From: a virus
IMG/VR virus record: IMGVR_UViG_3300048030_000601
Span: 1 to 33,251 of that record
Strand: one strand, 5' to 3'
DNA length: 33,251 nt
Below, in pieces: positions 1-33,251 of this stretch. The position numbers and the translations under genes are program-made. Positions within the stretch are counted from its first letter, which is position 1; every line of letters starts with the position of its first letter. The notes below the pieces were generated by a model. It made no database searches. It was not told the DNA's origin and saw only the letters and a list, made by a program, of their open reading frames with translations.

Positions 1-77
1 CCGCAAACTTCCTCATCAGCACTTAGATGAGATAATTTACTGATTTCACCTAATACCTCCTCAGGGATATCATTCAA
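1..77 (-). CDS. Start of a tail-tip gene, cut by the window edge
   Basis: An open frame runs off the left edge on the minus strand and reads about 25 residues beginning LNDIPEEVLGEISKLSHL, an amphipathic, acidic sequence that looks like real protein. The most plausible start is TTG at 77-75, inside the end of the gpL-like gene, which fits the overlapping style of this operon. The ATG at 73-71 is in another frame and stops after seven codons. In lambda the gene after L is K (a peptidase-like tail tip protein), but too little is visible here to identify a family. The start codon is uncertain and only the frame itself is supported. Confidence 0.4.
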   Translation of the reverse strand, partial: MNDIPEEVLGEISKLSHLSADEEVC

Positions 78-1137
78 TACTATATCTCTCTGTTCCAGGA
101 AAACCTCCAAACCTTAAACCCTCGTGAGTTGAATCAATTTTATTAAAGTTAATCAAATCTGCATTCTCCCTGCTAAATCTTTTTTGGCAAGCCTCTAAAG
201 TTTTAGAGCATTCATCTTTCAACCAATACTCTTTATCTAAAAATGGGTGATGTCGTTCTGGATCATTATGGTCCTGAATGCAAACGAACAGACTGACAGA
301 TCGCTTATAAGCGTCTTTATTACTAATAGGACTTATCTTAACGACATCCCCCAACCTGTATCCATTTTGCTGAATCCCTCCTTCGTTTAAACCTAATTTA
401 TTCCATTCTGGAACCTGCTCCGAGCTACTATATTTTGAAGGATCTATTTTCCCAGAAGAATCTTTAAAACCAAACCCTTCAGTCAATGTTTTTCCATCTG
501 CAGTTTCTATAGCTAAACCTTTATACCCGCAACCAATTTCACATCTATAAGTCCAGTTGCAATAATCAGCTAAAATAATTCTAGCAGGAACCCAAGATTC
601 CTCAAGTTCAAGCACAGAAACTAATTCCATTTCTATAAAATTTTTATCTTCAGACGTTTTTCTATTTATAAAAAATACATCGTCATTAAACCTTGAGTTA
701 GGATCTGGACTACCAAAAGGATTACCGCTATCCTGTTGAAAATTTTCATCATCCAAAAATCTAGCGTAAGTTCTTTTTCTTGAAACTTTACAGCCAATAA
801 AATCTTCGTTAGAATAAAATATTTTAGAAAACAAACCTTGAGGATTTGCTATTTTAAGCTTAGGTCTCGGTAAGGTGCCGTCAGATTTTTGCTCAAAACC
901 GCTCATCGATATAGGTAATGGCTGATAAGAATTACCCTGCCATATAACAGGATTAGATCCATTAATCATAGGACAAAATCTATAAACAGATTCTGCACCC
1001 AAGTTTACCCCATATACATCCTTAAGTTCATCAAAATTAGATTGCAAGCTACTAAAGTCAACTTCAAATAAATCAATAATAACATCTGGATTTATTGAGA
1101 ATAAACTTTTATTAAAATTTTGATCAGAACTAGACAT
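70..1137 (-). CDS. Minor tail protein L-like (lambda gpL family), probable Fe-S tail-tip protein
   Basis: 355 residues. The order of blocks matches lambda gpL: WQGNSYQPLPISMSGFEQ near residue 65, ARPKL/IANP-type segment, an RKRTYARFLDDENF block, FFINRKTSED, then LADYCNWTYRCEIGCGYKG and DECSKTLEACQKRF near the C-terminus. Lambda gpL binds an iron-sulfur cluster with four C-terminal cysteines. Here C193, C203, C310 and C317 occupy equivalent places (the last pair has the same 7-residue spacing), and C199 is extra. It should sit at the tail tip, between gpM-like protein and the host-contact proteins. The gene lies directly after the gpM-like gene, as in lambda, overlapping it by 8 nt (GATGTCTAG). 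It is longer than lambda gpL (232 residues), with insertions between the two cysteine pairs. Family assignment is strong; cluster binding is inferred from the cysteines. Confidence 0.85.
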   Translation of the reverse strand: MSSSDQNFNKSLFSINPDVIIDLFEVDFSSLQSNFDELKDVYGVNLGAESVYRFCPMINGSNPVIWQGNSYQPLPISMSGFEQKSDGTLPRPKLKIANPQGLFSKIFYSNEDFIGCKVSRKRTYARFLDDENFQQDSGNPFGSPDPNSRFNDDVFFINRKTSEDKNFIEMELVSVLELEESWVPARIILADYCNWTYRCEIGCGYKGLAIETADGKTLTEGFGFKDSSGKIDPSKYSSSEQVPEWNKLGLNEGGIQQNGYRLGDVVKISPISNKDAYKRSVSLFVCIQDHNDPERHHPFLDKEYWLKDECSKTLEACQKRFSRENADLINFNKIDSTHEGLRFGGFPGTERYSIE

Positions 1138-3451
1138 CGCTTATATATATAGAAGTATTAATAAGTATATTATTATTTAAAGAAGAATTTCCAACATTAA
1201 TTCCGCCACCGTAATAGCCCTGACCAAATAAAGAGCTAATTAACACTTCTTGCCCTCCCTCGGTAACAAAAACTAAATCGCCAAGCTCAGCATTTTCATT
1301 ATTCATGTGATATATAAAATCATAATTTAGTGGATTTATTTCTCCGTAAAATGCTAGATCAAAAAAAGCGCTCTGACCACCAGGGATTTGATTTGTTTTA
1401 TTTTTTACAAAAAAGTTCTTAATTAAAAATTCGTTATGGCTAAACGAATCTCCTGATTCTCCTAGTTGGGCCCTAGCGATTGATTTTATATTGCCGCGAT
1501 TGTCTTGAAAATATTTATCTATTAAGCCATTATAAGTTCGCATGGTATAATTATCTCCATCTCTATCCATGATAGTAAAAAACTGACCGCCCTCTAACCC
1601 TTCAGTATAAGATTTATCTACCTTTACATATTGATTAGATAAATTAAACGGCAGAGAATTATCGTCATCTAACTGATAAATAAAATCATCAGAGTTTAAT
1701 GAATTTAAGTTCACAAGACATACATCATCTTCTGAAGCTTGAGAAACTATCGACAAAGGGTTATACTCATCTAATTGCCTTAAGTTATATACAGTAATAG
1801 TTTTGCCTCCTATATTTCTAAGTTCCACTCTTTTTTTAGCGTAATTACCCAAATAGACAGGCTCATCAACATTTACCTCGGCAACCACTAACGGATTTGG
1901 GCATAATAATTCACCCTCCAAGGCGGAAGAAGGGCTAATGCTATTATCATATTCTGAGGCAGTAAACTCCAACGGAAATTGTTCAAACACAGCCTTGATA
2001 GAGTGATTATTTTTATAAGTATATCTGTGCTGCCATTGTTGACATATAAAATTCTTGGAAGCCTCGTATGGAGCTGGAGGCTTGAACTCAAAAGGTATAT
2101 ATCCTAAATGTTGTTCTAGAAAATGCAGGATTGCGTAAGCTTCACTATCACTTCTATTATTAAACTCCAATTCCAAAGAAAGAAGGCTTTGATTTATTCC
2201 GTCAGCATATATTTGAGAATATCCTCCTTCTGATATTATTTCGTTCGTTCTTGGCTTTTGAGTGATATTCAAACTCAACGAAGGCTTCCAAAAGAATGAC
2301 CTACTCCAATACTCAGTATTAACATCTTTAAAATAACCATTTTCTCTAGTCCAAGAATCCTGAGCTTCGACAGGAGACTTGCCCACCTCAGGAGATTCTC
2401 CGCTCCAATAATAAAATTTTTTATTTTCATCAGAATAAACAACATCATTTTTTTCATAATATTCAGTATCAGAATATTCATCTGCAGGATTAAGAAAAAG
2501 CCCCTCCGATTTATTTAATATTGATGTATCTAAGTTTCTAAATCTAACAGTAATATCATTACTATTTTCAAAATTTAACGCGTGGCTCCATTCATTGCAA
2601 TAAAATTTCTTAAGTTGCATCTCGTTTGAATTATAAGGAAAAAACGCCGCACTACCATCCCATTTAAAACCAGATATACCTTGAGAATATTTTAGATTAG
2701 GAGAAGGTATGTCTTCTTCGTGCTGACCCTGATGATTTTCAAGGAAATGAACTATTGCATTCGATTCTCTATTAGTTCTATTTTTAAATTCTAAATCTAA
2801 TTCGAAAGTTAATGAATTAATGTTTTTTGGTTGAATCGTATAGTAACCATTTCCATATTGATATTTATAATTATTCGCTTTAAAATTAGCGGTTGAATTG
2901 TAATCGGCATCAAAGAAAAATTTATCTGCAGTCCAAGTGTTTGAATTATCAGATGGATAAGTGTTTATAGAAGACAGCGAAATAGTTTGAGGTCCGATAG
3001 GTTCAAAATCATTAAACCCACCACTAACAGGCAGAACCTGTATAGCGGTTCCCTCGAGATCAGGGTCGTTATTCAAGGACTTAATATCTTTTTCTATATC
3101 AAGAACCCTATATATTCCGCTATTATCACCAGTACAACCTTCTAGATTTAAAACTTGACCAACTCGCAACTCTAAATTAACAGCGTCGGGCCTATTCATT
3201 AAATCAACTATATAGTGAGTTTGACCCTCGCTAGAGATTGGCCCATCAGGAACTAAAGCTAATCTTTGACTTGCCTCTATAAAATTTCCTCCGCCATTAA
3301 TCGCATCTTCTTTGGCGTAATAAAATCTACCATCCCCAGTATAATATACGAAGTCAAATTTTTTATAATCAACGCCAGTCTGAAACTCACCAGAATAATT
3401 CGTTACATGAGTTACGTTTTGAGATTTTAACAGCCCTTCTAAATTATTCAT
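1130..3451 (-). CDS. Large gpM-like tail tip protein with duplicated modules
   Basis: 773 residues. Two regions, about 160-310 and 375-500, share the plan of the lambda gpM family (Phage_min_tail): FFxxxxY, GYxxIxxxxINxxxxxLxLEFxNR, AIxHFLE, then FxC(N/Q)(E/Q)WxH. The second copy (FFWKPSLS, HFLEQHLGYIPFEFKPPAP, FICQQWQHRYTY) is closer to the family. Each copy is preceded by a short Tyr/Trp-rich stretch (about 25-50 and 330-370, for example DFVYYTGDGRFYYAK and DVVYSDENKKFYYW) resembling a small carbohydrate-binding (CBM5/12-like) module. The C-terminal 270 residues contain a likely beta-sandwich (GNYAKKRVELRNIGGKTITV) and end in a Gly/Asn-rich segment. Lambda gpM is only about 110 residues. 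Position between tube-like proteins and gpL-like protein supports a tail-tip ring role. The start overlaps the preceding stop as TAATG. Binding of sugar is an inference. Confidence 0.7.
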   Translation of the reverse strand: MNNLEGLLKSQNVTHVTNYSGEFQTGVDYKKFDFVYYTGDGRFYYAKEDAINGGGNFIEASQRLALVPDGPISSEGQTHYIVDLMNRPDAVNLELRVGQVLNLEGCTGDNSGIYRVLDIEKDIKSLNNDPDLEGTAIQVLPVSGGFNDFEPIGPQTISLSSINTYPSDNSNTWTADKFFFDADYNSTANFKANNYKYQYGNGYYTIQPKNINSLTFELDLEFKNRTNRESNAIVHFLENHQGQHEEDIPSPNLKYSQGISGFKWDGSAAFFPYNSNEMQLKKFYCNEWSHALNFENSNDITVRFRNLDTSILNKSEGLFLNPADEYSDTEYYEKNDVVYSDENKKFYYWSGESPEVGKSPVEAQDSWTRENGYFKDVNTEYWSRSFFWKPSLSLNITQKPRTNEIISEGGYSQIYADGINQSLLSLELEFNNRSDSEAYAILHFLEQHLGYIPFEFKPPAPYEASKNFICQQWQHRYTYKNNHSIKAVFEQFPLEFTASEYDNSISPSSALEGELLCPNPLVVAEVNVDEPVYLGNYAKKRVELRNIGGKTITVYNLRQLDEYNPLSIVSQASEDDVCLVNLNSLNSDDFIYQLDDDNSLPFNLSNQYVKVDKSYTEGLEGGQFFTIMDRDGDNYTMRTYNGLIDKYFQDNRGNIKSIARAQLGESGDSFSHNEFLIKNFFVKNKTNQIPGGQSAFFDLAFYGEINPLNYDFIYHMNNENAELGDLVFVTEGGQEVLISSLFGQGYYGGGINVGNSSLNNNILINTSIYISDV

Positions 3452-4353
3452 TATTTAATAATTTCTTTTATCGTTATATTAGCTGTAGCATATTGACCTT
3501 CTGATATAGCAATGTCTTGAGTCTGAATCTTGCCTTTCGCGGAAAACCTTGCGACCTTTTCTCCTTCAAGAGATAAAAGAAACGCTTCTATCTTAGAACC
3601 CTCTATTCCCTCTGCAGCGGAAGATGTTTGCTTATCTCCGTATGCGTTGATTTTTTCAATAATTTCATTACCTTCGATTCTCATTTCTTTTTCTATATTT
3701 TCTACAGAACATCGAACAGGAACAGTTCCGCTAGGGCTAGTATTTATTGAAGTATTTTCATTAGCTCGTATTTGATCATGTATTTTTCTATTAACAACGA
3801 TACTATATTTTAACTTAGAAATTTCAAATTCATTTTGTTCAACCCCACTGGCAAGTATATTCCCGAAAGACTTAAGTCCGTGCGCGAAATTTACATTAGA
3901 TTGACGAAATCTCTGATCGATCACTCTTTCAATTGACCCATATATGTCGTAAGAGGCGCTAGCCATCACCATTCTAAAAGGAGACATTTCAAAACTAAAA
4001 GAATTTAAATACATATTATTAAAACTATATCTACCAACAATATTATTATTAATAGAACGCTCATCCATGCCAGCAGCAATATCAAACATTCTTTCTATAG
4101 AATTAGGATTACCATCAATAGTAAATTTATCAGAAGATATATAAAAATTTATAGATAATTTACCAGTTAATCCTCCAACAGGAGCAAATTTTACAAACTC
4201 TGTTTTCGCGCCAACAATAGAACTATCATAATCGCCGTATACTCTTTCCGCCTCAAGCTTAGGAGATATAGATAAATTAGCAGAGCTAGCCAATAAATCT
4301 TTACCCCCAATAGTAATTTTACCATCTTCAAATCTTAATAATTTATCGCTCAT
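3451..4353 (-). CDS. Tail-tube-like protein (tail tip side), divergent paralogue
   Basis: 300 residues, beta-rich. A core such as YSFNNMYLNSFSFEMSPFRMVMASASYDIYGS corresponds to the GF(x)xxYSVxxSVGxxPxxxxxIxxxG block of the tube protein at 17590-18864 and of the neighbour at 4350-5228, and the C-terminal part (IAISEGQYATANITIKEI) matches their last strands. It is the weakest member of that set. In lambda-type tails, proteins placed between the tape measure and gpL often keep the tube fold and form the junction rings of the tip, which is the likely role here. No signal peptide, membrane segment or catalytic motif is visible. Start ATG overlaps the stop of the preceding gene (ATGA). Confidence 0.5.
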   Translation of the reverse strand: MSDKLLRFEDGKITIGGKDLLASSANLSISPKLEAERVYGDYDSSIVGAKTEFVKFAPVGGLTGKLSINFYISSDKFTIDGNPNSIERMFDIAAGMDERSINNNIVGRYSFNNMYLNSFSFEMSPFRMVMASASYDIYGSIERVIDQRFRQSNVNFAHGLKSFGNILASGVEQNEFEISKLKYSIVVNRKIHDQIRANENTSINTSPSGTVPVRCSVENIEKEMRIEGNEIIEKINAYGDKQTSSAAEGIEGSKIEAFLLSLEGEKVARFSAKGKIQTQDIAISEGQYATANITIKEIIK

Positions 4354-5228
4354 ACTAAAGGATTGTGGTAGGTTTCATAACCTTTGTAGGCTAGAGAAAT
4401 ATTCATTTCCTCTGCAACAGTACTATTAATTGCTTCGCTAATTAATCGAGCATTCTCAATCTCAAATGTATTAATATCAGTTTGAGCGTAAGAATCTAAA
4501 ATTTCTATTTTAACATCGCTTTTCGGAGCAGCTTGAATTCTATCTTTTATTTCTCTAATTTCATATTGATCAGCAATAATAGATACATTGACATCTGTTT
4601 CAATAGGGTATTGAGTGTCGATCTGAATTGGCTCTAAGTTTTTAACGGAAGCTTGAGAGTTTTCCCAGTCAGAAGAATTACCCTTAGGCAAACCATATAC
4701 AGCATTTACATTTATTCCTCTACTGTAAGCAAAAGAACTAACTGCATCGATTGAAAAATCGCTAATAGTAACCCTTATTGTTGACTGATCCGGATATTTT
4801 ATATTTTTATTTTCTTTTGTTGCCGGACTCATAGACACATCCTTTCCGAGCTGCCCATAAACTATAATATCAGTTTGAATATCAGGAATTTCACCAACTG
4901 AACAGTTTACAGAATATCTTGAAACTCTTCCTTTTGTAAAGCCAAAGCCCTTTGTATTATTTTCGTATAGTATTGAACCGTTAATCTCTTCTTCATCAAA
5001 TTTATATTTACCATATATATTTTTCTCTAACAAAGGATCGTAGCCAACCATTTTTCTACCTATAGAAAAGTTGCCTTGCAAAGGTGAATCAATTAATGCG
5101 TCAATGAATCCTACGCCAGCAACCCTAATTGGTTTCTCGCTAATTCCATAACTGCCATCTACGGACTGAACACCTAATAATTCGTAACCATTTATAATTA
5201 CAGTTTGCTCGTAATTAGAATAACTCAT
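4350..5228 (-). CDS. Tail-tube-like protein immediately after the tape measure
   Basis: 292 residues with recognisable homology to the major tail tube protein at 17590-18864. Shared blocks are KGFGFTKGRVSRYSVNCSVGEIP versus GNGFVTNYSVEASVGGMP; a ISDFSID...GLPKG block versus IQSFSIDIPVG; PIETDVNVSIIADQYE versus FPLNINVSVSAILSDL; and FEIENARL versus FTIRNARL. The fold is therefore expected to be the tube beta-barrel. Being transcribed right after the tape measure gene with a 1-nt gap, it is a good candidate for the first ring of the tail tip (distal-tail-like) that seats the tube. This is inferred from position and homology; no experimental analogue is identified. No obvious Shine-Dalgarno sequence precedes it, so coupling to tape measure translation is likely. 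Confidence 0.6.
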   Translation of the reverse strand: MSYSNYEQTVIINGYELLGVQSVDGSYGISEKPIRVAGVGFIDALIDSPLQGNFSIGRKMVGYDPLLEKNIYGKYKFDEEEINGSILYENNTKGFGFTKGRVSRYSVNCSVGEIPDIQTDIIVYGQLGKDVSMSPATKENKNIKYPDQSTIRVTISDFSIDAVSSFAYSRGINVNAVYGLPKGNSSDWENSQASVKNLEPIQIDTQYPIETDVNVSIIADQYEIREIKDRIQAAPKSDVKIEILDSYAQTDINTFEIENARLISEAINSTVAEEMNISLAYKGYETYHNPLV

Positions 5229-5229
5229 A

Positions 5230-8200
5230 TTAACCGCTTAATAAACCGCCAGGCCTTTGTTCTTCAACTATAACTGAAACTACTTGCTGTTTAATTTTAT
5301 CTGCTAGAGCGACATTACTGCTTTGCTCTTCTGATTGTTCTGCTGGATTTTGACCTGATTTTTGTTCGCTTTCGCTAGAAGCTTTACCTTGCTCCATATT
5401 TATTGAAATATTAATATTATTAGTATTACCCCCAGAAATATTACTATCGGATGAACCAAACTCCCCTGATACAGGTCCGCCATCATTAAATTTACCAGCA
5501 TTAATACTGTCAAGAGTTGACTTTCCTAATTTTCTTGCGCTACTTGCCTTAATAACATATTCACCCTCGCTTAGCATTGCCGGAATTTGATCTATACCAG
5601 ATTTACCTGAAATATACCCACCCCCCGCGTATTTTCTAATAAAACCTCCACTGTTTCTACCAATTTTAGGCCTCCCAAAATAATCATACTGATTGGCAAG
5701 AGAAGAGCTACCTAGACTACTAATATTATCAAAAGAGCCAAAACTATCTCCTAAACCCATATCGAAAGACTCGCTAGGCGCGTTCAGTATTGCTTCTCTA
5801 GACAGATCTAACGTTGCATCTGGTTTTTGAAACATGCTGCCAAACTTATTGGTACCCCAAGCTATTCCAGCACTTAAAGCTGTTCCTGCTAAACTTTGCC
5901 AAAACTGCTGCTTTTTCCTCTTCTTCATTAAAGCTTTTTGTCGCTGTCTCTCTTCTTCTGCAAGAACTTCCCTAAGCTTTGAAGCGTCATCTTCTATTCC
6001 AACATTGCCAGCCAATCCACTATAAAAATATCCGCTCATAGCCTTAGACTGATAGGCTTTTCCTGATTCGAACGCCCTACCCCCAGCAAAATCAGCAGCA
6101 AGAGCAGATCCGTCTTCAGGAACCTTACCTCCTTCAGCAAATTTTTTTGTTTTACCTCCGTATTTAAATCCTCGTTTTTTATAATCTTTATCTATAGGCT
6201 TATTTCTAATAAACGGAGGCAATAAATAATCAGGGCTACCCTCAGTCGCCCATGACGGCAAAGGCTTTTCCCCCATACCGTATAATTTTTTCATTAACTC
6301 AAATTGATTTTTCCCCGATGCAGGCACTCCAGGCCTAATTCTTTCTACAGAATGATCAAAAACGTTTTCATTTTCATTCCTAACTTTATTTAAAAGATAG
6401 TCGTACTTTCTCCTAATGTCGGATATATTCGCTCCCTTTTTCATTATCTCAGCAGATCTCTGCTTAATTAATTGATCCTCCACAGACTTAAGAATATCTG
6501 CGCTTTTATCTACCATGGGAGGGCCTTGCATCTTATCTGGGTCAATCAAAGCGAATGGATCCCAGTTATCCATTTCGGGGCTTGCGGATCCACTTACATC
6601 TGAAACAGTAGTTGCCCTTCTTAACGGGCTCTCAAATAGAGTTGATCCAAAATTAACAGAGCCATCGCTATTTTGCGACCAATCAAAAGGAGAGGTTGCC
6701 CGCTCCATTTTCTGCTGTGGGCTAGGTTGGTTTTTAAGCGAAAACGCTCCTATTCCCGCGGCCTTCTTCTGGGCAAGCGCATACTGCTCTTCAAAAAGTT
6801 TCATATTATCTGAATCATCTAAAAAGTCCATCATTCTATTTTTAAAACTTCTTGGAGGAAGAACGCTAAATTCTGTTTTTGGTTCTGTAAATATTTCGGG
6901 AGATGAATTAGGAGGAGAGCTAAATACGCTAGCTAGATCCACAGAGCTTGAAGATCCAGGGGGGTTACTAAATACATCTGAAAGGGGTGTGGTTGGTGCA
7001 AAAGCTTCGGTTTCAGCTTTTTGATACTCCTGCTCAAACAATTTCATATTATCAGTATCATTCATGAAATCCATCATTCTATCCTTAAAGCTTCTTGGAG
7101 GAAGAACGCTAAATTCTGGTTGAGGAGTAAAGAAATCATTAAAAGAGGAAGAGGCTGATGGAGAAGATGAAAAAGCGCCGCTCAAACCCGAATCAACCCA
7201 TCCCCCATTAGCGTATTTAGGTATTTTACCTCCAGCATTTAAAGTATGCATAAAGCTTCCGCCATACCTATTAACAGCTTCTTTACTCATAAGATATTCT
7301 CCGTCGGAAACCATAGCAGGAACAGATCCACCTTTAGAGTAATTTCTTATATGCCCGCCATTATATCTATTAGTAGCTTTAAAGCCCATTGCTCCAACGA
7401 TGCCTTGAGCAGCTTGTTGTAAAAATGCAGATTGTATAGATTGCAAAAAATTTATTCCTATTTGAGTCATTGCATCACCAAGATCATCTGCGCCATTTAA
7501 AGCTACTTGCATAGCTTCAGCTAATCCATCAGCCAATAAATTAGGAACTCTTTTGCCTATTTCATAATGCATATATTGAGCTTGATCTCTCATTTCGGCA
7601 AATGAATTAGACATACCTCTAGTTATTGCAGACCTATCATCAACCTGTCCATCGATAGTAACAGACTGCCCGCGCATATACCTATCATTTTTCTCCCTAG
7701 CAGATAATTCGCTCTCTACAGCCTGAACGCCCTTTTCTTTTAATATATTTTGTTGAATAAGGCTATCGTTTATGTTTTTTATTTCTTTATTTAAGTCTCC
7801 GTTTACTCCTAATCTTTGTTGATCTAAAATTTTTAATTCTTCAAGGCGTTGCTTCATCTCTTGGCGAGTTTCTCCACCCCCAACAGTTTGTTGAAACTCT
7901 TCATCGCTCAACAAATCTTTACCGTATCCTCCCAGTACATCTTGCAAATTAGTTATTTCATTTTTTCCGCCAGCGTCCTTGAATCGTGATTCTAATATCG
8001 AACTTATATCAACTTCTTTGCCTTCCATTTTCAATATTTTATCAATTTCTTCGTCCGTAAATCCGCCAATCTCAAGATCCTTCGAGGCTTGTTGTAATAT
8101 TCCTAATTTAGCGCCTGAACTTTTTCGCACCATATCAGGAACGATTCTACTTTCTAAATCAGATCTATCGATTTGCAACTGTTTTTGCTTTGAGGTATAT

Positions 8201-11200
8201 CCCCCTACAGACCTACCTGCATCCGCTATTCTTTTATCAAGAGCAGAACTTTCAGAAAGAAAACTAGAGTTTCTATTAAAGTTTTGAATACTCTGATTCA
8301 TATCTTCAAGCAACTCTCTTCTTTTGCCAAGTATATTATTTATTGTTAACTCTGAATTAGCTTGAGAGTCTGAGATTGTTTTTTGTTTATCTAATAATGT
8401 AATTTGATTTTGATATAAAAGGCTTCTATTTTCTACTATTTTATTTGCTTGGTCCTCATTAACTCCAATATCTTTTAATATTTGTAATAAATCTTCAGCG
8501 CTTTTACTGTTTAATTCGTTAGTAAGATCTACTGTTGTTTTATCTTTTAAATCCGCCTCATCTAAATCTTTAAAAAGATTTTGCTTTAAAGCTTGCGTTA
8601 AACCAGCGTTTTGCCCAGAAGAAATATCACTTATGAGTCCTTTTTTAAATTCGGATTTGGCTTGATTTGTTCCTAACTTATAAGCCTCTTCAGCTTTATT
8701 AATAGCTCCAATAAAATCTATACGAGCTTTCCTTTCTTCGCTTATTAAACTACCCATTAACTGTTTTTCGGTCTTTAATGAATTCGACATATCAATGTAC
8801 TCAGCTTTAATATCCAATTGAGCTTCGGCGCTTTTTTGCTGAGCGTGAATCATGGCTTTCTGAAGATTGAGTTGAAGAATAACTGCTTTGCGCTGTTTTT
8901 CAAGCTCAAGGTTAATCTTCTCCTGTAGAGTTTTGCCGTTTTCAAATGCTTTCTTTAAGGCTTTTTGATCTTCTTCTTTTGTTATGTCAAGTTGATTAAT
9001 ATCTTCAATAAAAGACGATGTTGTATAAGCTTTTTCTTTTCCTGTTTTAATATCCTTGCCCATAAATTCTGTAGAAGGATCTAAAGTTTTCAAAGCGTTG
9101 AGCAATGCACTTTTTCTTTGCTTTGCAGCTTCAACATTTAATTTCACAGAGTTCTCTGTTATTGCTTTTTCTTTACGGGTAGAAAATCCAAGATTCAATG
9201 CTGACGAAGCTCCCGGGACCATCATATTTGTCCCTTTGGACACTACAGCTCTTCGGTTATTTTCTATGTTTGCAAGTTGTTTCTTCAACTGAGGTTCAAA
9301 ACTTTTTTGTAATTCTTTTTCTAGAGCTGCTAGTTTACCCATTTGATCTTCTCCTATTTTACCAAAAGCTTCATTAGCTACAGGAGAAGTTAAAATCGAC
9401 TCAGATTTTCTTTGAGCTATAGATTCAGCCGCCTTTTCTTGGGCCTCTTTCAATTCATTAGATGAGCTTAAAAGACCAGAAAACCCTCCTACAACACCAC
9501 CAATAGCAGCGCCGAGAGGCCCAAACATCATACCCATGGACGCCCCAGTCCCTATCCCCGTTAGGGCTCCGCCAGCTTGATACTGAAAATTCCCCACTTT
9601 TCCAGGACCTTCTCCTTGAAGCATACCTCCTAACATTGGAGCTCCCATAATTAAGCCCATTTGCGCCCCTGAAGAGCTTAAGCCTTTCCCAATTGAAGTT
9701 CCAGCAAATTTTTTATTTAAAGAAGATGCACCTTTAGTTAAGGAAGAAAAAGCTCTTTTAGTGCTAATAATAGGACCGCTTAAGCTTCTTATTTCTTTAT
9801 TGACATTTTGTTGCGCGCTGGCGCTTATATTATACCTATTATTTAAGGTAGAAATAGATCTTTGTAATTGTTGAAAGGAATAATCCCCCTTCTTCATTCT
9901 TTTGATTCTTTTCTTTAATTCTGAATTGTATTGATCAGCTAATTGTTGCTGAGTCTTATCTATCCTGAAGCCCATATCGCCTGCAGAAAGTGTGGGTATA
10001 GCATAATTCGGCACAAATCCATTAGCCGAACCAAACACATCACGCAAACCATTCGGCTCATCTTTTGTATTAGTTACGCCAAGACCAATTGGATTACCTT
10101 TATTCATTAAGGCTGAATGAGTTCCTACTCTGATTTGAGAAACAGGAATTCCTGCGTCACGCTCTCTGCCTATCGCATCAGTTAAGGGATCTGCTGCAAA
10201 GTTAGGTATAAAACCTTTGCCTGCATTTAGACCAGCAGCAAACATACCTCCACCTCGATTAAAATCCTTAACATGCTTACCAAGGTCTTTTATGAAAGTT
10301 CCTTTTGTATCAAGATAGCTACCTTCACTGATAGCCCTAAGTTGGTCGTAATACCTTGCTCCAGACCTGCCAAAACCTGGAACATTATTTTGCTTAAATT
10401 CTGTTCGTTTTTTGCCTACGTTTGATTGGATTTTCTTAATTCTTGTTTTTAAAACTTCTAGTTTCTTAGGTTCGACGCCAGCTCTTTCAAGGTAATCCAC
10501 GAATTGCATTAATTCCATATGAGACCCGGTCAATCCATACTGACCTTTCTTTTTATCAATGGACCATTTTACTTTTGCGAAATTAGGAATGAACCCCGAA
10601 GCTTTAATATTAAATTTTTGATCAAGCAGTCTGGCGGTTATATCTTCTTTGCCAAAATCAGTGTTAGAAAACGTTTGTCGAATAGAGTCCTGCTGCCCCT
10701 TATTTGTTTTATCTATAGGTTGACCCCAATAAAGAATATTGCCGCTTTTTTTAGTTAATAAATTTGCTTTATTATTGCTACCCAATTCAGAGCTTTTGGA
10801 AACGGTGGTTTTTGATGCTTTATCCCCAAATGGAGCTTGCTTTTTTATATCTATTTTATAAAATTTTTCCGCGGCGCTTTTCAAATGCTTTCCGCCTTTT
10901 CCAGAGCTTTCTCCTCCTAAGGCTATTTTTGCCTCGGCACCTAAGCCTCCGAGAGGGCCAGCTCCAAACAATTTCCACAATTTATCTCTGCCACTCCTCG
11001 GAATATCTAACAATGTATTGCCAACAGGATTTGGCCCCATTGATTTTCTAGCTACTAAGCTTTCAGCAGCCATAATAGCTGCCTCAAATATATTACCAGA
11101 AGACGCAGCAATATCTTTAGTTTCAATCCTCTTAACGCTTGCATTTTGAACTTTAAAAAGTTTATTTGCTGCATCTTGTGCAACTTTTTGTCCAGCCTTT

Positions 11201-13374
11201 TGCATTTGATTATAAATAAAAGATTGAGCATCTGGATGATTATCTAAATTTGCGTCGTTTTTGCCGATCGTAAAATACGGAACATTAACAGGAACCATCC
11301 CTCTTGGGTTTGCGCCTCTAAGTCCTTGCTTACTAATGTCGGCAAATTTATAAGATTCGTTTTTCTTTTTTGGTGGAGATATAAAAAATTTGTTATTAAC
11401 ATTATCTTGCCCACTAAATTTACCACCCCCTTGAGAAGAGGCGGCAAAAACTACCATGCGCTTATCAGCGTTTGCGGTCCCCTGTGAGAAATTAGGTATA
11501 TACCCCCCTGCAGCATAAGGATCAAACCCATGTATATCACCAAATGCTTGTTGATAGTTTTTTCCAGCTTTGCTTGATTGAGGAGGCATAATTGCAGGCT
11601 GATTCATCCCCTTAAAATTCTTAACCGTCTCAGAGCTATTATAAATAATTGGGCCCTCCCCAGGCATATTCATTTCTCGAATATTTCCTGCAGAGTATCC
11701 ACCTTTAGCGGCTTGCTCTCTCTCTGGGTGAGCGAAATTAGGAATATGGCCGTAGGCGCGACCTTTTCTTGGGGTCAAGCTTGCGCCAAACCCTTTAGAG
11801 TACAAAGTTGCGGCGGCTTGCTTGCTGACATTATTTAAAACATTAGCTTCAGCGACTTGAGCTTTAAGCAAACCTAAAATCACCTTTTCTTTCTCGGTTC
11901 TACTTATATCTGTGCGCAACATTTCCTTGCTTAATGCGGCGTTTTGCCCAAATAAAGTAACAAGCGACGTTTGAATGGCTTTTTGCTTTTGAGCTTCACT
12001 AGTTATGCCAATTAAAGACCCTAAACTATCTCTAGTAAACTTAAACGCTTGTCCAAATAATTTAATAAAGACCGTCGTTAAAACTACTAATCCAGGACCC
12101 GTAATAACATTACCAATACCTCTTAATAAACCTTTAGCGAATTCATTTCCAGCGCCCTCTCCATCACCTAACGAACCACTTATGTTTTCGGCGAGAGCCT
12201 TAACTGTATTAAGTACTTTTTCTATTCCAGGGCCTAATGCTATTTCGCCCGCTTGAGCGCTAACTTGTTTTATTGCGAGACCTGTTTCTGTGGCCATTGC
12301 GGCCATTGTGTTTCTTAGTTGTTCATTTTTTGTTATAGCCTCGTTTGTTGCACTTGCAGATATTTGCGTGGCATTTGCAAGAATACCATTTTGCTTTGCA
12401 GCGTCACCAAGAACAGCTTTCAAAACGTTGATTTGAAAAACTCCACCAACAGTTTGAGCTATTTGAGCTTTTTGAGCCTCAGATAATGTATCAAATGTAT
12501 TAGCTAAATCAGAGAGTATTCGTTTAGCGCCAAGAGTTTTACCTTCAATATCCCTAACAGCAATGCCAAGATTTTCTAATTGATTTAATGTATCTGTCCT
12601 TCCGATACGAGTAAAAATTGTTTTAAACGAGTTACCAATAACCTTTCCCCCTCGAGCAGTTTGTTGTTGAGCGGCGGTAACCAAACCTATTAATTCGTCA
12701 ATATCTACACCAGCTCCTTTTGCTGCAGCACCAGTTCTGGAAATAGCGTCAGCAAAATCTTCTGCGCTAACAGCAAACTTTACATCTACGGCAGCAAACT
12801 TACTTACCAATTGAGTAGTATCTTTTATTTGGTGCCCGTAAGTATTCATTGCGGCAGTTAAAGATTTTACCGCCTCTGCAGAATCCATTCCTGTTAATCG
12901 AGTAAGAATAAGAGCGTCTTTAGTCCTCTTAAGAGATTCTTCTACATTAAGGCCTTGACGGGCATATTCTGTTGCCGCATCAGCTGCTATTTTAAACGCT
13001 GCCCCAGTTTCTTTTGCGACTTTAAATAAACCATCGCTAAATTTATCAAGGCTTTGAGCGTTCAAGCCCATAACAACATTAATGTCCGCAAGAGATTTTT
13101 CAACCTCAACCATATTCCTAACCATAGCTTTAAAAGAATCTGCTACGCCATTTATAATTGCCATAGAAGCACCGAATGCTATAATACGAGCATTAGCGGC
13201 CTCCATTGATTTTGTAAATTCGTCAGCCCCGCGCTTCATGTTGCCTAAAGGCTGTGTTGCACCCTTATCGTCAACAGTTATTTTGATTGGCGTTCTGCGA
13301 ATTCTGTTTACTGCAGCTTGAACCGCTGCCTCAAGAGGTTGTGTATTACCGTGTACGTCAAGATTAATAGCCAT
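5230..13374 (-). CDS. Tail tape measure protein
   Basis: 2714 residues. The N-terminal 350 residues match the TP901-type tape measure core (ANARIIAFGASMAIINGV, TGMDSAEAVKSLTAAM, the GKVIGNSFKTIFTRIG block). Long Ala/Lys/Glu/Gln-rich helical and coiled-coil regions follow, with hydrophobic segments near 420-445 and a Gly-rich one near 1262-1300. Such proteins set tail length and enter the tube; by the lambda rule this length would suggest a tail near 400 nm. GxxPNFA-type motifs recur in the first half. The C-terminal third has Gly-rich 'IPAM(V/L)S(D/E)GEY' modules and an internal duplication. The start ATG at 13374 has AAGGA 9 nt upstream, one of the few good Shine-Dalgarno sites here. It follows the two chaperone-position genes and precedes tube-like and gpM/gpL genes, the standard order. 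Confidence 0.95.
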   Translation of the reverse strand: MAINLDVHGNTQPLEAAVQAAVNRIRRTPIKITVDDKGATQPLGNMKRGADEFTKSMEAANARIIAFGASMAIINGVADSFKAMVRNMVEVEKSLADINVVMGLNAQSLDKFSDGLFKVAKETGAAFKIAADAATEYARQGLNVEESLKRTKDALILTRLTGMDSAEAVKSLTAAMNTYGHQIKDTTQLVSKFAAVDVKFAVSAEDFADAISRTGAAAKGAGVDIDELIGLVTAAQQQTARGGKVIGNSFKTIFTRIGRTDTLNQLENLGIAVRDIEGKTLGAKRILSDLANTFDTLSEAQKAQIAQTVGGVFQINVLKAVLGDAAKQNGILANATQISASATNEAITKNEQLRNTMAAMATETGLAIKQVSAQAGEIALGPGIEKVLNTVKALAENISGSLGDGEGAGNEFAKGLLRGIGNVITGPGLVVLTTVFIKLFGQAFKFTRDSLGSLIGITSEAQKQKAIQTSLVTLFGQNAALSKEMLRTDISRTEKEKVILGLLKAQVAEANVLNNVSKQAAATLYSKGFGASLTPRKGRAYGHIPNFAHPEREQAAKGGYSAGNIREMNMPGEGPIIYNSSETVKNFKGMNQPAIMPPQSSKAGKNYQQAFGDIHGFDPYAAGGYIPNFSQGTANADKRMVVFAASSQGGGKFSGQDNVNNKFFISPPKKKNESYKFADISKQGLRGANPRGMVPVNVPYFTIGKNDANLDNHPDAQSFIYNQMQKAGQKVAQDAANKLFKVQNASVKRIETKDIAASSGNIFEAAIMAAESLVARKSMGPNPVGNTLLDIPRSGRDKLWKLFGAGPLGGLGAEAKIALGGESSGKGGKHLKSAAEKFYKIDIKKQAPFGDKASKTTVSKSSELGSNNKANLLTKKSGNILYWGQPIDKTNKGQQDSIRQTFSNTDFGKEDITARLLDQKFNIKASGFIPNFAKVKWSIDKKKGQYGLTGSHMELMQFVDYLERAGVEPKKLEVLKTRIKKIQSNVGKKRTEFKQNNVPGFGRSGARYYDQLRAISEGSYLDTKGTFIKDLGKHVKDFNRGGGMFAAGLNAGKGFIPNFAADPLTDAIGRERDAGIPVSQIRVGTHSALMNKGNPIGLGVTNTKDEPNGLRDVFGSANGFVPNYAIPTLSAGDMGFRIDKTQQQLADQYNSELKKRIKRMKKGDYSFQQLQRSISTLNNRYNISASAQQNVNKEIRSLSGPIISTKRAFSSLTKGASSLNKKFAGTSIGKGLSSSGAQMGLIMGAPMLGGMLQGEGPGKVGNFQYQAGGALTGIGTGASMGMMFGPLGAAIGGVVGGFSGLLSSSNELKEAQEKAAESIAQRKSESILTSPVANEAFGKIGEDQMGKLAALEKELQKSFEPQLKKQLANIENNRRAVVSKGTNMMVPGASSALNLGFSTRKEKAITENSVKLNVEAAKQRKSALLNALKTLDPSTEFMGKDIKTGKEKAYTTSSFIEDINQLDITKEEDQKALKKAFENGKTLQEKINLELEKQRKAVILQLNLQKAMIHAQQKSAEAQLDIKAEYIDMSNSLKTEKQLMGSLISEERKARIDFIGAINKAEEAYKLGTNQAKSEFKKGLISDISSGQNAGLTQALKQNLFKDLDEADLKDKTTVDLTNELNSKSAEDLLQILKDIGVNEDQANKIVENRSLLYQNQITLLDKQKTISDSQANSELTINNILGKRRELLEDMNQSIQNFNRNSSFLSESSALDKRIADAGRSVGGYTSKQKQLQIDRSDLESRIVPDMVRKSSGAKLGILQQASKDLEIGGFTDEEIDKILKMEGKEVDISSILESRFKDAGGKNEITNLQDVLGGYGKDLLSDEEFQQTVGGGETRQEMKQRLEELKILDQQRLGVNGDLNKEIKNINDSLIQQNILKEKGVQAVESELSAREKNDRYMRGQSVTIDGQVDDRSAITRGMSNSFAEMRDQAQYMHYEIGKRVPNLLADGLAEAMQVALNGADDLGDAMTQIGINFLQSIQSAFLQQAAQGIVGAMGFKATNRYNGGHIRNYSKGGSVPAMVSDGEYLMSKEAVNRYGGSFMHTLNAGGKIPKYANGGWVDSGLSGAFSSSPSASSSFNDFFTPQPEFSVLPPRSFKDRMMDFMNDTDNMKLFEQEYQKAETEAFAPTTPLSDVFSNPPGSSSSVDLASVFSSPPNSSPEIFTEPKTEFSVLPPRSFKNRMMDFLDDSDNMKLFEEQYALAQKKAAGIGAFSLKNQPSPQQKMERATSPFDWSQNSDGSVNFGSTLFESPLRRATTVSDVSGSASPEMDNWDPFALIDPDKMQGPPMVDKSADILKSVEDQLIKQRSAEIMKKGANISDIRRKYDYLLNKVRNENENVFDHSVERIRPGVPASGKNQFELMKKLYGMGEKPLPSWATEGSPDYLLPPFIRNKPIDKDYKKRGFKYGGKTKKFAEGGKVPEDGSALAADFAGGRAFESGKAYQSKAMSGYFYSGLAGNVGIEDDASKLREVLAEEERQRQKALMKKRKKQQFWQSLAGTALSAGIAWGTNKFGSMFQKPDATLDLSREAILNAPSESFDMGLGDSFGSFDNISSLGSSSLANQYDYFGRPKIGRNSGGFIRKYAGGGYISGKSGIDQIPAMLSEGEYVIKASSARKLGKSTLDSINAGKFNDGGPVSGEFGSSDSNISGGNTNNINISINMEQGKASSESEQKSGQNPAEQSEEQSSNVALADKIKQQVVSVIVEEQRPGGLLSG
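6848..7118 (-). repeat. Internal direct repeat inside the tape measure gene
   Basis: A 28-nt identical segment (+ strand cttcttggaggaagaacg followed by ctaaattctg) occurs at 6848-6875 and 7091-7118, exactly 243 nt (81 codons) apart. Around it the protein repeats EFSVLPPRSFK(D/N)RMMDF, then DNMKLFEQEY/DNMKLFEEQY. The duplication is in frame and has diverged at third positions outside the identical core, so it is an old but still recognisable tandem module duplication. Confidence 0.85.
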
Positions 13375-13413
13375 TTTCCTTATTCCTTAGATAAGGTATC
13401 TATACACTAAAAA

Positions 13414-14400
13414 TTAAACGACTCCGTGCAATTTCATCAAATCTTCCATGTTAAGGCTTCCACCTTTCTTTTTGGCCTCTTCGTGTAAATTAACACTACC
13501 AGTAGGTCTTTCTATTCCCAATCGATCATAATCTTCTTTTTTAGCGCCGACAATAGTACCTCCGTCCCCACTCGTCACTTTATCTTTTATTTTTTCTCTC
13601 TCTTCTCTTGAGCTGCTACCAAATTCTAAAAGTTTCGCAGGATCTTTTCTTATTTTTTCTGGTATATTTTCATTGCTATCAAATATATTTTTAAATACTC
13701 TAGTATAAACGATTAATCTTATTTGATTATATGTTAATTCACAAAATGGTTTTCCGTAAAATTGAAGACTGTCCTCAGCAAAACTAAGATAAGGATTATA
13801 AAAATCTTCAAGAACAGTATATTGTATATTTTCTTCTGAGAATCCTTCGAATACTTGATTATATTTATTTATAACAAGCTTTATATCTTCGTTTTCTAAT
13901 TCATCAAACTCGTTCTCACTAAACAACTTACAACTCATATCTTCATCTTTATAAAAAGAATAAATCATATAAAAATCATTTAATCTTTCTTTCGCATATC
14001 TTTCGCAAGTATTGCCAATTAAATTATTTTTTTCGTTTTGTTTGCGAGTAAGAATAGAACTTTCTTCTTCAATTACTTTTTTCTGTTGATCAATTTCTGC
14101 CTTTAAAACTAATTTAGTTAATGTTGTTCTTAAGTTTTCAACATATAAAGTTTTTTCAGTGATAATTCTTTCATCCTCTTCCGTCCATTGCCCCTCTTCC
14201 TTTAGATAGTCAAGCATATCCTGTTCGGTTGGAACACCTCTCTTCTTCGCAGATTCGAAATAACGTTCCTCTATTTCCTCAAGCTCTACCTGATCATGAG
14301 GAGTAAGATGCTTAATGTATACGACTTTGTCGTCTAGAACTGTAGTGGAATAACCTCTGACTACATCCCTAAATACTCTTCTGCGCCTTGTGGTTTCCAC
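13414..14400 (-). CDS. Tail assembly chaperone-position protein, copy 2
   Basis: 328 residues, strongly charged and helical. It resembles the preceding gene product at low level: the segment LTPHDQVELEEIEERYFESAKKRGVPTEQ parallels PTRRQIEEAELEFSVEMSNCIKKGVLTKA there, followed in both by an acidic (E/D)(E/D)D(E/A) stretch and a helical 'LYVENLRTTL' / 'MYVSYGELSQ' segment. The C-terminus is basic and Gly-rich (KKGGSLNMEDLMKLHGVV). Position directly before the tape measure is that of the lambda G/GT chaperones, and acidic helical proteins in this place commonly coat the tape measure before tube assembly. The function is inferred from position and composition; I do not recognise a named family. 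It begins 3 nt after the preceding stop, with GAAGG about 11 nt upstream of the ATG. Confidence 0.55.
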   Translation of the reverse strand: METTRRRRVFRDVVRGYSTTVLDDKVVYIKHLTPHDQVELEEIEERYFESAKKRGVPTEQDMLDYLKEEGQWTEEDERIITEKTLYVENLRTTLTKLVLKAEIDQQKKVIEEESSILTRKQNEKNNLIGNTCERYAKERLNDFYMIYSFYKDEDMSCKLFSENEFDELENEDIKLVINKYNQVFEGFSEENIQYTVLEDFYNPYLSFAEDSLQFYGKPFCELTYNQIRLIVYTRVFKNIFDSNENIPEKIRKDPAKLLEFGSSSREEREKIKDKVTSGDGGTIVGAKKEDYDRLGIERPTGSVNLHEEAKKKGGSLNMEDLMKLHGVV

Positions 14401-14403
14401 ATA

Positions 14404-15228
14404 TTATATATTACCTTCTTCGATATCGCTATCAAGTTTTTCGAAGTCGGCTCTAGTCACGGCGCCAGAACTATAATACCAAAAGCTAAATAAAGCTGCA
14501 ATTTTTCCACCGATTATATCATAAACTTCGTCGCCTTCTTCTTCTAGTTCGTAGTAACGCTGAAGCTTATCTTCAAAATCTCTACCTTCAAACAAAGGCT
14601 TAGAGCTATCTTCATCATCTTTTTGAATATGTGTTAAATTTAAAATATACCACTGAATCACTTTATTTTCCGCACGAACGTCTGCCGTGTGATTAAATAA
14701 ATTAGCGTACGAAGTTTCTACATTAATAATATCTTTTCTTAACAACGAGATTTCACCAGATATTTCTTTAATTCTTGCGTCATCTTTTTCTGTGCGCCCA
14801 GTAGTTTTTACATTTAGTTTTTCGCTTTCTTGAGATAGCTCTCCATAAGAAACATACATTTTAGTTAAAGCTTTTGCGTCATCTTCCGCCAATAAACCTC
14901 CGGTATCACTGTATTTCTTAGCTAACATAGCTTTCGTAAGAACACCTTTTTTAATGCAGTTACTCATTTCAACACTAAACTCTAATTCAGCTTCTTCAAT
15001 TTGCCTTCGTGTAGGCTGCTTCATTATAATTCTGTATGGAACTTTTTCAGAAACCTCTTTAGTTACAGAGACCTCTTCCTTTTCGCCAGTTTCAGGATTA
15101 GTGACTTCGCTAGTCTCGGTCCTTTTCGTTTTTTCTTCTTTCTCAAAAGTGAAGCTGTAGATTTCTCTCAGCTTTTTTCGAGTATCGTCCATTGTTTCTA
15201 ATTTTTCTTTTGTTGCTGATTCTGTCAT
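14404..15228 (-). CDS. Tail assembly chaperone-position protein, copy 1
   Basis: 274 residues, rich in Glu and Lys with predicted long helices (residues 25-60 are an EKEEKTKR/TGEKEEVSV charged stretch; 130-180 look like a coiled coil). It ends in an acidic tail (DSDIEEGNI). It precedes its weak paralogue at 13414-14400 and the tape measure, the usual position of tail assembly chaperones. Lambda and many phages make the second chaperone by a ribosomal frameshift from the first; here the two are separate genes with a 3-nt gap, and no slippery heptamer is visible at the junction. No Shine-Dalgarno sequence is evident upstream of the ATG. The assignment is by context. Confidence 0.5.
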   Translation of the reverse strand: MTESATKEKLETMDDTRKKLREIYSFTFEKEEKTKRTETSEVTNPETGEKEEVSVTKEVSEKVPYRIIMKQPTRRQIEEAELEFSVEMSNCIKKGVLTKAMLAKKYSDTGGLLAEDDAKALTKMYVSYGELSQESEKLNVKTTGRTEKDDARIKEISGEISLLRKDIINVETSYANLFNHTADVRAENKVIQWYILNLTHIQKDDEDSSKPLFEGRDFEDKLQRYYELEEEGDEVYDIIGGKIAALFSFWYYSSGAVTRADFEKLDSDIEEGNI

Positions 15229-15230
15229 GA

Positions 15231-15518
15231 TTATTTAAATGTAAATCCTATAGTATAATTATCTAATTCGCTCTCGATATTTCTAATAGTTTCATTGCCA
15301 ATATCTAAAGTTTTTTTTCGAAGATGTTTTAATTTCTCTTCGCTGAAATAATCGGCCTGATCAACAACAGGCATGCAACCCTCTGGGAGATTATCCTTTA
15401 ACTTATCAAAACTTATTTGATGCTCTTTATATAAATCCTCAAGAATAATCAGAAATCCTTTAAATAAGGAGACTGTATTCCTGTGATAACATTTTTTAAA
15501 AATGTCTTCTGCTTCCAT
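15231..15518 (-). CDS. Small unrecognised protein at the head of the tail operon
   Basis: 95 residues, starting MEAEDIFKKCYHRNTVSLFKG. It contains an aromatic/hydrophobic helix (FKGFLIILEDLYKEH), a middle loop with two Cys-containing segments, and a charged helix (SEEKLKHLRKKTLDIGNETI). It looks soluble and helical. I do not recognise the family. As the first gene of the minus-strand tail operon, divergent from the neck genes by 51 nt, it probably takes part in tail assembly, for example as a further chaperone or tail completion factor. AAAGG lies 9 nt upstream of the ATG and could serve as ribosome binding site. Confidence 0.55.
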   Translation of the reverse strand: MEAEDIFKKCYHRNTVSLFKGFLIILEDLYKEHQISFDKLKDNLPEGCMPVVDQADYFSEEKLKHLRKKTLDIGNETIRNIESELDNYTIGFTFK

Positions 15519-15533
15519 TAATTTTACCTTTAT

Positions 15534-15560
15534 TTGACCTTGTGCCTACAATGAGATACA
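15534..15560 (+). promoter_or_regulatory. Possible promoter for the neck/tube operon
   Basis: The 51-nt divergent gap holds TTGACC (15534-15539) and ATGAGATACA ending at 15560, similar to the ATATGAGATAAT boxes of the promoters at 29779 and 33127. The spacer is only 15 nt and the -10 is imperfect, so this is a weak call. If used, transcription would begin about 3 nt before the ATG at 15570, the same geometry as the better promoters. The opposite operon must also start in or near this gap. Confidence 0.3.
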
Positions 15561-15569
15561 CAAAAAATA

Positions 15570-16070
15570 ATGTTTAGTGTAAATCTATTCATGACAGATT
15601 TCTTTTCAGCTGAAGAAAAAGAGAGTATTGCCGAAAACTTACTTAACCTTCATGATACATTCGGAAGGGATATTATTGTTTACAAAGAAGCTAAGAAAGT
15701 AATTATAAGTACAGACCCTAATTACAATTATCTATACGGAAATTCTGGAAAATCGACCCCTAGCGTACAAAACGTTCCTGTTAAAAAAGTTTTTAAAGCA
15801 AGAATAAGGTATGACACCGACAGAACTCTTGAGCAATTTGGAGAAGCGGGAACACAAATAAAAGTTAATAGGCCCGATCCTAGTAGCGTAGTCAGAATAA
15901 AATTAAAACTGGAGGATTATGATTATTTAAAAGAAGCGAAAAGAGTAGAATTAGATGGAAGAATGTTTCATGTAGAATCTGACCCTAGAGCTCATGGGCT
16001 TTTTGACAAAGTTCAATTCATAACATTATTTTTAAGACCAATAGAACAAAATGGCCAAAGCACTCAGTAG
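15570..16070 (+). CDS. Probable head-tail joining (neck) protein
   Basis: 166 residues. After a short helical N-terminus (TDFFSAEEKESIAENLLNLHDTFG) the protein is beta-rich (DIIVYKEAKKVIIST, KKVFKARIRYD, SSVVRIKLKLEDYDYL, RMFHVESDPRAHGLFDKVQFITLFLRPI), a layout seen in small neck proteins such as head-completion or stopper proteins that join portal and tail. It opens a plus-strand run that leads to the tail tube gene, which fits a neck role. No named family is recognised with confidence. A second in-frame ATG at 15591 (MTDFFSAEE) is an alternative start. The last 20 nt overlap the next gene. Confidence 0.5.
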   Translation: MFSVNLFMTDFFSAEEKESIAENLLNLHDTFGRDIIVYKEAKKVIISTDPNYNYLYGNSGKSTPSVQNVPVKKVFKARIRYDTDRTLEQFGEAGTQIKVNRPDPSSVVRIKLKLEDYDYLKEAKRVELDGRMFHVESDPRAHGLFDKVQFITLFLRPIEQNGQSTQ

Positions 16071-16674
16071 ATCAATTAGAAATTCAGTAAAATCTCAAGT
16101 AAAAAAAGATAAAGATCTGCTTGTGCAGGCAAGATTGATTATTGAAAAGCAATTTAGGAACGTAAAAAATCAAATGATTAGGGACTTTCAAAGCCACCCT
16201 GTCACTAGAGAACTTAAGGCGGGCTCAGGCGCTTCGAATATCACCAATACTTTGCCAGAGGGAAATCTATATGGGTTTATAGGTTTTCAAGAAGGGGTTG
16301 ACCCAATTAGCCCTGTATCTAATCTACTTGAACAGACAAATATTTTTATAAAAAACAGAAGCATAGGAATGCATGGTTTCATTTGGACATATATTGTAAC
16401 ATCCCCTTCCTTACAAGAGTTATATTCAAGCACCCCCATGCCTTGGTCAAATGGAGCTAGCTGGCTCAGAGAAATAGAAGGTAGAGGAATCCCTAATCTC
16501 GGTCAGTACATGAATAAGTTGAGCGCAACCAGTCGATCTGGAGCAGGCTTCCAAAACAAAAATAAAAGCTCAGGAGGAATGGTTAGAATACCATATATTA
16601 AAGATATTCTATCAAAATTTGAAGATAATTTAAATTCAATTGAAGCCTCAAGAGTTTCCGCGAAAAACTTTTAA
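16051..16674 (+). CDS. Probable neck or tail-completion protein
   Basis: 207 residues. The N-terminal 60 residues are basic and helical (SIRNSVKSQVKKDKDLLVQARLI) and the rest mixed, with an aromatic patch (SIGMHGFIWTYIVTSP, TPMPWSNGASWLREIEGRG) and a Ser/Gly-rich part near 165-180. The size, basic N-terminal helix and position between a neck candidate and the tube gene resemble HK97 gp10-like tail completion proteins, but the sequence does not let me assign that family firmly. It overlaps the upstream gene by 20 nt and has no Shine-Dalgarno sequence, suggesting translational coupling. Confidence 0.45.
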   Translation: MAKALSRSIRNSVKSQVKKDKDLLVQARLIIEKQFRNVKNQMIRDFQSHPVTRELKAGSGASNITNTLPEGNLYGFIGFQEGVDPISPVSNLLEQTNIFIKNRSIGMHGFIWTYIVTSPSLQELYSSTPMPWSNGASWLREIEGRGIPNLGQYMNKLSATSRSGAGFQNKNKSSGGMVRIPYIKDILSKFEDNLNSIEASRVSAKNF

Positions 16675-16676
16675 AA

Positions 16677-17525
16677 ATGAAACCGCAATTTCAACACGAA
16701 TTAACTACAAGCTTCATGCTTTGGGCTGATAATTTCATCACAAACAAAGCGGAAGCTTATCAAAATTATGCGTCTTCTCTTTACCCAATGGCTACAGACG
16801 ATCAACTTGGAGACGAATTTGTCACTTATAGCAGCCCTCATAAACAGTGGGTTTTTGATGAAAGCGTTGAAGGAGCGCAAGTACCTAGCGGAATTTACAA
16901 CGATGGAGTCTTTATGGAAAGAGGAGACAACGGTTTAATATTAGATTTTGATGATGGACGAGTAATATTAGATTCTTCTTTTGGGGCAGATAATATGACA
17001 TTAAGCGGGCAATATTCTGTAAAAGAATTTAATTTCTACATAACCAACCAAACAGAAGAGCAGCTTATAGTTGAAAGTAAATTTGATTCGAACGGAAGAT
17101 TCAAGCAAGACTCTTCCGGCATAGCTCCTCACAAACAAGTTGTACCTGCAATTTTTGTAAATCCAGAATTAGTGCAGAACGAAGCTTTTGCGTTTGGAGG
17201 CGAAGATAAAACGACGACAAATATAAGATGCGTAATTTTTGCAGAAAATACTTTTCAGCTTGATGGGGCTTTATCTGCATTCTCAGACTCAAAAAATGAA
17301 GTTTTCTCAAAATTAGAATTCTCCGATTACCCATTAAATGAATTTGGAGATGCATCTGGATTCAACTATAAAACACTTGCTTCTCAAAAAAATACAAACC
17401 TTTTTCATATAGAAGATGTTAGAGCATCTAAACTTAGTGACAGAATAAACAAAAACATAGATCAATCATTATTTATTGGATTTTTAGATTTTGAAATAAC
17501 CAATTTAAGATTTCCAAGACAATAA
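16677..17525 (+). CDS. Probable tail terminator or neck protein preceding the tube gene
   Basis: 282 residues, mostly beta with a helical start (HELTTSFMLWADNFITNKAEAYQNYAS). Visible segments include a Gly/Asp-rich NGLILDFDDGRVILDSSFG, a hydrophobic VVPAIFVNPELVQNEAFAFGG, and a C-terminal IDQSLFIGFLDFEITNLRFPRQ. The N-terminal helix followed by sheets, and position just before the tube gene, are what a tail terminator would show, although terminators are usually shorter (about 130-200 residues). A distant relationship to the tube proteins is possible but the shared blocks are not clear. The family is unrecognised and the role is inferred from neighbours. Confidence 0.4.
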   Translation: MKPQFQHELTTSFMLWADNFITNKAEAYQNYASSLYPMATDDQLGDEFVTYSSPHKQWVFDESVEGAQVPSGIYNDGVFMERGDNGLILDFDDGRVILDSSFGADNMTLSGQYSVKEFNFYITNQTEEQLIVESKFDSNGRFKQDSSGIAPHKQVVPAIFVNPELVQNEAFAFGGEDKTTTNIRCVIFAENTFQLDGALSAFSDSKNEVFSKLEFSDYPLNEFGDASGFNYKTLASQKNTNLFHIEDVRASKLSDRINKNIDQSLFIGFLDFEITNLRFPRQ

Positions 17526-17553
17526 AGTTCCCTTTATAACATAAAAAATGTAA

Positions 17554-17582
17554 TTTTAAACAGAAATTTAACTTCATATATA
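17554..17582 (+). promoter_or_regulatory. Possible promoter of the tail tube gene
   Basis: The 64-nt gap before the tube gene holds ttttaa (17554-17559), a 17-nt spacer and tatata (17577-17582), with the ATG at 17590, so a transcript would start next to the ATG. The boxes are weak and the region is simply very AT-rich. An alternative reading is a late-type promoter, since TATAAAAT occurs at 17579-17586. A separate promoter would make sense for the most abundant tail protein. Confidence 0.25.
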
Positions 17583-17589
17583 AAATATT

Positions 17590-18864
17590 ATGGCAAATAG
17601 AGCAAGAGTAATTTATCAAAGCGAGGCGTTATACGCTGGAACAGTTGATGCCACAGGTAATCACTACAGCGTATCAAGCGACAATTGGAACACAAAAACC
17701 GGATACTCTACCAAAGCAGAAGCTGTTTCTGCAGGAGGAGAGATACGTACTGGAATTATGCAATTACGCAGAGTTCAAAGTGCAAATTATAGTTTTACAG
17801 TAAACAGAGAAGACGTTAATCAGTTTGGCCAACTAGCCAGAATTGATTCCGTATCTCTTGAGCCTCCCACAGTGACATTAGATTTTTCATATTATCTAAC
17901 TAATGGTATTAATGAAAAAATTCTAGGAATGAACGTTGACGGAGCTACATCAGCGATTGCAGGAGATATTCTCCTTGGAAGAACTGAAGACGCGGAAAAC
18001 CCAGGAGGAAAAAACTTTTTCATCATCACGACTCAAGAGGGTACAGACGCAGTAGGAAACGAAGATGATGAGTCTCTTAAAAATGTAATAGCTCTTGGAA
18101 ATGGTTTTGTTACAAATTATTCAGTTGAAGCTTCTGTAGGTGGAATGCCAACAGCCTCTGTTACAATTGACGGATTTAATTTAAGAAGTTATACAGGAAC
18201 TCAAGACCTTGAGCTTCCGGCAATCAACAATCAATTTGGTATTCCAATGACAGGGGGAGAGTTTTCTATTCCTCCTGCGATTAGCGGAGTTCACGATGTA
18301 GACAGTGAAATTGATTTTGGTAAAGAAGGAGTCTCTTGCTTACGCCCAGGAGATATTCATATGGCATTAGGTAACGGAGGTCGAGCCAGTTTGTTTGAGC
18401 CGCTTCCTTTTTCTGATCCAGAAAAAGATTATGATGCAGGTAGTGCTCACATTCAGAGTTTTAGTATTGATATTCCAGTAGGAAGAAGTACTATTGAAAG
18501 ACTCGGAAATCCATATGGATACAGTAAAGTTGTGGATTTCCCATTAAATATTAATGTTTCCGTAAGCGCTATTCTTTCTGATTTAAAAGAAGGTAATGTT
18601 ACAGACATTCTCTTTGATCAGGAACAGCATGATTTACAATTTACATTAAGAGAGCCAGATCAATTCGGAACCGGAGACATTGCAATGTTGTTTACTATTA
18701 GAAATGCAAGGTTAGAAGGAGAATCCTTTAGTTCCTCAATCGGAGATAATAAAACAGTAGACTTAACATTTACAGCTCAAATCGGCGGACCGCAAGATAC
18801 AGGAAACGGACTATTTATTTCTGGATCAAGAAACGCCACAGGAATACATCAGTATTTCGCTTAA
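17590..18864 (+). CDS. Major tail tube protein
   Basis: 424 residues, beta-rich throughout. Diagnostic blocks are SANYSFTVNREDVNQFGQLAR, a VTLDFSYYLTNGINEKILGM segment, LGNGFVTNYSVEASVGGMP, IQSFSIDIPVGRS, FPLNINVSVSAILSDL and FTIRNARLEGESFSSSIGDN. Three other proteins in this window share these blocks, and the present one is the simplest, best-conserved and separately placed copy, after neck candidates and before a strong terminator, as expected of the tube subunit that stacks into the tail shaft. An insertion of about 80 residues (roughly 190-270, ELPAINNQFG to RASLFEPLPF) may form a surface decoration. No frameshift extension is seen. The name rests on family pattern and gene order, not on a database match. 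Confidence 0.7.
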   Translation: MANRARVIYQSEALYAGTVDATGNHYSVSSDNWNTKTGYSTKAEAVSAGGEIRTGIMQLRRVQSANYSFTVNREDVNQFGQLARIDSVSLEPPTVTLDFSYYLTNGINEKILGMNVDGATSAIAGDILLGRTEDAENPGGKNFFIITTQEGTDAVGNEDDESLKNVIALGNGFVTNYSVEASVGGMPTASVTIDGFNLRSYTGTQDLELPAINNQFGIPMTGGEFSIPPAISGVHDVDSEIDFGKEGVSCLRPGDIHMALGNGGRASLFEPLPFSDPEKDYDAGSAHIQSFSIDIPVGRSTIERLGNPYGYSKVVDFPLNINVSVSAILSDLKEGNVTDILFDQEQHDLQFTLREPDQFGTGDIAMLFTIRNARLEGESFSSSIGDNKTVDLTFTAQIGGPQDTGNGLFISGSRNATGIHQYFA

Positions 18865-18886
18865 TTTAAATTAACAGCTCTATTTT

Positions 18887-18920
18887 AAAAAACCTCCTAA
18901 TGAAAATTAGGGGGTTTTTT
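18887..18920. terminator. Bidirectional intrinsic terminator between convergent genes
   Basis: AAAAAACCTCCTAA (18887-18900) pairs with TTAGGGGGTTTTTT (18907-18920) around the loop TGAAAA, a 14-bp stem with one G-T pair. The A-run/T-run at the stem ends serves both strands, so it can end the tube operon (+) and, by overlapping the stop codon, the cadherin-tube gene (-). Confidence 0.85.
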
Positions 18921-21606
18921 ATTGTGTAATTGCGGTTTTCATCCATCCGCCTGAGTTAGTATATATGTGAACAAAATTATCTGTAAAGATTTTATCCCCT
19001 TCTTCGTAAAAATTTAATGACTCATCGCTGTTAAACTCTGACTCAGTTAATGGCACCTGAAACCAACCGTACCCAGTTAAAGCAAAATAAACAAAACTGG
19101 GAACGGAATAATCTTCCTGGAAAATATAAGCAGGATATAATCTTTGCTTTAATACAGCGCCAATCTTAACAGAATCTCCCTGTTCATTTTTTTGAAACAC
19201 TACTCTGCTATTTTGAAAAGATATAAGCTGATTGATCTCAATTTTAAACTGTTTACTCGATGAACCTGCGGAGTTAAATACTCTAGCTTCAAAATAAAGT
19301 GCCGTTTTATTGACTAAATGAGGGTCTCCGATAAATCTAATCTCACCTGTACTGGATATTTCAAATAGATGCGAATCTGGTCCAGACAAAGTATAAAACA
19401 CTGGATAATCTTCAAATTCTTTTATCTCGCTTGATATTAATAAAGAAGACAAGGAGCCTCTTTCGACATTGATGGAATCAGTGCTAGAGACCCACTCGGG
19501 AGCCGCATCCTGAACGTTAACTATTTGTATATTAAGATACTTACTTGTGTTACCAAACTGATTATAGGCAGTAATAAATATATCAAAATCTTTTTTAATT
19601 GCAGTCTCAAAATCAGGAGTGAACCTAAAAGAAAGTTCTCCCGAAGAGGAAAGCGAGAAATACTTTTTGTCTTCTCCGGACAATCCATAAAAAGCATGGG
19701 TTGGGTCTATATTTAAATCCTGATTGTACTCTACTATATTTGTGCCCTCTGGGTGATTTATAGTTTCTTCAGTTAAAGACCAAACAGGGTTAGAATCAAC
19801 TTTATCTACAATTTGAACATTTATATTTTTCAATGAATGCCCGGATTCATTTGTTGCCGTTACAGATAAAGCATATGAAGATTTGATCTCAAAATCAGGA
19901 CTTTCTATAAAAAATATATTTCCATTCGGATGAACCTCAAAGTATTCCGAGTCAGCTCCACCTAAAGAAAAACTAACTTTACTATCACCAAGATCTATAT
20001 TTTTATCGTAATTTAAAGGCGATTCATCATTTTCTTCATGTGTTATATTATCTATATTAGTCACCCAAACTGGAGCTACTCTCGCTAAAAACCGAGGGTA
20101 AAGTTTTAAACCGTCGTCTCTAGAAACCCCAAAAGATAGGGCTGAACTTACCATAACATCAGAACCTATTTCGTGACTATAAGATTGATTTTGAAGTTGA
20201 GCATTATTAATTTCAAATGTTATATTATTAACTAATTTACTTTTAGATTCAAAAGATAGCCCCTCAATTAGATCATTATCTAAAACCAGATCTTCAACAA
20301 GAAACTTGACCCAAGAACTCTCTGTTTTAATATGAATGTAATTATTTTGATAAATTTTCTGAAATACATCCGCCTCTTGATCCTGGAAAAAACTCTCCTC
20401 CAAAGGAACCTTTAGCCACAAAGAATCTTTTATTCTGGCATAATAAAAATTATAATCGCCAGAAAAGTACTCTTTTTGACTAGAGCTTATTGAAGTATTT
20501 TCTTCGGTCGAGCCCTGCCCATGCGAAGTACTTTTCCACTCTGAGTCACCTATGTTTATGTATAATTTCTCACTAATTTCATCTGCGAAAAAATCTCCCT
20601 CATTACCAGCCAAAAGAGGATCGATTTTATGATCGATAATTATGTCATATGTATTAGTTTTGTTTAAAAATCCGTCCAATTTATCCTGAGAGTATTCTCT
20701 TAATATCATATCTATAGACAAAGAGCCTATAATTGGTAATTTTAATTTTCGGTCAAATATAAAATTACTTCCTAATCCATAAATTGCTTGGCGAGGAATA
20801 GGAAGATCTATATTTATATTTTGAATTGCGGCATTTACGGAATCAACGACAGCGCCACCCCTATCTCCGTTAATTTTGAAAATTGTAGCGTTAATCGTTC
20901 CGGGAGAAATTGCGGAAATTTCAGGAGAAACATGGGAGTCAAATATTTTATCAAAAGAGTGATGAAAGTCTGTAAATTTTCCCGGAGCTAGCTCAAGCAC
21001 TTCTTCTGACCTTATATTATTTGCTCCCAGTTTTACAGCAGGGAGCTTTGGTCTATTTTGTTCAGAATATAAATCAAACTGGATATTACTCCCTCCATAA
21101 GAAATTGTGCTAGATGCAAATTGCCCTATTGATGCGCTGTATGCATAACGAGATAAAAATGCATTACCTATACCTATTATATTGAAATTTTCAAAGTCTT
21201 GCTCCGATTCCAAAAAGACAAGATCTTCATTTTCATTTTTGTTCGATGAAACAATCAATATATTTATGTCGTCTGTATGATTTTGTAATAAAAAATTTTT
21301 TAAAACACTACCATTTTTACTCAAGTGAAACCCTATGTTGTTTTCGTTAAGGCCGTTGGTAAATAAATACCCTATATCACAAGAAACGTCTGGAGCCCTC
21401 ACAACAGGGCTTTGTCCATCTCTAGTAACTAACTCATCGGCTCCAATAGCTTTAATATCTGTCGATTGATGAGTTAAGTCGTAACTCATATTTTGAACCC
21501 TAATCAAATCTTTATATTTTGAACCAGCTTCCTTGTACGCAGGAGCGTCAGTCAATATTACCCCTAACCGCTCATAGGTCAACCTATCCATTACTCCTTG
21601 TGCCAT
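18919..21606 (-). CDS. Tail-tube paralogue carrying three cadherin-like repeats and W-K modules
   Basis: 895 residues from the ATG at 21606; the frame stays open to a TTG at 21663, which I reject because it would overlap the divergent gene. Residues 1-500 match the tube protein block by block: YLFTNGLNENNIGFHL, GIGNAFLSRYAYSASIGQF, PKLPAVKLG, IQNINIDLPIPRQAIYGLGS, FEINNAQLQNQSYSHEIGSD. An insert at about 365-440 and the C-terminus (838-895) hold a repeated W-K module (YYARIKDSLWLKVPLEE, YIHIKTESSWVKFL; YFALTGYGWFQVPLTE, FVHIYTNSGGWMKT). Residues about 509-795 are three cadherin-like repeats of roughly 95 residues, each with (A/N)P(V/E)W, a YFxxxxxGxxxF block, DFE and a YxxxxxAxNxxG strand; the Ca-binding motifs are degenerate (DKVDSNP, NVQDAAP). 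Likely a decorated tube ring or tail surface protein exposed to the host. Transcribed opposite to the tube gene. Confidence 0.65.
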   Translation of the reverse strand: MAQGVMDRLTYERLGVILTDAPAYKEAGSKYKDLIRVQNMSYDLTHQSTDIKAIGADELVTRDGQSPVVRAPDVSCDIGYLFTNGLNENNIGFHLSKNGSVLKNFLLQNHTDDINILIVSSNKNENEDLVFLESEQDFENFNIIGIGNAFLSRYAYSASIGQFASSTISYGGSNIQFDLYSEQNRPKLPAVKLGANNIRSEEVLELAPGKFTDFHHSFDKIFDSHVSPEISAISPGTINATIFKINGDRGGAVVDSVNAAIQNINIDLPIPRQAIYGLGSNFIFDRKLKLPIIGSLSIDMILREYSQDKLDGFLNKTNTYDIIIDHKIDPLLAGNEGDFFADEISEKLYINIGDSEWKSTSHGQGSTEENTSISSSQKEYFSGDYNFYYARIKDSLWLKVPLEESFFQDQEADVFQKIYQNNYIHIKTESSWVKFLVEDLVLDNDLIEGLSFESKSKLVNNITFEINNAQLQNQSYSHEIGSDVMVSSALSFGVSRDDGLKLYPRFLARVAPVWVTNIDNITHEENDESPLNYDKNIDLGDSKVSFSLGGADSEYFEVHPNGNIFFIESPDFEIKSSYALSVTATNESGHSLKNINVQIVDKVDSNPVWSLTEETINHPEGTNIVEYNQDLNIDPTHAFYGLSGEDKKYFSLSSSGELSFRFTPDFETAIKKDFDIFITAYNQFGNTSKYLNIQIVNVQDAAPEWVSSTDSINVERGSLSSLLISSEIKEFEDYPVFYTLSGPDSHLFEISSTGEIRFIGDPHLVNKTALYFEARVFNSAGSSSKQFKIEINQLISFQNSRVVFQKNEQGDSVKIGAVLKQRLYPAYIFQEDYSVPSFVYFALTGYGWFQVPLTESEFNSDESLNFYEEGDKIFTDNFVHIYTNSGGWMKTAITQ

Positions 21607-21611
21607 TAAAG

Positions 21612-21645
21612 TTATTACACAAATTCTTGTATTTTGGTGTAATAA
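21612..21645. promoter_or_regulatory. Perfect inverted repeat in the divergent promoter gap
   Basis: TTATTACAC (21612-21620) and GTGTAATAA (21637-21645) are perfect 9-nt arms around 16 nt, filling most of the 50-nt gap between the divergent genes starting at 21606 (-) and 21657 (+). Each arm carries TGTAAT in the outward direction, a possible -10 box. On the minus strand transcription would start 1 nt before the ATG; on the plus strand about 7 nt before. No good -35 is seen. It may be paired promoters, an operator for a dimeric regulator, or both. Confidence 0.4.
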
Positions 21646-21656
21646 AGCTTGCTGCC

Positions 21657-23306
21657 ATGCCAAATCAAAGAATATCAGAATTACCTAAGATTGGACCACT
21701 TTTTTCTTCCGGAACGAGCTTTAACTATGAAAGCTCCCCTCCTCCATACTCTCAGCTTAATGATGAGCGGTATTTCATGGTAATTAATCCAAAGATAAGC
21801 AATGAAATTATATCGTTTTCTGGTTTATATAATTCAACCCTAGCTGAAGCAATGCATCTCAGAGGAGATCAAACCTTAAGTGGAAAAAAAAATTTTAATG
21901 ACGAAGTCCACATAAATAGAAGGCTTTCAATAAATTCAATAGGTTCAATATCAACCGGAGAAAACATTTCAGGAATAAACTTTCAATCAAAAACAGGATA
22001 TTTCAGAGAATTAAACATCAAAACCGCTGAAGAAAAATCCTACTGTAATACATTAGACATACATTGCAGGGAAAACTTAGTGGTAAATAATGAAGATTTA
22101 AGTTCGACGAACTCATTACAGTGCGACAGAATAAACATTACAGATAATGCTTCTCTTAAAACCTTAAATTCCAACAACAATATATATGCATTAGACGATT
22201 TAAATATTAGTGGAGGACAAATATCAATTAAAGAGTCTATCTTTTATACAGATTCTGAATTAAATTTTATATCCACAGAAGGCTTAATTTCAGAATCTAG
22301 GATTTTAAATGCACAAATAATCGGAAACGGAAGCGATTATAGTTTCTCTGGAGATATTCAAGGTGAAGACCCAACTATCACACTATACATTGATGACATT
22401 TTAACAATTTACAACGCAGGTCAAGGACATACGCTTGAAATAAAAGATTCTTCCAATAATATTGTAGCTACTGAATCAAACGAAGGTCGAACACTTTTCT
22501 CTTCAACTGAAACAGGAAGCTATAGTTACTATTGCACCTCTCACCCAAACTCAATGTCTGGAATCATTAACGTGCAAAATAATACTGGTGTATTAGGCTC
22601 TAATTTAATTTTTAAAGATTCATTTAATGAACTTTTAAACCTTTCAAACACTGGGTTATGCAATATACAAAACCATATAAGAATTGCGGAGTCTCCTATC
22701 CTAGGGAATGGAATTAATTCTGGAGAAATTTCATTCTCTGGCGAATCATTTATTCCTTCTGTGCAGCATAGTTCCGGACAGTTTATAGGAGGAAATGAAG
22801 AGTCCGTAGCCTTTACTAGTTATTTAAATTCAGGAGAAAAAAGTTTTACAATTTCTTTTCCAAAAACCTTTAAAAGCGTTCCTGTAATTTCGACATCAGC
22901 AGAGAATTGTTTTAAAAACCAAACTGGAATTAATAATTATAAAATTTACGGGCTTGATCAATATTCTTATGAAATTGAATTTGAATCAAATATAGATAAC
23001 AATGAATCTAAGTTGCATACAATTGTTATGGGAGATTCGGATTCTATTTTTGCATCAAAAAAGAAATCGATATATCGTTTTTCGAACTCTTTTAACGCAC
23101 AAGGCGAAAGATATGAAATAAATTTTCCCGAAGAATATGAAAATGTTAAAATATCTGCAACCTTAGAAAATATAGATATAGAAGATAAATTTTTAATTTC
23201 AGGTGTAAACAGTACAGGATACACCTTATATTTTGATAATGCTCCTCAAAATAACTTCACAGTACACACAATAGCAACTCAAAAACAAAATCAAAGAATT
23301 AGTTAA
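21657..23306 (+). CDS. Tail fibre-like virion protein with a cupredoxin-like domain
   Basis: 549 residues from the ATG at 21657 (MPNQRISELPKIG); the frame extends 138 nt further upstream into the divergent gene, but that part reads unlike its paralogue and is rejected. The N-terminal 110 residues align with the next protein (LRGDQTLSGKKNFND versus LTGDQLIRGKKIFAD). Residues 110-225 are short Asn/Ser/Ile repeats typical of beta-solenoid fibres. Residues about 226-305 form a cupredoxin-like domain: YSFSGDIQG, then GHTLEI with His258, then YYCTSHPNSMSGIINV with Cys293, His296 and Met300, the type-1 copper ligand set. Residues about 370-549 hold two H-type-lectin-like beta repeats (FTISFPKTFKSVPVIS; YEINFPEEYENVKISA). 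It likely lies at the tail tip or side and contacts the host surface. Copper binding is inferred from the ligands. Confidence 0.7.
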   Translation: MPNQRISELPKIGPLFSSGTSFNYESSPPPYSQLNDERYFMVINPKISNEIISFSGLYNSTLAEAMHLRGDQTLSGKKNFNDEVHINRRLSINSIGSISTGENISGINFQSKTGYFRELNIKTAEEKSYCNTLDIHCRENLVVNNEDLSSTNSLQCDRINITDNASLKTLNSNNNIYALDDLNISGGQISIKESIFYTDSELNFISTEGLISESRILNAQIIGNGSDYSFSGDIQGEDPTITLYIDDILTIYNAGQGHTLEIKDSSNNIVATESNEGRTLFSSTETGSYSYYCTSHPNSMSGIINVQNNTGVLGSNLIFKDSFNELLNLSNTGLCNIQNHIRIAESPILGNGINSGEISFSGESFIPSVQHSSGQFIGGNEESVAFTSYLNSGEKSFTISFPKTFKSVPVISTSAENCFKNQTGINNYKIYGLDQYSYEIEFESNIDNNESKLHTIVMGDSDSIFASKKKSIYRFSNSFNAQGERYEINFPEEYENVKISATLENIDIEDKFLISGVNSTGYTLYFDNAPQNNFTVHTIATQKQNQRIS

Positions 23307-23311
23307 TTATA

Positions 23312-24997
23312 ATGAAAAATAATCGCATATCAAGTTTTCAAAAAATTAACGCATTGCACGCATTCCCAACTGAAATACCTCCAAGCCATACACAATCCAA
23401 CCAGCACGACAATTTTTTATTTTTAGTAACAAAACCGAATGAAAATAATTCTGTAATTAACTTTAAAGATTTAAAGAGTTCTATTGTTAACGATACAGTT
23501 TCGCTAACAGGAGATCAATTGATTAGAGGCAAAAAAATCTTTGCCGATGACTGTTCGTTTAACGGTAAATTATTTACAAAAGAAATTATAGATACAACTC
23601 AAGAAGGAGACATTAGCGGATACAATTTTATAGGTGAGCAAATTTATTTTAATAAAGTTGGAATCGGAAATAAGTTTTCTGCCGGACAATCAGACCCTCA
23701 GGCTTCGCTAGAGGTTGATGGAGGTATTCATTCTGAAGGTAACTTTATATCTGAAGGTTCTGGAATATTTTCGGGAAGTTTTTCCTCTAATTTTTTGAAC
23801 GTTGACGATCAAGCGAATATAGGTGGAGATTTAACATCTTCTGGAAACATTTTTTGTGGCGGAAACTTATTAGCGGAAGGAGATTTGTATCTATCAGGTA
23901 TTTTAAAATCCAATCAGCACGAAGGTTATATTGAAATTTCTTCGGACTATTTAAGGATTGCTGCGGACGACTCTAATTACCTAAATATAAACTCAGGAAT
24001 AGATGTGATTATTTCTGGAGAAAACAAATTTTCTATTGATAATTCAGGCAACGTAAGAATTAATACAGATATTAACTCCGGGTCTTTAAACATGTCTGGA
24101 GAAGCATATTTTGAAGAATTATATGTAACAGGTGAAGATGGAGCTTATGAAAAAGTTGTACCTCAAAAATACGATGAACCTGTATTTTTCACGCAAAAGC
24201 TTAACCCTGGACGTATTAGGTATGAAATTGATTTACCAAAAACATTTGGATCAAAACCTTCAATACAGACTACTTTACTAAACGACAATGGGGAGACGTT
24301 TCTTAACTATTACATTTCAGATATTAACAGAGATTCTTTTCTACTCAACCTAGATCAGTTAATGACAGGAGTAGGCTATTCTTTACAGGTTCAAGCCTCA
24401 GTGCAACAGATAGTTTCAATACATCAAACAAAACTGCAATCATTTTCAACAGGGTTGCACGAAGGGCATAATTCGTACCAAATTTTCTTTCCTGAAGAAT
24501 TTAATAGAACTCCCGTAATAAATTTAACATTAGAATCCAAACAAACGCGAAGACCTACTGATTTTGGACTTCCAGGCCAAACATTATTTGAAGATTCGTA
24601 TTACTATCTTTTCACAGACTTTAATCAATGGAAAAGAGTTGATTATGAACTAGAGCAAAGAGCCTCGGGCTCTAGCGGAGATCGGGAAGTAGAGGGCGAC
24701 TTTTTATATATATGCACGGGTCAAGATTTTTGGGCAAAAATAAATGTTAGCGGTTCAGACTTTATGGAAATAAATGATATTGATCTTGACGGGTATCATA
24801 CATCAGGAGATTATACTTACGTATACTCAAGTGAACAAAATGAATGGAAAGAATTTCAAGTTTACTCCTGGCCTTACGAAACCACGCATTCAACAAAAAA
24901 ATATACATTATCTAATATTGATCAACAAAAATTTACATTAAATTTTGATGAGCAATTAAAGTCTAAATATGATATTCATGTTATTGCCGCAAGATAA
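23312..24997 (+). CDS. Tail fibre-like virion protein, paralogue with inserted W-K module
   Basis: 561 residues. The start (NRISSFQKI, LTGDQLIRGKKIFADD) aligns with the preceding protein. Residues 115-285 are Gly/Ser/Asn-rich short repeats (SEGNFISEGSGIFSGSF, GGDLTSSGNIFCGGNL) of the type that forms beta-helical fibre shafts. The C-terminal half has H-type-lectin-like repeats (YEIDLPKTFGSKPSIQ; YQIFFPEEFNRTPVIN). The second repeat is split by an insert of about 100 residues with three Y/W strands (YYYLFTDFNQWKRV, FLYICTGQDFWAKI, YTYVYSSEQNEWKEF), the same W-K module as in the cadherin-tube protein; the repeat then resumes and ends FTLNFDEQLKSKYDIHVIAAR. There is no cupredoxin domain here. Probably a receptor-binding or adhesion fibre. 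It begins 5 nt after the preceding stop and is followed at once by a promoter. Confidence 0.65.
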   Translation: MKNNRISSFQKINALHAFPTEIPPSHTQSNQHDNFLFLVTKPNENNSVINFKDLKSSIVNDTVSLTGDQLIRGKKIFADDCSFNGKLFTKEIIDTTQEGDISGYNFIGEQIYFNKVGIGNKFSAGQSDPQASLEVDGGIHSEGNFISEGSGIFSGSFSSNFLNVDDQANIGGDLTSSGNIFCGGNLLAEGDLYLSGILKSNQHEGYIEISSDYLRIAADDSNYLNINSGIDVIISGENKFSIDNSGNVRINTDINSGSLNMSGEAYFEELYVTGEDGAYEKVVPQKYDEPVFFTQKLNPGRIRYEIDLPKTFGSKPSIQTTLLNDNGETFLNYYISDINRDSFLLNLDQLMTGVGYSLQVQASVQQIVSIHQTKLQSFSTGLHEGHNSYQIFFPEEFNRTPVINLTLESKQTRRPTDFGLPGQTLFEDSYYYLFTDFNQWKRVDYELEQRASGSSGDREVEGDFLYICTGQDFWAKINVSGSDFMEINDIDLDGYHTSGDYTYVYSSEQNEWKEFQVYSWPYETTHSTKKYTLSNIDQQKFTLNFDEQLKSKYDIHVIAAR

Positions 24998-25000
24998 GTC

Positions 25001-25029
25001 TTGACATTAAAGTTATTGTCTGATATAAT
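25001..25029 (+). promoter_or_regulatory. Consensus sigma70-type promoter, leaderless geometry
   Basis: TTGACA (25001-25006), 17-nt spacer, TATAAT (25024-25029): a perfect consensus. Only six bases (tcaggc) separate the -10 box from the ATG at 25036, so the predicted start site is the A of the ATG. It drives the nucleotide/metabolic cassette. Confidence 0.9.
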
Positions 25030-25035
25030 TCAGGC

Positions 25036-25575
25036 ATGAATAATCTATTGTACAGAACTAAATGTTATTTAGTAGGCCACATGCAATATGTTAGTGGCAG
25101 GAATTGGAGAGAGCATGTAACAGAAAAACTTGAACCACTAGGAATAACTTGCTTTGACCCCTATAAAAAACCATTTATTAAAGATGTAGAAGAAGATGAA
25201 GCTTCTCGCCAAGAAATGGAAACTTGGATGAAGACAAAACAATACGATCGAGTTACAGATCGAATGAAAACGGTTCGAGCATATGATTTAAATTTAGTTG
25301 ATCGAAGCGATTTTATAGTAGCCCACCTCGTTCCTGAGGTCGCAAGCTGGGGCAGTGCAGAAGAGATTGTCACTGCAGTTAGAGAGAAGAAACCTGTTTT
25401 TGTTAGTATGGAAGGCGGAAAATCAAAGACTCCTTTATGGATGCTTGGAATGTTCCCGCATAAATATATTTATAATACAGTTGATGAGATTATAGATATG
25501 CTCTTCGCTATAGATTGCGGAAACAAGCCTATTGACTCAGACAGATGGAGACTACTTCAAAAGGAATATAGATAA
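25036..25575 (+). CDS. Nucleoside 2-deoxyribosyltransferase-like protein
   Basis: 179 residues. The N-terminus CYLVGHMQYVSGRNWREHV followed by LEPLGITCFDPYKKP is the YL(A/V)GPM...WR...L...G...DP pattern of the nucleoside 2-deoxyribosyltransferase-like fold (PF05014 and related). The middle has the D-L-x-x-(V/I)-D-x-(S/A)-D-F-I-V segment (DLNLVDRSDFIVAHL), and SWGSAEEIVTA (about 104-113) matches the GTxxEI helix that carries the catalytic Glu in this family. These enzymes exchange or hydrolyse the base of (deoxy)nucleosides or nucleotides. Preceding a GMP reductase, it probably helps reshape purine pools, though the substrate cannot be read from the sequence. Its start codon lies at the predicted transcription start. 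The last base overlaps the next start codon (TAATG). Confidence 0.6.
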   Translation: MNNLLYRTKCYLVGHMQYVSGRNWREHVTEKLEPLGITCFDPYKKPFIKDVEEDEASRQEMETWMKTKQYDRVTDRMKTVRAYDLNLVDRSDFIVAHLVPEVASWGSAEEIVTAVREKKPVFVSMEGGKSKTPLWMLGMFPHKYIYNTVDEIIDMLFAIDCGNKPIDSDRWRLLQKEYR

Positions 25576-25697
25576 TGTACACACTAGCAACTTCTTATTT
25601 TGAATTTTTCACTGGAGATTTTTTAGTTTTTGGAATCATAGGTGGAATTATTTGGCTTTTTAACAAGAAAAAAGAAGACGATTTTTATGACAGTTAA
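25575..25697 (+). CDS. 40-residue single-pass membrane protein
   Basis: MYTLATSYFEFFTGDFLVFG begins a 40-residue frame that continues IIGGIIWLFNKKKEDDFYDS. It has one hydrophobic stretch (about residues 16-29) followed by a Lys-rich then acidic cytoplasmic-type tail, a standard single-pass layout with the C-terminus inside. It overlaps the stop of the upstream gene (TAATG) and the start of the GMP reductase gene by 11 nt, and AAGGA sits 9 nt before the ATG. Sandwiched by overlaps in an operon, it is likely translated. The function is unknown. Confidence 0.55.
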   Translation: MYTLATSYFEFFTGDFLVFGIIGGIIWLFNKKKEDDFYDS

Positions 25698-26664
25698 ATA
25701 CAGAGATTACTCAGATATTGTTTTAGTTCCAAAATATAGTGAATGCTCAAGCAGATCAGAATGCAATACAAGTGTCGAATTTTGCGGGTTTAAATTTAAA
25801 CTTCCAATTATTCCTGCCAATATGCAATCTGTCATCAACATGAGTTTAGCAAAATGGATGAGCGAAAATGAATACTTTTATGTCATGCATCGATTCAATA
25901 ATGATCTTGCAGACAATGTAGCTATCGCAAACGCCGAAAACTGGAAAATAATATCGTTTAGCGTAGGAGTTCAAGATTCAGATCAAGATAAAATACATAA
26001 AATACGAAGGCGAGGAAACTCTATTGATTTCCTCACAATAGATATTGCCCATGGTCATTCAAAAAAAATGATTGACATGATTAAATTTATTAAAAAAGAA
26101 TTACCTAATACAAAAATTATAGCAGGTAACGTAGCAACTCGACAGGCGGTGATTGATTTAGCTAACGCAGGAGCAGATGTGGTAAAAGTTGGAATTGGCC
26201 AAGGTTCTCCCTGCACGACAAAAGATAAAACTGGATTCACACTACCTATGTTTAGTTGCACTAAAGACTGCTCAAATACATACACAGGAAAGAGCGAAGA
26301 AAATTTATTTCGAGTACCTATTATTGCAGACGGAGGAGTTAGATGCAACGGAGATATTGCAAAAGCTATTGTTGCTGGTGCAGACATGGTTATGGCGGGA
26401 GGTTTATTTGCGAGTTGCATAGATAGTCCTGCTGCTATCATAGAGATTAATGGAGAATTTCATAAAGCTTACTTTGGTTCGGCAAGTTATGAAAATAAAA
26501 AACACAGGAACCATATCGAAGGAAAATTAAATAAAATCAAGAATAACGGGATGACATACGAACAAAAGCTGAAAGAAATTCAACAAGACATACAGAGCGC
26601 TATAAGCTACTCAGGAGGTAAAAATTTAGAAAGTTTATCAACCGTAGAGTATCATTATGTGTGA
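25687..26664 (+). CDS. guaC: GMP reductase (IMPDH/GMPR family)
   Basis: 325 residues from ATG 25687 (MTVKYRDYSDIVLVPKYS); a GTG at 25642 would extend it through the small membrane protein gene and is rejected. GMP reductase converts GMP to IMP with NADPH and release of ammonia. Visible blocks in order: DYSDIVLVP; PIIPANMQSV; FSVGV near residue 90; DIAHGHS; IIAGNVATRQAV; ADVVKVGIGQGSPCTTK with catalytic Cys176 and the following Thr; VPIIADGGVRCNGDIAKAI (phosphate loop); GADMVMAGGLFA; and a YFGSASY flap in place of the usual YYGMSS of GMP reductases. No CBS domains are present, as expected for GMP reductase rather than IMP dehydrogenase. Slightly shorter than E. coli GuaC (347). IMP dehydrogenase activity is a less likely alternative. 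Its stop overlaps the next ATG (TGATG). Confidence 0.8.
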   Translation: MTVKYRDYSDIVLVPKYSECSSRSECNTSVEFCGFKFKLPIIPANMQSVINMSLAKWMSENEYFYVMHRFNNDLADNVAIANAENWKIISFSVGVQDSDQDKIHKIRRRGNSIDFLTIDIAHGHSKKMIDMIKFIKKELPNTKIIAGNVATRQAVIDLANAGADVVKVGIGQGSPCTTKDKTGFTLPMFSCTKDCSNTYTGKSEENLFRVPIIADGGVRCNGDIAKAIVAGADMVMAGGLFASCIDSPAAIIEINGEFHKAYFGSASYENKKHRNHIEGKLNKIKNNGMTYEQKLKEIQQDIQSAISYSGGKNLESLSTVEYHYV

Positions 26665-27158
26665 TGAGCAATATACATAATTTAGACTTTCAGCACGAAG
26701 AGAAGATAATTCAATTATTAAAATCCTGCATAGATAACAATGATTCATTATTCATAGGAAAGTTAAAAGCTACAAAAAAAAACGCATATCGTTTATATAA
26801 AACAGAAATTTTCCCGATTATTTTTGAAGATCAGCCAATTTTTGGCTACAGTCTTAAAGAAAAATTAATAGGCCTAACTTGCGCTTCAACAAAACCAAAT
26901 GAAGTTTACGATCTGAAAGAGTCAATAGCGCTAGGAGTATTGACAGTTGTTGATAAAAATTATAGACGACAAAACGTAGGCACTGAACTAAGAATTTTTA
27001 TGGCTAATTTTTTAAAAGATATTGGGATCAATAAATTCATTTATGAAATTCATTCTCAAAATGAGGCGTCTATCAAAAACTCTAAAAAAATTATAGAAAA
27101 ACACAAAGCTCAGACCAACTTAATATCAACAAAACATGAAGCTTCATTAAATGTTTAA
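26664..27158 (+). CDS. GNAT-family N-acetyltransferase
   Basis: 164 residues from the ATG at 26664. The GNAT core is clear: a beta4 strand (SIALGVLTVVD) leading into the acetyl-CoA pyrophosphate loop KNYRRQNVGTELRIFMANFL (RxxxxG(T/x) variant of R/Q-x-x-G-x-G/A, about residues 98-110), then a strand IGINKFIYEIHSQNEASIKN with the Asn/Ser typical of motif B, and KKIIEKHK. The substrate-binding N-terminal half (IIQLLKSCIDNNDSLFIGK) is not diagnostic, so the acceptor is unknown. The gene is locked between GMP reductase and the citrate-synthase-like gene by overlaps of 1 and 8 nt, which suggests it works in the same pathway or on the same target. Confidence 0.65.
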   Translation: MSNIHNLDFQHEEKIIQLLKSCIDNNDSLFIGKLKATKKNAYRLYKTEIFPIIFEDQPIFGYSLKEKLIGLTCASTKPNEVYDLKESIALGVLTVVDKNYRRQNVGTELRIFMANFLKDIGINKFIYEIHSQNEASIKNSKKIIEKHKAQTNLISTKHEASLNV

Positions 27159-27759
27159 AAATGATATATATAAATATCTTGCAGGAGACGAATTAACCGA
27201 AGCTCAATTAGATTTATTCAATGATTTGTCTAATGTTTTTATAGATTTTCCTGTAAAAATAGAACCGCCAAGCTCAGCGGTTGTTGCGTTAGCCTGCAAT
27301 TCAGGCGCATCGCTATCCCATGCCTTATCTGCAGGACTAAGTTGTATTAGTGATCAACATTTACCTATACAGCAAATCGCAGAATTTATACATAAAAACC
27401 ATCAGCATAATCCCCAAGAAGTGCTGGACAGACATACTAATGAAAAAATTCTGGGATTCGGCCATCCATCCATAAAGAACGAAGATAATAGAGTTGTTTT
27501 TCTGAAAAATAAATACAAACAAATGTTCGGCGATCATACAAATTTTTGCATAAATTTGGAAAAAATTATGCCTGTCCCAATGAATATAGGTTGTATTATA
27601 TCTTGCTTGTCTCTAGACAATGGAATAACTCCACATAATTGCCTTTTCCTTCCTCTACTAGGAAGAATGTTTGGTTGGCTTAAGATATACAATGATACGA
27701 AAGTTAAATTCAATAAAGTAGTCCCTTCTTTCTTATCTGTTAACAATGAAAATTTATGA
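27151..27759 (+). CDS. Minimal citrate synthase / citryl-CoA lyase-like protein, probably altered active site
   Basis: 202 residues, about half a normal citrate synthase (370-430) and also shorter than citryl-CoA lyase (about 260). The catalytic core is recognisable: PPSSAVVALACNSGASLSHAL then ISDQHLPI with His70 in the place of the first catalytic His; ILGFGHPSIKNEDNR with His105 as the GFGH(R/P)xxK..DxR motif, where HP rather than HR is the citryl-CoA-lyase form; and MPVPMNIGCIISCLSLDNGI followed by LGRMFGWL, which corresponds to the PxNVDxxxG...R..G(W/L) block. The catalytic Asp of NVD is Gly147 here (PMNIG), so normal aldol chemistry is doubtful. The large N-terminal domain is missing. 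Could be a degenerate, repurposed acyl-CoA-binding protein. Overlaps neighbours by 8 and 14 nt. Confidence 0.6.
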   Translation: MFKNDIYKYLAGDELTEAQLDLFNDLSNVFIDFPVKIEPPSSAVVALACNSGASLSHALSAGLSCISDQHLPIQQIAEFIHKNHQHNPQEVLDRHTNEKILGFGHPSIKNEDNRVVFLKNKYKQMFGDHTNFCINLEKIMPVPMNIGCIISCLSLDNGITPHNCLFLPLLGRMFGWLKIYNDTKVKFNKVVPSFLSVNNENL

Positions 27760-28471
27760 TTTTATATTAAATAACAGCCTCCCTAAAGATTTAAGAGCTT
27801 TCTGCGATCTTTCAAAAGATCTAAAGTCAAAGTATAAAGCGCTTGATGGCTTTGGCCTTGATTATTCAAAAAAAGGAATCAACTCAATTAAGCTTTATAC
27901 AAAAATTTACAGTAGAAAATTACCGGCGCAAGAAGATTGCTTGAAATGTTTTTTTGGAGAGCAAGATTTCATTGCTAGTAGAACAGGCATCCACAATCAA
28001 TCTATACAAGGAATTAATTTATCAATTAAGGTCAATTTAAATTCACTAAAAACAAAAAAAGCAATATATCTACCAGATGGCAAAAATTCCAGCAAAGTTA
28101 TAACTTTCAATAAAGGTGCGCGTACAGAATTAAAATACAGATATTTTTACAACCCTTTAATTATTAATCTTATTAATTTTTATTTTAAACTCAATATGCC
28201 AAAGCATAAAGAAGGAATTGAATTTTCAAGAAGAGGTAAAAAAGCTCACTGTTCTATTTTTCCAAAATTTAATCACAACAGTATGACGCTAAAAGAATCA
28301 AAAAATTATTGCAATAAATTAAAAAAAACCATCAATCCACAATTACCTGATTTTATTGAGGAGTTTGAGACGAAAGAATGTTCTTTCATCACCCAAGGAT
28401 ACACCTCAAACAACATCATTTCAAAGACATATTTCGGACTTTTTGATTGGGAAAAATCAACATTTGAATAA
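27746..28471 (+). CDS. Unrecognised 241-residue protein of the metabolic cassette
   Basis: 241 residues, basic (about 40 Lys), without signal peptide or membrane segment. It shows alternating helix and paired-strand stretches: DGFGLDYSKKGINSIKLYTK, then GINLSIKVNLNSL, KYRYFYNPLIINLI, GIEFSRRGKKAHCSIFPKF, and CSFITQGYTSNNIISKTYFG at the C-terminus. The repeated 'G(L/I)(D/E)(Y/F)S..(I)K(L/A)Y' hairpins are vaguely like the alpha-beta-beta-alpha repeats of ABBA-type prenyltransferases, but this is only an impression and no motif confirms it. The gene starts inside the end of the citrate-synthase-like gene (14-nt overlap, no Shine-Dalgarno), and closes the cassette just before the next promoter. 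Product and substrate unknown. Confidence 0.6.
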   Translation: MKIYDFILNNSLPKDLRAFCDLSKDLKSKYKALDGFGLDYSKKGINSIKLYTKIYSRKLPAQEDCLKCFFGEQDFIASRTGIHNQSIQGINLSIKVNLNSLKTKKAIYLPDGKNSSKVITFNKGARTELKYRYFYNPLIINLINFYFKLNMPKHKEGIEFSRRGKKAHCSIFPKFNHNSMTLKESKNYCNKLKKTINPQLPDFIEEFETKECSFITQGYTSNNIISKTYFGLFDWEKSTFE

Positions 28472-28478
28472 ATAACTC

Positions 28479-28507
28479 TTGACATTTACATTTATTTATA
28501 ATATAAT
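28479..28507 (+). promoter_or_regulatory. Consensus sigma70-type promoter, leaderless geometry
   Basis: TTGACA (28479-28484), 17-nt spacer, TATAAT (28502-28507), a perfect consensus. Seven bases separate it from the ATG at 28515, so the message should start at or 1 nt before the ATG. It drives the small genes and probably also the tmRNA. Confidence 0.9.
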
Positions 28508-28514
28508 CAATCTC

Positions 28515-28688
28515 ATGAATAAAGCAATAGCAAAAGAAATAAGAAAAATCATTAACTATGATGCTAAACTTTCTGATGCAACACAGAAGCGAGTATATTC
28601 TCGCGCAAAAAAACAATACACAAAACTTAGTGAAGGAGCAAAACCTTTATTTTTACAAGAACTTAAAAATTTATATAAACAAAACTAA
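28515..28688 (+). CDS. Small basic helical protein
   Basis: 57 residues starting MNKAIAKEIRKIINYDAKLS and ending LFLQELKNLYKQN. It is rich in Lys and Ala, predicted all-helical, soluble. An earlier in-frame TTG overlaps the -35 box and is rejected; the ATG at 28515 sits at the predicted transcription start. I do not recognise it. Size and charge would suit a small DNA-, RNA- or host-protein-binding factor made early, but nothing in the sequence proves it. Confidence 0.6.
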   Translation: MNKAIAKEIRKIINYDAKLSDATQKRVYSRAKKQYTKLSEGAKPLFLQELKNLYKQN

Positions 28689-28690
28689 TT

Positions 28691-29014
28691 ATGGAAAATC
28701 AAACACAAGATAAGCAACAGTCAGAGTGGCGTAATCGTGAGCTAGGGGCTCTTTGGGTACGCAGCGGAAAGAATCAAAAATATCTTTCAGGAACAATTAA
28801 TGTCGAAACAATGCCAGGAGTTACAGAGCCTGTGAAAGTGGTTGTTTTCACTAATAAAGGGCGAGATAAAAACGAAAGAGCGCCGGACTATGTAATTTAT
28901 AGATCTGAAGAAGCATCTCAGGATAAAGCTAGCGTTGAGCAAGTGGCAAAGCAAGCCGCAGAAGAAGTTAAATCTTCTAAAAGTAATGAAGATATCCCTG
29001 AAGAATTATTTTAA
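28691..29014 (+). CDS. Small beta-rich protein resembling DUF736, with an SSB-like acidic tip
   Basis: 107 residues. The central part RELGALWVRSGKNQKYLSGT, then VKVVVFTNKGRDKNERAPDYVIYRS, resembles the DUF736 pattern in which a GxLW/GxI start, a glycine-turn strand and a (N)xxKxxxxxPDY(R/V)V end form a small beta domain. The last 30 residues are helical, then acidic with a terminal aromatic (SNEDIPEELF), reminiscent of the C-terminal tip by which single-stranded DNA-binding proteins recruit partners. Role in replication is possible but unproven. It begins 2 nt after the upstream stop without a Shine-Dalgarno sequence. Confidence 0.55.
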   Translation: MENQTQDKQQSEWRNRELGALWVRSGKNQKYLSGTINVETMPGVTEPVKVVVFTNKGRDKNERAPDYVIYRSEEASQDKASVEQVAKQAAEEVKSSKSNEDIPEELF

Positions 29015-29016
29015 TT

Positions 29017-29202
29017 ATGGAAAAACAATTTTGGCATAGCAAAAAATTCTGGGCAGCAGTTGTTGCTGCGGGTGTACCTATCGTAAACCATTTTTTTAAT
29101 CTAGGCCTAACGCAAGAGATTGTGATGCAAATTGTAAGCCCTGTAGTGGCATATATTTTAGGTCAAGGATTAGCAGATTTAGGTAAAAACAAAAACAATT
29201 GA
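29017..29202 (+). CDS. Small membrane protein, holin candidate
   Basis: 61 residues. A basic start (MEKQFWHSKKFW) is followed by two hydrophobic helices, about 12-28 (AAVVAAGVPIVNHFFNLGL) and 34-52 (IVMQIVSPVVAYILGQGLA), and a Lys/Asn-rich tail. The two-helix layout with charged ends and length under 100 residues is that of many class II holins or holin-like phage membrane proteins. No endolysin gene is nearby, so the assignment is tentative; a regulator of membrane state is the alternative. It is followed 15 nt later by the tmRNA gene. Confidence 0.5.
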   Translation: MEKQFWHSKKFWAAVVAAGVPIVNHFFNLGLTQEIVMQIVSPVVAYILGQGLADLGKNKNN

Positions 29203-29217
29203 TCTTTAACAGTTAAT

Positions 29218-29584
29218 GGGCGTGTACCGGATTCGATTTAAATTGAATTTATGTACTGCAAGTAGGAGTGTGTCTGGCTCCTAAAAAAGGCACAAAAAAT
29301 TACATGGCAAAAATCTTAGTCGTGTCAAAAGCTTCGCTCCAAAAAGCGAGGCTTTTGCTTTGGTAGCGTAACGCATGCCACCTCGTAGCTTTTGACGCAG
29401 ATAGAAAGATTACGAGGTCATTAATCTGCAAAACAGATAAAAGTTTTCCTGTTTCGCAAACTGCAAATAATTGAAACAGGTAGTTGGATGTTAATATCAT
29501 AACTTTAAAAAAAATTAACTAAACTTGTAGATGTACATCATTGAAGGTTTAAAGACGCGGGTTCGACTCCCGCCACGTCCACCA
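29218..29584 (+). ncRNA. ssrA: tmRNA (transfer-messenger RNA), one-piece, with encoded CCA
   Basis: 367 nt. The 5' GGGCGTG (29218-29224) pairs with CACGTCC (29574-29580) as a 7-bp acceptor stem, followed by ACCA. Conserved GGATTCGA lies at 29229-29236. The T arm is GCGGG-TTCGACT-CCCGC (29557-29573). A pseudoknot PK1 forms from TAGGAG/CTCCTA (29263-29268/29278-29283) and TGTGTC/GGCACA (29269-29274/29289-29294). The tag frame follows 11 nt later. A 12-bp hairpin (29327-29338/29345-29356) is in the helix 5 position. PK2 is ACCTCGTA/TACGAGGT (29380-29387/29411-29418) with GCAGAT/ATCTGC (29397-29402/29424-29429), and another stem is CCTGTTTC/GAAACAGG (29448-29455/29473-29480). With SmpB, tmRNA rescues stalled ribosomes and tags the product for proteolysis. 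All elements are intact, so it looks functional. It sits between a holin-like gene and a 52-codon gene, probably read from the 28479 promoter. Confidence 0.94.
29306..29371 (+). other. tmRNA tag-peptide reading frame
   Basis: Resume codon GGC at 29306, stop TAA at 29369-29371, giving 21 encoded residues: GKNLSRVKSF, then APKSEAFALVA; the Ala carried by the tmRNA precedes them. The distance from PK1 to GGC (11 nt, starting with an A-run) matches known tmRNAs. The GK start resembles Firmicute tags (AGK...) and the ALVA end is the hydrophobic degron expected for ClpXP-type proteases. It is longer and more basic than most bacterial tags. Confidence 0.8.
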
Positions 29585-29611
29585 ATTTAAATTTTTGTGT
29601 ATTAATACCTT

Positions 29612-29770
29612 ATGGAAGAAGAAGAAGATGAAATTATGTTTGAGCCCGATGATGCGCTCATTTTAGCTTTAAATGAAATCCACGATTTAAAGCAGTTAGT
29701 TGAAACGCAAGACTCCGCAATTGAGGAATTAAAGAGTCAATTAAACCTCCTTGCTAAGAAAATTAAGTAA
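29612..29770 (+). CDS. 52-residue acidic coiled-coil protein
   Basis: The frame starts MEEEEDEIMFEPDDALILAL and ends LKSQLNLLAKKIK. It has a very acidic N-terminus and then heptad-like leucine spacing (LALNEIHDLKQLVETQ, IEELKSQLNLL), so a parallel coiled coil or a small dimeric adaptor is likely. It lies between the tmRNA and the next promoter, has no Shine-Dalgarno sequence, and ends 8 nt before the next -35 box. Codon use is like its neighbours. No function can be assigned. Confidence 0.55.
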   Translation: MEEEEDEIMFEPDDALILALNEIHDLKQLVETQDSAIEELKSQLNLLAKKIK

Positions 29771-29778
29771 ATTAACGC

Positions 29779-29807
29779 TTGACTTATAGCTATATATATG
29801 AGATAAT
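29779..29807 (+). promoter_or_regulatory. Sigma70-type promoter, leaderless geometry
   Basis: TTGACT (29779-29784), 17-nt spacer ending TATATATGA, GATAAT (29802-29807). The ATG follows at 29816, so the message should start about 2 nt before it. The sequence around the -10 (ATATATGAGATAATACT) is the same as at the promoter at 33127, which suggests a shared class with an extended -10. It drives the recombination and nucleotide operon. Confidence 0.85.
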
Positions 29808-29815
29808 ACTCGTAT

Positions 29816-30088
29816 ATGAAAAAAATCTCATTAAACAAAGATGGTACTCCGCGTAAACGCCGTAATTCAGGCAAAAAAAGCGGTCTAGCTATTGTTTCCT
29901 TGTCTGTTGACGAGATCTTAGATCTCGCATCACAAGAAGTTTCCTCTATTCCCGTTAGTGAAGATTGGGTGAAAGGAAGGCTTTATGCAAATTATCTCGC
30001 AAACAAAAAAGTCTCTCACGATTTCTCAGATCTTCAAGGGGTAGAGGATAAAATTGAATACGCAATAACATCTTTTGATAATGAATAA
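29816..30088 (+). CDS. Small protein with basic N-terminal tail, first gene of the recombination operon
   Basis: 90 residues. The first 22 residues are strongly basic (KDGTPRKRRNSGKKSG), like a nucleic-acid-binding tail; then a strand and helices (LAIVSLSVDEILDLASQEV, WVKGRLYANYLANKK) and an acidic end (DKIEYAITSFDNE). I recognise no family. As the first gene of an operon with a RuvB-like ATPase and a resolvase-like nuclease, overlapping the ATPase gene by 8 nt, it is a candidate DNA-binding partner of that ATPase, which is an inference from position and charge only. Confidence 0.6.
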   Translation: MKKISLNKDGTPRKRRNSGKKSGLAIVSLSVDEILDLASQEVSSIPVSEDWVKGRLYANYLANKKVSHDFSDLQGVEDKIEYAITSFDNE

Positions 30089-31007
30089 TTATTTTTCACA
30101 CTTAATCGGTCAAGAAAACGTTAAGAAAAAACTTAACTTTTACTTAAAAGCTTATCATGCCACCAGCGTATGCCCTTTCCTAAATTTAGTTGGAGCAAAA
30201 GGATTAGGTAAAACTCTTTTCGCAAAAGAATTCGCTAAAAACTTGAACAATAAAGATGGAGGTAAGAGACCTTTTTTAGAGTTAAATTGTTCAACAATTA
30301 AAAGCAATACTCAATTTTTCGAACAAATCTTTATTCCAATCATCATGAATAATGAGATCACTATTTTATTTGATGAAGCGCATGCGTTACCTAAAGACTT
30401 GACAATGGCTTTCTTGACTATCTTTAACACAGAAAAGACAAACAAAAAAGAATTTACTTTTGAAGATCAGACTTTTGAATTTGATTTCACAAAGCAAACA
30501 TTTATTTTTGCAACAACCGAAAGCGATAAATTATTTCCGCCCTTAAAAGACAGGTTAACAACAGTTGACTTTGAAGCTTATAATGCTAATGACTTAGGAG
30601 AAATTATTAAATTAAATTGCGATGGAATTAATTTCTCTGAAGAAGCGATGGATAAGCTTTCATTAACTGTCAGAGGAAACGCTCGCAATGCAGTTATGCG
30701 CTCAAAAGAAATTGTGCTCTACTGTGAGAGCGAAAATCAAAACACTTTTGAATCAAAAGATTATGAAGCCCTTACAGATTTACTTGGCATACTCCCTCAT
30801 GGAATTACTTGTACAGAAAAACAAATTCTACAAATTCTTGAAGAAAGAGGTAGTTGCAAGTTGCAAACCTTATCCGCAATTACGGGCTTAAGCCCAACAT
30901 CTCTAAGAAGAGACCATGAAATATATCTTCTGCGCAAAAACTTTATGCAAATTGATGGAGAAAGAAAGATAACTAATTCGGGCAAAAATTTAATTAAATC
31001 AATATAA
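30081..31007 (+). CDS. RuvB-like AAA+ ATPase (branch migration motor)
   Basis: 308 residues from the ATG at 30081. Opening NYFSHLIGQENVKKKLNFYL matches the RuvB N-terminus (xxxFIGQxxxxxxL). Walker A is GAKGLGKT (38-45), Walker B ILFDEAH with D98 and E99, sensor 1 IFATTE, arginine-finger segment PPLKDRL, sensor 2 GNARNAV where RuvB has GxPRxA. The C-terminal 80 residues form a winged helix (ITCTEKQILQILEERGSCKL; TSLRRDHEIYLLRKNFMQID) in the RuvB arrangement. RuvB pumps DNA through Holliday junctions as a hexamer with RuvA. No RuvA or RuvC is in the window; the nearby resolvase-like nuclease may take over cleavage. A clamp-loader-type role is a less likely alternative. It has a start without Shine-Dalgarno sequence, overlapping the previous gene. 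Confidence 0.75.
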   Translation: MNNYFSHLIGQENVKKKLNFYLKAYHATSVCPFLNLVGAKGLGKTLFAKEFAKNLNNKDGGKRPFLELNCSTIKSNTQFFEQIFIPIIMNNEITILFDEAHALPKDLTMAFLTIFNTEKTNKKEFTFEDQTFEFDFTKQTFIFATTESDKLFPPLKDRLTTVDFEAYNANDLGEIIKLNCDGINFSEEAMDKLSLTVRGNARNAVMRSKEIVLYCESENQNTFESKDYEALTDLLGILPHGITCTEKQILQILEERGSCKLQTLSAITGLSPTSLRRDHEIYLLRKNFMQIDGERKITNSGKNLIKSI

Positions 31008-31010
31008 TAT

Positions 31011-31205
31011 ATGACAACAGAAACAAAAAGCAAAGTATATGTAGTAACTAGAAATTCAAGAAGAATTGAAGAAAGAAATTACTCTTCAAAAGAAGATGCG
31101 GAGGCTAGAGCTCAAAAATTAGTTAATGTGTTAAAAACATGGAGAGACCCCGATCTAAAAAAAGTCAAAGTGGTACATACAGATAAACCTCAAAAAATCA
31201 GATAG
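31011..31205 (+). CDS. Small unrecognised protein
   Basis: 64 residues starting MTTETKSKVYVVTRNSRRIE. It has a strand, a helix (SKEDAEARAQKLVNVLKTW) and a second strand (LKKVKVVHTDKP), a small alpha/beta layout, basic overall. It ends IR followed by TAG, which overlaps the GTG start of the next gene (TAGTG). The family is unknown. Small proteins of this shape are common companions in phage replication operons, but no role can be read from the sequence. Confidence 0.55.
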   Translation: MTTETKSKVYVVTRNSRRIEERNYSSKEDAEARAQKLVNVLKTWRDPDLKKVKVVHTDKPQKIR

Positions 31206-31711
31206 TGCTAGAGGATAAGCCAAAGTTTAAAAATTTATTTGAAGAACTAGCTTTCAATCGGGGTTATACCCCTAGAAAAAGAAATAGTTCTGACAAAAAC
31301 TGCAAAAATGTATCCCACATCTTGACAGGAAAAGGGTCAGAAGGAAAACCCATCAAAATTAAAGTTGATGTCAAAAAAATTAAAAATAAAAAACAAGACC
31401 AAAATTGGCTTTGGATTGAATTCAAAAATGCTAGTGGTAGGAACGGATGGATTCATGGAGATGCACACTTTATCGTTTTTGAGCGCAAAGAAGATTTTAT
31501 TTTTGTTAACCGCAAAGAACTCTCGTCTTGGATAAGCTCGTCTAATAAAATTAGATACGATTTACCATTTGTAACATTAGCTAAAAAAGCGAAGTACAGA
31601 ATATACAAAAGAGCTGGAGAAAAAGATGAGATAACTCAGATTAAAGTTGATGATATAAAAGATTTGAAGTCATTCCAGATATGGAAAAAGCCCGATGGCA
31701 AATCAACCTGA
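31205..31711 (+). CDS. Phage protein of unknown function with a Trp/Phe-rich nuclease-like core
   Basis: 168 residues; the start is GTG at 31205, overlapping the upstream stop as TAGTG; there is no ATG in the first 100 codons. A basic N-terminus (NRGYTPRKRNSSDKN) is followed by KIKVDVKKIKNKKQDQNWLW, IEFKNASGRNGWIHGDAHFI, VFERKEDFIFVNRKELSSWI. The run WIEFKN..G..GWxxGxAxxIxFE...F..V.R.xL recalls a conserved phage protein group that I associate with a PD-(D/E)XK-like fold (E-x-K of IEFK as the metal site), but this is from memory of a pattern and not certain. Placed between the RuvB-like ATPase and dCMP deaminase genes, it may belong to DNA metabolism. Confidence 0.6.
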   Translation: MLEDKPKFKNLFEELAFNRGYTPRKRNSSDKNCKNVSHILTGKGSEGKPIKIKVDVKKIKNKKQDQNWLWIEFKNASGRNGWIHGDAHFIVFERKEDFIFVNRKELSSWISSSNKIRYDLPFVTLAKKAKYRIYKRAGEKDEITQIKVDDIKDLKSFQIWKKPDGKST

Positions 31712-32123
31712 ACTAGATAAAACTTACATAAAAATGGCGAGACAGTGGAGTTCTTTATCTAAATCTAAGAGGCTCCAAGTTGGATGTTTAATTGTTAAAG
31801 ACGGATCAATTATATCCGATGGATATAATGGCACACCAAAAGGTTTCAATAACCAATGTGAAGATATAGACTATTTTAATCAACTTGTAACTCGCAAGGA
31901 AGTTTTGCATGCAGAAAGTAATGCAATTACCAAATTAGCAAAGTCTACACAATCTAGTTCTGGAGCAACAATGTATGTTACAACTTCACCTTGCATTGAA
32001 TGCGCCAAGCTTATTATTCAATCAGACATCATTAGAGTTGTATATTCAGATTTTTATCGCAGTAATGCAGGTATAAATCTTCTAAAAAAAGCGGGAATAA
32101 AAGTAGAACAGCTACAAATTTAA
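31695..32123 (+). CDS. Deoxycytidylate (dCMP) deaminase
   Basis: 142 residues. The zinc-dependent deaminase signature is complete: HAES with zinc ligand His72 and catalytic Glu74, then TTSPCIECAK with Cys100 and Cys103. LQVGCLIVKDGSIISDGYNG and TPKGFNNQCED are the substrate and nucleotide segments typical of dCMP deaminases (NGxPxG). It converts dCMP to dUMP, feeding dTMP synthesis, and fits well with the dUTPase two genes later, since both supply dUMP. The length is normal for phage dCMP deaminases (about 140-190). The start overlaps the previous gene by 17 nt. Confidence 0.88.
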   Translation: MANQPELDKTYIKMARQWSSLSKSKRLQVGCLIVKDGSIISDGYNGTPKGFNNQCEDIDYFNQLVTRKEVLHAESNAITKLAKSTQSSSGATMYVTTSPCIECAKLIIQSDIIRVVYSDFYRSNAGINLLKKAGIKVEQLQI

Positions 32124-32137
32124 ATTATCATCATTAA

Positions 32138-32701
32138 ATGATAGAAGGTATCTCAATTATAATAATTTTGTTTTTGTGTTATTTTGTATATAAATACAAA
32201 CCGCAAGACGACTCTGAACTAGATAATCTAAGAAATGAAAATGAATTTTTAAAATTAAAATTAAATGAGAATAATCAAGAGTCAAAGCATAGAGAAGATA
32301 ATTTAACAAAAATTATTAATGAATTGCAAACATCTATTCCTAAAGATAGAGAAGATTTTCAAAAGAGAAGTGATCTTCAGTCGCAGCAGATTAAAGAGCT
32401 TCAGGAGAGGCTCGATAGCGAGACTGAGGCTCGTAAGAAAGTTCTTTCGCAGAAGAAGAGTGGGGAGGTCAGGCTTGGGCATATAGCGGAGACCCTAGCC
32501 CCCTTCTTGGATCAATTTGAATTTGATCCAGAGAGATGTTCTTTTATGGGTAAACCGATTGACTATATATCATTCGGAGATGATGAGATAACTTTTATAG
32601 AAGTAAAAAGCGGTAACGCACAATTAAATCAAAGACAAAGACAAATTAAACAACTAGTACAACAAAAAGCAATATCATGGAAGGAAGTCAGAATAAAGTA
32701 A
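32138..32701 (+). CDS. Membrane-anchored Holliday-junction-resolvase-like nuclease
   Basis: 187 residues in three parts. Residues 2-20 (IEGISIIIILFLCYFVYKY) are a transmembrane helix. Residues 25-105 are a long charged coiled coil. Residues 105-187 are a PD-(D/E)XK domain of the family described as 'endonuclease related to archaeal Holliday junction resolvase': KKSGEVRLGHIAETLAPFL, then MGKPIDYISF with Asp142, FIEVKSGNAQLNQRQRQIK with Glu155 and Lys157, and a final strand (ISWKEVRIK). The nuclease would cleave branched DNA; the anchor suggests it works at the membrane. It lies in one operon with the RuvB-like ATPase. Its start has no Shine-Dalgarno sequence, and the end overlaps dUTPase by 25 nt. 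Confidence 0.75.
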   Translation: MIEGISIIIILFLCYFVYKYKPQDDSELDNLRNENEFLKLKLNENNQESKHREDNLTKIINELQTSIPKDREDFQKRSDLQSQQIKELQERLDSETEARKKVLSQKKSGEVRLGHIAETLAPFLDQFEFDPERCSFMGKPIDYISFGDDEITFIEVKSGNAQLNQRQRQIKQLVQQKAISWKEVRIK

Positions 32702-33117
32702 AAATTAAATTTAAAAAATTAAACAAACGCGCAGAAATTCCTTTTTATGCAAAGGATGGAGATGCAGGAATGGATTTAGTCGCAACCACCCTTGTTCGAA
32801 CAAGTAAGTTTTTCGAATACGGAACAGATTTAGCAATGGAGATTCCTAAAGGTTATGTTGGTTTGCTTTTCCCAAGATCAAGCATTTCAAAAACAGATCA
32901 TTTTTTGCGTAATTCTGTTGGAGTTATAGACTCTGGATATCGCGGAGAAATTAAACTGCGTATGAGTATCCCTGCTTTAGGAGAAACTGAATATTTGATA
33001 GGAGACAAAGTTGGTCAATTAATTCTAATCAAGCTTCCTTGGGTAGAGATCGAAGAAGTAGAAGAGCTCTCGTATACTGATCGCGGAGAAGGCGGATTTG
33101 GAAGTACAGGAAATTAA
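32677..33117 (+). CDS. dut: dUTPase (deoxyuridine triphosphatase)
   Basis: 146 residues with all five motifs of the homotrimeric dUTPase family: I DAGMDLVA (Asp29), II PRSSISK, III GVIDSGYRGEIK with catalytic Asp85, IV KVGQLILIKLPW, V RGEGGFGSTG near the C-terminus. It hydrolyses dUTP to dUMP and pyrophosphate, keeping uracil out of DNA and supplying dUMP together with the dCMP deaminase upstream. The loop before motif II (RTSKFFEYGTDLAMEIPKGY) is slightly longer than in E. coli Dut. It is the last gene of the 29816 operon; the next promoter begins 9 nt after its stop. Confidence 0.93.
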   Translation: MEGSQNKVKIKFKKLNKRAEIPFYAKDGDAGMDLVATTLVRTSKFFEYGTDLAMEIPKGYVGLLFPRSSISKTDHFLRNSVGVIDSGYRGEIKLRMSIPALGETEYLIGDKVGQLILIKLPWVEIEEVEELSYTDRGEGGFGSTGN

Positions 33118-33126
33118 AATTAAGCC

Positions 33127-33155
33127 TTGACATTAAACCCAATATATGAGATAAT
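33127..33155 (+). promoter_or_regulatory. Sigma70-type promoter, leaderless geometry
   Basis: TTGACA (33127-33132), 17-nt spacer ending ATATATGA, GATAAT (33150-33155). Six bases (actagc) then the ATG at 33162, so the predicted transcription start is the A of the ATG. Its -10 surroundings (ATATATGAGATAATACT) repeat those of the promoter at 29779. Confidence 0.87.
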
Positions 33156-33161
33156 ACTAGC

Positions 33162-33251
33162 ATGTTCAATATTAAATCAAAGTTAAAAAACAAAGTTATG
33201 AAAAATCAAGATCAACGTTATTTCGTAGTATATAAAAATGCAGAAGATGAG
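33162..33251 (+). CDS. Start of an unrecognised gene, cut by the window edge
   Basis: Thirty codons are visible: MFNIKSKLKNKVMKNQDQRY, then FVVYKNAEDE. The N-terminus is basic and then a strand appears. The start is fixed by the promoter, which places the ATG at the predicted transcription start; an internal ATG at codon 13 is an alternative. The family cannot be identified from this fragment. Confidence 0.6.
   Translation, partial: MFNIKSKLKNKVMKNQDQRYFVVYKNAEDE

Follow-up and report, generated by a model that had tools for sequence, protein, structure and literature searches.

Gene content and promoters of the locus

The window, that is, the whole 33,251-nt stretch of viral DNA analysed here, contains six serially overlapping open reading frames at 25036–28471, bracketed by two consensus promoters. 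The features are the following.

25001–25029, + strand: consensus sigma-70-type promoter, TTGACA-N17-TATAAT (exact match)
25036–25575, + strand: nucleoside 2-deoxyribosyltransferase-like protein (179 aa), very conserved backbone gene (PF15891)
25575–25697, + strand: 40-aa peptide TM40 with one hydrophobic segment, candidate substrate (open reading frame)
25687–26664, + strand: GMP reductase (325 aa), separate cargo gene (NCBIfam PRK05458, PF00478)
26664–27158, + strand: GNAT acyltransferase (164 aa), trio gene 1 (PF00583, profile against structures)
27151–27759, + strand: citryl-CoA-lyase-core protein (202 aa), trio gene 2 (profile, AlphaFold2, VIA)
27746–28471, + strand: predicted PT-barrel (ABBA) prenyltransferase-like protein (241 aa), trio gene 3 (AlphaFold2, Foldseek, VIA)
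28479–28507, + strand: second consensus promoter (exact match, just past the sixth gene)

Successive reading frames overlapped by 1, 11, 1, 8, and 14 nt. These positions and lengths, the perfect promoter ahead of the genes and the next one behind them, and the unusual, operon-like gene set were all as claimed in the preliminary description. A gap of 6 nt, a leaderless-type spacing, separated the −10 element of the first promoter from the start codon of the first gene; for the second promoter, the gap to the start codon of the gene that follows (28515) was 7 nt. Sites with at most one mismatch to TTGACA-N17-TATAAT occurred four times in the window, compared with 0.54 ± 0.77 in shuffles. A looser scan of the window gave 22 sites against 21.1 expected by chance, and in it only these two promoters matched at 12 of 12 positions. 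In the relatives, a sequence resembling the first promoter was also present upstream of the first gene.

The first protein scored 33.3 bits against PF15891 (cut-off 30). The GMP reductase matched PF00478 with an E-value of 4.9e-62 and, at 350.2 bits, exceeded the cut-off of the curated equivalog model PRK05458 (344); its score with TIGR01306 was below the cut-off (320.7 vs 465.65). The GNAT protein gave 24.4 bits with PF00583 (cut-off 20.7, residues 55–138), and its family profile matched GNAT structures, including N-alpha-acetyltransferase 30. The citrate-synthase-like protein gave 33.5 bits with PF00285 (cut-off 27). All four family readings made earlier therefore hold, with scores above the cut-off or a strong E-value.

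When the window was compared with the relative L002, the first-gene protein and the 40-aa peptide were identical, and the dN/dS values of the GMP reductase, GNAT, citrate-synthase-like, and sixth genes were 0.11–0.19. Nucleotide identity dropped to 84–94% over 26151–28650, a recombination-like divergence peak, and was 97.6–99.6% just before and 96–99.6% just after it.

Distribution of the genes among related contigs

The counts refer to 80 contigs kept from 124 confirmed ones. The presence of a gene was judged by BLAST with the proteins of the window as reference, which may overlook more divergent copies; since the set holds near-identical contigs (e.g., L042/L043, L057/L058, L085/L087, L003/L032), the 80 contigs are not 80 independent events. 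The backbone consisted of the first gene, 80–100% identical across the 80 listed IMG/VR contigs, with or without the 40-aa membrane peptide. The peptide was counted in 43 contigs, including all 18 with the trio (16 by BLAST; L085 and L087 by eye, from a similar 52-aa open reading frame with no BLAST match). Two of the 37 contigs without it, L090 and L100, end too early to tell. No co-variation of peptide and trio was visible in the 80 contigs and the peptide sequences.

The GNAT, citrate-synthase-like, and sixth genes were all present in each of the 18 contigs with the middle gene (the third gene being cut by the contig end in L032, L038, L043, and L072), and in 0 of 80 was the middle or third gene found apart from its partners. 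Their order was constant in 18/18, four of which had two extra genes before the last one. A profile of the PT-barrel protein matched once per record in 10 trio records and not at all in five records that lack the trio. On a tree of 44 first-gene sequences, in which 11 of 34 inner branches were open and a long-branch warning applied, the trio state changed at least eight times. A viral scan with divergent lyase-core proteins found no contigs beyond those already in the set.

Of the 80 contigs, 11 had both GMP reductase and the trio and 26 had GMP reductase but no trio, and seven of the 18 trio contigs had no GMP reductase in the stretch fetched. Judged from these contig counts, the two vary separately; the tree holds three well-supported pairs only. 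The window's enzyme shared 47.1% and 46.1% identity with those of Staphylococcus phage 42E and Bacillus phage G, respectively (phrog_9582). Unlike in those phages, the gene is optional in this group, and it precedes the trio when both are present.

The preliminary description had treated the six genes as one cassette and had named conserved gene order in relatives as its check. The last three genes, together in 18/18, passed this check, but the six do not form one unit: the first gene is backbone, and GMP reductase and trio vary separately. In these contigs the six genes belong to separate evolutionary units, and the trio is one all-or-nothing exchangeable block.

In 43 contigs the slot of the trio showed four mutually exclusive states: the trio (18), a GNAT with a DUF2784-like protein (4), a 174-aa protein (10), or none of these (11), with 13 changes on the first-gene tree. 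This pattern, together with the recombination-like peak between the window and L002, would suit a counter-defence role. The trio would then modify some molecule of the phage or of the host and so evade or block host defence, and the alternative modules (the GNAT with its DUF2784-like membrane protein, the 174-aa protein) would be swapped into the slot by selection. Such a role, compatible with the tailoring function proposed below, is possible but doubtful. Exchange at a hot spot is expected of any cargo; eight of the ten proteins given to PADLOC had no match at E ≤ 0.1, and the matches of the first two genes (E 0.021 and 0.036) were unconvincing.

The 174-aa protein looked like a GNAT by eye, but profile comparison and a PDB search found nothing.

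Predicted folds of the lyase-core and sixth proteins

The profile of the citrate-synthase-like protein matched PDB 6hxp with an E-value of 5.4e-10. Its AlphaFold2 model (pLDDT 87.1) superposed on 6hxp in VIA with Z 22.8 and an rmsd of 1.8 over 192 residues, placing it in the citryl-CoA-lyase fold. The earlier placing of this protein and of the GNAT in their families thus stands at the level of Pfam, profile, and structure comparison. The fold is that of citryl-CoA lyase and the CCL module of ATP-citrate lyase. Unlike in these, all 15 members carried Gly in place of the catalytic Asp of the N-V-D-G motif (Gly147 in the window, matched to the Asp through the profile alignment with 6hxp), and the window's protein reached only 33.4 bits with NCBIfam NF004869 (cut-off 212). 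His70, His105, and Arg172, which we take to correspond to pocket residues of ACLY, were invariant in the family, and the replaced Asp presumably corresponds to D1026 of human ACLY. In the D1026A mutant of human ACLY, CoA or acetyl-CoA binds non-canonically in the space that the Asp has vacated, and the authors argue for an allosteric role of this domain (PMC10115795).

The 241-aa sixth protein had no Pfam match. Its AlphaFold2 model (pLDDT 85.4, pTM 0.86) showed ten strands with flanking helices, as the ten-stranded antiparallel barrel of ABBA (PT-barrel) enzymes requires. Foldseek returned the cyanobactin prenyltransferases DciF (E 1.5e-4) and PirF (E 4.9e-4), at modest E-values and with TM-scores of about 0.5, and these were also the nearest solved structures in VIA (Z 14.8 and 14.1, respectively). 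Ranks 1–10 in VIA were exclusively cyanobactin-type peptide prenyltransferases (Z 13.1–14.8), and the best 50 rows listed were prenyltransferases throughout (Z 10.4–14.8), all with at most 10% sequence identity to the 241-aa protein. Compared with the cyanobactin F family (PatF, PagF, PirF, KgpF, LimF, DciF), the fold was common over residues 1–236 of 241 (Z 13.1–14.8), but the protein is shorter than the matched chains (280–297 residues) and has no sequence match to TIGR04445, a model that was silent on the window and also on all 14 controls. TIGR04445 was likewise absent, at E ≤ 10, from the hits of 16 PT-barrel members, which gave single, unrelated, weak hits in NCBIfam and Pfam (best: DUF4882, E 0.0005, one member). 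Unlike the cyanobactin genes, the phage gene adjoins GNAT and lyase-core genes, and no cyanobactin precursor was recognised.

Among these 16 members, whose identity to the window's protein falls to 25%, K49, Y51, K53, Y131, Y133, and E159 were identical in all; position 95 was Lys or Arg in 16/16, and K227 was kept in the 14 that reach it. Basic and Tyr residues of this kind hold the prenyl diphosphate in PT-barrel enzymes and may do so here. The 241-aa protein is predicted to be a PT-barrel prenyltransferase; its catalysis, donor, and substrate are inferred. It is rather improbable that the protein is a non-catalytic barrel, a lipid or ligand binder with only the fold in common. The identity of at most 10% to the solved prenyltransferases in VIA would suit such a binder, as would the barrel binders nitrobindin, RseB, and a LolA-like protein lower in the Foldseek list. 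Against it stand the 50 best VIA rows listed, all prenyltransferases, and the Lys, Tyr, and Glu residues that stay invariant among 16 members of as little as 25% identity to the window's protein.

These two proteins also bear on the proposal that the genes form a single metabolic cassette, tuning purine and acetyl-CoA pools or modifying a nucleotide. The GMP reductase and deoxyribosyltransferase-like genes are real and point the same way as the trio, but the units separate in relatives, and adjustment of pools leaves both the lost catalytic Asp and a predicted prenyltransferase barrel unexplained. Moreover, relatives of PurZ-type PF00709 or of thymidylate synthase (PF00303) were not found in 16 phage records, none known to be complete. 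We consider this proposal very improbable.

Possible function, origin, and enlarged modules

Four of the 18 trio contigs carry an enlarged module, which adds a JmjC/cupin oxygenase, a protein weakly like UPF0489 (the peptide-arginase family), and an unknown protein of 156–173 aa; the window's own module has no UPF0489-like gene. The oxygenase of L073 matched Cupin_8 with an E-value of 3.1e-12, and the cupin HxD...H motif was kept in 3/3 aligned enlarged-module proteins. The UPF0489-like protein of L073 gave 18.9 bits with PF12640 (below the cut-off of 27; E 0.0021), and a DXHXD-type motif (D64, H66, D68) was invariant in 3/3 of these proteins. Known relatives of both JmjC/cupin oxygenases and peptide arginases act on amino-acid side chains. 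DXHXD is described as the metal-binding motif of peptide arginases in PMC10028609. The enlarged modules combine PT-barrel, UPF0489-like, and JmjC-like genes, a point of likeness to RiPP clusters with peptide arginases and prenyltransferases. Unlike in RiPP clusters, neither a precursor peptide nor a protease or cyclase was identified with the phage trio, and UPF0489-like genes are not confined to trio contigs. The 40-aa membrane peptide is the sole candidate precursor in the operon, yet 25 contigs that lack the trio carry it too.

Our preferred reading, to which we give even odds, is that the trio is an exchangeable prenylation/acylation tailoring module of a group of large uncultivated phages and acts on a peptide or protein. 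In such a module, the PT-barrel enzyme would draw on host dimethylallyl or geranyl diphosphate and pass the prenyl group to a nucleophilic side chain (Tyr, Trp, Ser/Thr, or Arg) or terminal group, either on a short peptide or on an exposed stretch of a protein. Relatives of the prenyl-donor enzymes PF00348 and PF02401 were not found in 15 phage records, so the donor would have to come from the host. The GNAT would use an acyl-CoA to acylate an amine on that target. The lyase-core protein, having presumably lost its aldol/Claisen chemistry, may still bind a CoA thioester together with a small acid, and might supply or gate the thioester for the adjoining GNAT. In four contigs the module would be extended by the oxygenase and the weakly peptide-arginase-like protein. 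The nearest candidate target would be the 40-aa membrane peptide encoded upstream. Cyanobactin prenyltransferases attach prenyl groups to Tyr, Trp, Ser, Thr, or Arg residues or to termini, and their pocket is open (PMC9609003, PMC13290415).

The PT-barrel enzyme might instead prenylate a small molecule (an indole, phenolic, quinone, or nucleobase) that the GNAT and lyase core make or acylate, as an auxiliary pathway to, e.g., a signal or antibiotic-like compound. Indole and phenazine prenyltransferases have the same fold (Z 11–13), and CymD, at rank 11 in VIA, tied with rank 10 (Z 13.1). The Z-scores of peptide and indole prenyltransferases overlap, so the acceptor of the 241-aa protein may belong to either class. 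CoA-linked genes would suit small-molecule acylation, and deoxyribosyltransferase-like and GMP reductase genes adjoin the trio. However, peptide prenyltransferases make up the ten closest structures, if by a small margin; seven of the 18 trios have no adjoining GMP reductase; and the enlarged modules add oxygenase and UPF0489-like genes and no recognisable pathway synthases. Prenylation of a small molecule is therefore unlikely in our judgement.

Peptide prenylation by PT-barrel enzymes is known from natural-product makers. The literature searched held no report of a PT-barrel peptide prenyltransferase in viruses, GenBank phages gave no relative of the PT-barrel protein by sequence, and BFVD held no viral match below E 0.001 (best: a Cedratvirus protein, E 1.0e-3, TM-score 0.24). 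As far as these searches show, a viral peptide- or protein-prenylation system would be the first in viruses. In its fullest form, which we put forward tentatively, it would be a transferable system swapped as a block, with a cyanobactin-fold prenyltransferase, an acyltransferase, a CoA-binding pseudo-lyase, and optional hydroxylase/arginase-like enzymes, lipidating either a host peptide or a small membrane peptide of the phage. The predicted fold suggests that a peptide, protein, or small molecule may be chemically decorated during infection of bacteria. If this is true, a prenyltransferase with a GNAT and an Asp-less citryl-CoA lyase would be a new viral way to alter host peptides, proteins, or small molecules.

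No bacterial source of the trio was traced: a pattern scan of genome contigs gave no lyase-core relatives, the PT-barrel profile was unmatched in 398 + 245 sampled genomes, sets without a positive control, and plasmids gave no match to the window's PT-barrel protein. The first gene was found on four MAG contigs, and the trio was absent from the fetched stretch of all four. Their bins (a proteobacterial MAG, Halobacteriovorax, Neomarinimicrobiota, and Woesebacteria) disagree, so no host is named.

A search for UPF0489-like genes found 13 loci: the four enlarged modules, L118 and L119, and seven weaker hits, whose surroundings were surveyed at the level of open reading frames. L118 and L119 belong to the same first-gene group and carry the UPF0489-like gene with the trio absent. 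In L111, a UvdE gene (Pfam) adjoins a protein that by eye resembles that of L118, and an S-adenosylmethionine decarboxylase lies about 2 kb further on. Given this neighbour, the L118-like family may have a polyamine role.

Gene content and probable exchange within the cassette

The six overlapping ORFs and two consensus promoters of the preliminary description were all recovered by ORF and promoter scans of the window. Its reading of the six genes as one metabolic cassette was contradicted by the relatives, in which GMP reductase and the slot holding the fourth to sixth genes (the trio) are separate insertions. In IMG/VR, 124 stretches were confirmed to encode the first gene, and the best 80 contigs were kept. 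The 40-aa peptide gene was present in 43 of these (41 by BLAST; L085 and L087 assigned by eye). Between this pair and the next conserved gene lay two distinct insertions, GMP reductase and the slot. Of the 43 slots, 18 held the trio (11 with and 7 without GMP reductase), 4 a GNAT paired with a DUF2784 membrane protein of ~94 aa (both copies tested exceeded the Pfam cut-off) and 10 a 174-177-aa protein; the other 11 had none of the three. The remaining 37 contigs had no slot occupant (two were too short to tell), and 12 of them carried GMP reductase somewhere in the stretch examined. The trio was always complete, with no partial trio in the 80 contigs. The expectation of one gene order across phages was thus borne out for the trio, which is kept whole, and not for GMP reductase, which is present or absent separately.

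Changes on the first-gene tree (44 rows, moderate support) numbered at least 8 for the trio, 13 for the slot and 5 for GMP reductase; a paired comparison of the trio with GMP reductase had only three well-supported pairs, too few to speak for or against a link. Compared with L002, its nearest relative, the window showed a nucleotide identity of 84-94% over 26151-28650 (mid GMP reductase to just beyond the trio), against 97.6-99.6% over 25151-26150 and 96-99.6% over 28651-32150. This dip is as expected if recombination swaps the block between phages. Further drops occurred at 24901-25150 (88%) and 32151-33150 (80-87%).

The deoxyribosyltransferase-like first protein (25036-25575) showed 80-100% identity in the 80 contigs, and adjacent genes often only 30-60%. 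The GNAT beside DUF2784 (L034, L050, L051, L063) belongs to the same family as the trio GNAT. No family or fold was detectable by sequence for the 174-177-aa protein (L035, L037, L044-L046, L052, L055, L062, L064, L098), which is split into two ORFs in L098.

Predicted functions of the trio proteins

The fourth protein was a GNAT by Pfam, as first described; its family profile matched assorted GNATs, including N-alpha-acetyltransferase 30, which does not fix the substrate. The citrate-synthase-like call for the fifth protein also stood. Its family profile matched citryl-CoA lyase 6hxp (E 5.4e-10), and its model (pLDDT 87.1) aligned with Z of 22.8 to 6hxp, 18.6-22.0 to ACLY structures and ~14-16 to citrate synthases. 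Where the lyase motif N-V-D-G has its Asp, all 15 phage proteins align a Gly, presumably at the position of human ACLY Asp1026. His70, His105 and Arg172 were invariant in the phage lyase-core proteins. In PMC10115795, the human D1026A variant is inactive and shows non-canonical CoA or acetyl-CoA binding in the Asp1026 cavity; its authors argue that the domain acts allosterically. We infer that the fifth protein is a CoA-thioester-binding, non-Claisen protein.

The sixth protein gave no convincing family match in Pfam, PHROGs or NCBIfam, and the window's copy no sequence match at E <= 1 in GenBank phages or plasmids. Its AlphaFold2 model (pLDDT 85.4, pTM 0.86; 16 phage homologues) predicted ten strands with flanking helices. 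Foldseek against PDB (E <= 0.001) returned only two matches, the arginine bis-prenyltransferase DciF (1.5e-4) and the geranyltransferase PirF (4.9e-4); BFVD held none below E 0.001. VIA-align Z values were 14.8 for DciF, 14.1 for PirF, 14.0 for KgpF, 13.7 for PatF, and 13.4 for both PagF and LimF, with indole prenyltransferases from rank 11 (CymD, 13.1, then others); since rows less than 1 apart in Z are tied, the closeness to peptide prenyltransferases is a tendency only. Lys49, Tyr51, Lys53, Tyr131, Tyr133 and Glu159 were identical in all 16 members, at identities down to 25%. Residues of this type hold the diphosphate in the PT-barrel superfamily, a role that these six may share. The protein very probably adopts the PT-barrel fold, and it is probably an active prenyltransferase.

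Possible acceptor and donor, and enlarged modules

The prenyl donor would be supplied by the host, because a search of 15 phage records for relatives of PF00348 and PF02401 was negative. A peptide or protein is a plausible, still tentative, acceptor; the 40-aa peptide is unlikely to be the target. Neither the purine reading nor DNA modification is favoured for the trio; either may apply to the first three genes. Counter-defence is a role compatible with either chemistry; as it can be combined with both, the confidences of the rival readings overlap. Literature searches on prenyltransferases encoded by phages, on RiPP genes in their genomes and on this combination of enzymes gave no paper describing the combination among those listed, which is weak evidence of absence.

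Four of the 18 trio contigs (L066, L073, L085 and L087; 99-211 kb; first gene identical in the last two) carried an enlarged module, ordered first gene, 40-aa-type peptide, Cupin_8/JmjC, GMP reductase, GNAT, lyase core, 156-173-aa unknown, 218-224-aa UPF0489-like protein and PT-barrel. Pfam was run on the JmjC and UPF0489-like proteins of L073, and the other copies were tied in by BLAST. The UPF0489 match was below the Pfam cut-off; we take peptide arginases to be members of UPF0489. The phage proteins share the peptide arginase DXHXD motif (D64, H66, D68). According to PMC10028609, these enzymes turn Arg residues of peptides into Orn, and DXHXD is their metal motif. The added genes, absent from the window, fit peptide or protein side-chain modification better than a purine pathway.

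In L111 (PBIO01000024.1), which shares the first gene, UvdE (Pfam) lay beyond that gene and adjoined a UPF0489-like protein (by eye), with S-adenosylmethionine decarboxylase ~2 kb further on; L118 (IMGVR 3300020469_000021) was similarly arranged by eye, any decarboxylase there being putative.

Neighbourhood, promoters and tmRNA

The window spans the whole of one IMG/VR record (33,251 bases), from an uncultivated phage, with the following features around the cassette:

Left part of window, minor tail proteins
Before cassette, two long proteins, tail-fibre-like by eye
Right of cassette, holin
29218-29584, +, tmRNA (RF00023, 137.4 bits, E 1.7e-54), directly after the holin gene
Right side, after holin, clamp-loader/RuvB-like ATPase
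Right side, dCMP deaminase
Right side, Holliday-junction-resolvase-like endonuclease
Right side, dUTPase

Isolated phages were distant: one GenBank phage record matched the first gene (31.5% identity), and for a relative of 205 kb the terminase was 23-26% identical to those of isolates among the matches listed (12 of 75).

The consensus promoters (within 25001-25035 and 28479-28514) end 6-7 nt before ATG, and with this spacing the mRNAs from both would have little or no leader. Comparable spacing upstream of the first gene was seen in 14 of 43 relatives by a narrow pattern, and in more by eye with TATAGT; an apparent inverted repeat around the -10 box was frequent in these promoters.

ARAGORN missed the window's tmRNA and reported one in 9 of 27 relatives, with tags ending LALAA or LAMAA in six (L005, L016, L023, L027, L058, L062) and other tags in three (L104, L107, L110). 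In L066 and L073, short ORFs that end in SEELALAA resemble the LALAA tag.
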